Source: Bacteroidota bacterium (GTDB lineage Bacteria > Bacteroidota > Bacteroidia > Palsa-948). From it: a stretch of DNA of 64,000 nt. This document shows, piece by piece, positions 1-64,000 of the stretch. The notes beneath the pieces were generated by a model. That model was not told the DNA's origin and searched no databases. It saw only the letters and a list, made by a program, of their open reading frames with translations. The stretch is from assembly GCA_016195025.1 (NCBI GenBank), contig JACQAL010000043.1:1-64000 (forward strand). The letters run 5' to 3'. Every line of letters starts with the position of its first letter. Within the stretch, counting starts at the first letter, position 1. The translations under genes were made by a program, and so were the position numbers.

Positions 1-372
1 AATGCCCCACTTCGGAAAATATTTTACGAGCATGGTATGCGTGCTTCCGAAAATTGCGCGTGCGGAAATAATATGGTCTCCTGTTTTCAGAAATGCCATG
101 AAACTTGCGAACACAGCAGCCATTCCCGTTGCGGTGGCGTAGGCGGCTTCCGTTCCTTCGAGCAGCGCCATTTTATCTTCCAACTCTTTTACGCCCGGAT
201 TTGAAAAGCGGCTGTAAATATTTCCTGCTTTTTCTTCGGCAAACACCGCGCGCATTTCTTCTCCTGAATCAAAGGTGAAACCGGAGGTGAGAAACAGAGG
301 AGAAGAATTTTCTTTCTCCTGCGTTTGCTTCACGCGCGTGCGGACGGCTATGGTTTCAAATCTTTTTTTCAT
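1..372 (-). CDS. metZ: O-succinyl/O-acetylhomoserine sulfhydrylase-type PLP enzyme, N-terminal part (cut by window edge)
   Basis: Reading the minus strand from the ATG at 372 gives 124 uninterrupted residues that run off the left edge. They match the start of the Cys/Met-metabolism PLP family: an opening RFETIAVRTR, then SPLFLTSGFTF, the NIYSRFSNP stretch, and ATATGMAAVFASF, where the cofactor phosphate is bound. In this family homoserine esters are converted to homocysteine, or to cystathionine, in the cytoplasm. The start overlaps the 3' end of the upstream osmC-like gene by 17 bases, so the two are translationally coupled. The divergent metX gene supplies the acylated substrate. The catalytic lysine lies outside the window, so sulfhydrylase and cystathionine gamma-synthase cannot be told apart; the symbol is provisional. 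Confidence 0.85.
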   Translation of the reverse strand, partial: MKKRFETIAVRTRVKQTQEKENSSPLFLTSGFTFDSGEEMRAVFAEEKAGNIYSRFSNPGVKELEDKMALLEGTEAAYATATGMAAVFASFMAFLKTGDHIISARAIFGSTHTMLVKYFPKWGI

Positions 373-784
373 TCACTGAAACTTTATATTCAACCTTTGC
401 TCCTGCCATCCGCAATGTTTTTGCCACCGAACAATATTTCTCTATCGAAAGTTCAACGGCTCGCTTTGCTTTTTCGGATTCAATTTTTCCTGAAAAAATA
501 AAGTGCGCTTTCACAGTTGTAAAAACGGCTGCACCTTTCACGTGCTCCCTTTCGCCTTCTACTTCCACTTCAAACGATTTTATTTCCTGTTTTTGTTTTT
601 TCAGAATAGAAACCACATCAATCGCGCTGCAGGCAGCCATTGACATCAGCAAGGTTTGCATCGGTCGAACGCCCTTGTTATGCCCGCCAATTTTTTCTGC
701 TGCATCATAGTGAACAGTTCGTCCATCTTCATTCCTGCCTTCAAAATGAAAAGCATCGTCAATCCGTTTGAGAGAAACTTTCAT
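356..784 (-). CDS. OsmC/Ohr family protein
   Basis: 142 residues, full length for the OsmC family of thiol-dependent peroxidases. The two conserved redox cysteines are visible: Cys52 in the MSMAACSAIDV helix and Cys118 in the EKYCSVAKTL motif. Known members reduce organic hydroperoxides in the cytoplasm; the YhfA-like branch, which this resembles, is poorly characterised. A TAnnTTTG promoter element lies 8 bases upstream of the ATG. The stop codon lies inside the start of the metZ-type gene, so the two form an operon. Its place in a methionine-pathway operon suggests protection of sulfur metabolism from oxidants, but that is inference. Confidence 0.9.
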   Translation of the reverse strand: MKVSLKRIDDAFHFEGRNEDGRTVHYDAAEKIGGHNKGVRPMQTLLMSMAACSAIDVVSILKKQKQEIKSFEVEVEGEREHVKGAAVFTTVKAHFIFSGKIESEKAKRAVELSIEKYCSVAKTLRMAGAKVEYKVSVNEKKI

Positions 785-792
785 AGCGGAGC

Positions 793-800
793 CAAAGGTA
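793..800 (-). promoter_or_regulatory. Bacteroidota -7 element for osmC-metZ
   Basis: Minus-strand TACCTTTG matches the -7 consensus TAnnTTTG and lies 8 bases before the osmC ATG. No clear TTTG -33 box is seen 19 bases further upstream. Together with the element at 811-818 it makes a compact divergent promoter region for methionine genes. Confidence 0.5.
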
Positions 801-810
801 ATTAAAGAAT

Positions 811-818
811 TATATTTG
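811..818 (+). promoter_or_regulatory. Bacteroidota -7 element for metX
   Basis: TATATTTG matches TAnnTTTG and lies 27 bases before the ATG at 846. It falls inside the longer open frame that begins at 768, which argues for the 846 start. Confidence 0.5.
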
Positions 819-845
819 CGCGGTGCGGATAACGAGTTTTTAAGA

Positions 846-1856
846 ATGCTGAAAAAGTTTACATATAACCAGCGTTTCCTATTAGAATCAGGAGAGGAAT
901 TACCTTCGCTTGAAATTGCTTTTCATACTTACGGTGAACTGAACAAGAAAAAAAACAATGCGATTTGGATTTGCCATGCGCTCACCGCAAATTCCGATTG
1001 CGCGGACTGGTGGAGCGGTTTGGTTGGAGAAGGGAAAATTTTTGACACAAAAAAATATTTTATTGTCTGCGCGAATATTCCCGGCTCGTGCTATGGAAGT
1101 TCCGGACCGCAAAGTATAAATCCAAAGACAGGCAGAAAATATTATTCGGAGTTTCCGCAAGTAACAATTCGCGACATGGTGAACGCGCATATTCTCCTGC
1201 GAAAACATTTGGGCATAGAAAAAATATTTATTGGCGCGGGCGGAAGCATGGGTGCTTACCAGATTTTGGAATGGTCGGTAATGGAGCCGAAAATTTTTGA
1301 GCGGATGATTCTGATGAATACTTCTGCAAGAGAATCTGCCTGGGGAATTGCCATTCACTCTGCACAGCGGCTTGCAATTGAAGCCGATTCCACCTGGAAA
1401 AAAGAAGCGGATGAAGCGGGCGCAAAAGGATTGAAAGCCGCGCGCGCAATCGGAATGCTCACGTACCGCAATTACCAAACTTTTGCCGCGCAGCAAACCG
1501 ATGAAGACAATGAGATGCTGGACAGCTTCAAAGCATCTTCCTATATAAATCACCAGGGAGAAAAATTAGTGAATCGTTTTAATGCGCAGTCATATTGGAT
1601 TTTGACAAAAGCAATGGACTCGCACAATCTTGCCCGCAGAAGAGGGAAAATGGAAAGTGTTCTGAAAAAAATAAAATCAAAAACGCTTCTACTTGGAATG
1701 AGCAGCGATATTCTTTGCCCGAACGCGGAACAAAAATTTCTTGCAAAACATTTGCAGAATGCCTCTTTGAAAATTGTGGACTCTTCTTACGGACACGATG
1801 GGTTTTTAATTGAGTGGGAGAAGTTGACGAAAATTATTTCAAGATGGCTTCGTTAA
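846..1856 (+). CDS. metX: Homoserine O-acetyltransferase
   Basis: 336-residue alpha/beta-hydrolase that transfers an acyl group (usually acetyl, from acetyl-CoA) to homoserine, the first committed step to methionine. The catalytic triad is readable: nucleophile Ser134 in GAGGSMGAYQ, Asp288 in GMSSDILCP and His317 in YGHDGFL. The nucleophile elbow reads GSMGA rather than the common GSMGG. The frame is open from 768, but that start would overlap osmC and contain the promoter, so 846 was chosen; it gives the usual family length. Its last four bases overlap the stop of the convergent scoB. Acetyl versus succinyl preference cannot be settled from the motifs read here. Confidence 0.9.
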   Translation: MLKKFTYNQRFLLESGEELPSLEIAFHTYGELNKKKNNAIWICHALTANSDCADWWSGLVGEGKIFDTKKYFIVCANIPGSCYGSSGPQSINPKTGRKYYSEFPQVTIRDMVNAHILLRKHLGIEKIFIGAGGSMGAYQILEWSVMEPKIFERMILMNTSARESAWGIAIHSAQRLAIEADSTWKKEADEAGAKGLKAARAIGMLTYRNYQTFAAQQTDEDNEMLDSFKASSYINHQGEKLVNRFNAQSYWILTKAMDSHNLARRRGKMESVLKKIKSKTLLLGMSSDILCPNAEQKFLAKHLQNASLKIVDSSYGHDGFLIEWEKLTKIISRWLR

Positions 1857-2512
1857 TTTAATTGCATCTCCAGAATTTCTCCTTCAACTATTAATTTACC
1901 TGCAGTGGATTTTTTTATATGGTCGACCGAAACCCCGGGAGCTCGTTCAATAAGTTTAAATCCTCCTTCAGGAACAATATCATACACGCCAAGTTCGGTT
2001 ACAATTTTTTTTATGCAGCGAACTCCGGTAATCGGCAGCGTGCATTTCGGAAGAAGTTTTGATTCGCCCGCTTTGTTCACCTGCTGCATGGCGACAATAA
2101 TATTTTTTGCGCTCGCCACCAAATCCATTGCGCCACCCATTCCTTTAACCATCTTGCCGGGAATTTTCCAGTTGGCAATGTCTCCGTTCTCGCTTACTTC
2201 CATCGCGCCTAAAATTGTCAAGTCAACTTTCTGCGCGCGTATCATTCCAAAACTCAAAGCGGAATCAAAAATGGAAGCGCCTTTCAAAAGCGTAACCGTT
2301 TGCTTTCCTGCATTAATTAAATCCGAATCTTCTTCGCCTTCATAGGGAAAAGGACCCATTCCCAAAATTCCGTTTTCGGATTGAAGAACAATGTCAACTC
2401 CTTTTGGAACATAGTTGGCGCACAATGTCGGAATTCCGATTCCTAAATTTACATAGTAGCCGTCTTTAATTTCTTTCGCGATTCGTTTTGCGATGCCGTC
2501 TTTATCTAACAT
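1853..2512 (-). CDS. scoB: 3-oxoacid CoA-transferase subunit B
   Basis: 219 residues, the normal length of the beta subunit of the acetoacetate:succinyl-CoA transferase (SCOT/AtoAD) family. The catalytic glutamate lies in the LQSENGILGMGP motif near residue 46. An early GIGIPTL stretch and the C-terminal EGGFKLIERAPGVS segment are also typical. With the alpha subunit encoded 42 bases upstream it forms a heteromeric cytoplasmic enzyme that moves CoA between succinyl-CoA and acetoacetate, feeding ketone bodies or branched-chain degradation products into central metabolism. Exact acyl specificity is not visible. Confidence 0.93.
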   Translation of the reverse strand: MLDKDGIAKRIAKEIKDGYYVNLGIGIPTLCANYVPKGVDIVLQSENGILGMGPFPYEGEEDSDLINAGKQTVTLLKGASIFDSALSFGMIRAQKVDLTILGAMEVSENGDIANWKIPGKMVKGMGGAMDLVASAKNIIVAMQQVNKAGESKLLPKCTLPITGVRCIKKIVTELGVYDIVPEGGFKLIERAPGVSVDHIKKSTAGKLIVEGEILEMQLN

Positions 2513-2518
2513 TTTTTA

Positions 2519-2558
2519 TTTCGTATTTTTCGTACAGTTTCGTTTTTCGAAGATTTAT
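2519..2558. repeat. TTTCGTA-type intergenic repeat, copy 1
   Basis: A 40-base T-rich stretch, TTTCGTATTTTTCGTAC and onward, fills the scoA-scoB gap. It is nearly identical to 5740-5779 upstream of prs, with only a few mismatches. Its position within an operon suggests a mobile or slippage-prone simple repeat, not a promoter. Confidence 0.6.
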
Positions 2559-3262
2559 TTTTTTCTTACGGTTCGTTGTTCAATTCGTTTCTGATAATTA
2601 CTGCCTTGGAAAATTCTATGAACATAAATTCCCGGCACGTGAATGGAGTCAGGATTTAATTCTCCCGGCTGAACTAATTCTTCCACTTCGGCAATCGTAA
2701 TTTTTCCGCTCATCGCTACAAGCGGAGAAAAATTCCGTGTGGTTAATCTGAAAACTAAATTTCCTATCGTATCGCCCTTCCATGCTTTCACTATGGCGAA
2801 GTCGGGCTCGAAAGCGTATTCCATTAAATAATCTTTTTCTGTTCCGTTGAATTTGAATCTCCGCACTTCTTTTCCAGCCGCGACTTCTGTTCCCACTCCC
2901 GCAGGAGTATAAATCACCGGCATTCCATAACCGCCAGCCATTAATCGTGTTGCTAACGTTCCCTGCGGAATCAAATCCACTTCCAGTTCTCCGCTGAGCA
3001 TTTGCCGCTCGAACTCCGCATTTTCTCCTACGTAAGACGAAACCATTTTTTTAATTTGCTTTTTGTGAAGCAGCAAACCCAAACCGAAATCATCCACGCC
3101 CGCATTGTTGGAAATGCACGTGAGCCCTTTCACATTTTTTTTCACCAGCGCTGAAATGCAGTTCTCCGGAATTCCGCACAAGCCGAAACCACCGAGGGCA
3201 ATGGTCATTCCGTCCTGTACATCTTTTACTGCTTCGTCAGCGTTTTTTACTGTCTTGTTCAT
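2555..3262 (-). CDS. scoA: 3-oxoacid CoA-transferase subunit A
   Basis: 235-residue alpha subunit of the SCOT family and partner of scoB. The hallmark [10 protein letters not shown] lies near residues 24-33, followed by the [12 protein letters not shown] segment and [11 protein letters not shown]. The length is typical. The gene is transcribed first, with scoB after a 42-base gap holding an A/T-rich repeat. The C-terminus ([10 protein letters not shown]) ends inside that repeat, so its last few residues may have been altered by it. Confidence 0.93.
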
Positions 3263-3352
3263 ATTTGAAATTTTTTCTGGTAACGAAATAACGAATTTTG
3301 TTACGAATATTACAAATCATTTCTTACTGCCAACTGCCGCTGCTACTGCCGC

Positions 3353-5653
3353 TCAGAAATTCTCATCTTCAGTTTTATCCCCTTCTTGTCCGCCTCCTTG
3401 TTCCATTTCTTTATTATACTTATCGCAATCCATTTCCACATTTATTTTTCCTGCGGGCTTTTCAAAATCTCCCTGGTACAAATTTATTTTTTTATCGGCA
3501 TATACTTTCTGCATATAATAAGCAAAAATCGGAAGCGCCATGGAAGCGCCTTGTCCTTCTGTCATGTTGGAAAAATGAATGCCGCGGTCTTCTCCGCCCA
3601 CCCATGTTCCGGTTACAAGGTCAGGAGTAATTCCCATGAACCAACCGTCAGAATGATTTTGCGTGGTGCCGGTTTTTCCTGCGAGCGGATTCATCAATTT
3701 ATATTTGTAGCGAAGGCGGCTTCCGGTTCCGTTCTGCACAACGCCTTGCAGCATGGAGAGCGACACGTATGCTTTTTCTTCGTTCATCACTTCTTCGGTT
3801 TTCGGGCGGAAGTCAGCAAGCACTCTTCCGTTTTTATCTTCAATGCGCGTGACAAAAATAGGTTCAACTCGTGTTCCTTTATTTGCAAACGTGCTCATGG
3901 CACCCGTCATTTCAAAAACAGAAATATCTGCCGTGCCGAGGCAAAGCGAAGGAACGGGTTCGAGCGGAGCAGTGATTCCTAATCGTTGTGCGAACTGCAC
4001 CACCGGCTCGGGACCGAATTGTTTCATGATGTAAGCAGTAACCCAGTTGATGGAAAGCGCCAACGCGAATTTCATGGTCACCATTTTTCCGTTGTATTCT
4101 TCTTCCCCGGAATTTTGCGGAGTCCATGGCGGCTGATTCGGAAGTTCAAATGTTACGGGCACATTCGGAATTTTCTGGCAAGGCGACCATCCTTCCATGA
4201 TCGCGAGCGCATACACAAACGGTTTGAATGTTGAACCGACTTGCCGCGTTGCCCTGCGGTTCACATGATCATATTTGAAATGTTTGTAATTGATTCCACC
4301 TACCCATGCTTTGATGTAGCCCGTGTGCGGATCCATGCTCATCAATCCCGCCTGCAGAAAATGTTTGTAGTAGCGAATCGAATCCCATGGAGTCATCGTG
4401 GTATCAAATTCTCCGTTCCAGGAAAAAACCCGCATGGATGCAGGCATATTAAAATCTTTTTTGATTTCTTCTTCACTCATGCCTGCGGTTTTCAGGTTGT
4501 GGTAACGGTCGGAGCGATGCATAGCTGAAACCATCAGCCCGTTTATTTCTTCATTCGTCAGGCGGAAATCAAACGGAGGATTTTTTTTCTTCTGGCACTC
4601 TTTGAAAAAACTTTTCTGAATTTCTTTCATGTGTTCTTCCATAGCACGCTCGGCATATTGCTGCATGCGCGAATCAATCGTAGTGTAAATTTTTAATCCA
4701 TCACGATACACATCGTATTTTGTTCCATCGGGTTTCGGATTTTCGTCAATCCATTTCCGCATGAAATCATCGCGCAGGTATTCGCGGAAGTAAGGAGCGA
4801 TGCCAAGGTTGTGGTCTTCGGGCTGGAAATTTAATCCGAGCGGAAGTTTTTTCAGCGAATCAAATTTTTGTTCGGATAAATATCCATACTTCACCATTTG
4901 CGCCATCACCACATTTCGCCTTTGCAGCGTTGTGTCGGCTCTTCGCTGCGGGTTGAACAGCGCAGGATTTTTGCACATGCCCACGAGCATGGCGGCTTGT
5001 TCTGTCTTCAGTGAATCGGGCGTGGTGTTGAAATAAATTTTCGAAGCGGATTTAATTCCCACAGCAAGATTGATGAAATCAAATTTGTTGATGTACATGG
5101 TGAGGATTTCTTCCTTGGTGTATTGCTTTTCCAAACGCGCAGCAATAATCCACTCTTTAATTTTTCTTGCCACAAGTTTTATCTTCGACTGATTTTTTTC
5201 CCTGGGGAAAAGCATTTTTGCCAATTGCTGCGAGAGTGTGCTTCCGCCACCGCTGCTTTCTTCTCCGCCAATAACCGTGCGGAACAACACCCGGAACAAT
5301 CCGCGCAAATCAACTCCCGAATGATCGTAGAAGCGCGCGTCTTCCGTTGCAATTAATCCGTTCACCAAAGAAGGACTGAGGTCTCTGTATTTTACGTTCA
5401 CGCGATTTTCTGCATAATATTTTCCCAGAATTTTTCCATCGGAAGAAATTATTTCAGTGGCCAGATTTGTTTGCGGATTCAGAAGTTCATTCGTAGAAGG
5501 AAGTTTTCCGAACCATTCCATGGAAACCATCCACACCAAAAGAAATATCAAAAGGAAAGGAACAATCACCAGCGCCCAGAAAATGCGCAGGTATTTTTTC
5601 AGTTTCTTCTCGGGGAGTTTTTGTTTTTTCTTTTCTGGGTTTGTTTCGCTCAT
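3353..5653 (-). CDS. Penicillin-binding protein 1A (bifunctional transglycosylase/transpeptidase)
   Basis: 766 residues. A short basic cytoplasmic tail is followed by one membrane anchor at about 23-45. The GT51 glycosyltransferase domain has the catalytic Glu104 in ATEDARFY and the GGSTLSQQLAK motif near 136-146. The transpeptidase domain carries the active-site serine and lysine of STFK (474-477), SIN (534-536) and KTGT (660-663). It polymerises lipid II and cross-links peptidoglycan on the periplasmic face. The acidic, Gln/Gly-rich C-terminal tail is typical of Bacteroidota versions. It appears to be a single-gene unit between scoA and the divergent prs. Confidence 0.95.
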   Translation of the reverse strand: MSETNPEKKKQKLPEKKLKKYLRIFWALVIVPFLLIFLLVWMVSMEWFGKLPSTNELLNPQTNLATEIISSDGKILGKYYAENRVNVKYRDLSPSLVNGLIATEDARFYDHSGVDLRGLFRVLFRTVIGGEESSGGGSTLSQQLAKMLFPREKNQSKIKLVARKIKEWIIAARLEKQYTKEEILTMYINKFDFINLAVGIKSASKIYFNTTPDSLKTEQAAMLVGMCKNPALFNPQRRADTTLQRRNVVMAQMVKYGYLSEQKFDSLKKLPLGLNFQPEDHNLGIAPYFREYLRDDFMRKWIDENPKPDGTKYDVYRDGLKIYTTIDSRMQQYAERAMEEHMKEIQKSFFKECQKKKNPPFDFRLTNEEINGLMVSAMHRSDRYHNLKTAGMSEEEIKKDFNMPASMRVFSWNGEFDTTMTPWDSIRYYKHFLQAGLMSMDPHTGYIKAWVGGINYKHFKYDHVNRRATRQVGSTFKPFVYALAIMEGWSPCQKIPNVPVTFELPNQPPWTPQNSGEEEYNGKMVTMKFALALSINWVTAYIMKQFGPEPVVQFAQRLGITAPLEPVPSLCLGTADISVFEMTGAMSTFANKGTRVEPIFVTRIEDKNGRVLADFRPKTEEVMNEEKAYVSLSMLQGVVQNGTGSRLRYKYKLMNPLAGKTGTTQNHSDGWFMGITPDLVTGTWVGGEDRGIHFSNMTEGQGASMALPIFAYYMQKVYADKKINLYQGDFEKPAGKINVEMDCDKYNKEMEQGGGQEGDKTEDENF

Positions 5654-5739
5654 GGAAATAGGTGGATAAAGGTAGAAAATCTACGAAAGGCGAAACAATA
5701 CGAACAATACGAAACGGAAGAGAAAATATTGTATTCATC

Positions 5740-5779
5740 TTTCGTATTTTTCGTACAAATTCGTTTTTCGCTGATTTAT
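5740..5779. repeat. TTTCGTA-type intergenic repeat, copy 2
   Basis: Near-copy of 2519-2558. The preceding 5690-5720 holds runs of GAAACAATACGAA in the reverse sense, so the PBP1A-prs gap could fold into a long imperfect hairpin. It lies directly upstream of the prs -7 element. Confidence 0.6.
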
Positions 5780-5785
5780 ATTTTC

Positions 5786-5793
5786 TATCTTTG
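5786..5793 (+). promoter_or_regulatory. Bacteroidota -7 element for prs
   Basis: TATCTTTG matches TAnnTTTG, 12 bases before the ATG at 5806. It lies inside the longer open frame beginning at 5662 and supports the internal start. Confidence 0.5.
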
Positions 5794-5805
5794 TTTTCGC
5801 TCTCA

Positions 5806-6741
5806 ATGACCACTCCCGACATAAAAATATTTTCAGGAACTGCCAGCCATATTCTTGCGGAGAAAATCGCTTCCGCCTGCGGACAACCTCTCGGAAAAGT
5901 TTCATTAAACAAATTCAGCGATGGAGAGTTCGCTCCTTCGTTTGAAGAAACAGTTCGAGGGAATAATGTTTTTCTTGTTCAATCCACTTTTCCTCCGGCA
6001 GAAAATCTTTTTGAACTTCTGCTGATGATTGATGCGGCTAAGCGCGCTTCGGCAAAAAATATTGTGGCGGTGATTCCTTATTTTGGTTTTGCGCGGCAGG
6101 ACAGAAAAGACCAGCCGCGAGTTCCTATTGGCGCAAAACTCATAGCGAATCTTCTTACTGCAGCAGGTGCAACCCGCGTGATGACGATGGATCTGCACGC
6201 TGACCAGATTCAAGGATTTTTTGAAATGCCGGTTGACCATCTTTTTGCTTCCACGATTTTTATTCCGTACATAAAAAAATTAAATCTTTCCGACCTTTCT
6301 ATTGTTTCTCCGGATATTGGCGGCTCGAAGCGCGCAAATGCCTACGCGAAATATCTCGGAGCAGAAATCGCAATCTGTTACAAGCAACGAAAAAAAGCAA
6401 ACGTGATTGAAAGCATGACTGTGATTGGAGAAGTGGAAGGAAGAAATGTAATTCTGCTGGATGATTTGGTAGATACTGCCGGAACTCTCTGCACCGCTGC
6501 TGATATGCTGATGGATAAAGGAGCGAAAAGTGTCCGCGCAATTTGCACGCATCCGGTTCTTTCCGGAAAAGCGTACGAGAAAATTGAAAAATCAAAAATG
6601 CTTGAGTTGATTGTGACAGATACAATTCCTCTGCAACAGGAAAGCAAAAAAATAAAAGTGATTTCGGTTGCCGAACTTTTTGCCAGCGTAATTGACAAAG
6701 TGCTGAGCCATGAATCCATCAGCGCGCATTTTATAATGTAA
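5806..6741 (+). CDS. prs: Ribose-phosphate pyrophosphokinase (PRPP synthetase)
   Basis: 311 residues, standard for class I PRPP synthetases, which make PRPP from ribose 5-phosphate and ATP for purine, pyrimidine, histidine and NAD synthesis. Readable motifs are KFSDGEF, FARQDRK (ATP loop), VSPDIGGSKRA and the PRPP-binding loop LLDDLVDTAGT, in which the common GGT is AGT. The frame is open from 5662, but the upstream residues are not family-like and contain the promoter, so 5806 was chosen. It is transcribed divergently from PBP1A. Confidence 0.93.
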   Translation: MTTPDIKIFSGTASHILAEKIASACGQPLGKVSLNKFSDGEFAPSFEETVRGNNVFLVQSTFPPAENLFELLLMIDAAKRASAKNIVAVIPYFGFARQDRKDQPRVPIGAKLIANLLTAAGATRVMTMDLHADQIQGFFEMPVDHLFASTIFIPYIKKLNLSDLSIVSPDIGGSKRANAYAKYLGAEIAICYKQRKKANVIESMTVIGEVEGRNVILLDDLVDTAGTLCTAADMLMDKGAKSVRAICTHPVLSGKAYEKIEKSKMLELIVTDTIPLQQESKKIKVISVAELFASVIDKVLSHESISAHFIM

Positions 6742-6830
6742 AAATTTAGTTCTCGGTTATTAGTTCATGAAACCAAAACCATAAACTAAAAAACCAAAAC
6801 AAGAAACAACAAACTAAAAACTAAATCATC
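6742..6830. repeat. AACCAAAAC/ACTAAAAAC low-complexity intergenic repeat
   Basis: The gap between prs and the next gene consists of short variants of ACCAAAAC, ATAAACTAAAA and AACTAAAAACTAA. The same phrase style recurs at 60792-60904 and 44836-44876. No promoter or terminator is evident in it. Confidence 0.5.
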
Positions 6831-7223
6831 ATGAACTGGAAATTAATCTTCGGCTGCTCATTGTTCGGACTGGCAATGGCAATTTCAACTGCGTTTTTTC
6901 TTCCCGGGAAAATTGAAATGATTTTTTGGCTGGCAATTTTTCTGATAGTCGCGTATCTCGTAGCGAAAAGTGCAGCAGGAAAATTTTTTCTTCACGGATT
7001 TCTAATCAGTTTAGTAAATTCTGTTTGGGTGGTGAGCGCGCACATTCTTTTCTTCAAAAATTATATGGAACTAAATCCCGAAATGTGGCAGATGCAAGCG
7101 CAAATGCCCATGCCCGAACATCCGCGCATGATGATGGCAATAATGGGACCAATCATAGGAGTTGCATTTGGAATTATTCTTGGCTTGTTCTGCTGGGCAG
7201 CTTCCAAAATGGTGAAGAAATAA
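6831..7223 (+). CDS. Small multi-spanning membrane protein of unknown function
   Basis: 130 residues with about four hydrophobic helices, roughly at 5-24, 28-46, 53-75 and 103-124. A Met/Pro-rich loop (MQAQMPMPEHPRMMM) separates the last two and is expected outside the bilayer. Small, uncharacterised four-helix membrane proteins like this are common in Bacteroidota; I do not recognise a functional family. The methionine-rich loop could bind copper, but there is no supporting neighbour, so this is only a thought. Confidence 0.7.
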   Translation: MNWKLIFGCSLFGLAMAISTAFFLPGKIEMIFWLAIFLIVAYLVAKSAAGKFFLHGFLISLVNSVWVVSAHILFFKNYMELNPEMWQMQAQMPMPEHPRMMMAIMGPIIGVAFGIILGLFCWAASKMVKK

Positions 7224-7247
7224 CTCCTTAAAAAAGTCAGCAATAAT

Positions 7248-7278
7248 TTTGACTTTCTCAATCTAAATTTTACCTTTA
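7248..7278 (+). promoter_or_regulatory. Promoter for the secreted BNR protein (TTTG-N19-TACCTTTA)
   Basis: TTTG at 7248-7251, exactly 19 bases, then TACCTTTA at 7271-7278, a one-base departure from TAnnTTTG. The ATG follows at 7337, leaving a leader of about 55 bases. Confidence 0.6.
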
Positions 7279-7336
7279 CCAACTCTTTTTTCAAAAACAA
7301 ATTAAATCCAATAAACCAATCATAAATTTTTCCGCT

Positions 7337-10300
7337 ATGAAAAAATTTCAACTCCAACAGTTTATACTGCTTGCCGCAGTATTGTTTACTTCATCTCTCT
7401 TTGCCCAGGACTGGGTGAAAATGATGCAAGACCCCACTGTAAATTTCTTCGATGTGCAAAAAGCATTTAACCAGTATTACACAAAAGCAGAGAAGAAAAT
7501 TGAAAGAGAGAAAAAAGAAAACTACAAAATGCAGGCAACCAACCGCAATGAAGAAGAAGAAATGGAAGTTCCCGGCACTTCTATTTATAAACGCTGGGAA
7601 TGGTTTCAGCAGCCGCGGGTTTCCTCTACGGGCGAACGCTTTTCTCCCGATGCCGCATGGAGAGCATCGGAACAATATAAAAAAGGATTTCAAACGATGG
7701 GAACGAAAGGCGCAGGCAATTGGACAGAAATCGGACCCAAAACTTCTTCCGGCATGTCGGGTGCAGGACGCCTGAATACTCTCCGCATAAATCCAGGCAA
7801 CGCAAACACATTATATGTTTGCTCGCCTGCCGGTGGATTATGGACTTCTACCAATGGCGGTTCTTCCTGGTCGGTGATGACAGACCAGCTTCCGCAGGTA
7901 ATCGGCTGCACCGATCTGGCGTTTGACCCTACTAATTCAAACACCATGTATCTGGCAACAGGAGATGGAGAGGCAGGAGATAATTATTCGGTTGGATTAT
8001 TAAAATCGACCGATGGTGGAGTAACCTGGAATGCAACAGGGCTCTCGTTCAATCCCGCGCAATACCGCCTGCTAAGCAGAGTAATTGTAGACCCAACTAA
8101 TGGGAATAATATTTATGTAGCAACTTCTGCCGGAATTTATAAAAGCACCAATGCTGCTTCTACTTTTACTCAGGTATTAGCCGGTTCTTTTAAAAGCATG
8201 GAACTAAAACCCGGAACGCCCTCTACCATTTATTGCTGCGGAACAGAGTTTTATTATTCCACCAACAGCGGAAGCACATGGACAAAAGCAACCGGATTTC
8301 CGGCAGCAGCTTCCCTCAGCCGCCTGACGCTTGCAGTTTCTGCTGCCAGCGCCACTACTGTATATGTCAATTCAGGATTGGCAGCGCCTAATTACGGAGA
8401 AGACGGTTTTTACAAATCAACCAACAGCGGAGTAAGTTTTACCAAAGTGAGCACGCCTTCCGGATTCGGAAATCAGGAATGGTATGACTTGCCGGTGGCG
8501 GCAAATCCTTCCAATGCAAGCGAAGTGATGATTGGCGGACAAACTATTTTCTACAAATCTACTAACGGAGGAACATCCTGGTCGCAAATTGCAAGCACGA
8601 CTCACGTAGATTATCACGGTATTACCTATGATGCAACCACTCCCACCACCGTTTATATCTGCAGCGATGGTGGAGTTTATAAATCCACCAATGGCGGAAC
8701 TTCATGGAGTAACAGTAATAACAATTTAGCTATTGCAGAAATATACGGCTTCGGGCAATCAACTTCTGCTACCAATCCTATTATCACAGGACATCAGGAT
8801 AACGGAACCAATATCTGGAACGGCACTTCTTTCAATGCAACCATGGGAGGAGACGGGATGCTGGCATTTATCAGTTGGAGTAACAGCAACACCATGTGGG
8901 GTTCGCAATACAACGGCTCGCTGAATAAATCCACCAATGGCGGAGGTTCGTGGAGCACCATGTCGGGAATCACCGAAACTTGTCCTTGGGTTACGGAATG
9001 GAATGAAGACCCGATAACAGGAGGAACCGCTTATGCGGGCTGTGCAAATGTTTGGAAAGCCAGCGGAACAACTTTCACGAAGTTAACCGGAAACCTTGCC
9101 GGCACCAGCACGGTAACAATTACTTCCATTGGTGTTTCTCCTGCGAACAACCAAACAATATGGGCTGCAAAAGGAGGAACATTGTATAAAACCACTAATG
9201 GAGGCGGTTCGTGGTCAGCAATTTCTTCGCTGCCATCAGGAACCATTTCCGATATTGTTTGCCACAACACCGATGTGAACAAAGCGTGGGTTTCCTATTC
9301 GGGATATTCCAATTCATACAAAGTATACGAAACCACCAATGGCGGAACTTCCTGGACAAATCTTTCCGCTTCGCTTCCCAATGTGCCCATGAATTGCATG
9401 GCGTTCGATAAAAATTCAAACGATGGAATTTATGTGGGAACGGATATAGGAGTATTTTATAAAGATGCAACCATGACTGTGTGGCAGCCCTTCTATAATC
9501 AATTGCCCAATGTGGTGGTCAGCCAGATTGAAATGTATTATACAGGAAGTAAAATACGCTGTTCCACTTATGGAAGAGGCGTGTGGGAATCTACCTTATA
9601 TACACCCGGAGCGTATGCGCCTATGGCAAATTTCGGTGCCGATAAATATATAGGATGCCCCAGCATGGGAGTTCAGTTCACTGATTACTCTGCTTATCAA
9701 CCCACTTCGTGGAGTTGGTCTTTTCCTGGCGGAACCCCTTCTACTTCCACGCAGCAAAATCCCTTTGTAGTTTACAATACTCCGGGAACTTATAATGTTT
9801 CGCTTACTGTAACCAACGCCAACGGCTCCGACACAAAAACCGTGAACACTTATATCACCGTAAGCACCAGCCCCTATGCAGCGCCAAGCGCGACCGGAAA
9901 AAATTTCTGTGCGCCAAGTACTGTAACGCTGAATGCAACTCCTGCTGCTCCGGGAACTGTTCGCTGGTGGGACCAGCCCGCAGGCGGAAATCTTCTCGGA
10001 ACAGGAAATACGTATACTACTCCAACGCTTACTACCACCACAACTTATTATGTGGATGAATCTTTCCCTTCAGGAAGTTCTTATAACGTGGGCGAGTTGG
10101 ATAATACCATTGGCGCGGGCGCTATGTTCACCGCCAATGATATTCGCGGGCTTTACTTTGATGTAACGAAACCGGTAATCATTAACAGCGTTCAGGTGTA
10201 TTGCAACTCTACAGGAGTGCGCACCATTGAAATCATTGATGCGAACGGAAATCTTGTTACTGATACCACGCTGAATATAAACGCAGCCCCAAGCACGCTT

Positions 10301-10819
10301 CAAACGGTAACCATTAACCGCACGGTATATCCTGGAACCAGTTATTTTATCAAGTTCCGCGGAACGGTGGATTGTTACCGCAACTCGGCAGGAGCGGTGT
10401 ATCCTTACACTTCGCCAGATATTAATATTACAAACAGCAACGCGGGATTGCCTGGTTATTATTACTTCTTCTACAACTGGACATACACCGAAATTGTCTG
10501 CAACACCGCGCGCACTTCAGTTACAGTTACGGACACTTGTTTGACGGGAATGAATGATTTGTTCGCGAACAATTACATGGATGTTTATCCCAACCCAAGC
10601 AACGGAGTATTCAATGTTGCTTTCCATATTGATAATACCGATAACTATGTAATAAAGGTTGCAAACGCTGTCGGGCAAACTGTGTATGAAGAAAAATTAG
10701 AAAACTTCAGCGGAACATACTCCAATAAAATTAACCTTGCTTCCATGAGAAAAGGAGTTTACCTGCTGAGCGTTTCAAATTCGAAAAACCAATCCGTGAA
10801 AAAGGTGCTTATTTATTAA
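7337..10819 (+). CDS. Secreted BNR/sortilin-like propeller protein with PKD, Ig-like and T9SS type A sorting domains
   Basis: 1160 residues. The signal peptide ends near LFTSSLFAQ. Many BNR/Asp-box motifs of the STNGGSSW, STDGGVTW or STNGGTSW type (about residues 150-750) indicate sortilin-like beta-propellers, with a YGRGVWES closing blade. A PKD domain (FPGGTPSTSTQQNP, NVSLTVTNANG) follows, then a Cys-containing Ig-like domain and a lectin-like module. The type A T9SS domain runs from MDVYPNPSNGVF to the end. The protein should be exported across the outer membrane and released or anchored at the cell surface. Glycosidase activity is possible for BNR proteins, but no catalytic residues were identified. 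It has its own promoter and terminator. Confidence 0.9.
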   Translation: MKKFQLQQFILLAAVLFTSSLFAQDWVKMMQDPTVNFFDVQKAFNQYYTKAEKKIEREKKENYKMQATNRNEEEEMEVPGTSIYKRWEWFQQPRVSSTGERFSPDAAWRASEQYKKGFQTMGTKGAGNWTEIGPKTSSGMSGAGRLNTLRINPGNANTLYVCSPAGGLWTSTNGGSSWSVMTDQLPQVIGCTDLAFDPTNSNTMYLATGDGEAGDNYSVGLLKSTDGGVTWNATGLSFNPAQYRLLSRVIVDPTNGNNIYVATSAGIYKSTNAASTFTQVLAGSFKSMELKPGTPSTIYCCGTEFYYSTNSGSTWTKATGFPAAASLSRLTLAVSAASATTVYVNSGLAAPNYGEDGFYKSTNSGVSFTKVSTPSGFGNQEWYDLPVAANPSNASEVMIGGQTIFYKSTNGGTSWSQIASTTHVDYHGITYDATTPTTVYICSDGGVYKSTNGGTSWSNSNNNLAIAEIYGFGQSTSATNPIITGHQDNGTNIWNGTSFNATMGGDGMLAFISWSNSNTMWGSQYNGSLNKSTNGGGSWSTMSGITETCPWVTEWNEDPITGGTAYAGCANVWKASGTTFTKLTGNLAGTSTVTITSIGVSPANNQTIWAAKGGTLYKTTNGGGSWSAISSLPSGTISDIVCHNTDVNKAWVSYSGYSNSYKVYETTNGGTSWTNLSASLPNVPMNCMAFDKNSNDGIYVGTDIGVFYKDATMTVWQPFYNQLPNVVVSQIEMYYTGSKIRCSTYGRGVWESTLYTPGAYAPMANFGADKYIGCPSMGVQFTDYSAYQPTSWSWSFPGGTPSTSTQQNPFVVYNTPGTYNVSLTVTNANGSDTKTVNTYITVSTSPYAAPSATGKNFCAPSTVTLNATPAAPGTVRWWDQPAGGNLLGTGNTYTTPTLTTTTTYYVDESFPSGSSYNVGELDNTIGAGAMFTANDIRGLYFDVTKPVIINSVQVYCNSTGVRTIEIIDANGNLVTDTTLNINAAPSTLQTVTINRTVYPGTSYFIKFRGTVDCYRNSAGAVYPYTSPDINITNSNAGLPGYYYFFYNWTYTEIVCNTARTSVTVTDTCLTGMNDLFANNYMDVYPNPSNGVFNVAFHIDNTDNYVIKVANAVGQTVYEEKLENFSGTYSNKINLASMRKGVYLLSVSNSKNQSVKKVLIY

Positions 10820-10841
10820 TGTACTTTTCTTGGAGAAATGT

Positions 10842-10875
10842 AAAAGGGCTTGCGGAAATGCAAGCCCTTTTTATT
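10842..10875. terminator. Bidirectional intrinsic terminator
   Basis: Stem AAAAGGGCTTGC pairs with GCAAGCCCTTTT around a 6-base loop. It is followed by a T-rich run on the plus strand and by TTTTACATTT on the minus strand. It ends the BNR gene and can also end the convergent siaB-siaC-cyclase operon. Confidence 0.85.
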
Positions 10876-10943
10876 TTGTTTCAAGTGAAAATTATTTCAT
10901 GCTTTCTTCCCCATTGGGGTTTACTCACAGATTTTTTATTTTT

Positions 10944-12878
10944 TTAATTGTGTTTGTGAATGCTTCGCATTTCGCTGCTCTCCACAAAATACATTTCAAT
11001 CTCTCCTTTGTTCTTGGCGGGGATTTTTCCGCGGTGGGTGAATACTAATCCTTCAAGGTTTTGAAAACCTTGAAGGATTTGGTACGTTGCACCCGAAATA
11101 TTTATTTTTCCCGGCTCGCCAGAAGATTCCATTCGCGATGCAGTATTCACCGTGTCTCCCCAAATATCATAGGCGAATTTTTTATCGCCAACCACTCCTG
11201 CGGTGACGGAACCGCTATGGATTCCTATTCTTAATTGCCATTTATTATTTTGTTCTTTCATCCAAGATTGGATTTCGATTCCCGCTTTTACAATTTCTTC
11301 TGCGTGATTTGTGTTTGGAGTTGGCAATCCGCTTGCGCACATGTATGCATCACCAATGGTTTTTATTTTTTCAATATTGTACTTAGAAATAATTTCGTCA
11401 AATTTTTTGAAAAGGAAATCTAATTCTGAAACTAACTCTTCCGCAGAAAGTTTTTCGGCAATGGTGGTGAATCCTTTGAAGTCGGTGAACATGACGGTTA
11501 CGCTTTCATAATATTTCGGAGATGCTTTCCCTTTTGATTTTAATTCTCTTGCTGTTTCAACGGGAAGAATATTCAGCAAAAGTTTTTCTGATTTTTTTCT
11601 TTCGCGGAAAATGAAAATGGAAAGTATTAGCACAACTAATAATCCTCCCGCCACAGACCAAATCACAATCTTCTGCCGGTTCAACTGAGCATCTTGTAAT
11701 TCTTTGTCTTTGTTCAATAAATTTATTTGCTGTTCTTTCTTCTCAGTTTCATATTTGGTTTGCATTTCGGCAATTTGTTTGCTGCTTTCTTCGTTGAGTA
11801 AAGAATCTTTTAAGTCGGAATATTTTTTGTGGTATTCATAGGCATTCTTGTAGTCTTTTAATGAATCATAGGTAACCGAAAAACCTTCATAGGCATCTTT
11901 CCGGCCTTCCTTAAATCCAATGGAAGAAGTCAGCTTTAAACTTTTTTCATAGGAAGAAAGTGCTTTTGAATATTGTTTTAATTCCCTGCTGCAATTTCCC
12001 ATATTAACTAAAACCGCAGCAATGCTGTTTTTATCGCCTAACTCTTCCATAATGGCAAGACATTGCGAGTGATATTCCATGGCTTTTGAAAAATTTTTCT
12101 GTTCCTTGTAAACATTCCCGATATTGTTCAATGTGGAGGCAATATCTTTTTTGTCTCCAAGTTCTTTTTTTATTTTCAGCGATTGCAAATAATAGTCGAG
12201 CGCCTTTTCGTAATCCTTCTTTTTTTTGGAACGGTTGGCAATATCAACATAAACAATTCCGATATTGGTGAGCGATTTTGCATAGCCGCTTTTATCTCCC
12301 ACTTCTTTTTTCAACGCAAGTGATTTAAAATGGTATTCCAGGGATTTTTGATAATTTTTTTGACGCCAATATATAATTCCAATATTGTTCCATAATGCAG
12401 CAATTTCTTTTTTGTCGCCCATTTCTTCCCTGATTTTTAACGCTTCAAAATAATATTCGAGCGTCTTCGTGTAGTTTCCCAAATAGGAATTATCCACGCC
12501 AAGATTGTTAAGCGATTTTGCAATGCTTGCTTTGTCTTTTATTTCGCGGCTGATTTTCAGCGCCCGCTCGTGGCATTCCAGCGCTTTGTTTGAATTGCCT
12601 TTGTTTTTATGGAGGAGCCCGATAGCATTCAGCCAACTCGCCTCATTTTTTTTATCACCGGTCTTTTGCGCAAGCGCGAGCGCATCATTTCCATATTGCA
12701 GCGCTTTATCGGGCGCATTGTTGCATTCTTTGAAAAGAGAAACAAAGATTTTTAATTTAAGGGAATCAACTTCGGTCGAGTTCAAAATTTTTTCAAGCGA
12801 ATCAATTTTTTTTGACTGGGCGAAAAGCGGGGAAATGAAAAAAAAGCAGCATGAGAAAAGAAAAAATATTTTTTTCAT
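10944..12878 (-). CDS. TPR sensor-transmembrane-class III adenylate cyclase (copy 1, SiaBC-linked)
   Basis: 644 residues. A signal peptide (to about 21) is followed by seven to eight TPRs (about 60-350), a coiled coil ending at 400, one membrane helix (about 403-424) and a class III cyclase domain. Metal aspartates are Asp466 (FTDFKGFT) and Asp510 (KTIGDAYM). Purine selection by Lys506 and Asp571 (AYDIWGDTVN), with Arg582 in the transition-state motif, predicts ATP rather than GTP as substrate. The TPRs are predicted periplasmic and the cyclase cytoplasmic. The gene lies 51 bases downstream of siaC on the same strand, so SiaC may regulate it. An in-frame 33-base palindrome (11047-11079) sits inside the catalytic domain. 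Confidence 0.92.
   Translation of the reverse strand: MKKIFFLFSCCFFFISPLFAQSKKIDSLEKILNSTEVDSLKLKIFVSLFKECNNAPDKALQYGNDALALAQKTGDKKNEASWLNAIGLLHKNKGNSNKALECHERALKISREIKDKASIAKSLNNLGVDNSYLGNYTKTLEYYFEALKIREEMGDKKEIAALWNNIGIIYWRQKNYQKSLEYHFKSLALKKEVGDKSGYAKSLTNIGIVYVDIANRSKKKKDYEKALDYYLQSLKIKKELGDKKDIASTLNNIGNVYKEQKNFSKAMEYHSQCLAIMEELGDKNSIAAVLVNMGNCSRELKQYSKALSSYEKSLKLTSSIGFKEGRKDAYEGFSVTYDSLKDYKNAYEYHKKYSDLKDSLLNEESSKQIAEMQTKYETEKKEQQINLLNKDKELQDAQLNRQKIVIWSVAGGLLVVLILSIFIFRERKKSEKLLLNILPVETARELKSKGKASPKYYESVTVMFTDFKGFTTIAEKLSAEELVSELDFLFKKFDEIISKYNIEKIKTIGDAYMCASGLPTPNTNHAEEIVKAGIEIQSWMKEQNNKWQLRIGIHSGSVTAGVVGDKKFAYDIWGDTVNTASRMESSGEPGKINISGATYQILQGFQNLEGLVFTHRGKIPAKNKGEIEMYFVESSEMRSIHKHN
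11047..11079. repeat. 33-base perfect palindrome (IR33) inside cyclase copy 1
   Basis: Two 16-base arms (AATCCTTCAAGGTTTT and its complement) flank one central base. The window-strand sequence is identical to that at 56871-56903 and 58823-58855, although this gene is on the opposite strand. It encodes ILQGFQNLEG-like residues. Confidence 0.9.
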
Positions 12879-12929
12879 TTAAAGATAAAGTAACTTATTT
12901 GCCGGCAGAAAATTTCGTTGAGATATGCC

Positions 12930-13334
12930 TCAGGTTTCTATAAATTCAATCTGGAGTTTTTTGAGAAGTTTTGAAAACTCTTCGCCCGATTCCTTCATGT
13001 CTTCATCCCGCCTGTCGTAATACCATTTTGCTTTTACAGGGTAGCCCTCCTGCGCCATTTTATCTAATTGAAGAAGCACATCCATAATAAATTTGGCAGA
13101 AGTGGAATTGAAATAATCAAACTTAAATTCAAAAATTTTCGGAGGAATATTATTTACTTTATCTTTTTCCCAATACAAAACGCTTTGGTATTGCTGCAGC
13201 CATTCGAGCAGCGGAATATAAAACTTGCTTGTGTTTTCGGGGCGCGATTCTCCCGAAATCTCAAAGAAGTTTTTCAGCGGGTCGAAAACCACCTTGGGTG
13301 AAAAATCGCTGGGCTCTATTACTAATGCGTTCAT
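12930..13334 (-). CDS. siaC: SiaC-type regulatory phosphoprotein (DUF1987)
   Basis: 134 residues, the usual length. The family signature is clear: SPKVVFDPLKNFFEISGESR, the PLLEWLQQY helix, FDYFNSTSAKF and KWYYDRRDEDMKESGEEF. In Pseudomonas aeruginosa SiaC is phosphorylated on a threonine in the equivalent YFN-(S/T) segment; here Ser77, Thr78 and Ser79 are the candidates. Unphosphorylated SiaC there binds and activates the diguanylate cyclase SiaD. The gene starts 3 bases after siaB stops and precedes the TPR-adenylate cyclase, so the cyclase is the natural candidate effector. No GGDEF gene is present in this window. Confidence 0.88.
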   Translation of the reverse strand: MNALVIEPSDFSPKVVFDPLKNFFEISGESRPENTSKFYIPLLEWLQQYQSVLYWEKDKVNNIPPKIFEFKFDYFNSTSAKFIMDVLLQLDKMAQEGYPVKAKWYYDRRDEDMKESGEEFSKLLKKLQIEFIET

Positions 13335-13337
13335 AGT

Positions 13338-13904
13338 TTAGTTCAGGGGTATTTTTGCCTGTATAATATAAAAGGAAATTTCCTTTGTTACAGGACGAAA
13401 TTCATATTCCAGTTTGTTTCCCGATTTGATGGCGATGTCAATAATTCCCAGCCCGGCATTGTCTCTTTCCAGAGGCGATTCCTTTGCCAGCGTGGCGCGG
13501 TAATATTCCTGCAATCCTTTTTTATCGAGCGAATTCACGAGTTCAATTTTTTTTATCAGCAAATCAATCTGGTTGTTTGGAATATGATTGCCGGTAATGA
13601 TGAAATAAAATCCGTTACTGCGGCTTAACATGAAAATGGGAGGCGAATACCTGCCGAGCACTTTTTCAATGTCATTTGCAATCCAATGCTTGGCAATATT
13701 GTCGAGGCATTCCACAATAATTCCGTACAGGCGCTTTTGAGTAACAATATCCACATTGGAATTGCTCATGTCCTCCTTCAGATTTTTCAAAAGGGAAGTA
13801 GTTACCTGATGGGTAAGTTCGCCCATGAACGACATAATTACATTGCGCTCGTTCATGAACTGATGAATCTCCAACGCTTCAGTTATCTCTTTTGATTTTG
13901 ACAT
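13338..13904 (-). CDS. siaB: SiaB-type protein kinase (DUF6272)
   Basis: 188 residues from the chosen ATG. It has a GHKL-like ATP site: an N-box ECLDNIAKH (Glu65, Asn69) and a G-box NAGLGIIDIA (about 149-158). Family members phosphorylate SiaC on Ser/Thr in the cytoplasm. The frame is open to 13970, but a TAAATTTG promoter element lies within that extension and the extra residues are not family-like, so the internal start was preferred. It is first in the operon siaB-siaC-cyclase and is divergent from pyrH. Confidence 0.85.
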   Translation of the reverse strand: MSKSKEITEALEIHQFMNERNVIMSFMGELTHQVTTSLLKNLKEDMSNSNVDIVTQKRLYGIIVECLDNIAKHWIANDIEKVLGRYSPPIFMLSRSNGFYFIITGNHIPNNQIDLLIKKIELVNSLDKKGLQEYYRATLAKESPLERDNAGLGIIDIAIKSGNKLEYEFRPVTKEISFYIIQAKIPLN

Positions 13905-13942
13905 AAGGGGAGTTTCCGGGGATAAATGAAAACTCAGATTCA

Positions 13943-13950
13943 CAAATTTA
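13943..13950 (-). promoter_or_regulatory. -7 element for the siaB-siaC-cyclase operon
   Basis: Minus-strand TAAATTTG matches TAnnTTTG, 38 bases upstream of the chosen siaB start. A TTCG sequence lies 20 bases further upstream as a weak -33 candidate. Confidence 0.45.
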
Positions 13951-13998
13951 GGAAAATATTTTTTCTGCATCGAAAAAATAATTTTGGAGGAAATTGCA

Positions 13999-14006
13999 TA
14001 CCTTTG
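13999..14006 (+). promoter_or_regulatory. -7 element abutting pyrH (leaderless candidate)
   Basis: TACCTTTG lies only 5 bases before the GTG at 14012. Transcription would then start at or next to the start codon. Confidence 0.5.
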
Positions 14007-14011
14007 CGCTG

Positions 14012-14722
14012 GTGAAGTACAAAAGAATTCTCCTCAAACTCAGCGGTGAAGCCCTCATGGGCGAAAAACAATTCGGCATCGACCATAACCGCCTTCACCA
14101 GTATGCCGAAGAGATAAAACAAGTTGCCGATAAAAAAGTTCAGGTTGCCGTTGTAATCGGTGGCGGAAATATTTTTCGCGGCATACAAGGAAATACCGAA
14201 AATGATTTTGACCGCGTGCAGGGCGATTACATGGGAATGCTTGCCACGGTAATAAACAGCATGGCGCTGCAAATGTCTTTGGAAAAAGTCGGTTTGCAAA
14301 CGCGCCTTCTTTCCGCCATTAAGATGGAACAGATTTGCGAACCGTTTATTCGCAGAAGAGCCGTGCGGCATTTGGAAAAAGGACGAGTGGTGATTTTTGG
14401 AGCCGGAACCGGAAATCCTTATTTCACTACCGACACTGCCGCCTCGCTGCGCGCCATAGAAATTGAAGCCGATGTGATTTTAAAAGGCACGCGCGTGGAC
14501 GGAATTTATTCTGCCGACCCGGAAAAAAATAAAGATGCCATCCGCTTTGATACAATTTCTTTTGATGAAGTTTATAAAAGAAAACTTCAGGTAATGGATA
14601 TGACGGCATTCACACTCTGCAAGGAAAATAAAATTCCCATTATTGTTTTTGACATGAACAAGCCCGGCAACTTGAAAAAAGTTGTGGTGGGAGAGCAGGT
14701 GGGAACGCTGGTGGAATTTTAA
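14012..14722 (+). CDS. pyrH: Uridylate kinase (UMP kinase)
   Basis: 236 residues beginning [17 protein letters not shown], the typical PyrH N-terminus. Bacterial UMP kinases are hexameric members of the amino-acid-kinase fold that make UDP from UMP. Readable motifs are IGGGNIFRG, the [15 protein letters not shown] loop and the [14 protein letters not shown] substrate loop. A GTG start was chosen because it gives the family N-terminus and length; a TTG start at 13994 would put the promoter inside the gene. The stop overlaps that of the convergent LuxE-like gene by four bases. Confidence 0.95.
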
Positions 14723-15741
14723 TTTGCCTCCATTAAACTACATCCGCGCAAATCGCTGTTATCCATTCTTCCCAGCACTTCGAATGAACCATCGCTGTGA
14801 ATTTTTCCTACATCCTGCGTGGCAATAAAAGAACAGGAATAAATATTTGCCAAATCAATAATGTTGAGCGCACCTGTTTTCCCCGGTGAAAGAATTTGAA
14901 ACGGGTCATTCACATCACGCGCGAAAACTTTCATCCATGGAGGAGATTTGAAAATTCCATTTCCTGTTGAATATGCTTGAGATAAAAGTTCTGTCATGCC
15001 ATACTCGGAGTGAATTTTTTTTATTCTGAATTTTTCAGAAAGAATTTTATGAAGTTGTTCGCGCGTGATTTCTTCTCTTCTTCCTTTCATTCCGCCCGTT
15101 TCCATTACAATTAAGTTTTCCAAACCCTCAAGCGGAGAAGACCCGCCTGCGGAACGGGCAGGAATTTTTTCTGCCAGTTCTAGCAAAGCAAATGAAACTC
15201 CGAATAAAATTATTTTTTGTTTTTTCTTCAGCAGGATATTAATTGCCTGCAAAATATTTTCATCTTTCGCAGTATAAAATGCACTGTATTTGTTTCGGCT
15301 CCTTTTTATCAAATCCATTGTCATATAAAGCAGCGAAGAATTTTTGTTTGCATAATAAGAAGGAAGAACGGCAAGAACGGCATACTGTTTTGGTTCTCCG
15401 TAAAAAAGTTGAAAACACTTCCGGAAATTTTTTTCGTAAATAGAAATATCGGAAACACAATGCTTACTTCTTTCCATTCCGCTTGTGCCGCTGCTGAGAA
15501 AAACTGATGACTGACGACTGACGACTGACGACTGGCGACTGATTATTTCATGCGTTTTAAAAAATTCTATCGGAAGAAATGGAATTTCCGAAGTGATTTT
15601 TATTTTTTCAGAAACAATTCCCAACTGCTCAATATATTTTTTATAAACAGGATTTTTTTTTGCCTGAAAGCGAAAAATTTTTAGCGCTGCCGCCTCAAAA
15701 TCTTTTTTGCTTCGGATGGAAAAAATTTCGCGCGGAGTCAC
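14719..15741 (-). CDS. LuxE/acyl-protein synthetase-like adenylating enzyme
   Basis: 340 residues. The [13 protein letters not shown] loop near residues 81-93 is the ATP-binding motif of acyl-adenylating enzymes. [13 protein letters not shown] and the C-terminal [17 protein letters not shown], followed by a short terminal segment, match the LuxE/PaaK-like family, which activates fatty acids and transfers them to an enzyme thiol. No luciferase or reductase gene is nearby, so a role in lipid or pigment assembly is more likely. Two repeats interrupt it in frame: six heptamers encoding [12 protein letters not shown] just before the ATP loop (15503-15544), and a GC-rich palindrome encoding PARSAGG (15141-15162). 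Both may be in surface loops. Confidence 0.8.
15141..15162. repeat. GC-rich palindrome inside the LuxE-like gene
   Basis: Minus strand CCTGCCCG, TTC, CGCAGGCGGG forms an imperfect stem in an otherwise A/T-rich gene. It adds about seven residues (PARSAGG) in frame. Confidence 0.6.
15503..15544. repeat. Six tandem heptamers (ACTGACG variants) inside the LuxE-like gene
   Basis: Units read ACTGATG, ACTGACG (three times), ACTGGCG and ACTGATT. Forty-two bases keep the frame and encode a 14-residue SRQSSVV-type repeat. They resemble the short tandem heptamers (STRRs) described in filamentous cyanobacteria. Confidence 0.85.
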
Positions 15742-15750
15742 AGCAGAAAA

Positions 15751-16272
15751 TTACGGAAAGGTAATAGCAGGAGTGGAAATGCGGTTGCTTTTATTCCGCG
15801 CCTCGTCATACATATATACATCTAATTTAATCTTCTTAAAAACATTAATCCAGGGTTTTATCTTGGCATAAATCAATCCTTTCATGGGCTGGCTCTTTTC
15901 TCCCTCTTTTAAAACCAGCGGCACTCTGTAATAATAGGTAATAGTATCCAGGCGAGTTGTAGTATTAGAAGGAAAAGCAGGAGCCCAAATGCCCGATGAA
16001 TCCCAAAACTCAACCATATAAAAATTTCCATTCTTGAAAATGCCGGTTGAGTCGGCTTTCTCCAGCCCAATATCGCCTTCATTGTCGGTAAATGAAACAA
16101 CCAGTTCAACAGAATCTTTCGAATAGGGCATGGAGGGAAGAGGTTTTCCATAACTAAGAAAATTCTTATACGCAATAACCGGCTGCGAAGGGTATTCGGG
16201 CTTTTTTACGCAGGAATAAATAGTGGCACCTGCAAATAAGAATAATAGGAGGTATGGAATTCTAAGTTTCAC
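15751..16272 (-). CDS. Putative lipoprotein of unknown function
   Basis: About 173 residues from a GTG start (MKLRIPYLLL). A hydrophobic signal leads to a lipobox-like AGATIYSC, so the mature protein would begin at that Cys and be lipid-anchored. An SFTDNEGDIGLE segment resembles Ca-binding or beta-sandwich loops found in many Bacteroidota lipoproteins. I do not recognise a functional family. A TTG at 16278 would add two residues. It lies 9 bases upstream of the LuxE-like gene on the same strand, probably in one operon, with a TATATTTG element at 16289-16296. Confidence 0.75.
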   Translation of the reverse strand: MKLRIPYLLLFLFAGATIYSCVKKPEYPSQPVIAYKNFLSYGKPLPSMPYSKDSVELVVSFTDNEGDIGLEKADSTGIFKNGNFYMVEFWDSSGIWAPAFPSNTTTRLDTITYYYRVPLVLKEGEKSQPMKGLIYAKIKPWINVFKKIKLDVYMYDEARNKSNRISTPAITFP

Positions 16273-16288
16273 CTGCAATTTATAGAAA

Positions 16289-16296
16289 CAAATATA
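16289..16296 (-). promoter_or_regulatory. -7 element for the lipoprotein-LuxE operon
   Basis: Minus-strand TATATTTG, 16 bases upstream of the GTG start. No -33 box at the standard distance. Confidence 0.4.
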
Positions 16297-16379
16297 AGGA
16301 ATATTCTAACAAAAATTTTGCCCTGTCCAAGAATATTTGCATCTTTACAGTCCTGAAAAACAACTACACAACCATTCCA

Positions 16380-17426
16380 ATGAAAAAATATTTTATTGCG
16401 GGAATTTTTTTTCTCTCGGCAGCCGTTTTCTCTTTTGGCCAGGATGTTCACTTTTCCCAGTACAACCTCACTCCCCTTGTAATTAATCCTGCGCAGGCGG
16501 GCGCGTACAAAAATTTCGAGGCGATTATTAATTATAAAAATCAATGGACGAGCATTTCGCCCAACGCCTATAAAACCATGATGGTTGAAGCCGATGGGCG
16601 CTTCAAACAAAAACAGTGGAAAACAAAATGGCTGGCAGGAGGAATTAATTTTTATACCGATAAAGCCGGTGACGGAAATATGAAAACAAATTCTGTGAGC
16701 GGTTCTTTCGGCTATCACACGCAGTTGAATGACCAGAATACTTTAGGCGGCTGCTTAATGGCTGGCTTTACCGGCAGAAGCATTGATTATACCAAATTGC
16801 AATGGGATGAGCAATATCAAAACGGTTCTTATAGTTCAAGCAATCCAAGCGGAGAAACAGTAAATCAAACCAGCAATAAATTCGGTTATCCCGATTTTGG
16901 AATGGGAATTCTTTACCAATACAACAAAGGGCAAATGTATTCCACTGCGAACGATATGTTTATCATTCATAGCGGGCTTTCTTTATTTCATTTGAACAAA
17001 CCCAAATATTCTTTTTACGGAAACACCGATGAAAAACTTTATGTGAAAGTTATCGGGCATGTAGATGCAATCATTGGAATAAAAAATACAAACTTTGCTG
17101 TTGTTCCCGGATTTTTATACATGGGGCAAGGACCTTCGCATGAAGTTCTTCCCGGTTGCTATTTCCGTTACATGCTTCGCGAAGAATCTAAATTCACCGG
17201 CTATGTAAAGGGGGCGTCTATAATGGTAGGAACTCATCTCCGCGTGAAAGATGCGTTCATTCCCTCTGTTCAGCTTGAAGTGGCAGAATATACTCTCGGA
17301 ATCAGTTACGATATGAACGTTTCAGGATTGAAGACAGCAACATCAGGCAAAGGCGGCTTTGAAATTTCATTACGCTATGGAAATCCGAACCCGTTCCTTT
17401 ACAAATCGGCAGCAAGCTTCCAGTAA
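16380..17426 (+). CDS. PorP/SprF family type IX secretion outer-membrane protein
   Basis: 348 residues. The signal peptide ends near AVFSFGQ. The mature start DVHFSQYNLTPLVINPAQAGAY is the diagnostic PorP/SprF opening, followed by repeating amphipathic beta strands of an outer-membrane barrel. Family members accompany T9SS secretion, often as partners of giant type B cargo such as SprB. The window contains several T9SS cargo genes but none adjacent, so its partner is not evident. A weak TTTG-N19-CATCTTTA promoter precedes it, and a terminator follows at 17448-17483. Confidence 0.93.
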   Translation: MKKYFIAGIFFLSAAVFSFGQDVHFSQYNLTPLVINPAQAGAYKNFEAIINYKNQWTSISPNAYKTMMVEADGRFKQKQWKTKWLAGGINFYTDKAGDGNMKTNSVSGSFGYHTQLNDQNTLGGCLMAGFTGRSIDYTKLQWDEQYQNGSYSSSNPSGETVNQTSNKFGYPDFGMGILYQYNKGQMYSTANDMFIIHSGLSLFHLNKPKYSFYGNTDEKLYVKVIGHVDAIIGIKNTNFAVVPGFLYMGQGPSHEVLPGCYFRYMLREESKFTGYVKGASIMVGTHLRVKDAFIPSVQLEVAEYTLGISYDMNVSGLKTATSGKGGFEISLRYGNPNPFLYKSAASFQ

Positions 17427-17447
17427 GAACTTTTTTCTGTTTGAAAG

Positions 17448-17483
17448 AAACCCTCATCGTTAATAAACTTTGAGGGTTTTTTA
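17448..17483 (+). terminator. Intrinsic terminator after porP/sprF
   Basis: AAACCCTCA pairs with TGAGGGTTT across a 14-base loop, followed by TTTATTTC. Confidence 0.8.
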
Positions 17484-17511
17484 TTTCTTCAATTCGCTGC
17501 GCGTATTACAT

Positions 17512-17579
17512 TTGCAAGCCACGAATTTCACTAATTAACGAAAAAAATAATTAGTGATAATTCGTGTAATTAGTGGCTT
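17512..17579. repeat. Imperfect inverted repeat (ACTAATTA/TAATTAGTG type) before sdhC
   Basis: AAGCCAC and GTGGCTT bracket inner CACTAATTA and TAATTAGTG arms, plus a second TAATTAGTGG. The right end touches the sdhC start codon, so transcripts entering sdhC would carry this hairpin in the leader. No -7 element was found for sdhC. Confidence 0.6.
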
Positions 17580-18263
17580 ATGACAATTGACCAATTCATC
17601 AATTCCAGTTTAGGCAGAAAAGCAGTGATGTCGCTCACCGGACTTTTTCTCATTGTGTTTTTATGTGAACATCTTTACGGAAATCTTCTTCTTTATTATA
17701 ATGATGGCGGAGCAGCGTTTATCGAATATTCTCACACGCTTGTTCACAGCATCCTTATTAGAACAGTTGAAGTTGTTTTGTTTGCAGCAATAATCATCCA
17801 TGTGGTGCAGGCAATTTATCTCACGAAACAAAATTCAGATGCGCGACCGGTAAAATATGCAATGCACAAAACAAATGAAACATCTTCGTGGTTTTCGCGC
17901 AATATGGGAATTACAGGAAGCGTGATTTTATTTTTCATCGTTGTTCACCTCAACCATTTTTTTGTTCCGTATAGAATTACAGATGCCGTTGGTGGCGAAG
18001 GGCAAATGAATGTTGCACAAATGGTGAAGGATGGATTTCACAACGGATGGTTTGTTTTGCTCTATGTAACTTCCTGTTTGTTTCTCGCTTTTCATCTCAA
18101 TCACGGTTTTCAATCCGCATTTCGTTCTCTCGGATTGAACAATAAAAAATATCACAAACTGATTTCTCTCACAGGAAGTTTTTTTGCGTTCGGAATTGTG
18201 TTTGTTGGCTTCGCAAGCATTCCTGTTTTATTTTACTTCGGCATTGCCGGAAATACTTTTTAA
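17580..18263 (+). CDS. sdhC: Succinate dehydrogenase cytochrome b subunit
   Basis: 227 residues with five predicted membrane helices and spaced membrane histidines (in CEHLYGN, IIIHVVQA, VVHLNHFF and FHLNHGF), as in the single-subunit dihaem anchor of B-type succinate:quinone oxidoreductases. It anchors SdhAB and passes electrons to menaquinone. It is first of the sdhCAB operon, with sdhA starting 3 bases after its stop. Confidence 0.92.
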   Translation: MTIDQFINSSLGRKAVMSLTGLFLIVFLCEHLYGNLLLYYNDGGAAFIEYSHTLVHSILIRTVEVVLFAAIIIHVVQAIYLTKQNSDARPVKYAMHKTNETSSWFSRNMGITGSVILFFIVVHLNHFFVPYRITDAVGGEGQMNVAQMVKDGFHNGWFVLLYVTSCLFLAFHLNHGFQSAFRSLGLNNKKYHKLISLTGSFFAFGIVFVGFASIPVLFYFGIAGNTF

Positions 18264-18266
18264 TTT

Positions 18267-20249
18267 ATGTCTGAAAAATTAAAGTCAAAAATACCAAGCG
18301 GACATCTCGAAACAAAGTGGACAAACTATAAATCCACTGTTCCGCTCGTAAATCCTGCCAACAAAAGAAGTTTGGAAATTATTGTGGTCGGTTCAGGGCT
18401 TGCGGGTTCTTCTGCTGCCGCTTCGCTTGCTGAACTTGGTTACAAAGTAAAATGTTTTTGCTTCCAGGATTCTCCGAGGCGCGCGCATTCTATCGCGGCA
18501 CAGGGCGGAATCAACGCGGCAAAAAATTATCAGAACGATGGCGATTCGGTTTACAGATTATTTTACGATACAATTAAAGGCGGAGATTACAGAGCGAGAG
18601 AAGGAAATGTTTACCGCCTTGCGGAAGTTTCTTCCAACATTATTGACCAATGCGTGGCGCAGGGAGTTCCGTTCGCGCGTGAGTATGGCGGATATCTGAG
18701 CAACCGTTCATTCGGTGGAACGCAGGTGCAACGAACTTTTTACGCAGCAGGACAAACCGGACAACAACTTTTGCTCGGAGCATATTCTGCTCTCGAAAGA
18801 CAAGTTGGACTCGGAACTGTAAAAATGTTTTCACGCCACGAAATGCTGGAAGTGGTGGTGATTGACGGAAAGGCAAGAGGAATTATTGCGCGCGATCTGA
18901 TTTCCGGAAAACTGGAAAGGCATTTCGGTCACGCGGTTCTTCTCTGCACGGGCGGCTATGGAAATGTTTTTTATCTCTCAACAAATGCGATGGGCTGCAA
19001 TGTAACCGCAAACTGGAAAGCGCATAAGAAAGGTGCCTTCTTCGGAAATCCCTGCTACACGCAAATTCATCCGACTTGCATTCCTGTTTCCGGTGACCAT
19101 CAATCAAAATTAACTTTGATGAGCGAATCCCTTCGCAACGATGGACGAATCTGGGTTCCGAAAACAAAAAGCGATACCAGAAAAGCAAATGAAATTCCTG
19201 AAGACGAACGCGATTATTATTTGGAGAGAAGATATCCCGCCTTCGGAAATTTAGTTCCGCGCGATGTAGCTTCGCGTGCTGCGAAAGAAAGATGCGATGA
19301 AGGATTTGGCGTTGGCGCTTCGAAAATGGCGGTGTATCTCGATTTCGCTTCCGCCTATGAGCGCTACGGAAAAACTCAGGCGAACAAAACAAATCTTCAT
19401 AATCCAACGGCAGAAAAAATTATTTCTCTTGGCAAAGAAATCGTCAAAGAAAAATATGGAAATCTTTTCGAGATGTATGAAAAAATTACGGGAGAAAATC
19501 CATACGAAGTTCCGATGCGGATTTATCCTGCCGTGCATTATGTGATGGGCGGGTTGTGGGTTGATTACGATTTGATGACGACCGTTCCCGGAATGTACGC
19601 ACTGGGCGAAGCAAATTTTTCCGACCACGGTGCGAATCGTCTCGGTGCTTCTGCGCTTATGCAGGGATTGGCTGACGGATATTTTGTGATTCCCTATACA
19701 ATCGGTTCGTATCTCTCTTCTGAAATCCGCACGAAAGCAATTTCCACCGAGTACGAAGCGTTTGCGGAAGCAGAGAAAAAAGTTCAGGAAAATATTGATA
19801 CGCTGATGAACATTCGCGGAACAAAATCAGTTGACCATTTTCATAAACGCCTCGGAAAAATAATGTGGGATAAATGCGGAATGGGACGCAACGCGAAAGG
19901 TTTGACCGAAGCGATTTCAGAAATAAAAAATCTCCGCGAAGAATTCTGGAAAGATGTGCGCATTCCCGGAATACAAAATGAATTAAATCCCGAACTGGAA
20001 AAAGCAGGACGTGTGGCAGATTTTCTCGAACTCGGTGAACTGATGTGCAAAGATGCGCTTCATCGCAATGAAAGTTGTGGCGGGCATTTCCGCGAGGAAT
20101 ACCAAACCGAAGACGGAGAAGCAAAACGCGATGATGAAAATTTTACTTATGCGGCCGCCTGGGAATTTAAAAATGTTGGAGAGTGGGAATTGAATAAAGA
20201 AGATTTGAATTTTGAAGTTGTTCATCCAACGCAAAGAAGTTACAAGTAA
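18267..20249 (+). CDS. sdhA: Succinate dehydrogenase/fumarate reductase flavoprotein subunit
   Basis: 660 residues. The Rossmann motif [14 protein letters not shown] lies at about 38-51. FAD is bound covalently through His74 in [11 protein letters not shown]. Substrate-site motifs include [15 protein letters not shown] and the [20 protein letters not shown] segment. It oxidises succinate to fumarate in the TCA cycle. The long form, with extended N-terminus and C-terminal helical domain, matches the B-type enzymes of Bacteroidota. It sits between sdhC and sdhB. Confidence 0.96.
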
Positions 20250-20251
20250 TG

Positions 20252-20280
20252 CGTCATTGCGAGCGAAGCGAAGCAATCTC
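20252..20280. repeat. GTCATTGCGAGCGAAGCGAAGCAATC-type dispersed repeat
   Basis: The sdhA-sdhB gap contains a GC-rich element around CATTGCGAGCGAAGC and GAAGCAATCTC, whose ends (ATTGC/GCAAT) are complementary. This phrase is, from memory, a common dispersed intergenic repeat in many bacteria. It differs clearly in composition from its flanks and can form a hairpin within the sdh mRNA. Confidence 0.7.
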
Positions 20281-20306
20281 ACAATTGACAAAAAAGAAAA
20301 TATAAT

Positions 20307-21050
20307 ATGAATCTTACTCTCAAAGTCTGGCGGCAAAAAAATAAATCCGACAAAGGCGGATTCGCCACTTATGCGGTTGATGGAATTTCCGAGGACATGT
20401 CTTTTCTAGAAATGTTCGATGTGCTGAATGAGCGCCTCATCGCGAAAGGTGAAGAGCCAATCGCTTTCGACCACGATTGCCGCGAGGGAATTTGCGGAAT
20501 GTGTTCGATGTTTATCAATGGCCGCGCGCACGGGCCGAACAAAGGAACAACAACCTGCCAACTGCACATGCGCTTTTTCAAAGACGGAGATACGATTGTT
20601 GTGGAACCGTGGAGAGCGAAAGGATTTCCGGTGATAAAAGATTTGGTGGTTGACCGCACCGCGTTCGACCGCATTATGGCGGCAGGCGGATTTGTTTCCG
20701 TGAGCACCGGCAACGCAAAAGACGCAAATAATATTCCCATTCCGAAACCGGATGCGGATGAAGCATTTGGCGCTGCCGCTTGCATTGGCTGCGGAGCGTG
20801 CGTGGCTTCGTGCAAAAATTCCGCTGCGATGCTTTTTGTTTCAGCAAAAGTTTCTCAACTCGCGCTTCTTCCTCAGGGACAAGTGGAAAGAAAACAACGC
20901 GTGCAAAGCATGGTGGCGCAGATGGACGAAGAAGGATTCGGCAACTGCACAATGACCGGCTCCTGCGAAGCGGATTGTCCGAAAGAAATTTCCATCCTGC
21001 ATATTGCGAGGATGAACAGAGAATATATGATGTCAAACATAATCGAATAA
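20307..21050 (+). CDS. sdhB: Succinate dehydrogenase iron-sulfur subunit
   Basis: 247 residues. The [2Fe-2S] ligands are Cys58, Cys63, Cys66 and Cys84. The C-terminal ferredoxin fold has [11 protein letters not shown] (Cys159, 162, 165, 169) and the [11 protein letters not shown] group (Cys214, 220, 224) for the [4Fe-4S] and [3Fe-4S] clusters. It carries electrons from SdhA to the membrane subunit. The 57-base gap after sdhA holds the dispersed repeat at 20252-20280. Confidence 0.95.
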
Positions 21051-21053
21051 AAA

Positions 21054-21383
21054 ATGGACGCACACAACATCACCACCGCATTTCAATTAGACGGATTTCA
21101 GATTACAAAAAATCTCGGAATCGTAAGAGGAATTACCGTTCGCTCGCGCAGTGTGCTCGGAAATATTGGCGCGGGATTTCAGGCGCTGGTGGGCGGAAAT
21201 ATTTCCATTTACACCGAGCTCTGCGAGAAGGCGCGCATCGAAGCGTTTGAAATTATGATTCGCCACGCAGAACAAATCGGAGCGAATGCAATTATCGGAA
21301 TGCGCTACGATGCCAATGAAGTTTCAGCGGGAATCACGGAAGTTCTCTGCTATGGAACTGCGGTTGTGGTTGAGAAAGCATAG
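21054..21383 (+). CDS. YbjQ/UPF0145 family protein
   Basis: 109 residues, full length. The family pattern is readable: LGIVRGITVRSRS, then EAFEIMIRHAEQIGANAIIGMRYD and a closing VLCYGTAVVVE. Members form pentameric rings and have been called heavy-metal-binding domains, but their function is unsettled. It starts 3 bases after sdhB stops and is probably cotranscribed with it. Confidence 0.88.
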   Translation: MDAHNITTAFQLDGFQITKNLGIVRGITVRSRSVLGNIGAGFQALVGGNISIYTELCEKARIEAFEIMIRHAEQIGANAIIGMRYDANEVSAGITEVLCYGTAVVVEKA

Positions 21384-21387
21384 TTCT

Positions 21388-21395
21388 TATTTTTG
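21388..21395 (+). promoter_or_regulatory. -7 element abutting the TMTC-like gene (leaderless candidate)
   Basis: TATTTTTG ends only 3 bases before the ATG at 21399. Confidence 0.45.
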
Positions 21396-21398
21396 CTT

Positions 21399-23321
21399 AT
21401 GGCAAAGCCGAAGCAAAAAGTTCTTCCTTCTCAGAATTTATATTCCAACAATTTTTTATCGGGATATGAGAAATATTTTCTGCCGATAGTTATTGCGATT
21501 ACTTTCATTTGCTTTTTTCCTTCTCTCCAAGATAAATTCACCAATCTTGACGACACAAATTATATTATAGACAACCCGGTTGTCAAAAATATAAACGCGG
21601 AAAATATAAAAGCAATTTTTTCTAAGCAGTTCGTGGGAAATTACCAGCCGCTTACAATGCTGAGTTATATGGTTGATTATAAATTTTTCGGACTGAATCC
21701 TTTCGGCTGGCATTTGATAAATTTGATTTTTTATTTGCTCTGTGTCGCGCTTGTTTTTCTTATTGCTGAAAAATTTTCTGCGCACAAACCCATAGCTTTT
21801 ATTACTTCTCTGCTGTTCGGAATTCATACGCTTCACGTAGAATCTGTAACCTGGATTTCAGAAAGGAAAGATGTGCTGTATGGATTTTTATTTTTGTGGT
21901 CGCTCTACTTATATATATTGCATGCGAAGCAGGATAAAAGATTCAGTAAATATTTTTTCTTCTCTCTTTTTCTTTTTGTCTTATCTATTTTGTCAAAGGC
22001 GCAGGCAGTTGTTTTGCCTGTGCTTTTTTTCGCGGTAGATTTTTTGATGAATAGAAGGTTTGATAAAAAACTTTTCATAGAAAAAATTCCATTCTTTGCT
22101 TTGGCTTTTATTTTCGGATTCATTGCAATAAAAGTCCAAGGGAAAGCAGGCGCGATGCAAACCTTCCAGTATTTTCCTTTTTACGAACGGATCCTTTTCT
22201 CCTGCTACGCACTGATGACTTACCTGCATAAAATGATTTTGCCTGTAAATCTTTCGTGCTTCTATCCATATCCGGAAACGAATGATAAAATAAATACTGT
22301 GTGGGTTTATTTGAGTCCGGTTGTTTTGCTTGCGATTGCGTTTCTCATATGGAAATTTTTCAGAAGAGAAAAAATTGTTCTATTTGGATTTGCCTTTTTT
22401 CTCATCACAATTATTTTGGTTCTGCAATTACTTCCCATTGGCGATGCATTGTATGCCGACCGCTATACTTTCATTCCTTCCATCGGAATATTTTTTATTG
22501 CTTCTAACTATTTAGTTCCGCATTTAAAAAATAGAATTGTCCTGACGATTGCTTCAGGATATTTATTGTTCTTTTCTTATTTAACTTTTCGGCGAACAAA
22601 AATCTGGCACGACAGCATTACTCTTTATGCCGATGCAATCAATCATGGCTATAAAGCTGCGATCATTTACAACAATCGCGGAGCAGTTTTATCTGACTCA
22701 AGTAGGAATGAAGAGGCGCTGAAAGATTTTACTTCTCTGGTTGAACTTAAACCGCGCTATCCGAACGGATGGAGAAATAAAGGTTTGGTAGAAGAGCGCC
22801 TTAAAAATTTTGATGAGGCGATAAAATCTTATACCGAAGAAATAAAATATTATCCGGACGACACAAAAAATTATTTGAGCCGCGGAACAATTTATGTCAA
22901 TCGGAATGATTTTGAAAATGCAATTAAAGATTTTTCAAAGATGATTGGGCTTAATCCGAACAGCGGAGAAGGATATTACGCGCGTTCGGAAGCTCTCGGC
23001 AAAAGTGGAAAATTAAATGAAGCACTTGCTGATATTAATAAAGCAATAGAATTTTCTCCTGACAACGGACAGGCATATAACAATCGCGGAATTATTTTTT
23101 CTATGAGCGGAAGATATCAGGAAGCAGTAAATGATTTTACAAAATCACTTCAACTTAAACCGGGTAATACAGGCGCATATACAAACCGGGCGCTTGCCTA
23201 TAAAGGGATGAAAAAATATTCTGAAGCACTTCAGGATATGATGACAGCAAAAGAAAAAGGAATTGCAGTGGATGAAAATTCCATTAGCGAATTAAAAAAT
23301 CTGGCGGCAAAAAATCAATGA
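21399..23321 (+). CDS. TMTC-like membrane protein with C-terminal TPRs
   Basis: 640 residues. The N-terminal two-thirds has about ten membrane helices with FTNLDDTNYIIDNP after the first, HLINLIFYLLC, GIHTLHVESVTWISERKDVLYG and DALYADRYTFIPS. These match the TMTC/GT-C-like O-mannosyltransferase fold, in which an acidic loop after helix 1 binds the lipid-linked sugar. About six TPRs follow (roughly 420-625; NRGAVLSDSSRNEEALKDF and similar). The product is likely an inner-membrane protein glycosyltransferase acting in the periplasm. The acceptor is unknown; T9SS cargo is a guess. The 3' end overlaps the FKBP gene by 7 bases. Confidence 0.82.
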   Translation: MAKPKQKVLPSQNLYSNNFLSGYEKYFLPIVIAITFICFFPSLQDKFTNLDDTNYIIDNPVVKNINAENIKAIFSKQFVGNYQPLTMLSYMVDYKFFGLNPFGWHLINLIFYLLCVALVFLIAEKFSAHKPIAFITSLLFGIHTLHVESVTWISERKDVLYGFLFLWSLYLYILHAKQDKRFSKYFFFSLFLFVLSILSKAQAVVLPVLFFAVDFLMNRRFDKKLFIEKIPFFALAFIFGFIAIKVQGKAGAMQTFQYFPFYERILFSCYALMTYLHKMILPVNLSCFYPYPETNDKINTVWVYLSPVVLLAIAFLIWKFFRREKIVLFGFAFFLITIILVLQLLPIGDALYADRYTFIPSIGIFFIASNYLVPHLKNRIVLTIASGYLLFFSYLTFRRTKIWHDSITLYADAINHGYKAAIIYNNRGAVLSDSSRNEEALKDFTSLVELKPRYPNGWRNKGLVEERLKNFDEAIKSYTEEIKYYPDDTKNYLSRGTIYVNRNDFENAIKDFSKMIGLNPNSGEGYYARSEALGKSGKLNEALADINKAIEFSPDNGQAYNNRGIIFSMSGRYQEAVNDFTKSLQLKPGNTGAYTNRALAYKGMKKYSEALQDMMTAKEKGIAVDENSISELKNLAAKNQ

Positions 23322-23833
23322 TGATGTCCGCCCGGTCCGTGCACATGCCCGTGAGAAATTTCTTCAGCAGTAGCGGGGCGAACATTCAGCACTTCGCCTT
23401 TGAAATGCAATTCATGATCAGCCAGCGGATGATTGAAATCCATTTTCACATGTGCAGCAGTAACTTCTTTCACTTCTCCCTGCAATTGATTGCCGTGATT
23501 ATCATTCATGTGAAGCGTATTGCCTACACGAATCTCGTTCAAGTTTAATGTCCCGCTTTCATCTTTAAAAGAATCTATTGGAATATTCATCACATACTTT
23601 TCATTTCGTATTCCATAACCATTCGAAGCAGTAATAAAAAAATCGAACTTGTCGCCTGCTTTTTTTCCTGAAAGATTTTTTTCGAAATCAGGAAGCAATT
23701 TCCCCACTCCAAATAAAAATGTAAAAGGATTTGCCGAATCAGTTTTTTCAACCTGTGTTTCTTCGAGTGAAAGTCCCTTTCGTGCGGTGAGTGCATAACT
23801 AACTGACACCACTTTATTTTTTTCGATCGTCAT
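23315..23833 (-). CDS. SlyD-like FKBP-type peptidyl-prolyl cis-trans isomerase
   Basis: 172 residues from MTIEKNKVVS. Core FKBP strands frame an insert-in-flap domain: FLFGVGKLLPDFEKNLSGKK, then ASNGYGIRNE, NTLHMNDNHGNQLQGEV and DFNHPLADHELHF. The His/Gly-rich tail (SHGHVHGPGGHHH) resembles the nickel-binding tail of SlyD. It is probably a cytoplasmic folding helper and metal chaperone. The open frame extends to 23863, but the family starts at the chosen ATG. It is convergent with and overlaps the TMTC-like gene. Confidence 0.9.
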   Translation of the reverse strand: MTIEKNKVVSVSYALTARKGLSLEETQVEKTDSANPFTFLFGVGKLLPDFEKNLSGKKAGDKFDFFITASNGYGIRNEKYVMNIPIDSFKDESGTLNLNEIRVGNTLHMNDNHGNQLQGEVKEVTAAHVKMDFNHPLADHELHFKGEVLNVRPATAEEISHGHVHGPGGHHH

Positions 23834-23889
23834 AAAAAAATTTCTTCTTTGAAAGAAAAGCAAACAAATGCAAATAAGAGATGAAAATT

Positions 23890-24798
23890 TTAATGTTCAG
23901 GCATTACAAGCACATCGTTCTCAATGTCCTTTTGCTCTATAGGAGATTCGCCAATATATTTACCATCTTTATATAGGGCAATGCGCTCAAGATTTCCTTT
24001 GTCATTATAGATATAATCTTTTCCATCTATCAAACGGTAATTTCGAAAAAGACCGTCCTTGGAAACTCGTTTGTTAGTATTAAAAAGTTTTGCATAGCCG
24101 TTTCCATCAAAGGGCTTTTGTGCTTCGTTTGTTTTTTCAACTTTTATATCCACGATTTTAGTCGGCTCTTTGGATGAAGATACTTCAGTTTTGATAAATA
24201 CTCGGGCGGTTGGTTCATACACTTTTGTTTTCTCTGCATCGAGTGCACCATCATTGAAAATTTTTTCTTCTCTTTTATCGCCATTTTCATAATAGCCATC
24301 CCATTTCCCGTTTTCTTTCCCCTCTTTCATATTTCCTTTCATCATTAGTTGTCCATTTTCATAAAAGTATTTTTGCTCTCCTTCTCGTTTGCCACCATTG
24401 TTATAATTAAAATCCATAAATGTTTGTCCGTTTTCGTGATAGGATTTAAAAGTTCCTACCCATCTGTTATTTTTCCATTCTCCTTCTTCCGCCATGGAAC
24501 CGTTTTCGTTAAAAATTTTTGCGTAGCCGTTAGGACGGTTGTTGAAATAAGTTACCTCACATTTAATGCTGCCGCCCGGATAATATATTTTCCACATTCC
24601 ATTTTTCTTGCTATCGGCATAATGCCCTTCTTCTACTTTAGCATCGGAGGGATAATCCGGAAGTTTTTTTATGGTGTTGTAAATAATCCAATACCCTTGA
24701 CGGAGCCCTGAGCCATCCACTTTGTTTGTATCGAGTCCGGCAAAGGAAAACACCGGGCAGAAAAATAGCAGAGGAAGAAAAAATTTCTTAAAACTCAT
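23890..24798 (-). CDS. Secreted MORN/YwqK-type repeat protein
   Basis: 302 residues from MSFKKFFLPLLFF, a signal peptide ending near VFSFAG. It contains repeated G-x-Y/W-x-x-Y-x-N/G-G motifs (MWKIYYPGGSIKCE, GYAKIFNENGSMAEEGEW, KYFYENGQLMMKGNMKEG, WDGYYENGDKREE), as in MORN-like YwqK proteins. In other systems YwqK is named an antitoxin, but here the protein is exported, so a structural or surface role is more likely. The open frame to 24939 contains the promoter and lacks a signal, so it was trimmed. Confidence 0.8.
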   Translation of the reverse strand: MSFKKFFLPLLFFCPVFSFAGLDTNKVDGSGLRQGYWIIYNTIKKLPDYPSDAKVEEGHYADSKKNGMWKIYYPGGSIKCEVTYFNNRPNGYAKIFNENGSMAEEGEWKNNRWVGTFKSYHENGQTFMDFNYNNGGKREGEQKYFYENGQLMMKGNMKEGKENGKWDGYYENGDKREEKIFNDGALDAEKTKVYEPTARVFIKTEVSSSKEPTKIVDIKVEKTNEAQKPFDGNGYAKLFNTNKRVSKDGLFRNYRLIDGKDYIYNDKGNLERIALYKDGKYIGESPIEQKDIENDVLVMPEH

Positions 24799-24815
24799 TT
24801 TCAAAAATTTATATT

Positions 24816-24823
24816 CAAAGATA
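24816..24823 (-). promoter_or_regulatory. -7 element for the MORN-type gene
   Basis: Minus-strand TATCTTTG, 17 bases upstream of the chosen ATG; it supports that start over the longer frame. Confidence 0.45.
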
Positions 24824-24844
24824 TTATTTAATCTGCTCATAAAA

Positions 24845-24882
24845 TTAGAAACCCGATCTACCTTGTAAACCGGGTTTTCTAA
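24845..24882. other. Hairpin in the MORN-M28 intergenic region
   Basis: TTAGAAACCCG pairs with CGGGTTTTCTAA, with one bulged T, around a 15-base loop. It lies upstream of the MORN -7 element, so it is not in that gene's leader. It could be an operator or the remnant of a repeat. The rest of the 326-base gene-free stretch (24799-25124) is A/T-rich apart from the array at 25005-25076. Confidence 0.5.
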
Positions 24883-25004
24883 CATCGCCATGAAACAAAC
24901 TGCTTCCAATAAAGGGAGCATTATTTTTAGATTAACCAAATTTTCTTTTATTGACAGCCAAATGTATGCTGTAAATTCAATTTGTCAAGGGGAAAATTTA
25001 GGTT

Positions 25005-25076
25005 TTAGACGAATGATGTGAATTCTTAGACGAATGCCCTAATATCTTCGATGAATTTTAATAGGGTTGACGAAAT
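25005..25076. repeat. Degenerate 21-nt-period array (TTAGACGA type), locus A
   Basis: TTAGACGAATG begins at 25005 and again at 25026; TTCGATGAAT follows at 25047 and TTGACGAAAT at 25067, giving spacings of 21, 21 and 20. It lies between the divergent MORN and M28 genes, ending 35 bases before the M28 -7 element. A second locus with the same motif and period is at 44710-44806. Confidence 0.7.
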
Positions 25077-25110
25077 AAATTATGATAAAACCTCATCAAA
25101 TATATTTTCT

Positions 25111-25118
25111 TAGGTTTG
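25111..25118 (+). promoter_or_regulatory. -7 element for the M28 peptidase (leaderless candidate)
   Basis: TAGGTTTG lies 6 bases before the ATG at 25125. No -33 box at 19 bases. Confidence 0.5.
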
Positions 25119-25124
25119 TAACGC

Positions 25125-26720
25125 ATGAGAAAAAATATTTTCCTATTTATATTTGCTAATGTATGTTGTTGCGGCTTTTCGCAATCACCCGATATAAATG
25201 CAATGAGATTTGCAAAAGTTATTACTTCAGAAGACGCACGCAAACATCTCTCGGTTCTTGCTTCAGATGAATACGAAGGGCGTGAAACCGGAAAAGAAGG
25301 ACAGAAGAAAGCCGCAAAATATATTTCTGAATATTTTAAATCCATTGGATTAAAACCGGCAACCGATAAAACATATCTTCAAAAATTTCCGCTCACTCAA
25401 AGCACACCCGAAAGTGCGGACATGGAAGTGAGCGGGAAAAAATATGAAAACTATAAGGACTTCTATGTTTTCCCTAATGGAAAAAATTTGAACCTTGAAG
25501 CAAAAGAAATTTTATTTCTCGGCTATGGAATTTCAGATAAGAAATATGATGACTATAAAAATGCAGATGTAAAAGATAAAATCCTTCTGGTGCTTGGCGG
25601 TGAGCCGCTGAATAATGATTCCACTTCATTCATCACAGCCACAAAAGAGTTGTCGGATTGGACTACTGATTTCCGAAAAAAATCCCGGTTTGCAAAAGAA
25701 AAAGGTGCAGGTGCATTAATTGTCATCAATATGAATTTTGATGCCAACATTCAGTTCCTGAAAAATTATCTGGAGTCACCTGTGCTGAAACTGGAAAATG
25801 CGGAAGAAAAAAAAGAAGACAAATCAAGATATGGAAAAAAAATTCCACAGGCGGGCATTTCCATAAAAACCGCCAATGAAATTCTTGCAGAGAAAAAAAT
25901 AAATGTGGACAAAATAAAAAAGAAAATACAAAAGAAACACAAAGCCGTTTCGTTCAAAATAAAAACTCCGATAGTGATTGAAATGAAAAATAAAGAGGAA
26001 GCAATAAGTTCTGAAAATATTTTAGGAATGATTAATGGAAGTGAATTCCCCGATGAAGTTATTTTCATTACTGCGCATTATGACCACCTTGGCGTAAAAG
26101 ATGGAAAAGTTTATAACGGTGCAGATGATGACGGCTCGGGCACAACAGGTGTTCTTGAAATTGCAAACGCTTTTGAGAACGCAAAAGATGCCGGCTTTGT
26201 TCCTAAGCGCTCAATTGTTTTCATGACAGTTGCCGGGGAAGAAAAGGGACTGCTTGGCTCTTCGTATTATACCGATCATCCAGTTTTCCCTATAGCAAGT
26301 ACTGTTTGTGATTTGAATATTGACATGATTGGAAGAGGGGATGAAGAACATAAAAGTGATTCGAACTTTGTTTACATCATCGGTTCGGATAAAATCAGCA
26401 CTGAGTTGCATAAAATAAATGAGAGTGCAAATTCAACTTACACCAAATTAAACCTCGATTATAAATACAACGACCCGAATGACCCGCAGCGCTTTTATTA
26501 TAGATCCGATCATTACAACTTCGCGGAGAAAGGCGTGCCGATAATTTTTTATTTCAACGGAGTGCATGAAGATTATCACCAGGAAACCGATGAGGTGCAA
26601 AAAATAAATTTCCCGCTTCTTGCCAAACGCGCACAACTGGTTTTTTATACAGCGTGGGAAATAGCGAATAGAAAAGAAAGAATTAAATCAGATGTTATTC
26701 AGGGAGAAGAAAAAAAATAA
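25125..26720 (+). CDS. Secreted M28 family zinc aminopeptidase
   Basis: 531 residues. The signal peptide ends near CCCGFSQ. A protease-associated insert (about 115-280) precedes the catalytic core. Zinc ligands and catalytic residues can be followed: His318 in AHYDHLG, the Asp of GADDDGSGT (about 334-336), Glu372/Glu373 in GEEKGLLG, Asp400 in DMIGRGD and a late His in SDHYNFAEKG. M28 enzymes release N-terminal amino acids from peptides outside the cytoplasm. Its stop codon directly abuts the stop of the convergent LysE gene, with no room for a separate terminator. Confidence 0.93.
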   Translation: MRKNIFLFIFANVCCCGFSQSPDINAMRFAKVITSEDARKHLSVLASDEYEGRETGKEGQKKAAKYISEYFKSIGLKPATDKTYLQKFPLTQSTPESADMEVSGKKYENYKDFYVFPNGKNLNLEAKEILFLGYGISDKKYDDYKNADVKDKILLVLGGEPLNNDSTSFITATKELSDWTTDFRKKSRFAKEKGAGALIVINMNFDANIQFLKNYLESPVLKLENAEEKKEDKSRYGKKIPQAGISIKTANEILAEKKINVDKIKKKIQKKHKAVSFKIKTPIVIEMKNKEEAISSENILGMINGSEFPDEVIFITAHYDHLGVKDGKVYNGADDDGSGTTGVLEIANAFENAKDAGFVPKRSIVFMTVAGEEKGLLGSSYYTDHPVFPIASTVCDLNIDMIGRGDEEHKSDSNFVYIIGSDKISTELHKINESANSTYTKLNLDYKYNDPNDPQRFYYRSDHYNFAEKGVPIIFYFNGVHEDYHQETDEVQKINFPLLAKRAQLVFYTAWEIANRKERIKSDVIQGEEKK

Positions 26721-27380
26721 TTAAAGAAACGTTTTAACCACTTTCCAGATTAATGTTACACCGCTGATTATCAAAATCACTCCGGCAATCCGGTTTATCC
26801 AGTGAAGAATATTCGGATTCAGAACGCTGGTAATTTTATGCGCGCCCATTGATTTCAGAATATCGGTGAAGAGAACGGTGAAAAGCGTTGCAGAAAAAAC
26901 TGCCGCCACGTGCATATGCGAAAATTCATAGCGCGTGCTTTCCACGCTCACCACGCCAATCCAGAAAAGAATTACAAACGGATTAATCAAATTGATTCCA
27001 AAACCTTTCAGCGCAACAAGAATTAAATTCACATGATTATTTGAAGAAATTATTTTCGTGACAGCTGCGCCATTCTCCAAATCAAGCGGATGCTTTTGAA
27101 AAATGTTGAAGATGCCGAACATGATAAGAATGGTTCCTCCGATAATTCCAATCACAAAATTATTTTTCGGGTCACTGAAAATTCGCAGCGCACCGAGGTA
27201 GGAAAGCAGAATGAGCGTGGTGTCGCTGAAAAAAACTCCGATGGCGAAAGCAATTCCTGATTTATAGCCGTTGCGAATGCTTGTTTGCAGCAGCGCGAAA
27301 AATGCAGGACCTGTGAGAATGGCAAGCGTAATTCCCAATCCTATTCCTTCTGCAATGGCGCGGGCGAATGAAGCAAACAT
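26721..27380 (-). CDS. LysE family exporter
   Basis: 219 residues with six predicted membrane helices. The family's N-terminal GITLAILTGPAFFALLQTSIRNGYKSG is clear, as is the mid-protein NPFVILFWIGV. Members export amino acids or related small molecules across the inner membrane. It follows the GH3 gene by 8 bases on the same strand, so they form one operon. The substrate is unknown; a GH3-conjugated amino acid is conceivable only from context. Confidence 0.9.
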   Translation of the reverse strand: MFASFARAIAEGIGLGITLAILTGPAFFALLQTSIRNGYKSGIAFAIGVFFSDTTLILLSYLGALRIFSDPKNNFVIGIIGGTILIMFGIFNIFQKHPLDLENGAAVTKIISSNNHVNLILVALKGFGINLINPFVILFWIGVVSVESTRYEFSHMHVAAVFSATLFTVLFTDILKSMGAHKITSVLNPNILHWINRIAGVILIISGVTLIWKVVKTFL

Positions 27381-27388
27381 TACATAAA

Positions 27389-28927
27389 TTAATTTTTAAC
27401 CGCTTGTTTTTGTTTTAGAAATTCTTCCCACTCTGCAAGGTGCTTGTTTTTCATCACGCGCGGAAATTTATTTTGCGCGCCCATTTTTCCTTTTTGTTCC
27501 ATCCATTCATAAAAAAGAGAAGAAGGAAGAATTTCTACTATGACATCTTTGAGTGCGGCAATCCGCTCCACGCGGTAATCATCGTTCAGATTTTTTAAAT
27601 GCTCGTCTAATTTTTCTTTAAGCGCTTTTGCATTTACAGAATCATCTGTGCCTATGAACCATTTATGCGCAAAGAGAGAGCCGTAAGGAATTCCGGTTAC
27701 GGTGAATTCTTTGATTTCAATATTCAATTCTCCGGCTGCAAGTTCAATGGCGCGGTTCATATTATCCTGCGAAAGATGTTCTCCGCATAAACTCAGAAAA
27801 TGTTTTGTTCTTCCCGTAATAATTATTTCCTGATTCTTCAGCGAAGTAAATTTTATTGTATCGCCAATCAAATATCTCCACGCGCCCGAGCATGTGGACA
27901 TCAGCAAAGCATATTCTGTTCCTTCTTCAACTTCTCCTATGGAAAATGTTTCAGGATTGTCTTTCAGGTTTCCATCTGCGCCAAAATTAGTTGAGGTGAA
28001 CGGAACGAACTCGAAAAAAATTCCGTTGTCGAGCACCATCCGCATGCCTTCGCTTTCCGGATTATCACAGTATGCCATGAATCCTTCGCTCGCAAGATAC
28101 GTTTCCATGAAAATGAGCGGGCGTGCTGTGAGTTTTTCAAAACCTTTTTTGTATGGCGCAAGCGAAACTCCACCATGAACATAAATATTCAGGTTCGGCC
28201 AGATATCGTGAATGGTTTGCACATTGTAGTGCGCAATGATTCTTTCAAAAAGAATTGTCACCCACGCAGGCACTCCGCAAATGGTAGACAAATCCCACTG
28301 CTTCGCAGTAAGAATAATTTCTTCGAGTTTTGCATTCCAGTCGCGCTCGCGCGAAATTCTTCTGCCGGGTTTGTAAAAATGTTGAAACCAGAATGGAATA
28401 TTGCTCGCAGTAATTCCGCTGAGGTCGCCTTCGAAATAAGTTCCATTGTAATTAAGATGGGTGCTTCCGCCCAGCATAAGGATTCCGCGCTCGAAATGTT
28501 CTTTCGGAAGATTGTAATGCGACTGCGCCAGGATTTGTTTTACGCTCGCCCTGCGGATGGCGCGAATCATGTCTTTTGTAACAGGAATTTGTTTGCTCGA
28601 TGCTTCCGAAGTTCCCGAACTCAGCGCGAAATATTTTACTTTTCCCGGCCAGCAAATAAATGGTTCACCATTGAGTGAACGATACCACCATCTTCGGAAA
28701 ATTTTATTGTAATCGTGCGTGGGAACTGCTGATTGAAATACTTTCATCACATCTTTTTCATTCAGGACTTTTGAAAAGTTGTATTGCTCTCCGAATGCGG
28801 TATACTCTGCGCGGGAGAGAAGTTTTCTCAGCGTGCGCGCCTGAGTTTTCGCAGCGTTCTTCGGAAGTCGCGGAATGGATTTGCGCAAATCAATTGCCTG
28901 CTTGATTATATTTCCGAGCAATGCCAT
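27389..28927 (-). CDS. GH3 family acyl-adenylating/amido synthetase
   Basis: 512 residues matching bacterial GH3 proteins, relatives of the plant auxin- and jasmonate-conjugating enzymes. The ATP loop YFALSSGTSEASSKQIPVT lies at about 99-117. VHGGVSLAPYKKGFE, TYLASEGFMAY and the YRLE-like WRYLIGDTIKF motif follow in family order, and a C-terminal lid (FTVTGIPYGSLFAHKW) completes it. The enzyme should adenylate a carboxylic acid and join it to an amine. The substrate in Bacteroidota is unknown. It is upstream of and cotranscribed with the LysE exporter. Confidence 0.92.
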   Translation of the reverse strand: MALLGNIIKQAIDLRKSIPRLPKNAAKTQARTLRKLLSRAEYTAFGEQYNFSKVLNEKDVMKVFQSAVPTHDYNKIFRRWWYRSLNGEPFICWPGKVKYFALSSGTSEASSKQIPVTKDMIRAIRRASVKQILAQSHYNLPKEHFERGILMLGGSTHLNYNGTYFEGDLSGITASNIPFWFQHFYKPGRRISRERDWNAKLEEIILTAKQWDLSTICGVPAWVTILFERIIAHYNVQTIHDIWPNLNIYVHGGVSLAPYKKGFEKLTARPLIFMETYLASEGFMAYCDNPESEGMRMVLDNGIFFEFVPFTSTNFGADGNLKDNPETFSIGEVEEGTEYALLMSTCSGAWRYLIGDTIKFTSLKNQEIIITGRTKHFLSLCGEHLSQDNMNRAIELAAGELNIEIKEFTVTGIPYGSLFAHKWFIGTDDSVNAKALKEKLDEHLKNLNDDYRVERIAALKDVIVEILPSSLFYEWMEQKGKMGAQNKFPRVMKNKHLAEWEEFLKQKQAVKN

Positions 28928-28939
28928 GGTTGCTAATTA

Positions 28940-29035
28940 CAAATCTTCTGCGAATATTACGAATAACAAATATAACGAATGCAAACAATACATAGGCATT
29001 CGTAATATTTGTATTAATTCGTTATTGGTAACCGA
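28940..29035. repeat. A/T-rich TTCGTTAT/ATAACGAA inverted repeat
   Basis: AAATATAACGAATG and CATTCGTAATATTT form imperfect arms around a 17-base centre, with further ACGAATAAC and GTTATTGG variants outside. The 114-base gap between the lipoprotein gene and GH3 is filled by it. It belongs to the same TTCGTA-style family as 2519-2558. Confidence 0.55.
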
Positions 29036-29041
29036 AAAAAG

Positions 29042-29893
29042 TTAATGAGAAATAATTTTACTGCGCACCAGCGAAACTTTCTGATTCAGCGAAGCCATTT
29101 CCGATTCATTGATATCCGATTTATCAGAAAGATGGTCGTAAACATTTTTAATATCTTTCAGATCAATTACAAGATTTACATAGGCGATTTCCTCTTTGAA
29201 CTGTTCGAGCAAACCAATAATCATGTCGAGATGATTTTTTTGTTCCCAGATTTTTTTGTAAAGATTTTTTGTCTTGTCGTTTTTCGGAGCGGAGCCGAGC
29301 GTCTTTAGGGTTGCAAATAATCCTTCAATCCACCCTCCGGTTACTACCAACGAAGCAAGCCCGATGCGCTCATTTGATTTTAATGTTTTGTCAACTTCGC
29401 TGTAAGAATTAAAAACAATTTTTTCCAAACTGTCTTTATTCGTCCCGTACTTTTTATAAGTGGCAAGTGCAGTTTGGTCAAAGGCAAGCGGAATACCCAA
29501 ATCATCGGCAAGTTTTTTTGCACACTTCAGGTAATTTCCCATCTCATCAAATTTTTCATACGTAATACTGTATGCCAAATCGCCTCCGTAAATTCCAAGG
29601 TTCAATGCTTTTTGCGTGCTGGAATAATAATAAGGAAGATTGGAAGTTGAATTCACCGCATCGGAAGTATAACTTAATTGTGCGTCTGCATGCATGCGAA
29701 GAATATCGAACGGGATCGGAACGTTGCTGATAAGTTTGTCATATTTAAACTGCGTGAGCGCATCCACATTAGCAGAATCTTTTTTGGAAATTACAACCGA
29801 AGTAGTATCGGTACTTTGTTCATTGCTTCCGCACGATACGAGAAGGAACAAAACAATTCCAAAAAGAATGAACGAAAAAAATCTGTTCAGCAT
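29042..29893 (-). CDS. Putative lipoprotein of unknown function
   Basis: 283 residues. The chosen ATG gives a lipoprotein signal, MLNRFFSFILFGIVLFLLVSC, with the lipobox Cys at about 21. The mature part is helical and hydrophilic, without motifs I recognise; a ground-level SYTSDAVNSTSNLP and YGGDLAYSITYEKFDE are its most distinctive segments. The open frame extends to 29935, but a consensus promoter lies at 29914-29944, which excludes that start. It is likely anchored in a membrane facing the periplasm. Confidence 0.8.
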   Translation of the reverse strand: MLNRFFSFILFGIVLFLLVSCGSNEQSTDTTSVVISKKDSANVDALTQFKYDKLISNVPIPFDILRMHADAQLSYTSDAVNSTSNLPYYYSSTQKALNLGIYGGDLAYSITYEKFDEMGNYLKCAKKLADDLGIPLAFDQTALATYKKYGTNKDSLEKIVFNSYSEVDKTLKSNERIGLASLVVTGGWIEGLFATLKTLGSAPKNDKTKNLYKKIWEQKNHLDMIIGLLEQFKEEIAYVNLVIDLKDIKNVYDHLSDKSDINESEMASLNQKVSLVRSKIISH

Positions 29894-29913
29894 GCGAGTG
29901 TTATTAGATAAAG

Positions 29914-29944
29914 CAAAACTAAATATAAAATGCAATTGGGCAAA
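29914..29944 (-). promoter_or_regulatory. Consensus Bacteroidota promoter (TTTG-N19-TAGTTTTG)
   Basis: Minus strand: TTTG at 29944-29941, exactly 19 bases, then TAGTTTTG at 29921-29914. The lipoprotein ATG is 20 bases downstream. Confidence 0.8.
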
Positions 29945-29988
29945 ATGCCTGAAATATTTTTAGGCACAAAGCCATGTTGAAAAGAAAG

Positions 29989-31098
29989 TCAGAGATAACC
30001 GAACTTCTGATTCTTCTTAATGCTGCGGAGTGTTTCGTAAATAAGTTTGATTACGCTCTCCACATCATTTTTGTGAACCGATTCAACGGTGGTGTGCATA
30101 TAGCGCAGCGGAAGAGAAATCAGTGCCGAAGCAATTCCGCTTCCCGAATAAGCAAAGGCATCCGTATCAGTTCCGGTGGAACGCGAAACGGCTTCGCGCT
30201 GGAAAAGAATTTTATTTCTGCGCGCGGTGGAAATTATTTGACCAAGCAGATTGTTGTGAACTGCCGGACCAACCGTAAGCGCAGGGCCTTTTCCGCAGGC
30301 AATATCTCCCTGCTGGACTTTGTTCATCATGGGAGTTTGCGTGTCGTGTGTAACATCGGTGATGATTGCCGCGGCAGGTTTAATATTATTCGCAATCATT
30401 TTCGCTCCGTTCAATCCAACTTCTTCCTGAACAGAATTCACAATGTATAATCCAAACGGAAGTTTGATTTTATTTTCTTTGAACAATCTTGCCACCTGCG
30501 AAATCATAAACCCGCCCATGCGGTTATCGAGCGCGCGTCCCACGTAAAAATTATTGTTGAGCACCATGAATTCATCGGGATAAGTAACTACACAGCCCAC
30601 GTGCACGCCAAGTTTTTCCACTTCTTTATCGCTCTTGCAGCCGCAATCCAGAAAAAGATTTTTCACCGAAGGATTTTCTTCCTTGCCCGGCTCGCGCACA
30701 TGAATGGCGGGCCAGCCGAAAACTGCTTTTACAATTCCTTTTTCGGTGTGAATGTTCACGCGCTTGCTCGGGGCAATCTGGTGGTCGCTGCCGCCATTGC
30801 GCCTCAAATAAATGAAACCGTCTTTGGTAATGTAATGCACGAACCAGGAAATTTCATCCGCGTGCGCTTCAATCACAATTTTATATTCTTCTTTCGGATT
30901 TATGATTCCCACAGCCGTGCCGTAGGTATCTACAAAAAAATCATCGGTGAGCGGTTTCATATATTCAATCCACAACTGCTGTCCGGCTTTTTCTCCATGC
31001 GGCAATTTACATTCGAATCCGGTGGGGGAGGGAATGTTAATGTAGTTCTTCAGGAACTCTACTGCCTGAGGCGTAACAATGTTGTTTGATTTTGCCAT
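29989..31098 (-). CDS. M42 family metallopeptidase (dinuclear aminopeptidase)
   Basis: 369 residues. The dinuclear metal site is readable: His79 and Asp81 in EAHADEIS, bridging Asp191 in ALDNRMGG, the catalytic Glu225/Glu226 in VQEEVGLNGA, Asp248 in ITDVTHD, and a late His in YMHTTVES. These cytoplasmic enzymes, often large tetrahedral assemblies, remove N-terminal residues from peptides. A TATCTTCG sequence 20 bases upstream may be its -7 element, matching the one before typA. Confidence 0.94.
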   Translation of the reverse strand: MAKSNNIVTPQAVEFLKNYINIPSPTGFECKLPHGEKAGQQLWIEYMKPLTDDFFVDTYGTAVGIINPKEEYKIVIEAHADEISWFVHYITKDGFIYLRRNGGSDHQIAPSKRVNIHTEKGIVKAVFGWPAIHVREPGKEENPSVKNLFLDCGCKSDKEVEKLGVHVGCVVTYPDEFMVLNNNFYVGRALDNRMGGFMISQVARLFKENKIKLPFGLYIVNSVQEEVGLNGAKMIANNIKPAAAIITDVTHDTQTPMMNKVQQGDIACGKGPALTVGPAVHNNLLGQIISTARRNKILFQREAVSRSTGTDTDAFAYSGSGIASALISLPLRYMHTTVESVHKNDVESVIKLIYETLRSIKKNQKFGYL

Positions 31099-31333
31099 AA
31101 AAAAAATTTATTGAGGCGCGAAGATAGAGGAAAAAATTTGGAGGAATAAAAAAAATTTCTTCTCTGCTTAAGCGGCATTTGCAATTTTGTTTGCTTCCTT
31201 TCAAATGAGAGTTGTCAGGAAAAAGAATCATGCCGCCATGTTTATTTTTTTTATTCCATGGGAAAAAGAAAATTATTTTGCTCAACTTGGGAATTTTATT
31301 TCGTATGAGTAAATGATTTTACGCTCAATAGTT

Positions 31334-31341
31334 TATTTTTG
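31334..31341 (+). promoter_or_regulatory. -7 element for the GT2 gene
   Basis: TATTTTTG matches TAnnTTTG, 17 bases before the ATG at 31359. Confidence 0.45.
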
Positions 31342-31358
31342 CGCATCCTTCTTGCGCA

Positions 31359-32063
31359 ATGAAACTATCTGTAATTATTCCCGCTTATAATGAGGAGAAA
31401 ACCATTCCTCTCATCCTCGATAAAGTTCTTGCGGTAAAATTAATTTCAGAAATTCAAAAAGAAGTGGTTATTGTAAATGATTGCTCAACCGACAGCACAA
31501 AAAACGTAATCGAAAAATATATTTCTTCTCATCCCGAACAGAAATTTATTTTTCATTCGCAGGAAAAAAACCAGGGCAAAGGCGCAGCCATTCACAAAGG
31601 AATTGAACTTGCTGCCGGAGATTTCATCCTCATTCAGGATGCGGATTTGGAATATAATCCCGAAGAGTATAATATTTTGCTGAAGCCGATTCTTGATGGA
31701 TTTGCCGATGTGGTGTATGGTTCACGCTTTATGGGCGGCAAGCCGCACCGCATTTTATTTTACTGGCATTCCATCGGAAATAAATTTCTCACTGCGCTTT
31801 CCAATATGTTCACCAACCTGAACTTAACGGATATGGAAACCGGCTATAAACTTTTCCGCGCGGGAGTAATCAAAAAAATTAATCTTCAGGAAAAAAGATT
31901 TGGATTTGAGCCGGAAGTGACTGCAAAAATTTCCCGCCTGCCGGATATCCGAATTTACGAAGTGGGCATTTCCTACTATGGCAGAACCTATGCAGAGGGG
32001 AAAAAAATTAATTGGCGCGATGGGCTGCATGCGCTCTGGTGCATTGTGAAATATAATTTATAG
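31359..32063 (+). CDS. Family 2 glycosyltransferase (DPM1/polyprenyl-phosphate sugar type)
   Basis: 234 residues, all cytoplasmic with no membrane anchor. It opens [14 protein letters not shown], has [11 protein letters not shown] for nucleotide binding and the DxD-type [12 protein letters not shown] (Asp94, Asp96). [11 protein letters not shown] and the METGYKLFR acceptor loop are typical of dolichol/undecaprenyl-phosphate mannosyl- or glucosyltransferases. It probably charges a polyprenyl phosphate with a sugar. It stands alone; the TMTC-like protein could use such a donor, by inference. Confidence 0.9.
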
Positions 32064-32102
32064 AAACAGGATTGTTTTGCAAAAAATTTCTGTAGAAAAA
32101 AT

Positions 32103-35100
32103 CTACACTCTCACGCCTATTACCAGTATGTCGTCAATCTGCTCAAGCGTTCCTTTCCATTCATCCATAGTTTTTTTCAGAATGTCGTGCTGTTCGTTCA
32201 TAGATTTATTCTGCATGGAAAGAAGCAGTTGCTTGAACTGCGAGTACTTGAATTTTTTTCCTTTCGGTCCGCCAAACTGGTCGGCATAGCCGTCTGTAAA
32301 AATATAAAACGTATCTCCCTTCTGAAGTTCCAGAGAATTGTTTTTGAAATCTCCCGTGCGGTCGCTGATGGCTACGGGCATCGGGTCGGGGTCAATTTCT
32401 TCCAGCACGGGCGCGCTGCTCTTCCTTATTATATACATGGAATTGTTGGCGCCTGCATATTCCAGTTTCCAGTTTCCGGTCTCTTGTTTCCGGTTTTGTT
32501 GTTCTGATTGTAAACCCGAAACTGCAAACCGTAAACTTATTAGAGCCACATCCATTCCGTCTTTCTGCTCGCCCACTTCTCCTCTTTGTTTCAAGGAACG
32601 GATGATTCCTCTTCGCGCATGGTTCAGAATTTCATTCGGAAAAATATTTCCCTCGTTCACCGCTTCATTCAGCAGCGAAGTGTTTATCATGCTCATGAAT
32701 GCACCGGGAACTCCGTGCCCCGTGCAATCGGCAGCAGCGAGCATATAAGAGCGCACTCCGTTTTTTTCCGCTTCATTGAACCAGTAAAAATCTCCGCTCA
32801 CAATATCGCGCGGCTGAAATAAAATAAATGATTCGGAAAATGCTTTTTTTATTTTTTCCGTATCGGGCAGAATTGCTTCCTGAATTTTTTGCGCGTAGTT
32901 AATGCTGTCGGTAATGTCTTTGTTTTTTTCTTCAATCACCTGCTTTTGTTCTTCCAGCACTTCTTTTTGTTTTACCACTTCGGCAGTGCGCTCAATAACT
33001 TTATCTTCCAGAATTTTTTTCTCACGAATGAGCGCCCGCTCGCGGTATTTCACAAATGAATAAGTCCCGCCCACCAGCAGAATCACATAGGCGATGTAGG
33101 CATAAGTCGTCCTGTACCAGGGCGGAGTAATGGTGAATTTAAAAGTTGCCGGCTCTTCGTTCCACTTTCCATTCGCTCCGGCAGCAATTACCTTGAACGT
33201 ATACGTTCCGGGAGATAATGCCGAAAAGGTAACCGAAGTTTCTTTCCGGTCGGGCGACCATCCGGCATCTGCCCCTTCGAGCAGGTAACGGTATTTTACT
33301 TTTTGCGAATTGCTCAAAGAAATGGCTGCGTAATCAAACGTAAGGTGATTGTCGGAATACGGAAGCACGAGCGATTGCGGAAGGTTGAACCAGGGAACCA
33401 GCGAATCGTTTCCGCGCGCTTTCCAGTCCACATCTTTAAAAAAAAGTTTTACGTTGGTGATGTGCACCAGCGGAGCATTTTGGTTTTGAATTTCGGCAGA
33501 AGGATTGAACTTTGTCAAACCCTTCACCGTTCCAATCCAGATGTTTCCTCCGGCATCGCGGTACATGGCGTTGTCATTGCACTCCACTCCCACAAATCCA
33601 TCGCTCGCATTGTAATTTCTGATGTTGAGAATTTTTCCTTTATCGTCAAACGTGATTTTATCAATTCCCTTATCGGTGCCCACCACCATTTCCTTTACAT
33701 CGCGTCCCGATTTTTTTTCATCGAGAAAAATAATGGCGCGCACGGAATTTGAACTGAGCAAACTGTCATTTGCAATCAACCGGATTTTTTTCTTGTCATC
33801 GGTGAAAACATCAAAGCGGTAAAGCCCCCCGTTGTTGGTTCCTATCCACATATTTCCGAACGGGTCTTCGGCAAGGCATTTTATTTCTTTGTGCATTAAT
33901 CCTTCCGCTTCGTCAAAAGTGGTGATGATGCCTTCTCCGCTGTACTTTGCCAGCCCGCCTCCCGTTCCAAACCAGAGGTTTCCGTTTTTATCCTGCATGA
34001 TGGCGTTCACATCCTTGTTGCTTATTTTCATCGTCTCCATATCCATGGTCACAAATTTTGTTCCGTCAAAGCGGCTGATGCCCGCCTTGCTTCCCGCCCA
34101 TACAATTCCGTTTTTGTCAACGAGAATGCTGTAAACATTGTTATCGAGCAAGCCCTGCGATTCGGAATAATTGCTGAACTTTTTTCCATCGTACTTGGTG
34201 ATTCCCGCATTGGAAACCGCTGCCCAGAGATTTTTGTTATGCCTGGTTTTTCCGGCAGAAACAGAGAGGACAATATTTCCGCTCAATCCCTCTTTCATGG
34301 AATACGATTTGCAAACAAGGGGATTCGATTTTAAATTCATTTCCACCAATCCTCCCCCGCTGGTGCCGAACCACAGCGTGCCGAGCGAATCCATGTCAAT
34401 GCCCTGCACGTTGTTGGCGGGCAAGCCGTCCTTTTCCGAGTAATGAGAAAAAATATCGCCCATGAATTTGCAGAGCCCGCTTCCGCCCGAACCAATCCAG
34501 ATATTTTTTTCTTTGTCTTCAAACACGCAGAGCGTTTGGCTGAACGGCATTCCTTCTTTCTCGGCAAACTTTTCAAAAGAAATTTTAGAGAGCAGCGAAT
34601 CGGACGGAGGAACATTTTTCATCCGCAGCAATCCGTCTTCCACCGAAGCGAACCACATTTCACCGCTGCGTGTTTTTAAAATTTTCCAGATGGCTTTCGC
34701 ATTAAACCCGTTTGATTGATTGAACACAGTGATTTTCCGCGAGAGAAGTTCGAGTTTGAAATTTGACTTTGCGCGTTCGGAAGAAATTTTTGGCGCAAGG
34801 CGGAAAACCCCGCCATCGTACGTTCCGAACCACAGCGCGCCCGCATTATCTTCGGCAATGGAAATAATCTGGTCGCTCGGAATTTCTCTTCCGCCCCGCA
34901 GCTGGTCAACTCTGAAAGTATCTTTTTCAAACGAAATAATATTTATTCCTCCCCACGTTGCCAGCCAGAGATGCCCGTCTTTATCTTTATGAATATCAAA
35001 AACCGAACTGTTGCTGAGCCCTTTGTTATCGCCAATCACTTCCACGCTGAACGAATCTTTCACCGCAGAAATTTTATTCAGCCCGCCATTATCGGTACCC

Positions 35101-35522
35101 GCCCACACGGTTCCGTCTTCGTCCTGAAACATGCAAAGCACCGCATCGCCCGCCAGCCCGTTGTTTTTCCCTATGGAAATAAATTTTAATCCGTCATAAA
35201 TAATAATGCCCGCGTCTTTGGTTCCCGCCCATATTCTGCCTTTGTTATCCTGCATGAGCGAGCGCACAATATCGCCTTTAAAGCCGTCTTTTTTATTATA
35301 GGTTCTGAAATTAATTCCGTCAAAACGGCAAATGCCCCCGCCATCGGTTCCCAGCCACAGGTAGCCGCGGTTATCCTGAATGATGCAGTGAATGGTTGCC
35401 TGCGGAAGCCCCTGCTCGAGCGAATAAGTTTGAAAATTGTTGCGCTGCGCGGAAGCAGAAATGAGAAGTAAAAAATTCGAAGCAAGAAGTAAAAAATAAT
35501 ATGATAAAATTCTTTTTTTCAT
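32103..35522 (-). CDS. Two-component-regulator propeller receptor with PP2C (SpoIIE-type) phosphatase output
   Basis: About 1139 residues. After a signal peptide come two seven-bladed propellers built from repeats like YLWLGTDGGGICRFDG and GNLWFGTGGGLAKY, a Y_Y_Y Ig-like domain, one membrane helix (YAYIAYVILLVGGTYSFV), a coiled coil, and a PP2C-type Ser/Thr phosphatase with SGDFYWF, AAADCTGHGVPGAFMSMI and a C-terminal DGYADQFGG. Propeller receptors usually end in histidine kinases; this one instead removes phosphate from Ser/Thr. It could be the SiaA-like phosphatase for SiaC. A repeat at 32461-32537 interrupts the phosphatase in frame. The start was chosen at the signal peptide, downstream of a TACATTTG element. 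Confidence 0.88.
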   Translation of the reverse strand: MKKRILSYYFLLLASNFLLLISASAQRNNFQTYSLEQGLPQATIHCIIQDNRGYLWLGTDGGGICRFDGINFRTYNKKDGFKGDIVRSLMQDNKGRIWAGTKDAGIIIYDGLKFISIGKNNGLAGDAVLCMFQDEDGTVWAGTDNGGLNKISAVKDSFSVEVIGDNKGLSNSSVFDIHKDKDGHLWLATWGGINIISFEKDTFRVDQLRGGREIPSDQIISIAEDNAGALWFGTYDGGVFRLAPKISSERAKSNFKLELLSRKITVFNQSNGFNAKAIWKILKTRSGEMWFASVEDGLLRMKNVPPSDSLLSKISFEKFAEKEGMPFSQTLCVFEDKEKNIWIGSGGSGLCKFMGDIFSHYSEKDGLPANNVQGIDMDSLGTLWFGTSGGGLVEMNLKSNPLVCKSYSMKEGLSGNIVLSVSAGKTRHNKNLWAAVSNAGITKYDGKKFSNYSESQGLLDNNVYSILVDKNGIVWAGSKAGISRFDGTKFVTMDMETMKISNKDVNAIMQDKNGNLWFGTGGGLAKYSGEGIITTFDEAEGLMHKEIKCLAEDPFGNMWIGTNNGGLYRFDVFTDDKKKIRLIANDSLLSSNSVRAIIFLDEKKSGRDVKEMVVGTDKGIDKITFDDKGKILNIRNYNASDGFVGVECNDNAMYRDAGGNIWIGTVKGLTKFNPSAEIQNQNAPLVHITNVKLFFKDVDWKARGNDSLVPWFNLPQSLVLPYSDNHLTFDYAAISLSNSQKVKYRYLLEGADAGWSPDRKETSVTFSALSPGTYTFKVIAAGANGKWNEEPATFKFTITPPWYRTTYAYIAYVILLVGGTYSFVKYRERALIREKKILEDKVIERTAEVVKQKEVLEEQKQVIEEKNKDITDSINYAQKIQEAILPDTEKIKKAFSESFILFQPRDIVSGDFYWFNEAEKNGVRSYMLAAADCTGHGVPGAFMSMINTSLLNEAVNEGNIFPNEILNHARRGIIRSLKQRGEVGEQKDGMDVALISLRFAVSGLQSEQQNRKQETGNWKLEYAGANNSMYIIRKSSAPVLEEIDPDPMPVAISDRTGDFKNNSLELQKGDTFYIFTDGYADQFGGPKGKKFKYSQFKQLLLSMQNKSMNEQHDILKKTMDEWKGTLEQIDDILVIGVRV
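32461..32537. repeat. GTTTCCGGT/AACCGTAAAC-type repeat inside the PP2C domain
   Basis: Runs such as CCAGTTTCCAGTTTCCGGT, TTGTTTCCGG and CTGCAAACCGTAAAC recall the intergenic phrases near 60,800. They encode the hydrophilic insert VSGLQSEQQNRKQETGNWK between two conserved phosphatase strands. Confidence 0.65.
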
Positions 35523-35539
35523 TTCAGAAAAACGAGTGG

Positions 35540-35547
35540 CAAATGTA
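35540..35547 (-). promoter_or_regulatory. -7 element for the propeller-PP2C gene
   Basis: Minus-strand TACATTTG, 17 bases before the chosen ATG; it lies inside the longer open frame to 35642. Confidence 0.45.
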
Positions 35548-35657
35548 AAGAAAAAGTAATCTGAAAATTTTGCTTCTGAAGGGTAATCCATTTCCTTTTT
35601 CCCCATATAAAACATTATTTTTTTCATTTCCCAAAAAATCAACCGGAAATTGCGGTT

Positions 35658-38600
35658 TTAATTTTCGAAATCGGAAATTACCGTACGCCTCGTGACGTGA
35701 GTGGTACGCCTCGTGGCGTGAGTGGTACGCCTCGTGACGTGAGTGGTACGCCTCGTGACGTGAGTGGTACGAACGCTGACGATTACCGCACCACCGCTGG
35801 CGTGAGTGGTACGAACGCTGACGACGCGGTAAAAATACACGCCTTCCTGAAAATTATTTTCAGAAACAGAAAGCGTGTTTGCCTCTGAAGGCAGGAGGTA
35901 ACTCGCTATTTTCACTCCCACCACATCGTAAATTTCAAATCTGGCTTGCTGAGTTTGTTCAAGTGAATATTTTATTGTCATGCTGCCGTTGCTGGGGTTG
36001 GGATAAATGGAAATTGTGGATTGTGATGCGGAAACTTCCGGCTGTTTTGTTTCTGCTGAATTATTGTTTTGCTGTTGAGTGCGCAGAGATGAAGATGCTT
36101 GGTCGCATTGTATATATTTCACCGTAGCATAATCGCTTTGGCTTGCAATCTGCGGATAGGTTAAGCTGAATCCAGAATTTGTAATTCCTGTTACATATAC
36201 ATTGCTGTTTTTATCCACTGCAATTGCAGTAGCTCCGTCATCAGCATTTTGTGAGCCATTAAAATGTTCCACCCATTGCCGAACTCCGTCAGTGCTGTAT
36301 TTTATAGTTGCGTAGTCATGATTATTATTAATGAGGGTGAAATTATATCCCGTCACGTAGGCATTTGAACTGTCATCAAGCGCAATGTCAAGCGCAATAT
36401 CATTAACTGCAACTGAACTATGATAATGCTGAACCCATAACTGCGAACCGCCTGCATCGTACTTTAAGGTTACAAAATCATGAAGTGTCAGCAGGGTAAA
36501 ATTGGCTCCTGTTATATAAATGTTTCCTAATTTATCTACGGCAATTGCATTGGCTGCATCATCAAGATTGGCGGGCCCGTTATATTTTTTAAGCCAGAGT
36601 TGATTGCCGTCCGTATCATATTTGATGGTGGCAATGTCGAGTCCTGAAGTATCTCCCTGGCTGAAGCCGGTTACAATTACATTGTTGCTTGCATCCAAAG
36701 CAAGCGCATTCGTCATGTCATTTCCATTGGCGCTTCCATTAAAGGTTTGAGTCCACAATACATTTCCGTTTGCATCGTATTTGAGCGTGGCGAAATCCAT
36801 ATCAGTGAGGTTCGGTCCCATCTGTATGCAGCCGGTGATATAGGAATTTCCTGAAGCATCCACTGCAATGGCAGAAACATTGTCCATTCTTCCCGTTCCA
36901 TCGAATGCCTGCACCCAGAGTTCATTTCCCGAAGCGTCATATTTAATGGTGGTGTAATCCTCGCCTGTTCCGGCATTATCGGCATCGCCTGTTACATACA
37001 CGTTTCCGCTGCCATCTACGGCTATGGATTTTGCTTCGTCATTTGCGCCCGAAGTTCCATCGTGCGTTTTTACCCATTGCAGGTTTCCGCTGTTATCGTA
37101 TTTCAGGGTGAGGAAATCAAAATCACCGTTAGAAGAGAATGTTTTTCCCGTTACATATATATTTCCGTCCTTATTAAGCACAAGCGCATTGGCGCGGTCT
37201 TCTCCGTTTCCGCTGCCGTTATATCGTCTTGTCCAGAGGGTATCGCCTGCCGAATTGTATTTGATGGTGAGAAAATCCAATCCGCTTCCTATACCTGTGC
37301 TGCTTCCGGTTACATAAACATTTCCTGCATCATCCACGGCAATATCTTTCCCTCCGTCTCCAGCATTGGCGGGACCATTGTATATGGCTGACCATGCCTG
37401 CACAATATTTTTTCCTGATATTCCCAATGTGAAAAGACCACCGCTAACCCACTCTCTTATTGTTTTAAATTCCGGATTATCTATTATGTATTTATTAGTA
37501 TCAAGATAAAATCCAAACAACTGAGTTGTATCAAGCAATCTCAATTGATAAGGGTCAAATACAAATCTTCCATTACTATCAGTAAGAACACGTGAAATAT
37601 TTGTTTGAACATTATTATTATTGTCAAGAATTCCAATAGAAATATTTTTTACATTGTTACTCGAACAATTGTTTGTTAATGCAACATTGCCAACTATGGT
37701 TCTTCCGGTAATTTCATCATCTATGAAATCTTTGTTAAACTCAACTTTCATCACTGCACGGGCGGAGAATACTGCCGGGCCTGCATTTATTGAATTCAAT
37801 GATGCAATGTTTGTTAAAATGGAAATTTCGTTATCTGTTAAGGGGCGGGCAACAGGATAATGATAGGCAATAATAATTCCAAGCACCTGCTTTAAATATG
37901 TTTCAAGAGAAAAGGAAGGGTGCAACCCGGCCAGCATTCCGTTTGCAGTAACATAATTCCCTTGCCCGATTGCATCTTCAACTTTTACAACTTTTTTGAT
38001 AAAATCTATCACATCGCTATTGCCTTCATGTGTCTGTAATTTTTTCACATAGTATTCGTAATCTGCTTTCCATTGCTGAACGCTGTCAACAAAAAAAGCG
38101 CGAACATTCTTGCTCGAATCAGGTGGGGGAGCAATATTTTCGCAAGGCCCGTTTGCAGAGGTTGTATTTGAAATAGAAGCCGCACATCCTGTATACATTA
38201 TATTCGGCACTTTCCCGGTTTTAAAAAACCATTGATTATATCTCTTGATAGTAGAATATTGATTTGCATCGCTATTAAATAATTCCACTTCTCCACCCCA
38301 CGAAGCTGCATTTGAAAACGAATTGTCGCGCGGAGAATTAACGGTGCCATGGGTATATATGTCTCCAACTTGAGAAGGGAATGTTACCGGATTTCTCAAG
38401 GTAGTGCTTGCCAGTTGAGTTCCAATAACATTTTTGCTTAATGTATTGCAGTATATATGCGAAAAACGAACATTGGTTACAAGATGAATTCCTTTTCCCG
38501 CCTGAACAGTGTTATCGTGAACCAAACTATATTCACAATCCGTGGCATTAATTCCGCTGTTCATCCAACCATAAGGATTATCAGAAGCAATATTATTTTC

Positions 38601-41099
38601 ATTAATCCTTAACCCGGGGGAATTAGTTGCCTGAATTCCTCTTGTCGAGGAAGAAAAAGTGGTCACAAAATTTATAGTATTATTTTTTATATTGCTCGAT
38701 GATGATGATGAAAGAATAAGCGAGTATGAATTATTATCTCCCCGAATGTTGTTCAACTTTATTCCGTTTCCGATATTATTTATGATGTTATTGCTAATAT
38801 CAAGAAGTTGAAAAGTTTTAGACGAACTCAGCGCCCATTCCTGCACGACAATTCCATCGGCATACGGAGCGCCATTAAAATCATTGCCAATGATTTTTAT
38901 TTGCGCGCCACCGTTTGTCTGCGCCATAATTGCAGCCCAGTTGTTATTATTAAAAATATTTTTCTGACCGGAAGAATTCCCTCCGATTATCAACTGCCTG
39001 TTGTTATTGCTCTGCCAGAAAATTCCGAAATGAATTCCATTGTTAAACGTATTTCCCTGTATAGTGGAATTTACTCCATTATGCAAATAAATTCCCTGCG
39101 TTACAGAATTAAAAATATTTTTGTCTGTAACATTTATACTTTTATTGCCGCCTGAGCCATCTCCTTCAATAGCAGTATTCAGAATAGTATTGAAATTATT
39201 CTGCTGAATAGCAGCATACGAATTGGAAATTTTAATTCCATACTGGCCCCGGTTAAAAGCATTTTTGAAAGCGCTGCTGGAAGGGTCGCCAATAATTACC
39301 GTGCTTGTTGTATTTAAAATTTCAATGCTTGTTTTTCCTTTATATGCTCCGTTATCCTGAACTCCGGTTAATTGCTGCCCGAAAAATTGGTCTTTCAATG
39401 GAAGCATATGGGAAAAAGCACAACCAACTGTTCTTATATTAGAGCCGGAAACATTTGTAAGTCGAAGATGTGTTCCGTTGGCATTAAACTGAGCGTTGCT
39501 CAGGTTTACTTTCGCATTCGTACCGCCCGCATCTATGGCAATTTTTGCATCGCGAATCACTGGATGAAGCGAAGTATTGCCGCTGTTATTCATAACTAAA
39601 TTTCCTCCGTCATCAACTATGATTCCCTGCCACATTGAATTGCACTGCACCCCTGCCAGCAATGTATTATCTAATATTAGTTGTGCGCCTTTTTGCACTT
39701 CAAGCGTTGCGTTTGGGCCAAATTCAAAAAACATGTTTCCCATTGCGAGAGTTAAACCAGTGGGAATTGTAAGCTTTGTCTGAATTCTTATAACAGGCGG
39801 ATTTGAAGTGCCTGTAATATCATTGCTCTGCATTGTCCATACTTTGATGGGAGGAGTATTTGGCGCGGTAAAACTGGTGGCAGTATAGGCAAGCGGAGTA
39901 ATGTTGAACGAACTGTAATTCTCCCCGTCAATCTGATCGGGCAGGGTAAAAAAATCGGGCCAGTTTGAAAAAAAACCACCGTTATTGTTTTTGCCGGGTG
40001 TAATCGAAGAAATATTTGAATTGGTAGGGCCAATTATGTTGTTGACTGGATCGATGGGAATTGCAACATTTGATTTTGCCGCATAAATAAAACCATTCTG
40101 CGCTAATTCTAATTGCGAGAATCCAAGCCCCTGAACATCTGAATTAGTAATACGCGTTTGACTTGAAGTGTTGTTTACAGGAACATAAAACACCCCATCA
40201 CTTCCTGCCCCCACAAATAATTTTGTGCTTGTTGCATCAAATTCCACACCGCGTCCCATGAACCGGTTCACATCAATTATTCCCACATTAAACTGCTTCA
40301 CTATGTTGTTAAAATTTCCTGTGCTTGCAGTGAGTCCTATGATATTATAATTGTAAAGAGTTGGAAATTGATGCAAACTTCCCCATGCCAGCCATTTTCC
40401 ATCGGGCGAAAGGTCCATTTCCATAGTATGATAATCAAAAGAGCCAGGAATTGCAAGCACCTGCCAATCGGATATACCGGTGAAATTATTACTCGCATCA
40501 GGAACCGAAATTGTAAATCGCTCAAGATGGCTGCGCATTACATATACATAGCGCTTGCCGCCTACATTTTTTCCAACCGCAATGCCGCCCCACGAACCGT
40601 CAAATTTGTCAGTCCAGATAGTATACGGAGTGTTCCGATAGTTACTTGACACAACAACGGGGCTGCCCGATGACATATCTATTACCGTAGCCCACAACTC
40701 CATGGGACCAAAATCAATTGGCTCGTCTTCAATAAAAAACACATAATATTTTTTCTTATTGCAGGCGTCATTATCCATAAAAGGCACGATAGCAATTTCA
40801 TTTTTTCCTATGTGAGTGGCATTATCTCCGAGAGGAGAAATGGCAGTGGAACTGCCCGCTTTGTATATGTTATCATCCGAACAATAGAACATAAGATTAT
40901 TGTTTGCATCATATATTCCGTTCGCTTCATGGGTAACAGAAACTCCGCTTGAAATACTTGTAATCGTAGGAATTGGATTAGAAACATCTGCCTGATTGGG
41001 AGGAATCACCCAGTTTCTCATTTGAGTTTGTGAAATGGAAACATTGCAGCAAGAAAAAACAATTACTGCGAACAATGAATAGAGTAATGATGTTTTCAT
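35658..41099 (-). CDS. Giant secreted propeller/beta-helix/SBBP protein with a disrupted T9SS type A domain
   Basis: 1813 residues. The signal peptide ends near CCNVSISQ. An N-terminal WD-like propeller (about 25-400) is followed by a right-handed parallel beta-helix (about 480-1000; NNIFNNNNWAAIMAQ-like rungs), a linker with DSNGRFVFDPYQLRLLDT, and then SBBP repeats (GNVYVTGSS, DFLTIKYNSAGDTLWTRRYNG and similar, about 1265-1680). The type A sorting domain begins STISIYPNPSNGSMT and reaches EGVYFYRVVS. Its final strand is replaced by a Thr/His/Arg repeat encoded by tandem 21-base units (35683-35830). It is downstream of its neighbour at 41117-42577 by 17 bases, so the two are cotranscribed. 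Confidence 0.85.
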   Translation of the reverse strand: MKTSLLYSLFAVIVFSCCNVSISQTQMRNWVIPPNQADVSNPIPTITSISSGVSVTHEANGIYDANNNLMFYCSDDNIYKAGSSTAISPLGDNATHIGKNEIAIVPFMDNDACNKKKYYVFFIEDEPIDFGPMELWATVIDMSSGSPVVVSSNYRNTPYTIWTDKFDGSWGGIAVGKNVGGKRYVYVMRSHLERFTISVPDASNNFTGISDWQVLAIPGSFDYHTMEMDLSPDGKWLAWGSLHQFPTLYNYNIIGLTASTGNFNNIVKQFNVGIIDVNRFMGRGVEFDATSTKLFVGAGSDGVFYVPVNNTSSQTRITNSDVQGLGFSQLELAQNGFIYAAKSNVAIPIDPVNNIIGPTNSNISSITPGKNNNGGFFSNWPDFFTLPDQIDGENYSSFNITPLAYTATSFTAPNTPPIKVWTMQSNDITGTSNPPVIRIQTKLTIPTGLTLAMGNMFFEFGPNATLEVQKGAQLILDNTLLAGVQCNSMWQGIIVDDGGNLVMNNSGNTSLHPVIRDAKIAIDAGGTNAKVNLSNAQFNANGTHLRLTNVSGSNIRTVGCAFSHMLPLKDQFFGQQLTGVQDNGAYKGKTSIEILNTTSTVIIGDPSSSAFKNAFNRGQYGIKISNSYAAIQQNNFNTILNTAIEGDGSGGNKSINVTDKNIFNSVTQGIYLHNGVNSTIQGNTFNNGIHFGIFWQSNNNRQLIIGGNSSGQKNIFNNNNWAAIMAQTNGGAQIKIIGNDFNGAPYADGIVVQEWALSSSKTFQLLDISNNIINNIGNGIKLNNIRGDNNSYSLILSSSSSSNIKNNTINFVTTFSSSTRGIQATNSPGLRINENNIASDNPYGWMNSGINATDCEYSLVHDNTVQAGKGIHLVTNVRFSHIYCNTLSKNVIGTQLASTTLRNPVTFPSQVGDIYTHGTVNSPRDNSFSNAASWGGEVELFNSDANQYSTIKRYNQWFFKTGKVPNIMYTGCAASISNTTSANGPCENIAPPPDSSKNVRAFFVDSVQQWKADYEYYVKKLQTHEGNSDVIDFIKKVVKVEDAIGQGNYVTANGMLAGLHPSFSLETYLKQVLGIIIAYHYPVARPLTDNEISILTNIASLNSINAGPAVFSARAVMKVEFNKDFIDDEITGRTIVGNVALTNNCSSNNVKNISIGILDNNNNVQTNISRVLTDSNGRFVFDPYQLRLLDTTQLFGFYLDTNKYIIDNPEFKTIREWVSGGLFTLGISGKNIVQAWSAIYNGPANAGDGGKDIAVDDAGNVYVTGSSTGIGSGLDFLTIKYNSAGDTLWTRRYNGSGNGEDRANALVLNKDGNIYVTGKTFSSNGDFDFLTLKYDNSGNLQWVKTHDGTSGANDEAKSIAVDGSGNVYVTGDADNAGTGEDYTTIKYDASGNELWVQAFDGTGRMDNVSAIAVDASGNSYITGCIQMGPNLTDMDFATLKYDANGNVLWTQTFNGSANGNDMTNALALDASNNVIVTGFSQGDTSGLDIATIKYDTDGNQLWLKKYNGPANLDDAANAIAVDKLGNIYITGANFTLLTLHDFVTLKYDAGGSQLWVQHYHSSVAVNDIALDIALDDSSNAYVTGYNFTLINNNHDYATIKYSTDGVRQWVEHFNGSQNADDGATAIAVDKNSNVYVTGITNSGFSLTYPQIASQSDYATVKYIQCDQASSSLRTQQQNNNSAETKQPEVSASQSTISIYPNPSNGSMTIKYSLEQTQQARFEIYDVVGVKIASYLLPSEANTLSVSENNFQEGVYFYRVVSVRTTHASGGAVIVSVRTTHVTRRTTHVTRRTTHATRRTTHVTRRTVISDFEN
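35683..35830. repeat. 21-base tandem repeat at the 3' end of the giant T9SS gene
   Basis: Four units starting GTACGCCTCGTGACG begin at 35683, 35704, 35725 and 35746 with one mismatch, followed by two diverged units starting GTACGAACGCTGACG at 35767 and 35808. They encode VRTTHVTRRTTH-type residues and replace the end of the sorting domain. Confidence 0.95.
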
Positions 41100-41116
41100 T
41101 GTAATAGGTTTAGTTT

Positions 41117-42577
41117 TTATTGAATAATAATTTTGGAAATAAATTCATGGCTATTAGAATACACCTTAAGAAAATAAATTCCTGCAGGGGATTTTTTTTC
41201 AATCATAAATTGTTTTTGCCCAGGAGCGATTTTATTTCTTTCAATCAATTCCCCAAAAAGATTAAAAATTTCGTAATGCATTTCCGTACTACCAAGAGGT
41301 TCAGGAATACAAACAGTAGCCGTAGAAACAAGGGGATTTGGAAATACAAGAATGTTATTCTTTATTGACAGTATTTGATTTATTCCAGTAGTTGTAAAAC
41401 CAGCACTATCCGTTTTAACAAGGAAAATTGAGTAAGGAGCCCAACTGTCGCTTTCACCAGTAACAATGTAACCGCCATCGTTTGTTTGTCGGATAAAATA
41501 TCCTAAATCAGGACCGCTTCCTCCAAAGTTTTTGGTCCATAAAGTATCTCCAAGATTATTCGTTTTGATTAAATAAACATTACCATAACTATTTGGAGGC
41601 ATTGCAATGCTTCCGCCCATAATATATCCACCATCATTTGTCTGCTGAACCGAATAAGCGTTGTTAGAAACAAGTGTATCATATTTTTTTGTCCACAAAG
41701 TATCGCCTACAGAATTTGTTTTTACCAGATAAGAAACAAGATTACCAGTAGAAGAAATGGTTTGTATCCCCGCAATTATATAGCCGCCATCAGTAGTTTG
41801 CTGAACAGAAAAACCGCGCGCCTGATTGCTACCTTTAAAAACTTTTGTCCATAGTGTATCACCCGCTGAATTAGTTTTAATTAAATATGCATCTATTTCT
41901 CCGGGGTTAGAACTAAAAGTATATCCCGTAATAATATAACCGCCATCTGTTGTTTGCTGTAAAGAAGTTCCCACATCAGCATCTGTCCCTCCAAAAGTTT
42001 TGGTCCATGCAGTATCGCCACTGGAGTTGGTCTTGACTAAAAAGACATCATTACTTCCCGCGCCTTTTGCTGAGGTGTAACCACAAACGATATAGCCGCC
42101 ATCAGTGGTATTCTGAATGCATTCAGAAACGTTGGCGCCCATTCCTGCGGTAATTGTTTTCGTCCAAGCCGTGTCACCATTTTTATCAGTTTTTAATAAC
42201 CATATTTTGCTATTGGTAGATGAAATAGCATCCTTGTCTCCTACAGCAATAAATCCGCTATCGGGTGTTTGCTGAATAAATGTTCCGCCATCGTTATTTG
42301 TACCTCCATAAGATTTTAACCATTTGAGATTTCCTACAGAATCAGTTTTTAAAATAACAACATTGTTATTGCCTGCATAAACAGAATGAGTCCCTGTAAT
42401 TATATACCCTTCGTCAAAAGTTTGCTGCACACACTGCCCGCTATAACAATTAATAGTATCGTAGTATTTTTCAAAAGTGATTTGAGCAAAACAGTTGGCA
42501 GTTGGCAGTAAGCAGTTGGCAAAAAATACAAAAGAGAAAACAAAAGAAGAAAAAAATATTTTTACCTGCCTGCGCAT
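41117..42577 (-). CDS. Secreted TDGGYI-repeat protein with T9SS type A domain (paralogue 1)
   Basis: 486 residues. The signal region runs MRRQVKIFFSSFVF to NCFAQ. Eight-fold repeats of about 50 residues follow, with the pattern QQTTDGGYIITGYT, LIKTNSAGDTLWTKTFGG, forming a predicted beta-propeller. A type A sorting domain (ILVFPNPLVSTATV to EFISKIIIQ) closes it. It should be secreted by T9SS to the cell surface; its ligand is unknown. It is a tandem paralogue of the gene at 42682-44118, with similar promoters. A heptamer repeat (42491-42520) lengthens its signal peptide: FFANCLLPTANCFAQ. Confidence 0.88.
   Translation of the reverse strand: MRRQVKIFFSSFVFSFVFFANCLLPTANCFAQITFEKYYDTINCYSGQCVQQTFDEGYIITGTHSVYAGNNNVVILKTDSVGNLKWLKSYGGTNNDGGTFIQQTPDSGFIAVGDKDAISSTNSKIWLLKTDKNGDTAWTKTITAGMGANVSECIQNTTDGGYIVCGYTSAKGAGSNDVFLVKTNSSGDTAWTKTFGGTDADVGTSLQQTTDGGYIITGYTFSSNPGEIDAYLIKTNSAGDTLWTKVFKGSNQARGFSVQQTTDGGYIIAGIQTISSTGNLVSYLVKTNSVGDTLWTKKYDTLVSNNAYSVQQTNDGGYIMGGSIAMPPNSYGNVYLIKTNNLGDTLWTKNFGGSGPDLGYFIRQTNDGGYIVTGESDSWAPYSIFLVKTDSAGFTTTGINQILSIKNNILVFPNPLVSTATVCIPEPLGSTEMHYEIFNLFGELIERNKIAPGQKQFMIEKKSPAGIYFLKVYSNSHEFISKIIIQ
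42491..42520. repeat. CAGTTGG heptamer repeat in a signal-peptide coding region
   Basis: CAGTTGG, CAGTTGG, CAGTAAG, CAGTTGG in tandem (plus strand) encode ANCLLPTANC between the hydrophobic core and the predicted cleavage site. The paralogue at 42682-44118 lacks it. Confidence 0.8.
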
Positions 42578-42601
42578 GGAGGAAGGATTGAAACAACGCT
42601 A

Positions 42602-42632
42602 CAAACGTAAGAATATTTTTTTGAAAAACAAA
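42602..42632 (-). promoter_or_regulatory. Consensus promoter (TTTG-N19-TACGTTTG)
   Basis: Minus strand: TTTG at 42632-42629, 19 bases, TACGTTTG at 42609-42602; ATG 24 bases downstream. The spacer and leader resemble those at 44142-44172, as expected for a tandem duplication. Confidence 0.85.
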
Positions 42633-42681
42633 CTGCAATAAGAATAAAGATTAATTTTTTCATGTGGTTGTAATTTAAAGA

Positions 42682-44118
42682 TTACTGTATGATGAATTTT
42701 CCGCTGAACAGGAATTTTGTTTTACTTGTTACAGCATAAAAATAAATTCCGGCAGAAAGCCCCTCTTTGTAAAAACTGGTCATTGCATTTGTAATTTTAA
42801 TATTTCTTATTTCCTTACCCATGCTATCAAACACTTTCATTTCCGCTTCAGGCCAGAGATTAATATTGTTAATATATAAAACTGATTTTTCGGAAAACGG
42901 ATTGGGAAACAGTATTCCTTTTACTTCCTGTGCCTCATTAGAGAATATACTTGTAAGCGTATCTGAAATTTTTACGAGATATAAATCTAAATCTCCATTA
43001 CCAAAACTATATGTGTTGCCTCCTAAAATTAGCGAACCATCGGATAAGTGTTTTATAACAACAAAGCCATCAGGAGAATTTCCACCAATTAAAACAGACC
43101 AGATTTGATTGCCGTTCGTATCGGTTCTAACCACATAACCATCCCTGTTTTTTGCTCCAAAACTATCTGTCCAACCGGCTATGGCATAGCCACTATATAC
43201 TTTAATTGCATCATAAGAATATTCTCCTGCAGGTCCGCCATACGTTTTTATCCATACAGCATTACCATTGCTATCAGTTTTTACAGTATACATGTTTTCC
43301 ATCACCGAAGGAAATTTTCCTTCTTCTCCGGTAGCAATAAATCCTTTATCGCTTGTTTCATAAATTGAATATGCCGATTCCCAAAGCGTATCAACGCCAA
43401 AAGTTTTTGCCCAAAGCGTATCTCCGTTGCTATCCGTTCTGATTAAAAATATGTCAGTATAAGTAGTATCTGAAAAACTCCGCGTTTCTCCAGAAAGTAT
43501 AAATCCTCCATCTTTTGTTGTATTGAGTGAATGATACTCTGTAATATCAGCTTTTGAACCCCCATATTTCTTTGACCAGAGCATATTGCCATTTGAATCA
43601 GTTCGGATTAATCTTATATCATTTCCATCAGGATAGCCGGGTAGACCGCCTTCCGTACCCACCACTGCATAACCGCCATCAGATAATTGCACTACGCCTG
43701 AACCCCAGTTGCAGCAAATTGTTCCTCCGAATCTTTTCACCCATTGGGGGTTTCCGCTTCCATCGGTTTTTAATAATCCTATCGAATATTGCCCGGTTGT
43801 TGTATCCCAGAATTGCCCTGTTATTATATATCCATAATCATTGGTTTCTTTAATATCGTATGCGTATTCGCCCCAATTAATGATTCTGGTCCACAAGGAA
43901 TCACCGTTAGAATCGGTTTTTACCAAATAAATGTTATAGGTAGGTTTTGTGTAACCAGCTAATATATATCCGCCATCGCTTGTTTCAGAAACAGAATATA
44001 AAGCATCTTCTCCTGTACCGCCAAAAGTTTTCTGCCATAATATATTTTGGGAAAAAGAAAAATTTTTACAGAAGGAAAATAATAAAAGACAAAAAAGTAT
44101 TTTTAATTTCTTGCGCAT
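42682..44118 (-). CDS. Secreted SDGGYI-repeat protein with T9SS type A domain (paralogue 2)
   Basis: 478 residues from MRKKLKILFCLLLFSF, a signal peptide ending NFSFSQ. Repeats of about 55 residues carry SDGGYILAGYT and LVKTDSNGDSLWTR patterns and predict a beta-propeller. The closing sorting domain runs from GILFPNPFSEKSVL to FLFSGKFIIQ and is intact. It is a tandem paralogue of 41117-42577 with its own near-identical promoter, so the pair arose by duplication that included regulatory DNA. An ATG 18 bases upstream in frame was rejected because it does not start the signal peptide. Confidence 0.88.
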   Translation of the reverse strand: MRKKLKILFCLLLFSFCKNFSFSQNILWQKTFGGTGEDALYSVSETSDGGYILAGYTKPTYNIYLVKTDSNGDSLWTRIINWGEYAYDIKETNDYGYIITGQFWDTTTGQYSIGLLKTDGSGNPQWVKRFGGTICCNWGSGVVQLSDGGYAVVGTEGGLPGYPDGNDIRLIRTDSNGNMLWSKKYGGSKADITEYHSLNTTKDGGFILSGETRSFSDTTYTDIFLIRTDSNGDTLWAKTFGVDTLWESAYSIYETSDKGFIATGEEGKFPSVMENMYTVKTDSNGNAVWIKTYGGPAGEYSYDAIKVYSGYAIAGWTDSFGAKNRDGYVVRTDTNGNQIWSVLIGGNSPDGFVVIKHLSDGSLILGGNTYSFGNGDLDLYLVKISDTLTSIFSNEAQEVKGILFPNPFSEKSVLYINNINLWPEAEMKVFDSMGKEIRNIKITNAMTSFYKEGLSAGIYFYAVTSKTKFLFSGKFIIQ

Positions 44119-44141
44119 GAGGTGTAATTGAAACAACGCTA

Positions 44142-44172
44142 CAAACCTAACAATATTTTTTTAAAAAACAAA
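44142..44172 (-). promoter_or_regulatory. Consensus promoter (TTTG-N19-TAGGTTTG)
   Basis: Minus strand: TTTG at 44172-44169, 19 bases, TAGGTTTG at 44149-44142; ATG 23 bases downstream. Confidence 0.85.
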
Positions 44173-44234
44173 CGGAGGAGGGAATAAAGAATAAGGTAAA
44201 AGGTATAAGGCGGAAGGAAGCCGGCTTTCACTAT

Positions 44235-44648
44235 TCATCCCTTCCCCGGTTTTTTCGGAAAGCGGGTTTCATCTTTCTTTTCTACGGGCAGCGGAAGCAT
44301 GTCAAACACTACTGTCTGACAGGTGATGTAAAAAAACTTATTAAGTTTTTTCCAGCTTGGTTTGGAAGGGCGCATGTCGGTAGTCGGTTGAAATTTGTCG
44401 AATAAAATATTCCACCATGTTTCATAGTTGTTTTCCATCCATGCCAGCAGTTGCTCGTGGTTTTCAAATTCATGAATAAGAAACACCAGTCCGGCTCCGT
44501 TATCATCCATCGGTTCCCAGTCAATGCCTGTCTGCCTGAACGCCAATTTGTAAAATAACTCAGTGGGTACTGCATGAATTATGGCCCGGTTTACAAATTC
44601 CATGTACATTTTTTCATTAACGGATAAGCACCGCAAATATTTTGCCAT
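44235..44648 (-). CDS. Hypothetical protein
   Basis: About 137 residues from the ATG at 44648. A later pair of Met codons at 44609/44603 (MYMEFVNRAI) and a TTG at 44666 are alternatives. No signal peptide or membrane segment. The aromatic-rich middle (HEFENHEQLLAWMENNYETWWNILFDKF) is distinctive, and the C-terminus is basic (KKPGKG). I do not recognise a family. It is transcribed away from the small gene at 45055, with the 21-nt array and hairpins between them. Base composition is slightly richer in G+C than its T9SS neighbours. Confidence 0.55.
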   Translation of the reverse strand: MAKYLRCLSVNEKMYMEFVNRAIIHAVPTELFYKLAFRQTGIDWEPMDDNGAGLVFLIHEFENHEQLLAWMENNYETWWNILFDKFQPTTDMRPSKPSWKKLNKFFYITCQTVVFDMLPLPVEKKDETRFPKKPGKG

Positions 44649-44667
44649 TTGCCGGTTACTCGGCAAA

Positions 44668-44806
44668 ACGACCGGTTACTCAACGAGCAATTGCCTGCCA
44701 AAGTTTTAGACGAGCGCGGGTGTTTCTCCTATGAGAATAGGAGTTTCTTCCATGAATGAGGCAAATTCCCCTATGAGAAAAGCAATTTCCATAGGGGAAA
44801 TTCAGA
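44668..44806. repeat. Degenerate 21-nt-period array (TTAGACGA type), locus B
   Basis: A core AYGA recurs at 44668, 44710, 44731, 44752 and 44773, always in multiples of 21. Units end in TTTC or ATTC, and the unit at 44706 begins TTAGACGA as at locus A. Embedded hairpins include CTCCTAT/ATAGGAG with a GAGA loop (44727-44744) and 13-base arms around CCCCTATG/CATAGGGG (44763-44802). This fills much of the 406-base gene-free region 44649-45054. Confidence 0.75.
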
Positions 44807-44907
44807 GTTTGGCACACTGTTGGATATAGGTATGCTTAACTGCGAACTGTAAAACTAAAAACAGGGAACAGTAAAAAAGATGAGAGAGAAAAAGTACACA
44901 ACAAAAA

Positions 44908-44974
44908 TTCCCTGCGATGGCAGGGAAGAACGGAGTACCCCCGATAACAACAGGGGTTGTCAATCCTTCCGTTC
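44908..44974 (+). other. Structured leader: two hairpins upstream of the small SD gene
   Basis: TTCCCTGC-GATG-GCAGGGAA is a perfect 8-bp stem with a 4-base loop (44908-44927). Directly after it GAACGGA (44928-44934) pairs with TCCGTTC (44968-44974) around an inner ACCCC/GGGGT stem (44937-44957). The layout suggests a folded 5' leader or a small RNA. Confidence 0.7.
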
Positions 44975-45037
44975 CGTAAACAGGCAGCGTGCCGGTTTTA
45001 AATTCAACAGTGAAGCGGAATGTGCGGAGGGTAAAGT

Positions 45038-45054
45038 GAAAGGAGATATAAAAA
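45038..45054 (+). promoter_or_regulatory. Strong Shine-Dalgarno sequence
   Basis: AAAGGAGATAT ends about 6 bases before the ATG at 45055. No other gene start in the window shows such a match, and Bacteroidota normally lack it. Confidence 0.7.
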
Positions 45055-45714
45055 ATGGCAAAACAGAAAAAAGCGACTGAAACCACTTCGAAGAAGAAGT
45101 TGGATTTTATTCCCAAAAGGAAAGGCAACCGCATTCTCTGGTCAACGAACATGCGCGCGAAAATTCAAACGCATGGTCCGAACCTCAGTTTGACAGGACA
45201 GGAAGTTACCGATAGCGTCAACTTTATTGACGGCTATACGAATACCGAAGCCGCGCTCGATGCCGTTAAAGTGGATGCACATAATAAATCCAAAGCGGTA
45301 AAGAACGCGCTGAAGGCAATGACTTCCGACCTGCGCAAAAAAGCCAAACGCATGAAAAACTGCAATGGCTATACCGATGCGATTGGCAAAGACCTGGAAA
45401 TTGAAGGCGCTGAGCACCTGGCTCATCTTGATTTGTACAAACCGAAAATCAGGAAAGCGTTCATAGATTCCGGTTTTGTGCACATCTTAGCGATGAAAGG
45501 AGATGCCGAAGCATACAACGTGTATGCCCGCCTGAAAGGTCAGACAGCGTGGATGCTGATTGGCTCCAAGGTGAAGTACACGCCTTTTGTGGATAACCGC
45601 TTGTTGTCAACCCCCAACGTTCCCGAAGAACGGGAGTACAAACTCCATGGCGTATTCGGTGACCGTGAAATCGGGCTCGACAGCAGCATAGCATCTATTG
45701 TGTATGGAGGATAA
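45055..45714 (+). CDS. Small basic protein with helical N-terminus and Fn3-like C-terminus, function unknown
   Basis: 219 residues. A Lys-rich start (MAKQKKATETTSKKK) precedes a helical region (about 20-110). A YTDAIGKDLEIEGAEH motif near 120 and a beta-rich end (VYARLKGQTAWMLIGSK, then FVDNRLLSTPNVPEEREYKLHGVFGDREIGLDS) follow; the end resembles an Fn3-type strand pattern. From memory this arrangement recurs in uncharacterised proteins of environmental Bacteroidota and Verrucomicrobia. There is no signal peptide. G+C content is visibly higher than its neighbours. Unusual flanks (structured leader, strong Shine-Dalgarno, tandem hairpin repeats) suggest a horizontally acquired or specially regulated unit. 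Confidence 0.75.
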   Translation: MAKQKKATETTSKKKLDFIPKRKGNRILWSTNMRAKIQTHGPNLSLTGQEVTDSVNFIDGYTNTEAALDAVKVDAHNKSKAVKNALKAMTSDLRKKAKRMKNCNGYTDAIGKDLEIEGAEHLAHLDLYKPKIRKAFIDSGFVHILAMKGDAEAYNVYARLKGQTAWMLIGSKVKYTPFVDNRLLSTPNVPEEREYKLHGVFGDREIGLDSSIASIVYGG

Positions 45715-45760
45715 CCAAGCCGCGAAAATCAAAACATCATTGTCCGTTAATTCGAACCGT

Positions 45761-45856
45761 GATTGTACCTGACCCCGGAGAAGCATAGTAACCGGGGTTT
45801 GGTGTTTTGATTGTACCTGACCCCGGAGAAGCATAGTAACCGGGGTTTGGTGTTTT
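45761..45856. repeat. Two exact 48-base tandem repeats, each with a GC hairpin
   Basis: 45761-45808 and 45809-45856 are identical. Each contains ACCCCGG and CCGGGGT arms (7-bp stem, 13-base loop) followed by a T-rich TTTGGTGTTTT, so each copy may act as a terminator for the gene at 45055. The second copy ends 17 bases before the stop of the convergent PKD gene. Confidence 0.92.
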
Positions 45857-45873
45857 ATGCCCCGCCATCCGAA

Positions 45874-48800
45874 TTACTTCACCACGCTCACATGCCCTAT
45901 ATACTCATGCACCTTGTCAAAAATATCGGTAAGTTTCACCTTCCACACATACACATCTTCCTGCACCAGGTCGTTGCTGTTTCCGCCTTCCACCTTTGAA
46001 TCCCACTTGCAGGCAGAGGACATGCCGCCCTGCCCGAATTTATCCCAGTCCACATTTTTGCCGGAGTAATGGCAGTCATAAATCATATTTCCCCATCGGT
46101 CAAAAATCCAGATATTGTAATCCTTCACCCCGCGGCTCTTTCCGAAGAAAACATCGTTGATTCCGTCCCCGTTCGGAGTTACGCAGTTGGGAATGTAGAA
46201 CGAATATTCGGGAGTAAGCGTTACTTCGTGGCAGGTGCTGTCGTAGCATCCGTGCACATTCTGAACCGATACGCAGACATTAAAGGAATAAAAATCATTG
46301 TTAGTCGCCACCGCAGAATAAGAATGGGCGGGGTTTGTATTCTGGTTGTTGGAAGAGTTTCCGCTCACCGTGGGCGAGCCGTCACCGAAATCCCATGTCC
46401 ATTGCGTAACATCATTCGTCCATTGCGGGCAGAAATAGAATTGCGGGTCATTCACGCTGGCTTCGTTGGTGTTCATGCAAAAGTCAGCATTGGGCCATCC
46501 GAAAATGGTAATATAATTTGGCTGGAATAAAGTATCCTTGCAGCCGTATTGCGTGGTAACAATTAACTGAACGCCATAGGTGCCCGGTATGCTCCAGGAA
46601 GAACAGCCGCTTTGCGCAGTGGAAGTTGCCGGAGTTCCCCCGGGAAAATTCCAGTACCAGTTGGTAAGGATGCCGTCCGTTGATGTTGATAAATCCGTAA
46701 AGCAGAATGTCTGGGGAGAGCATCCGCTGTCGGGTTTTGTAAAAAGGGCGACAGGAGGATTATAAACCGTCACGGGTTTATTCACGGTATCCTTGCATCC
46801 CTGCGGAGTGGTAACAATGAGCGTTACGGTATAATTGCCGGCTGCGGTAAATACATGCGAAGGATTTTGCAGGGCGGAAGTATTATTTCCCGAACTCGGG
46901 TCACCGAAATTCCACGACCACGCGTTCACAGTGGAAGTGGAACCATCCGTAAAATTAGTGGATGCATTTAAGCACACTGCCGTGCTCGAAAAATTAGCAA
47001 CCGGAAGCGCGTAATTGGTAACCTGAAGCGGTGTGGAACTCTGGCATCCGCTGTCTGATGTAACCGTAAGGAAGACAGTGTAGGTATTGGGCGCAGTAAA
47101 TATATGGCAGGGGTTTTGCAGCGTTGAAGTGTTGGAAGGCGAACTCGGGTCGCCAAAATTCCAACTCCAGCCCGTAATGCTGCCCGAAAAAATACTTGAA
47201 CCGTCTGCAAAACTGGTGCAGCTGCCGAAACAAACGGGAGTGTAGGTGAAGTTGGCAACGGGCAGCGGGTTCACCACCACCGTTGTAACATTCGAATCTT
47301 TGCATCCATAATTATTTGTTACCACCAGCATGATCGTGTAAGTACCCGGGCTTCCAAAAGTGGTGGTGGGATTCTGCGAAGTGGAAGAAGACGGATTTCC
47401 TCCGGTCATAGTCCAGTTCCATGCGCTGATGGTATTGTTCCCGGTAGATAAATCAGTAAACGTGGTAAGATTATTAAAGCAAACATTGTTTCCGCTCAGG
47501 TTGGCAACGGGAGGCGGATTGAAGGATACCGGCATAGAAATAGTAGAAGTGCATCCTCCCTGGCTGGTAACCGTAAGCGAGGCGGTATAATTTCCCGGAG
47601 GATATGACACAACAGGATTCTGAGAAGTAGAGGTTGCCGGATTTCCGCTCGGGAAACTCCAGCTCCACGATACAATCGGGTCGCCTTGTGCTGCCACGGA
47701 AGCATCAGTAAACGTGGTGGCTTGTCCCGCGCACACGGAAGTAACCGTAAATGCCGCCTGCGGTAAGCCATTTACATTAACTGTATGGGTAATGGAAGCC
47801 GTGCATCCTGCCGAACAGGTTACAGTAAGCGTGACGGAATAATTTCCGGCATTGGGATACGTAACCGTTGCAGTGGAAGTAGTGGCGGAAGTGGGATTCC
47901 CCCCGGGAAAACTCCAGTTCCATCCGGTGATGGTTACATTGGAAGGAATTGCCGTACTGCTGTCCATAAAAGTAAACGTGCCGCATTGTCCCGTGAAATT
48001 AAAATTCGGCTGCACGGTTGCAGGAACATACAGTAAATGAAAGTTACATCCGGACGGCTGCTGAACTTCTACAGTAAGAGTATCTCCCGGCTGGGAAGTA
48101 TAGGTGATGCATTGCTGTGTTCCCTGCGGAGGTGGAATTGGGCTGCCATTCACATACCATTGATAAGTATAACTTATATTAGGGTCAACAGGTCCGCATA
48201 CGGTGGCTGTATTTCCCACGCAGCCGCCAGCCAGCGAAGCAGTGCCGCATAAAAAGTCCCAATAAGAATAACAAAAATGCCCGCCATAAACGCAATCACA
48301 ATTTGTTATAACTACATTTAATGTTTGCCCAACATATTGTGAAAGGTTTACTCCCACCAAGGTCCAGGGTTTATACTGGTCGGAGAACGGATAGGCGCAG
48401 CAGGCAGCAGGGTTTACTTTGTAAAAACCAGGAATACTTGGGCCTCCTGTGTAAATAAGCGGAACGCATTGTACCGGATTACAATTATTATCATAAATAG
48501 TAATTTCACAATAAGGTTGTTCGTTTGGAAGATGCCCCGCATCTTCAATTACGATGGCATAAGCAAAAACAAAATTGGTATCCTGCGCAGTTACATTTAA
48601 AGGATAAGTAAGTTGTTCGCAGTTTGAACCAACACCGCAGTTGTCGCCAATTTTTATGGATTGATTTCCAAAACCCGGGCAAACCACCGGAATAGGCGGG
48701 TCGCCTGCATTGGGTCCAGGGGTGTTGCAGTCAATTCCTGCACCGCTCGTAATATTGTAAAAAGTGGGACTGGTTGCGGGATTTGCATTAGGACCTGGGC

Positions 48801-49185
48801 CCCATGTAGGAGGATTTGAACCACTGTTCGTTCCATTCTGCCATTGCCATGCGCCCCAGCCGCTTTCAACGCCCAAGCCACCGCAAGGGGCGCTTCCGTT
48901 TGGTGTGCAATTTCCATTCGTTGCATTTGACCACTTATAATTCCCTCCCCGCTGAACCCAGAGTTTCCTTTGCGCAAGCAGTTTATCAATAACAGGTTCA
49001 AAAAGACCATCCTCCTTCATTTTTTTACGGATGGTTGCTTCATCCATCTGGCTGGTTTCATGCGTGGTAATCTGCATGTTTTTTTCTTTGTACTTCACTT
49101 CCTGTGCGGTTGCCGTTTGAAAGCAAAAAAGCGCAATCAGCGCTTCACAGAAAAGAAATCGGGAGAGGGTAAAAACTTTTTTCAT
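45874..49185 (-). CDS. Giant secreted PKD-domain protein with T9SS type B sorting domain
   Basis: 1103 residues from MKKVFTLSRFLFCEAL (signal peptide to TATAQ). A lectin-like N-terminal region with CxP-type disulfide motifs is followed by an Ig-like segment and about seven PKD/SprB-like repeats of 85-90 residues (SWSFPSGNPATSTSQNP, WNFGDPSSPSNTSTLQNP and similar). The C-terminal gliding-associated domain (NCVTPNGDGINDVF, IFDRWGNMIYD, DVYVWKVKLTD) sends proteins through T9SS by the type B route, typically with a PorP/SprF partner. It is probably an adhesin. The start was trimmed to the signal peptide because a TACCTTTG promoter element lies inside the longer frame. Confidence 0.92.
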   Translation of the reverse strand: MKKVFTLSRFLFCEALIALFCFQTATAQEVKYKEKNMQITTHETSQMDEATIRKKMKEDGLFEPVIDKLLAQRKLWVQRGGNYKWSNATNGNCTPNGSAPCGGLGVESGWGAWQWQNGTNSGSNPPTWGPGPNANPATSPTFYNITSGAGIDCNTPGPNAGDPPIPVVCPGFGNQSIKIGDNCGVGSNCEQLTYPLNVTAQDTNFVFAYAIVIEDAGHLPNEQPYCEITIYDNNCNPVQCVPLIYTGGPSIPGFYKVNPAACCAYPFSDQYKPWTLVGVNLSQYVGQTLNVVITNCDCVYGGHFCYSYWDFLCGTASLAGGCVGNTATVCGPVDPNISYTYQWYVNGSPIPPPQGTQQCITYTSQPGDTLTVEVQQPSGCNFHLLYVPATVQPNFNFTGQCGTFTFMDSSTAIPSNVTITGWNWSFPGGNPTSATTSTATVTYPNAGNYSVTLTVTCSAGCTASITHTVNVNGLPQAAFTVTSVCAGQATTFTDASVAAQGDPIVSWSWSFPSGNPATSTSQNPVVSYPPGNYTASLTVTSQGGCTSTISMPVSFNPPPVANLSGNNVCFNNLTTFTDLSTGNNTISAWNWTMTGGNPSSSTSQNPTTTFGSPGTYTIMLVVTNNYGCKDSNVTTVVVNPLPVANFTYTPVCFGSCTSFADGSSIFSGSITGWSWNFGDPSSPSNTSTLQNPCHIFTAPNTYTVFLTVTSDSGCQSSTPLQVTNYALPVANFSSTAVCLNASTNFTDGSTSTVNAWSWNFGDPSSGNNTSALQNPSHVFTAAGNYTVTLIVTTPQGCKDTVNKPVTVYNPPVALFTKPDSGCSPQTFCFTDLSTSTDGILTNWYWNFPGGTPATSTAQSGCSSWSIPGTYGVQLIVTTQYGCKDTLFQPNYITIFGWPNADFCMNTNEASVNDPQFYFCPQWTNDVTQWTWDFGDGSPTVSGNSSNNQNTNPAHSYSAVATNNDFYSFNVCVSVQNVHGCYDSTCHEVTLTPEYSFYIPNCVTPNGDGINDVFFGKSRGVKDYNIWIFDRWGNMIYDCHYSGKNVDWDKFGQGGMSSACKWDSKVEGGNSNDLVQEDVYVWKVKLTDIFDKVHEYIGHVSVVK

Positions 49186-49224
49186 GGGATTGAAATAGTT
49201 GGGGAATATTTTTTTTAGTGCGAC

Positions 49225-49232
49225 CAAAGGTA
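49225..49232 (-). promoter_or_regulatory. -7 element for the giant PKD gene
   Basis: Minus-strand TACCTTTG, with a TTG 20 bases upstream; 39 bases before the chosen ATG. Confidence 0.55.
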
Positions 49233-49287
49233 AATTTTGCATAACCCAATGTCAAGTATTTAATGTTATTTTTTAATTCACATTTCT

Positions 49288-50526
49288 TTATTCGGCAATT
49301 AAGATAAATCCGGTATACGATGTTTCTTTCCCGTTTTTATTTTTCACAATCAGTTTCCATGTGAACCGCTCGCCTGTTTTTGCTCCGCTTCCATCCCACG
49401 AATCATTCTTATTAGAAGTTTTGAAAACCGTATTCATATTTTTATCAAACACCGTAAGCGTGAAATTGAAATCACCGTTTTGCAGCGAAGCCGGCATCCA
49501 TGTATCGTTCAATCTATCGCCATTTGGGCTGAATGCATCGGGCGCAAGCGGGAAAAGATTTTCAATAGTTACATTTCGTTTATCCGCAGCAGTGCATCCA
49601 AAAGAATTTTTTGCAGTCAGCGTAACCTGATACGTTCCTTTTTTCATGTAATTGTGAACCGGATTTTTTTCCGAAGAGGTTTGCTTGTCGTCAAAGTTCC
49701 ATACGTATTCGGAAATAGTATTTCCTTTCGCTTCAAAATTTATTTCGGAAGGATTGTTTTCTGAAGAAGTAAAATCAATTTCCACATAGGGAACAGGATT
49801 AACAGGGAGCGCAAGTTGTTTTTCATCCGAAAGGTTTTGCTTTGAGTCGGTGAGTTTAAGTTTCACGGTATAATTTCCCGCTTTTGCATAAACATGCGAA
49901 GGGGATTTTTCTGCCGATGTTCTTCCGTCACCGAAATCCCACCTGAACGCGCAGGAACTTGCCGCATTGTCAGCAATGAACTGAACGGCAGTTCCTGCAC
50001 ATGCAGTGGGCTGATTAAAATGGAACGTTGCATTGAAGGAAGAAGTAACAAGCACAGGCGAAGGTTCCTGCTTCGCCTGAATATTTTCCGGATTGGTTTT
50101 GTCTGATGTATTTTCTGCCGCAGTAGTTTTTTCTTCCTGCGTTTTAGTTTCAGCAGGAATATTTTTTTCTTTTACAGAATTTTTATTTTCGGAATTGTTA
50201 AGGGCCGCTGTTTGGTTTTTATTTTCTGCCGGTGTTTCTTGTTGCGCAGCATTTTCTTTTACCTTATTTATATCTGCATTCTGAGAAATAACTTTTTCTG
50301 CGTTGCTTTTTTCAGGCGAAGAAGAATTTCCCTGCATGAAGAAATAAATTAAACCCGCTGCCGCAATAACTCCTGCGGCAATTCCGGTAATTTTTCCTGC
50401 GCTGTAAGAAGATTTTCCAGCACCCGATTTGTTCAGGCGGTTCTGTATATCTTCCCAGTGAGCGGGATTATAATCTGCATTATAATTTTCAAGCGATGTT
50501 TTGATATGTTGTTCAAACTTGTTCAT
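49288..50526 (-). CDS. Membrane anti-sigma candidate with PKD and type B (gliding-associated) C-terminal domains
   Basis: 412 residues. A short N-terminal cytoplasmic part (FEQHIKTSLENYNADYNPAHWEDIQNRL) resembles anti-sigma-like domains common in Bacteroidota. One membrane helix follows (about 46-65: ITGIAAGVIAAAGLIYFFM), then a Lys/Glu/Asn-rich spacer, two PKD domains (WDFGDGRTSAEKSPSHVY; WNFDDKQTSSEKNPVHNY) and a type B domain (AFSPNGDRLNDTWMP to GFILIAE). There is no cleavable signal peptide, which conflicts with ordinary T9SS export. It overlaps the ECF sigma gene by 14 bases, so the two are coupled; it likely holds the sigma factor at the membrane until an outside signal arrives. Confidence 0.82.
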   Translation of the reverse strand: MNKFEQHIKTSLENYNADYNPAHWEDIQNRLNKSGAGKSSYSAGKITGIAAGVIAAAGLIYFFMQGNSSSPEKSNAEKVISQNADINKVKENAAQQETPAENKNQTAALNNSENKNSVKEKNIPAETKTQEEKTTAAENTSDKTNPENIQAKQEPSPVLVTSSFNATFHFNQPTACAGTAVQFIADNAASSCAFRWDFGDGRTSAEKSPSHVYAKAGNYTVKLKLTDSKQNLSDEKQLALPVNPVPYVEIDFTSSENNPSEINFEAKGNTISEYVWNFDDKQTSSEKNPVHNYMKKGTYQVTLTAKNSFGCTAADKRNVTIENLFPLAPDAFSPNGDRLNDTWMPASLQNGDFNFTLTVFDKNMNTVFKTSNKNDSWDGSGAKTGERFTWKLIVKNKNGKETSYTGFILIAE

Positions 50527-51190
50527 TGACTACTTTTGTTTTTTTTGCTAATACTTTTTTCAGGTTCTTTTTTGCTTTGGCGAAATTTGATTTTGAGGTT
50601 CCTTCATTTATTCCGAGTTGTTCTGCAATTTCTTTATGTGTGTATCCATCCACCACATACATATTAAATACGGTTCGGTAGGCGGGGGTAAGTTGCTGCA
50701 CTGCTTCCATGATTTCACTGGCGCTGATGCTGAGAAATTCTTCTTCATTATTATTTTCTTCGGTTACTTCTTCTGCATTTTTTTCTACATACTCTGAATC
50801 GGCAAACAGCAGCGATTTTTTATTTCTCCGGTAGAAATCAATCGCGGTGTTAACCATTATTTTTCTCATCCACCCCTCGAGCGAGCCCTTGTTTCCGAAA
50901 TGTTTCAGGTTCAGAAACACTTTTATGAATCCATCCTGCAAAACATCCAGCGCATCGTCTTTATCTTTTGTGTAGCGTAAGCAAAGTCCCATCATTGTTC
51001 CGTAAAACGATTCATAAATTTTTTGCTGGCAGTTGCGCTCGCCACGGATACATCCCTCAATAATTTCAAATAACGCTTCCGGGTTCTCTGGCAGATTCAT
51101 CGGCTTTTCACCATTAAAGACGCGGGAACCGGAATTGGTTGCCTTTGAAATCAAAGTATTTTTTGAGGATTCTATGCTTTCTGCAGCCAT
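50513..51190 (-). CDS. ECF-type RNA polymerase sigma-70 factor
   Basis: 225 residues. Region 2 includes YTKDKDDALDVLQDGFIKVFLNL and the WMRKIMVNTAIDFYRR -10 recognition helix. An acidic linker (EENNNEEEFL) leads to region 4 with LTPAYRTVFNMYVVDGYTHKEIAEQLGINEGTSKSNFAKAKKNL. The N-terminal 30 residues are extra for the family, and MNLPENPEAL (51100) is a possible alternative start. It is coupled to the PKD-type anti-sigma candidate; the next gene downstream, the giant PKD protein, is a plausible target. A TTCCTTTG near 51212 may be its -7 element. Confidence 0.92.
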   Translation of the reverse strand: MAAESIESSKNTLISKATNSGSRVFNGEKPMNLPENPEALFEIIEGCIRGERNCQQKIYESFYGTMMGLCLRYTKDKDDALDVLQDGFIKVFLNLKHFGNKGSLEGWMRKIMVNTAIDFYRRNKKSLLFADSEYVEKNAEEVTEENNNEEEFLSISASEIMEAVQQLTPAYRTVFNMYVVDGYTHKEIAEQLGINEGTSKSNFAKAKKNLKKVLAKKTKVVNEQV

Positions 51191-51293
51191 TGCCTTGTTT
51201 ATTAATTGAGCAGCCCAAAGGAAGAAAATTTATCGTTCAAAGTCAAGTTTTGAAAAGATTTATTTAAAAAGGAAAGTAGAAGATAATCAGCGC

Positions 51294-52118
51294 TTACAGC
51301 ATTCCGACCATCTCTTTCATGATTTTTGTCATAAGCGGCTCGGCTTTTTCGGCAGCGCGTTGCACGTCTTCGTGAGTAGTGTTCATTATTCTTCCTTCCA
51401 CGCCTACATCGGTGATGATGCTCATGGCAAAAACGGGAATGTTCATGTGATGCGCGGCAATTACTTCGGGCACGGTGCTCATGCCCACGGCATCTCCTCC
51501 GATAATGCGCGCATATTTATATTCAGCAGGAGTTTCTAAAGTTGGTCCTGTTAATCCCACATAAACTCCCTGCTGCACTTTGATATTATTTTTTTTCGCA
51601 ACTTCTTTTGCTTTCGCGATTAAATTTTTATCGTATGCTTCGCTCATATCGGGAAAGCGAACACCCAGTTCATTTTCGTTTTTCCCGATGAGCGGATTAG
51701 GCATCAGGTTGATGTGGTCGGTGATAATCATCAAGTCGCCAATTGAAAAATCCGGATTTACTCCTCCGCTCGCATTGCTCACGAATAAATTTTTTATGCC
51801 GAGAAATTTCATCACGCGAACCGGAAAAATTACCTGCTGCATAGAATATCCTTCGTAATAATGAAACCGCCCTTGCATGGCAACCACTTTTTTTCCTCCC
51901 AGATTTCCGAAAATTAATTTTCCTGAATGTCCTTCTACTGTTGAAACGGGCATGTTAGGAATTTTTTCATAGGGAATTGTGTGAAGAATTTCTATTTCTT
52001 TCACTAATCCGCCAAGACCTGTTCCCAAAATAATTCCCACACTGGGTTCTCCCTTTAGTACCGGGGCAACTTGTTTCTTAATGAACTCCTCTGTGCTTTT
52101 GATTTGTTCTAATGACAT
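51294..52118 (-). CDS. punA: Purine nucleoside phosphorylase
   Basis: 274 residues of the trimeric PNP family, which cleaves inosine and guanosine with phosphate in purine salvage. GIILGTGLGGLVKEIE lies near the N-terminus, VVAMQGRFHYYEGYSMQQV follows, with FVSNASGGVNPDF and the base-binding GLTGPTLETPAEYKYARIIGGDAVGMSTVPE segment. Its 5' end lies inside lpxK (41-base overlap), so it is translated from the same message. Confidence 0.93.
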   Translation of the reverse strand: MSLEQIKSTEEFIKKQVAPVLKGEPSVGIILGTGLGGLVKEIEILHTIPYEKIPNMPVSTVEGHSGKLIFGNLGGKKVVAMQGRFHYYEGYSMQQVIFPVRVMKFLGIKNLFVSNASGGVNPDFSIGDLMIITDHINLMPNPLIGKNENELGVRFPDMSEAYDKNLIAKAKEVAKKNNIKVQQGVYVGLTGPTLETPAEYKYARIIGGDAVGMSTVPEVIAAHHMNIPVFAMSIITDVGVEGRIMNTTHEDVQRAAEKAEPLMTKIMKEMVGML

Positions 52119-53151
52119 AATCCGTTATTAGTTTATTGAACTCTTCTTTTTCTTTTTCATCAAAGGTAATTTCTATGGGAATATAATATAAAGGAAGTTT
52201 GTTCAGCACTTCCATAAATCCCGGTTGATCGAGCCGCATGGCATCTTTTTCAGTAGTAATAATTATTTTGTTTGCAGAAGAAATGCCGTTGAATTTTTCT
52301 ATGAGTTGCATTACTTCCACCAGTGAATATTGATGATGGTCGGGATAATTAACCGGAATAATATTTCCTGCTTTTTCTTTCAAAAAATTTTCCAGCGGTT
52401 TTGGATTAGAGATTCCTGCAAGTAAAATACAAGTAAGATTAGTATCAAGGGAAATAGTTGATGTTCCGAAAACGGATACCGGTTCTCCGTAGTTGATGTG
52501 CGAAAAAAAAACATGCTGATGCGCCTCAGGATTTATTTTTTTATGAATGATTCTTTTTTCAACCGGAGAAAGAGTATCAGGACATTTTGTAACTACAATT
52601 ATATCTGCGCGTTTTTTTCCCGCGCGCCATTCGCGCAAGGTTCCCACAGGCAAAAGAAAATCATCGTAATACATTTTTCCGTAATCGGTAAGTAAAATGG
52701 AAAGCCCGGCTTTCACTCTGCGGTGCTGAAAAGCATCATCCAGCAAAATTGATTTGAGTTCGGGAAACTGTGCGAAAAGTTTTTTTATTCCGTGCTTTCT
52801 GTTTTCATCTACGGAAACAATTACATCGGTGAATTTTTTTTTGAATTGCAGCGGTTCATCTCCGATTTGAAAAGAGCTTGAATTAGTGTCGGCAACTAAA
52901 AATCCTTTCGTGTGGCGCTTATATCCTCTGCTGAGTGTGGCAACAGAAAAATTTTCTTTTAGCAGTCGAATCAAATATTCTGTCATCGGAGATTTGCCGG
53001 TTCCGCCTGCCGAAAGATTTCCGATTACAATTACTCCTCTTTCAAATTCCTGTGAAGGAAAAATTCCGAAGTCATAAAACAGGTTGCGGAAAAAAATTAC
53101 AATGCCGTAAAGCATTGCAAACGGGAATAATAAAAGGCGGAGGAAATTCAT
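52078..53151 (-). CDS. lpxK: Tetraacyldisaccharide 4'-kinase
   Basis: 357 residues. An N-terminal membrane helix (LLLFPFAMLYGIVIFFRNLFYD) precedes the Walker A motif GNLSAGGTGKSPMTEYL (about 44-60). The DDAFQHRR motif holds the catalytic Asp region. The enzyme phosphorylates the 4' position of the lipid A precursor at the inner membrane, so this organism makes lipid A. It leads the lpxK-punA operon and is divergent from the cyclase cluster. Confidence 0.94.
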   Translation of the reverse strand: MNFLRLLLFPFAMLYGIVIFFRNLFYDFGIFPSQEFERGVIVIGNLSAGGTGKSPMTEYLIRLLKENFSVATLSRGYKRHTKGFLVADTNSSSFQIGDEPLQFKKKFTDVIVSVDENRKHGIKKLFAQFPELKSILLDDAFQHRRVKAGLSILLTDYGKMYYDDFLLPVGTLREWRAGKKRADIIVVTKCPDTLSPVEKRIIHKKINPEAHQHVFFSHINYGEPVSVFGTSTISLDTNLTCILLAGISNPKPLENFLKEKAGNIIPVNYPDHHQYSLVEVMQLIEKFNGISSANKIIITTEKDAMRLDQPGFMEVLNKLPLYYIPIEITFDEKEKEEFNKLITDYVIRTNQKHRGVH

Positions 53152-53176
53152 TTTATAAAAGTACGAATAACATTAG

Positions 53177-53184
53177 TAAGTTTG
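53177..53184 (+). promoter_or_regulatory. -7 element for the triple cyclase operon (leaderless candidate)
   Basis: TAAGTTTG ends 4 bases before the ATG at 53189, so the first cyclase may be translated from a leaderless transcript. Confidence 0.5.
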
Positions 53185-53188
53185 GGGC

Positions 53189-55003
53189 ATGAAATCAAAA
53201 GTAATATACATTCTTCTTTTTTTGTTTCATTTTTTCAATTCGCAAGAAAATTTTTCACAGACCATGAGAACGATTGATAGTTTATTGCAAGTCCTTGAGA
53301 AAATAAATGCAGATACTGCAAAAGTAAAGATGATGAATAATATTTCATGGGAATACCGTACAGTGAATCCTCTGAAATCCCTTGAGTATGCAAGACAAGC
53401 GCTGCAACTTGCGCAAAAAATAAATTTCAAGAAAGGGCAAGCCAGCAGCTATAACAGTATTGGCGCTACCAATTGGCAGCAGGGAGATTATGTGTCTGCG
53501 TTGAATAATTATATTAAGTCCGTAAAAATCCGAGAGGAGTTAGGTGATAAAAACGGGATTGCTGCCAGCTACAGCAATATAGGAAGCATTTATTATTCTC
53601 AGGGAAATAATACTCTTGCGCTTGAAAATTATTTTAAATCCTTAAAAATAAAAGAAGAGATAAAAGACAGTTCGGGCATGGCGCACAGTTATGTTAAAAT
53701 AGGCGCTGTTTACCACGAACAAAAAAATTATTCGAAGGCATTGGATAATTTTTCAGCCGCATTGAAAATTTTTGAAACCGTAAACGATAAAGCAGGAATA
53801 GATATGAGTTATGGAAATATGGGAGTAGTGTATAAAGAGCAGGGAAATTTTTCCCTTGCATTGGAATATCAATTAAAAGCATTAATGATAAGAAAAGAAC
53901 TTGGCGATAAAAATACTTTGTCGGATTCTTATATTAACATCGGAGACCTTTATGAAGAGCAAAACAAACATGCAGATGCAATTAAGTATTTTAATAAAGC
54001 ATTGGACATTGATAAAGAAATTGGCGATCAAGATGGAATGAAACATGTTTATGACGGACTGTCTATATCATACGCGAAACAAAATGATTTTAAATCCGCT
54101 TACGAATACCACAAAAAATATTCTGATGTAAAAGATTCCATGCTGAATGAAGAATCTTCCAAGCAGATAGCCGAAATGCAAACCAAATACGAAACCGAGA
54201 AGAAAGAGCAGCAGATAATTTTATTGAACAAAGACAAAGAACTGCAGGATGCGCAACTGAACCGACAGAAGATTGTGATTTGGTCGGTTGCCGGAGGATT
54301 TTTAATTGTGTTGATACTTTCCATTTTTATTTTTCGTGAGAGAAAGAAATCAGAAAAACTTTTATTGAATATTCTTCCAGCTGAAACCGCAAAGGAATTA
54401 AAATCAAAAGGTAAAGCTTCTCCGAAATATTATGAAAGTGTAACCGTAATGTTCACCGACTTCAAAGGATTCACAACCATTGCAGAAAAATTATCTGTCG
54501 AAGAATTAGTTTCGGAATTGGATTTTCTTTTCAAAAAGTTCGATGAGATAATTTCAAAATACAACATTGAAAAAATAAAAACAATCGGAGATGCGTACAT
54601 GTGCGTAAGCGGATTGCCAACTCCGAATGCAAATCATGCAGAAGAAATTGTGAAAGCGGGATTAGAAATCCAAAATTGGATGATTGAACAAAATGGAAAA
54701 TGGAAATTGAGAATTGGAATTCACAGCGGTTCTGTCACCGCAGGAGTGGTAGGCGATAAAAAATTCGCTTACGACATCTGGGGAGACACGGTGAACGTTG
54801 CATCGCGCATGGAGTCATCGGGCGAAGCGGGAAAAATAAATATTTCGGGAGCAACATACGAACTCGTAAAAAATTCCCCCTTAACAAAGGGGGATAAAGG
54901 GGGTTGTCAATTCACCCACCGCGGAAAAATTCCTGCAAAGAACAAAGGAGAAATTGAAATGTATTTTGTCCAAAGGACTCCTTACGGAGTGGAAAGGATA
55001 TGA
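53189..55003 (+). CDS. TPR-transmembrane-adenylate cyclase (copy 2, first of triple operon)
   Basis: 604 residues. Signal peptide, about six TPRs (55-300), a KQIAEMQTKYETEKKEQQ coiled coil, one membrane helix (IVIWSVAGGFLIVLILSIFIF) and a class III cyclase domain. Metal and purine residues are conserved as in copy 1: FTDFKGFT, KIKTIGDAYM and AYDIWGDTVNVASRM; the last has Val for Thr. Cyclic AMP is the predicted product. Two dispersed repeats alter it: a poly-C/poly-G palindrome (54874-54906, encoding NSPLTKGDKGGCQ) where copies 1, 3 and 4 carry IR33, and a short palindrome at the C-terminus (VQRTPYGVERI). Its stop overlaps the next start as ATGA. Confidence 0.92.
   Translation: MKSKVIYILLFLFHFFNSQENFSQTMRTIDSLLQVLEKINADTAKVKMMNNISWEYRTVNPLKSLEYARQALQLAQKINFKKGQASSYNSIGATNWQQGDYVSALNNYIKSVKIREELGDKNGIAASYSNIGSIYYSQGNNTLALENYFKSLKIKEEIKDSSGMAHSYVKIGAVYHEQKNYSKALDNFSAALKIFETVNDKAGIDMSYGNMGVVYKEQGNFSLALEYQLKALMIRKELGDKNTLSDSYINIGDLYEEQNKHADAIKYFNKALDIDKEIGDQDGMKHVYDGLSISYAKQNDFKSAYEYHKKYSDVKDSMLNEESSKQIAEMQTKYETEKKEQQIILLNKDKELQDAQLNRQKIVIWSVAGGFLIVLILSIFIFRERKKSEKLLLNILPAETAKELKSKGKASPKYYESVTVMFTDFKGFTTIAEKLSVEELVSELDFLFKKFDEIISKYNIEKIKTIGDAYMCVSGLPTPNANHAEEIVKAGLEIQNWMIEQNGKWKLRIGIHSGSVTAGVVGDKKFAYDIWGDTVNVASRMESSGEAGKINISGATYELVKNSPLTKGDKGGCQFTHRGKIPAKNKGEIEMYFVQRTPYGVERI
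54874..54906. repeat. CCCCCTT/AAGGGGG palindromic repeat inside cyclase copy 2
   Basis: TTCCCCCTTAACAAAGGGGG, then ATAAAGGGGGTTG, is in frame and sits at the same place in the catalytic domain as IR33 in the paralogues. A similar element is at 61288-61335. Confidence 0.85.
54977..54990. repeat. ACTCC-TTAC-GGAGT palindrome at the end of cyclase copy 2
   Basis: A 5-bp stem element that extends the C-terminus by TPYGVER relative to the paralogues, just before the ATGA overlap with the next cyclase. Confidence 0.65.
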
Positions 55004-56982
55004 AACAAATTTTTTATATGTCTTTTTTTCTTTTCTGCTCCTGGTGCTTTGCAGGGCATAGCAAAATAGATTCTTTACAAACTATTTTGAAAACTGCAAA
55101 AGAAGACACGAACAAAGTAACTATCCTTAACGAACTATGCAGGCAATTATGGCAAAAAGGACAGTACGACACTGCGTACATACATGCTGAGAACGCAAAA
55201 CGGCTTTCCGAAAAAATAAATTTCAAAACAGGTCTTGCCGATGCTTACAACAACATGGGCACCATCTGTAAAAGCAAAGGCGATTATAAAGAGGCGATTA
55301 AATACCATCTTCTTGCATTACAAATCAGAAAAGAAATTGGTAATAAAAAGGGAATTGCTGCTTCCTATAACAGTATCGGGCTGGTTTATTCACACGAAGG
55401 AAATTACCCCGATGCACTTAAAAATTATTTTCTCTCTTTGAAAATAAAAGAAGAAATTTTACAAAATGCAGAGCATATTAAAAATGCCGGTGATATATAT
55501 GCCGGCAAAAGAGGAATCGGAACTACATATAATAACATTGGAGGCATTTATGCACGTGAAGGCGAATATTCGCAGGCGCTGAACTATTTTTCACAGTCCT
55601 TGCAGGTCAGGCAGGAGATTGCGGATAAGCAAGGAATTGCCGATTGCTACCACAATCTCGGCAGCGTTTACCAGAATCTGAAAAATGATTCGGAAGCATT
55701 AGAAAATTATTCGCGCGCGCTAAAAATGTTTATGGAAATCGAAGACAAGGACGGCATAGCCATGTGTTATGATAATATGGGCATCATTTACAAAAACCAA
55801 GGCAAAACAGCAGATGCCCTCACCAATTATTTGCACTCTTTGAATATAAACCAAGACATCGGCAGCAAACAAGGCATGGCTGCTGCTTCTATTAACATTG
55901 GTGTAGTTCTGACGATAGAAAAAAAATATATAGAGTCGCAAAACTATTTAGATAAAGGATTAAAATTAGCCAATGAAATAGGAGAAAAAGAGTTTATTAA
56001 AGAAGCATATAGCGGTTTATCCGATTTATCCGCAGCCAAAGGCGATTTCAAATCCGCCTATGATTATCACCAAAAATATTCGCAGATAAAAGATTCCATA
56101 CTCAACGAAGAATCCTCCAAGCAAATTGCCGAAATGCAAACAAAGTATGAAACCGAAAAAAAAGAACAGCAGATTACTTTATTAAATAAGGATAAAGAAT
56201 TACAAGATGCGCAACTGAACCGACAGAAGATTGTGATTTGGTCGGTTGCCGGAGGATTTTTAATTGTGCTTGTGCTTTCTTTGTTCATATATAAGGAAAG
56301 AAGGAAAAGCGAAAAACTTTTGCTGAACATTTTACCTGCCGAAACTGCGAAAGAATTAAAAGCGAAAGGCAAGGCATCTCCAAAATATTATGAGAGCGTA
56401 ACCGTAATGTTCACCGACTTCAAAGGGTTCACCACCATTGCAGAAAAATTATCTGCCGAAGAATTGGTTTCAGAATTGGATTTTCTTTTCAAAAAGTTTG
56501 ATGAAATCATTTCCAGATATAACATTGAAAAAATAAAAACAATTGGTGATGCCTACATGTGCGCCAGCGGGTTGCCTCTTCCAAATGAAAATCATGCAGA
56601 AGAAATTGTGAAAGCGGCATTGGAGATTCAGAATTTTATGAAAAGTTTGGAGTTGGGGGTTCGGAGTTCGGAGACAAATACAAATCACCCAACTCCCAAC
56701 TCCTCACTCCACTCTTTGAGAATTGGTATTCACAGCGGTCCCGTTACCGCAGGAGTGGTGGGCGATAAAAAATTTGCCTATGACATCTGGGGAGATACGG
56801 TGAATACCGCTTCGCGAATGGAATCATCAGGCGAACCGGGAAAAATAAATATTTCAGGAGCAACTTACCAAATCCTTCAAGGTTTTGAAAACCTTGAAGG
56901 ATTAGAATTCAAGTTTCGCGGAAAAATCCCTGCCAAGAACAAAGGAGAAATTGAAATGTATTTTGTGGAAAATAAAGTGTAA
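55000..56982 (+). CDS. TPR-transmembrane-adenylate cyclase (copy 3)
   Basis: 660 residues with the same architecture: signal peptide, about eight TPRs (some split by an insert near KIKEEILQNAEHIKNAGDIYAGKRG), coiled coil, one membrane helix and a class III cyclase with FTDFKGFT, KIKTIGDAYM and YDIWGDTVNTASRM. It is translationally coupled to copy 2. Two in-frame repeats lie in the catalytic domain: a GGAGTTGGG/CCCAACTCC element (56643-56697) replacing the usual EQNGKW before LRIGIHSG, and IR33 (56871-56903). The first insert lies between conserved catalytic strands, so activity is uncertain. Confidence 0.9.
   Translation: MKQIFYMSFFLFCSWCFAGHSKIDSLQTILKTAKEDTNKVTILNELCRQLWQKGQYDTAYIHAENAKRLSEKINFKTGLADAYNNMGTICKSKGDYKEAIKYHLLALQIRKEIGNKKGIAASYNSIGLVYSHEGNYPDALKNYFLSLKIKEEILQNAEHIKNAGDIYAGKRGIGTTYNNIGGIYAREGEYSQALNYFSQSLQVRQEIADKQGIADCYHNLGSVYQNLKNDSEALENYSRALKMFMEIEDKDGIAMCYDNMGIIYKNQGKTADALTNYLHSLNINQDIGSKQGMAAASINIGVVLTIEKKYIESQNYLDKGLKLANEIGEKEFIKEAYSGLSDLSAAKGDFKSAYDYHQKYSQIKDSILNEESSKQIAEMQTKYETEKKEQQITLLNKDKELQDAQLNRQKIVIWSVAGGFLIVLVLSLFIYKERRKSEKLLLNILPAETAKELKAKGKASPKYYESVTVMFTDFKGFTTIAEKLSAEELVSELDFLFKKFDEIISRYNIEKIKTIGDAYMCASGLPLPNENHAEEIVKAALEIQNFMKSLELGVRSSETNTNHPTPNSSLHSLRIGIHSGPVTAGVVGDKKFAYDIWGDTVNTASRMESSGEPGKINISGATYQILQGFENLEGLEFKFRGKIPAKNKGEIEMYFVENKV
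56643..56697. repeat. GGAGTTGGG/CCCAACTCC repeat inside cyclase copy 3
   Basis: Runs GGAGTTGGGGGTTCGGAGTT and CCCAACTCCCAACTCC form 9-base inverted arms about 30 bases apart. They encode SLELGVRSSETNTNHPTPNSS, absent from the three paralogues. Confidence 0.8.
56871..56903. repeat. IR33 palindrome inside cyclase copy 3
   Basis: Same 33 bases as 58823-58855 and 11047-11079; encodes QGFENLEG between the SGATYQ and FRGKIPAKN segments. Confidence 0.9.
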
Positions 56983-56984
56983 CA

Positions 56985-58931
56985 ATGAAGAAATTTTTTT
57001 ACTGTCTGTTTTTTTTCATGGTTGTAGTTTTTTCTCACGCCCAACAAAAAAAACTCGATTCCCTTTTTTCTGCTTTTAAAGTTTCAAAAGAAGATACAGG
57101 AAAAATTAAACTTCTGAATTCCATTTCAATGATTCTTCTTAAGAATAATCCCGATACAACCATTATTCTTTCTGGGCAGGCAAAAAAACTTGGCGATGAA
57201 CTTCTTCCCTCGGCAAATGAAAAAACGCAAATTGTTCTTCAAAAAAATATTGCACTGGCGTGTACCAACATTGGTCTTGCTTACACCCATTTGGGAAACC
57301 ACAATAAGAGCGAACACTATTTACATGAAGCGTTGAAACAATTTGAACGGATGATTGAAAATCGTAACCCAACTGTTTCGCTGGAAGGCAAAACCGGAAA
57401 AGCAAGTGTATATAATAATTTGGGAAGTATTTTTCTGGTAGAAGCCAACTACGAAAAAGCAATTGAACAATATTTCAATGCGCTTAAAATGTATGAGCAG
57501 ATTGAAGATAAAAAAGGAACCGCCAGTGTGATGAATAATATCGGAAATGTTTTTTACAAGCAGGGCAATCTTGCAGGTGCATCCGATTATTTTCAAAAAT
57601 CATACGAGTTAAAAAAAGAAATCGGTGACAAAAAAGGAATGGCGCATACATTGAGCAATCTTGCGAATATTTATGCCGACCAAAAAAAATATGATAAAGC
57701 AATTGAATATTACCAATCCGCTTTAAAAGCAGAAGAAGAAATAGACGATAAGCGTGGAGTTGCCGGAGACATGAGCAATATTGGAAATATTTATGCCGAC
57801 CAAAAAAAATATGATAAAGCATTGGAATATTATATCAAAGCAAAAAAAATAAAAGAAGAAGTAGACGACAAATATGGCTTGGCTCAATTGCTGAACAGTA
57901 TCGGCAGCCTGTATTTTCATCGTCATCAATATAATGAAGCAATCCAAAATCAACTGCAGGCGCTTTCATTGTCACGCGAAATTAATGCTATGGAAGTTGT
58001 GCAAAGTTCCTATAAAGGCCTTTCCGAAATTTATTCTGAAACAAAAAACTTTACACTTGCTTATGAGTATCACCAAAAATATTCTGAAGTAAAAGATTCC
58101 ATTCTCAACGAAGAATCCTCCAAGCAAATTGCCGAAATGCAAACAAAGTATGAAACCGAAAAAAAAGAACAACAAATTACTTTATTAAATAAGGATAAAG
58201 AATTACAAGATGCGCAACTGAACCGACAGAAGATTGTGATTTGGTCGGTTGTCGGAGGATTTTTAATTGTGTTGATACTTTCCATTTTTATTTTTCGTGA
58301 GAGAAAGAAATCAGAAAAACTTTTGCTGAACATTTTACCTGCCGAAACTGCGAAAGAATTAAAAGCGAAAGGCAAGGCATCTCCAAAATATTATGAGAGC
58401 GTAACCGTAATGTTCACCGACTTCAAAGGATTCACAACCATTGCCGAAAAACTTTCTGCCGAAGAATTGGTTTCAGAATTAGATTTTCTTTTTAAAAAGT
58501 TCGATGAAATAATTTCCAGATACAACATAGAAAAAATCAAAACCATCGGAGATGCCTATATGTGCGCGAGCGGATTACCAACCGCCAATTCAAATCACGC
58601 TGAAGAAATTGTAAAAGCCGGAATTGAAATCCAAAACTGGATGCAAGAACAGAATGGAAAGTGGAGTTTGCGAATGGGAATTCATTCCGGACCGGTCACC
58701 GCAGGAGTGGTGGGCGATAAAAAATTCGCTTATGATATTTGGGGAGACACAGTAAATACCGCTTCAAGAATGGAATCATCGGGCGAAGCTGGAAAAATAA
58801 ATATTTCAGGAGCAACTTACCAAATCCTTCAAGGTTTTGAAAACCTTGAAGGATTAGAATTCAAGTTTCGCGGAAAAATTCCTGCCAAGAACAAAGGAGA
58901 AATTGAAATGTACTTCATAGAGAAAATTTAA
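56985..58931 (+). CDS. TPR-transmembrane-adenylate cyclase (copy 4)
   Basis: 648 residues: signal peptide (to VVFSHAQ), about seven TPRs (75-330), coiled coil, membrane helix (IVIWSVVGGFLIVLILSIFIF) and a class III cyclase domain with all catalytic motifs (FTDFKGFT, KIKTIGDAYM, YDIWGDTVNTASRM). It starts 2 bases after copy 3 stops. At nucleotide level its linker matches copy 3, its membrane segment matches copy 2 and its cyclase start matches copy 3 again, indicating gene conversion. It carries IR33 at 58823-58855. The TPR half differs from the others and probably sets its partner or signal. Confidence 0.92.
   Translation: MKKFFYCLFFFMVVVFSHAQQKKLDSLFSAFKVSKEDTGKIKLLNSISMILLKNNPDTTIILSGQAKKLGDELLPSANEKTQIVLQKNIALACTNIGLAYTHLGNHNKSEHYLHEALKQFERMIENRNPTVSLEGKTGKASVYNNLGSIFLVEANYEKAIEQYFNALKMYEQIEDKKGTASVMNNIGNVFYKQGNLAGASDYFQKSYELKKEIGDKKGMAHTLSNLANIYADQKKYDKAIEYYQSALKAEEEIDDKRGVAGDMSNIGNIYADQKKYDKALEYYIKAKKIKEEVDDKYGLAQLLNSIGSLYFHRHQYNEAIQNQLQALSLSREINAMEVVQSSYKGLSEIYSETKNFTLAYEYHQKYSEVKDSILNEESSKQIAEMQTKYETEKKEQQITLLNKDKELQDAQLNRQKIVIWSVVGGFLIVLILSIFIFRERKKSEKLLLNILPAETAKELKAKGKASPKYYESVTVMFTDFKGFTTIAEKLSAEELVSELDFLFKKFDEIISRYNIEKIKTIGDAYMCASGLPTANSNHAEEIVKAGIEIQNWMQEQNGKWSLRMGIHSGPVTAGVVGDKKFAYDIWGDTVNTASRMESSGEAGKINISGATYQILQGFENLEGLEFKFRGKIPAKNKGEIEMYFIEKI
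58823..58855. repeat. IR33 palindrome inside cyclase copy 4
   Basis: Exact match to 56871-56903, same relative position in the gene. Confidence 0.9.
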
Positions 58932-58979
58932 CTCCCTCCGATAAATTAGTTATCTTCGCGTTCTTTTTTCAAAACATGT

Positions 58980-60791
58980 ATGCAGAAGATTCGAAACATT
59001 GCCATTATCGCGCACGTTGACCATGGAAAAACCACGCTTGTAGATAAAATTCTTCACACCTGCCAGCTCTTTAGAGAGAACCAGCAAACCGGGGAACTCA
59101 TTCTTGACAACAATGATTTGGAACGCGAGCGCGGAATTACTATTCTCGCAAAAAATGTTTCTGTAAATTACAAAGACACCAAAATAAATATCATTGACAC
59201 GCCCGGTCACGCGGATTTTGGCGGAGAAGTGGAACGTGTGCTTAACATGGCGGATGGAGTTTTACTTTTAGTGGATGCTTTCGAAGGACCGATGCCGCAA
59301 ACAAGATTCGTTCTGCAAAAAGCGCTCGAGCAGGGATTGAAAGCAATTGTTGTAATTAATAAGGTAGACAAACCGAATTGCCGTCCCGATGAAGTGCACG
59401 ATGCGGTGTTCGAACTTTTTTTCAACCTCAACGCGAACGAAGAGCAATTAAATTTTGCAACTGTGTATGGCTCTTCCAAACAAGGTTGGATGGGAAAAGA
59501 TTGGAAAACTCCTTTGAAAGATATTTTATTTCTTCTCGATTCAATCATCGAACATATTCCTTCCGCGCCCGTGCGCGAAGGAACTTTGCAATTGCAAATC
59601 ACTTCGCTCGATTATTCTTCTTTCATAGGAAGAATTGCAGTAGGAAGAGTTTTTCGCGGAGAGATAAAAGAAAACATGCCCGTTTCGCTGGTGAAGCGCG
59701 ATGGAAAAATTATGAAGTCGTGCGTGCGCGAACTTTTTATTTTCGAAGGGCTGGGTAAAAAGAAAATTTTTTCTGTAAAAGCGGGAGACATCTGCGCTTT
59801 CACGGGCATTGAAGGTTTTGAAATCGGAGATACGATTGCCGATTTTGAAAATCCGGAAGGACTAAAACCCATCGCGATTGACGAGCCCACGATGAGCATG
59901 CTCTTTACAATAAATAATTCTCCCTTCTTCGGCAAGGACGGAAAATTTGTTACATCACGGCATTTGAAAGAAAGATTGGAACGCGAACTGGAAAAAAATC
60001 TTGCTATGCGAATGGAAGAAACCGGCTCGCCTGATTCCTACATTGTTTACGGCAGGGGAATTCTTCATCTCTCTATTCTGATTGAAACAATGCGCAGAGA
60101 AGGATACGAACTGCAAGTCGGGCAGCCGAAAGTCATCATCAAAGAAATTGACGGAGTGAAACACGAGCCCATCGAAGTTCTCACCGTGAATACTCCGCAG
60201 GAATGTTCGGGAAAAGTAATTGAGTTTGTGAGCCAGCGCAAAGGCGAAATGCTTGTGATGGAACCCAAGGGAGATTTAATTCACATGGAGTTTGACATTC
60301 CATCGCGCGGGCTGATTGGTTTGAGAAACGCAATTCTCACTGCCACCGCGGGAGAAGCCATCATGGCGCATCGCTTCAAATCATTTGAGCCGTGGAAAGG
60401 AAATATTCCCGGAAGAATTTCAGGAGTGCTCATCTCAAAAGAAAAAGGAGTTGCCGTTGCATTTTCAATGAACAAGCTGCAAGACAGGGGAAGTTTTTTT
60501 GTAGAGCCGGGCGATGAAGTTTACACGGGACAAATTGTTGGGCAGCATATTCGTCCCGATGATTTGGTAATTAATATCTGCACGGAAAAAAAACTCACCA
60601 ACATGCGCGCAACCGGTTCGGAAGAAAAAATGACGATTGCTCCCAAAACCAAATTCTCCCTTGAAGAAGCCATGGAATATATTCAGAAGGATGAATACGT
60701 GGAAGTAACTCCCAAACATATTCGCATGCGGAAAATTCATCTGGATGAAAATGAAAGAAAGCGAAAAGAAAAGCAGGTAGAAGCAAATTAG
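58980..60791 (+). CDS. typA: Ribosome-associated GTPase TypA/BipA
   Basis: 603 residues. GTPase motifs: AHVDHGKTTL (11-20), RERGITI, DTPGHADFGGEVERV and NKVDKPNCRP. EF-G-like domains follow, with the RGLIGLRNAILTATAGEAIM segment and a C-terminal LEEAMEYIQKDEYVEVTPKHIRMRK specific to BipA. It aids 50S ribosome assembly and stress or cold adaptation. A TATCTTCG at 58951-58958 may be its -7 element. Confidence 0.96.
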   Translation: MQKIRNIAIIAHVDHGKTTLVDKILHTCQLFRENQQTGELILDNNDLERERGITILAKNVSVNYKDTKINIIDTPGHADFGGEVERVLNMADGVLLLVDAFEGPMPQTRFVLQKALEQGLKAIVVINKVDKPNCRPDEVHDAVFELFFNLNANEEQLNFATVYGSSKQGWMGKDWKTPLKDILFLLDSIIEHIPSAPVREGTLQLQITSLDYSSFIGRIAVGRVFRGEIKENMPVSLVKRDGKIMKSCVRELFIFEGLGKKKIFSVKAGDICAFTGIEGFEIGDTIADFENPEGLKPIAIDEPTMSMLFTINNSPFFGKDGKFVTSRHLKERLERELEKNLAMRMEETGSPDSYIVYGRGILHLSILIETMRREGYELQVGQPKVIIKEIDGVKHEPIEVLTVNTPQECSGKVIEFVSQRKGEMLVMEPKGDLIHMEFDIPSRGLIGLRNAILTATAGEAIMAHRFKSFEPWKGNIPGRISGVLISKEKGVAVAFSMNKLQDRGSFFVEPGDEVYTGQIVGQHIRPDDLVINICTEKKLTNMRATGSEEKMTIAPKTKFSLEEAMEYIQKDEYVEVTPKHIRMRKIHLDENERKRKEKQVEAN

Positions 60792-60904
60792 TTATTAGTT
60801 GATTAGTTTTTGGTTTTGGTTATTTAGTTTGTGGTTATGGTTTTTAAAAACTATAACTGAAAACCGTAAAACTAAAACTACCAACTGACAAACCATAAAC
60901 TGAA
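60792..60904. repeat. GTTTTTGGTTTTGG/AAAACCGTAAAACTAAAAC intergenic repeat
   Basis: The typA-nif3 gap consists of TTAGTT and TTTGGTT variants in its first half and AACTGAAAACCGTAAAAC and CTAAAAC variants in its second, which are roughly complementary and could form an extended hairpin. The sequence is in the same style as 6742-6830. Confidence 0.6.
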
Positions 60905-61753
60905 ATGAAAATTAAAACAATCACTCAGTGTTTAGAATCCATCGCACCACTTTCTTTACAGGAAGAATATGATAATTCCGGTTTGCTCATCGGCAATGAA
61001 GAAAATGAAATCAGCGGTGTTCTCATCGCGCTCGATTGCACGGAAGAAGTTTTAGACGAAGCCGTCAAAAAAAATTGCAATCTCATTATTGCTCATCACC
61101 CAATTATTTTCAAAGGACTAAAAAAAATTACAGGAAGAAATTATGTGGAGAGAGTTGTGGAGAAAGCAATCAAGAATAATATTTCCATTTACGCCATTCA
61201 CACTAATCTTGATAATGTTTCGGTTGGCGTGAATAAAAAGATTTGTGATAAACTTGGTTTGACGAATTGCAAAATCTTACTTCCCACATTCCCCCTTAAT
61301 AAAGGGGGCGCACTCCGCATAGCGGAGGCGGGGGATGTTGGTTCAGGAATGATTGGCACATTAAAAAATCCTTCCACAGAAATTTCTTTTCTCAACAAAA
61401 TAAAACGAGTGATGAAAGCAAAATCACTTCGTCATACTTCTTTGCCTGGAAAAAAAGTTTCCAAAGTTGCCGTCTGCGGTGGCTCGGGAAGTTTTCTTTT
61501 GGATGAAGCAATTAAACAAAAAGTAGATGTTTTTGTGACTGCCGATTTCAAATATCATCAGTTCTTTGATGCCGAAAATAAAATCGTAATTGCCGACATC
61601 GGGCACTATGAAAGCGAGCAGTTTACAAAGGAATTATTGCGCGATATGCTGATAGAAAAATTTTCTATATTCGCAACCCGTTTTAAGAAGGGAGAGAAGA
61701 AAATTTCTCTTTTTATTTCGGCAATAAACACGAATCCAATTAACTATTTATAA
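60905..61753 (+). CDS. Nif3/YbgI family dinuclear metal-binding protein
   Basis: 282 residues. Metal ligands are readable: His64 and His65 in IIAHHPIIF, His99 and Asp103 in IHTNLDN, and late His and Glu in IGHYESEQF. The family forms toroidal hexamers; its activity (GTP cyclohydrolase 1 type 2-like in name) is not settled. It lacks the central domain of the long ~370-residue form. In-frame repeat 61288-61335 adds about 16 residues (PLNKGGALRIAEAGD) at the junction where that domain would be, a site that clearly tolerates insertion. The zinc-ribbon gene starts 1 base after its stop. Confidence 0.9.
   Translation: MKIKTITQCLESIAPLSLQEEYDNSGLLIGNEENEISGVLIALDCTEEVLDEAVKKNCNLIIAHHPIIFKGLKKITGRNYVERVVEKAIKNNISIYAIHTNLDNVSVGVNKKICDKLGLTNCKILLPTFPLNKGGALRIAEAGDVGSGMIGTLKNPSTEISFLNKIKRVMKAKSLRHTSLPGKKVSKVAVCGGSGSFLLDEAIKQKVDVFVTADFKYHQFFDAENKIVIADIGHYESEQFTKELLRDMLIEKFSIFATRFKKGEKKISLFISAINTNPINYL
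61288..61335. repeat. CCCCCTTAATAAAGGGGG plus CTCCGC-ATA-GCGGAG palindromes inside nif3
   Basis: Two adjacent palindromes, 48 bases in frame. The first half is the same type as 54874-54906 in cyclase copy 2. Confidence 0.85.
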
Positions 61754-61754
61754 C

Positions 61755-62528
61755 ATGGCAAAAGTTTCCGAAAGAGAAAAAATTGACGCCTCGGTAGAGG
61801 AAAAACTCAGCGCGCTTTACGAACTTCAGGCGATTGATTCCAAGATTGACAAAATCCGCACGGTGCGCGGTGAACTTCCGCTCGAAATAAAAGACCTCGA
61901 AGATTCCGTGGAGCAGATTGCAACGCGCCTGGAAAAAATGCAGGAAGAAATGCGCCAGAGCGAAACAATTGTTTCCGATAAAAAAAATCTGATGAAGGAT
62001 GCGGAAGCCGCTATCAAAAAATATAAATCGCAGCAGAACAAAGTGCGCAACAACCGCGAATATGAATCGCTCACTAAAGAAATAGAATATCAAACGCTCG
62101 AAATTCAACTGGCAGAACGGAAAATAAAAGAGTATAAGCAATCGCTCACTACCAAGAAAGAACAAATCGAATTGCAGGAAGAAGAACTCAAAGAAAGAAA
62201 AAGCCGCTTGAAAGAAAAGCAGGGTGAACTTGATGAAATTATTGCTGAAACAGAAAAAGAAGAATCTGCTCTTCTCAAAAAATCCGAAAAGGCGGAAGCA
62301 AAAATTGAAGACCGTTTGCTTGGCGCTTATAAACGCATTCGTTCCAATACGCGCAACGGGCTTGCCGTTGTTCCGATTGAACGCGATGCATGCGGTGGAT
62401 GCTATTCAAAAATTCCTCCTCAGCGCCAGATAGATATTAAACTTCACAAGAAACTTATTGTATGTGAGCACTGCGGGCGTGTTCTCGTTGCTCCTGACAT
62501 TGCCGAGAAAATAAAAGTGAAAGAGTAA
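61755..62528 (+). CDS. C4-type zinc-ribbon coiled-coil protein (DUF164)
   Basis: 257 residues. A long antiparallel coiled coil (about 15-185) precedes a C-terminal zinc ribbon with Cys213, Cys216, Cys237 and Cys240. Members bind nucleic acid or act as adaptors; the function is unproven. The pairing nif3-DUF164 is common in bacteria, and here they almost overlap. The conserved REYESLTKEIEY in the coil tip is typical. Confidence 0.92.
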   Translation: MAKVSEREKIDASVEEKLSALYELQAIDSKIDKIRTVRGELPLEIKDLEDSVEQIATRLEKMQEEMRQSETIVSDKKNLMKDAEAAIKKYKSQQNKVRNNREYESLTKEIEYQTLEIQLAERKIKEYKQSLTTKKEQIELQEEELKERKSRLKEKQGELDEIIAETEKEESALLKKSEKAEAKIEDRLLGAYKRIRSNTRNGLAVVPIERDACGGCYSKIPPQRQIDIKLHKKLIVCEHCGRVLVAPDIAEKIKVKE

Positions 62529-62548
62529 AACATATTTTTTCAAATGAG

Positions 62549-62577
62549 AACGCTACCCGGAAACAGGTAGCGTTTTT
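62549..62577. terminator. Terminator hairpin after the zinc-ribbon gene, overlapping the convergent stop
   Basis: AACGCTACC pairs with GGTAGCGTT around an 8-base loop, followed by TTT. The left arm also contains the stop codon of the convergent gene at 62553, so the hairpin forms the last codons of that gene. Confidence 0.8.
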
Positions 62578-64000
62578 GATTTTCCGTGTATTACTTCCGC
62601 AAATTTTTTATTTTCAATTTTACTTTCTGCCCAACTGATATAATCAAAATAATCGAAGGATTGTTTTTCGGAAGGACTATCTGTAAGAAAAATGAGTTGC
62701 TTCTTCAATTCAATGAAATAGTTATTTTTTTCTTTGCGCGATTCTGTTTTAATAATCGTTGGAAAAAATTCAAGGAGCAATGTTTCTGTCCGATAGCGTG
62801 ATTTTTTTTCTTTTAGTTGACGCATCGCTGATTTTGTCAGCGATAAAACAAGGTCATAATGTTTGGCCTCATAATGAACAAGAATAAAAAACACACTCGT
62901 AAACATTTCAACATCTTCTCTCATATAAATTTTTACTTCGCTTCGGATTTTATTCAGCCACTCAATGCAGGCATGCAATTGACTTAATCCAAAATAAAAT
63001 AAGGCAAGGTTCAGGCAGAGTGCAGTTTTTTCAAGGTCGTTTAATTTTTTATGGTAGGATTTTAACTCACTGCATATTTCTTTCACCGCATTTTCTCCTT
63101 CGTTGTACTTTCCTGTTTCAAGAAAATATAATACCGAATGATTTGCATATCGCATGAAATGAGTTTTGGCGGTTTCAGTATTCGGGCGGATAAACTTTTT
63201 TACTTCACGCATTCTTGTCAGGCAGCCGGGAACTTCTTCGTGTTTTCTAAGTTGCACGCAAGTCAATAAAAAATTATTCATAACCCTGAGGTAAGTAGAA
63301 ACATGAAGTTTTAATTTTTCGGGATGCTGTTCAAAATGCTGCAGCATTTTTTTTGAATGTAAATGGGAATTGGGAATATCCCTTTTAATCTGGAAGAACA
63401 AATAGTATATCCAATGAAAATCTATTTTATCTTCAAACAGGGAAATTTTTTCAGGATGTTTCATTAAAGGATTTTGCAAAAGTTTCTGCGCCTGTTTGAC
63501 TATGATTTCACTTTTTTTGCCTTGCGATTGCAGATAATATATGTAAAGTTTATTTTCCAGTATTTTATATTCCCGCGTGTGAAGCAATTGCTCAAGTGTT
63601 TTTTGTTCTTCTGACAGGAGTTTTTTCAGGGCAGGCATATCGTTGCGTTGAAAGACAAGCGTTTTTTCCCAGGGGCGAAAAAGTTCCAGCGAATAATGAG
63701 GCATGTTGTATTGTTCTGTTTTTTGTTTGGCTTTCTGAAGCAGTTTATCGCATTGCGCGTAAAGACCCTTCTCGCATAAAAATTCCACCTTGTGCAGCAA
63801 ACTTCTCACTTCAGCATGACTGCTTTGATGGTATTGGTCCATGCATTTCAATATCTGGTTGTACAAATAATTTTTCAGCACAGGGAATTGTTTTCCGTAA
63901 GCATGCGCTGAAAGTTCTTTTTCATTATGCGCTGCCTGTCTGTCAACAGCATCGAACAAGCGGATGTATTTATTATTCCTTTCAGAAGCGTATAGTTTAG
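62553..64000 (-). CDS. Large helical (TPR-like) protein of unknown function, N-terminus beyond the window
   Basis: The frame is open through the right edge: residues KLYASERNNKYIRLFDAVDRQ precede the first internal TTG, so the gene starts outside the window. At least 482 residues are present. It is all helical with many Tyr, Leu and Lys residues and TPR-like pairs (EVRSLLHKVEFLCEKGLYAQCDKLLQKAKQ; YCLN-type LALFYFGLSQLHACIEWLNK). No signal peptide or membrane segment is visible in this part. Uncharacterised proteins of this kind with an LF(D/E) opening are widespread in Bacteroidota; I assign no function. Confidence 0.75.
   Translation of the reverse strand, partial: KLYASERNNKYIRLFDAVDRQAAHNEKELSAHAYGKQFPVLKNYLYNQILKCMDQYHQSSHAEVRSLLHKVEFLCEKGLYAQCDKLLQKAKQKTEQYNMPHYSLELFRPWEKTLVFQRNDMPALKKLLSEEQKTLEQLLHTREYKILENKLYIYYLQSQGKKSEIIVKQAQKLLQNPLMKHPEKISLFEDKIDFHWIYYLFFQIKRDIPNSHLHSKKMLQHFEQHPEKLKLHVSTYLRVMNNFLLTCVQLRKHEEVPGCLTRMREVKKFIRPNTETAKTHFMRYANHSVLYFLETGKYNEGENAVKEICSELKSYHKKLNDLEKTALCLNLALFYFGLSQLHACIEWLNKIRSEVKIYMREDVEMFTSVFFILVHYEAKHYDLVLSLTKSAMRQLKEKKSRYRTETLLLEFFPTIIKTESRKEKNNYFIELKKQLIFLTDSPSEKQSFDYFDYISWAESKIENKKFAEVIHGKSKTLPVSG

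Follow-up and report, generated by a model that had tools for sequence, protein, structure and literature searches.

Arrays of 21-bp repeats are tied to several families of small open reading frames (ORFs) in Bacteroidota, and their repeat units are locus-specific. One such ORF is the gene at 45055-45714 (plus strand) of the window, by which we mean the whole 64,000-nucleotide stretch analyzed here (contig JACQAL010000043.1 of assembly GCA_016195025.1). The unit it belongs to is probably one of a large set of solitary genes in uncultured Bacteroidetes that encode uncharacterised small proteins. The preliminary description missed both the array and a sigma54-like promoter, which lie upstream of the leader hairpins that it reported. 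In the genus of the window, a candidate sigma54-type promoter follows the array, and the genes share a 3′ hairpin with a covarying stem and a nearly invariant loop. Because nearly every gene has its own repeat letters, the array type may point to an undescribed kind of gene-control DNA. Comparable 21-bp arrays did not come up in a literature search of incomplete coverage.

At 61 loci, comprising 56 loci of the window family and five loci of two partner ORF types (including a few near-duplicates, L134/L140, L135/L141, and L098/L099), we scanned the 700 bp upstream of the ATG for periods 12-41. Exactly 21 scores best in 57 of the 61, with z up to 29. Period 21 is best in 5 of 57 in the downstream control (700 bp after the gene). 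Self-comparison of the loci gives upstream repeats at offsets 63, 84, 105, 126, 147, and 168, all multiples of 21. The arrays average about 15 units and have a mean length of 331 bp (56 arrays); their autocorrelation has sharp peaks at 21, 42, and so on to 126 only (excess identity of 0.275 at lag 21 and 0.20 at lag 126), and subperiods of 7 or 10.5 bp are absent. Many arrays end 35-60 bp from the ATG.

Neighboring units keep their phase despite about 45% divergence, unit letters differ at almost every locus, and tandem duplication in multiples of 21 is visible. The paralogues L118/L120 (91% identical) have unlike arrays, and those of L128/L129 (89%) are related, with opposite orientations toward the gene; L105/L106 and L098/L099 retain similar arrays. 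Since the arrays do not change between the close genomes G009 and G122 (99-100%, gap-free), unit turnover appears to be fast between paralogues but absent between strains that are very close. Units turn over fast yet hold the 21-bp pitch, so that selection seems to bear on letters less than on pitch and dyad symmetry. Dyad symmetry of the unit reaches p<=0.05 in 62% of arrays relative to column-permuted nulls. Complementarity within units is not above that between units, so the symmetry resembles that of protein sites and argues against hairpins; a reading of the units as hairpins is unsupported once the centre is chosen without bias. We also considered coding heptads of seven codons, which found no convincing support: the longest ORFs in the arrays are near column-permuted nulls (mean p 0.35) and there is no consistent codon-phase signal, with some excess of fully open arrays. 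The idea that the N-terminal part of the protein specifies the array was dropped on inspection, as the orthologue-like L130, L143, and L147 have unlike arrays.

The window's own array (44684-44822, plus strand) contains the in-register units CTCCTATGAGAATAGGAGTTT (44726), CTTCCATGAATGAGGCAAATT (44747), CCCCTATGAGAAAAGCAATTT (44768), and CCATAGGGGAAATTCAGAGTT (44789), and a 24-nt repeat at offset 42. It is weak (z21 = 5.98), a value reached by none of 1000 shuffles and by 4.3% of the 700-bp tiles of its own genome. Alone it is unremarkable, and its significance comes mainly from the family pattern; further weight comes from the register of CTCCTATGAGAATAGGAGTTT, CTTCCATGAATGAGGCAAATT, and CCCCTATGAGAAAAGCAATTT and from TGGCACACTGTTGGAT at the next boundary (44810). 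This last sequence (44810-44825, plus strand) is the sigma54-like promoter, in which TGGCAC begins at a 21-bp unit boundary and the -12 element is degenerate. Sister loci have cleaner versions (TGGCACACTATTTGCA, TGGCATGGGATTTGCT, TGGCACAATGCTTGCG, and TGGCACGCCCCTTGCA), and the -24/-12 form TGGCAC-N5-TTGC is perfect or near-perfect at L009, L053, L044, and L056. Including the window, sigma54-like promoters are found at or downstream of the array ends of eight loci (the others are L009, L053, L041, L042, L044, L011, and L056). RpoN is encoded in the source genome of the window, G000 (a PF04552 match at G000:C36:70756), and is present in 22 of 23 genomes checked. Family-wide, sigma54 motifs show no excess over downstream controls, and housekeeping TAnnTTTG boxes beside the arrays are rare and give no clear signal.

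The leader that follows is structured, as the preliminary description had proposed. It contains a perfect 8-bp hairpin, TTCCCTGC GATG GCAGGGAA (44908-44927), a second hairpin ACCCCC...AGGGGTT (44937-44958, both on the plus strand), and further pairings, with z about -2.3 to -2.6 relative to dinucleotide shuffles. Searches of Rfam with the leader and the 3′ hairpin gave sub-threshold chance matches only. The leader end (45025-45058, plus strand) carries the Shine-Dalgarno sequence AAAGGAGATAT (45039-45049), a single exact match in the whole window. The claim that this is the sole strong Shine-Dalgarno in the window held, with AAGGAG at most 18 nt from the start in 1 of 45 non-overlapping genes. 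A check of the genome for leader copies, also proposed there, found the leader end again with its Shine-Dalgarno (L009, GTGTGCGGAGGATAAAGTTGAAAGGAGATATATGAGCGATGGC) before a small ORF at G000:C43 69.2 kb that is unrelated to the window gene and encodes an otherwise different protein. In the same-genus MAG G005, AAAAGGAGGT precedes a relative of the L009 ORF. The strong Shine-Dalgarno, sigma54-like promoter, and stable predicted terminators would be compatible with high expression.

The gene encodes a 219 amino acid protein with a basic N terminus, as had been noted, a helical region, and a C-terminal beta domain that is Fn3-like, and it belongs to an unnamed multi-copy family. An Fn3-like C terminus had been suggested, and the AlphaFold model of a relative does match fn3 domains weakly (E about 0.04); the window protein itself has no Pfam fn3 match and does not reach the Pfam gathering score of the Fibronectin type III family PF00041. 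Nothing is above cut-off for the window protein in Pfam or NCBIfam, or above threshold for the protein or its profile against PDB sequences. AlphaFold models from a thin alignment (pLDDT 58-66) have N-terminal helices and a C-terminal beta domain, and the best PDB matches of this domain are fn3 domains, with weak E-values. A G+C content above that of the neighbors was only partly borne out: it is 47.6% compared to a window mean of 40.8%, but the right neighbor is equal at 47.8%.

A profile search found relatives in 25 of 247 class-level genomes, with up to 12 copies per genome. Many copies are cut by contig ends and some are broken by stops (relics). The multi-copy pattern indicates recent copying. 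Named relatives are Bacteroidetes MAGs from groundwater and permafrost-type samples, going by titles; none were found on the plasmids, phages, and viral contigs searched. The flanks singled out in the preliminary description fared unevenly, since members elsewhere are without the Shine-Dalgarno and hairpin; the 21-bp array travels with them. In one genome (G188), the loci L103, L104, and L108, and also L102 and L107, are paralogues with near-identical C-terminal halves, diverged N-terminal halves, and unlike arrays, a pattern that suggests recombination inside the gene.

Downstream of the gene are the two exact, hairpin-bearing 48-bp repeats that had been described (45760-45807 and 45808-45855, plus strand). 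The first has a stem (45768-45778/45792-45802) and the loop AGAAGCATAGTAA, followed by GTGTTTT, and the second is a tandem copy of this terminator-like hairpin. An outer pairing of AATCAAAACATCA with TGGTGTTTTGATT (45727-45812, plus strand) surrounds the first hairpin, and the AAAACATCA arm of this pairing also occurs at L010, L041, and L042. The 3′ region folds with z = -3.2. Counting copies of the 48-base repeat, a check that had been called for, gave four further places in the source genome. A covariance model finds six hairpin copies in the source genome, three strong and two weaker copies in G005, and none in the same-genus genomes G001-G004 and G006. Copies occur behind three unrelated ORF types (the window type; a 206-207 amino acid type, L053, L041, and L042; and a basic 119-124 amino acid type, L009 and L044), and others stand alone. 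Among nine distinct copies, 93% of cells pair and both sides have changed in 7 of 12 pairs (0 of 500 shuffles). The GAAGYAYAGTA-type loop is nearly invariant across copies, and we presume a resemblance to the GAA/AGUA bulged-G motif.

Because the stem covaries and the loop is nearly invariant, the hairpin is probably a conserved-loop terminator and not a one-off, and we predict that it terminates transcription. It has the features of intrinsic (rho-independent) terminators: a stable, GC-rich stem that is kept by covariation and then a T-run after the gene. It differs from them in its nearly invariant loop and a conserved 3′ UTR arm across unrelated genes, which suggests an extra role or shared descent. 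An integron attC-like reading was dropped because of the T-run at the end and the covarying stem. One contig (G000:C28:1-143, L008) begins inside a second, near-identical copy of the 3′ end of the window gene; a single hairpin follows the gene end, and similarity to the window stops just past the T-run, where different DNA begins.

Period 21 extends to other genes. Unselected sequence of G000 and G091 (862 kb) yields 13 noncoding arrays of period 21 at z>=9; the others have the harmonics 14 and 28, plus period 19 once. Several arrays are directly upstream of other small ORFs. A second Fn3 family (family B) has period 21 upstream in 20 of 28 cases and downstream in 1 of 30, and its array-linked members L186 and L187 are Pfam fn3-positive. 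A third family (family F, MGYRRLP type) has 11 of 26 at period 21 and 8 of 26 at period 14, and its MPYRRLPNTD-type members (e.g., L245, L246, and L248) are without an array. At L239, L240, L257, and L264 of this family the upstream arrays have period 14, not 21, which suggests a 7-bp-based variant. Some 21-bp arrays occur without a family gene (G000:C38:47448-47703, L051; G246:C113 at about 12.2 kb, L117; and G122:C71, L162); these solo arrays sit in convergent gaps or before a secreted-type gene. The link between array and small ORF is strong and not exclusive. There may be a genome-wide class of regulatory or structural DNA, a proposal whose chances we place slightly short of even, that is set by a strict 21-bp pitch and locus-specific letters and not by sequence, and that governs unrelated, uncharacterised small proteins across environmental Bacteroidota. 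Its units would be regenerated with the pitch kept, at roughly 30-100 arrays per genome by extrapolation.

Our best guess, held tentatively, is that the array acts as DNA, a phased operator array that activates small-protein genes. The module would consist of a 150-450 bp array with an exact pitch of 21 bp (two DNA turns), a promoter, the gene, and its own terminator. We infer that the array is read as a long phased row of operator-like sites on one helix face. A putative regulator may bind it cooperatively and activate transcription, by sigma54 RNA polymerase in the window genus; the leader with its Shine-Dalgarno would give strong translation, and the GAAGYAYAGTA hairpin would end the transcript. 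In favor of an operator array are the preference for period 21 upstream of several ORF families, the unit dyad symmetry with no surplus of pairing inside units, the sigma54-like promoters at or past array ends, the presence of RpoN, and the covarying hairpin stem. Several observations stand against it. Arrays of a single genome have different letters, as do those of orthologue-like proteins, and a sequence-specific regulator would therefore have to exist in many versions. Family-wide, sigma54 promoters are not in excess and TAnnTTTG boxes are rare. Many loci have 35-60 bp between array end and ATG, so that the array could be transcribed. There are arrays without a family gene (L051, L117, and L162), and the window array is weak. 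The main gap is how a sequence-specific protein could read differing letters. There may be many regulators, the protein may recognize DNA shape, or the array may be a mobile-element end.

This last answer belongs to a rather unlikely alternative, that array, gene, and terminator form a non-autonomous mobile or selfish element, with the array as one end and the hairpin as the other, spread by a host or foreign recombinase. The patchy multi-copy distribution (25 of 247 genomes, up to 12 copies), with copies at contig ends and relics with stops, agrees with this, as do orphan hairpins, solo arrays, and the second copy of the 3′ end of the window gene at G000:C28, which stops right after its single hairpin. 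L128/L129 share hairpin, array, gene, and hairpin as a block, and at L045 (G005:C53:13871-13901) repeats are joined to the last bases of a 124 amino acid-type gene and its hairpin, like an internal deletion. However, we found neither a target-site duplication nor a recombinase, and no clean empty site (sought in G122 and same-genus genomes), and the one orthologous site examined differs by other genes. Recent paralogues with different or inverted arrays would be odd for an element end, and plasmids, phages, and viral contigs yielded no copies. An unlikely reading, with most room outside the window genus, is that the array functions after transcription, as RNA: its repeats would form a 5′ untranslated region for translation control or a protein-binding scaffold. 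In many loci it does run to 35-60 bp before the ATG with no promoter visible between, but sigma54-like promoters come after the array in the window genus, its letters are not conserved, and its units are not conserved hairpins, with complementarity no higher within than between them.

Neutral minisatellites growing by chance beside these genes are quite improbable. The variation and turnover of units and their tandem duplication in multiples of 21 agree with this reading, but neutral arrays would be expected to have many periods, and noncoding arrays have almost only 21 bp or its harmonics. The phase kept at about 45% neighbor divergence and the position upstream, not downstream, of specific gene families also weigh against chance growth. 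The suggestion of the preliminary description that the gene was acquired from another phylum with foreign expression signals appears highly improbable. It drew on the sole strong Shine-Dalgarno in the window, but the leader end and hairpin also occur on other genes of the source genome and of G005, and all relatives found, with profile searches made within the class, are Bacteroidia or Bacteroidetes. Because the L009 leader end and Shine-Dalgarno precede a different ORF and G005 uses AAAAGGAGGT, the Shine-Dalgarno and hairpin dress is probably home-made and common to a gene set.

The operator array proposed here resembles sigma54 (RpoN) promoters whose upstream activating sites serve enhancer-binding proteins: a candidate TGGCAC-N5-TTGC-type promoter lies downstream of repeated, dyad-bearing sites at same-face spacing, and RpoN is encoded. 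Such promoters have few sites, whereas here there are about 15 with locus-specific letters, and no excess of sigma54 motifs outside the window genus. In plasmid iterons, direct repeats about two helical turns long stand in tandem ahead of the gene for a small protein. The arrays share this arrangement; unlike iterons, they are chromosomal and dispersed, have no Rep protein, and do not conserve unit sequence between copies. Pfam and NCBIfam searches of the window ORF gave no match above cut-off, and hence no replication initiator beside the repeats as in an iteron/Rep system. The literature search gave two nearest counterparts. The TAACTGA heptamer arrays known from Beggiatoaceae, Cyanobacteria, and some Bacteroidetes (PMC4679880) are also short tandem arrays in intergenic DNA upstream of genes, but they repeat one fixed heptamer, in contrast to a fixed 21-bp pitch with free letters and no 7-bp subperiod. 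The minisatellite-bearing MITE of Porphyromonas gingivalis (PMC4596501) likewise places tandem repeats in dispersed elements of a Bacteroidetes genome; it has one repeat type in one MITE family, whereas here each locus has its own repeat sequence and the repeats are tied to gene families. The operator arrays, iterons, and CRISPR repeats known so far are recognized through a conserved sequence. Here spacing is constant and letters vary freely, in some cases even from one recent paralogue to another, and one must ask how such DNA is read. The arrays connect several families of orphan small proteins, for which Pfam has no model or gives an fn3 match only, and array, promoter, and terminator together provide a handle for finding more such small proteins and testing their roles.

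Some further features were observed near these genes and elsewhere in the window. The sister locus of the window gene at G000:C43 is followed by a DNA methyltransferase-like ORF (293 amino acids) and an ORF that may be its partner (about 70.3-71.9 kb; L009, L054). At 35636-35848 of the window, the last codons of a long secreted-type gene (35658-41099, minus strand) are made up of a strong period-21 array (GTACGCCTCGTGACGTGAGTG, z=19). This array also precedes the minus-strand gene 32103-35627, and it looks as though it had replaced the 3′ end of the 35658-41099 gene. A heptamer array of ACTGACG occurs at 15503-15542, with 5.7 copies and 90% identity.
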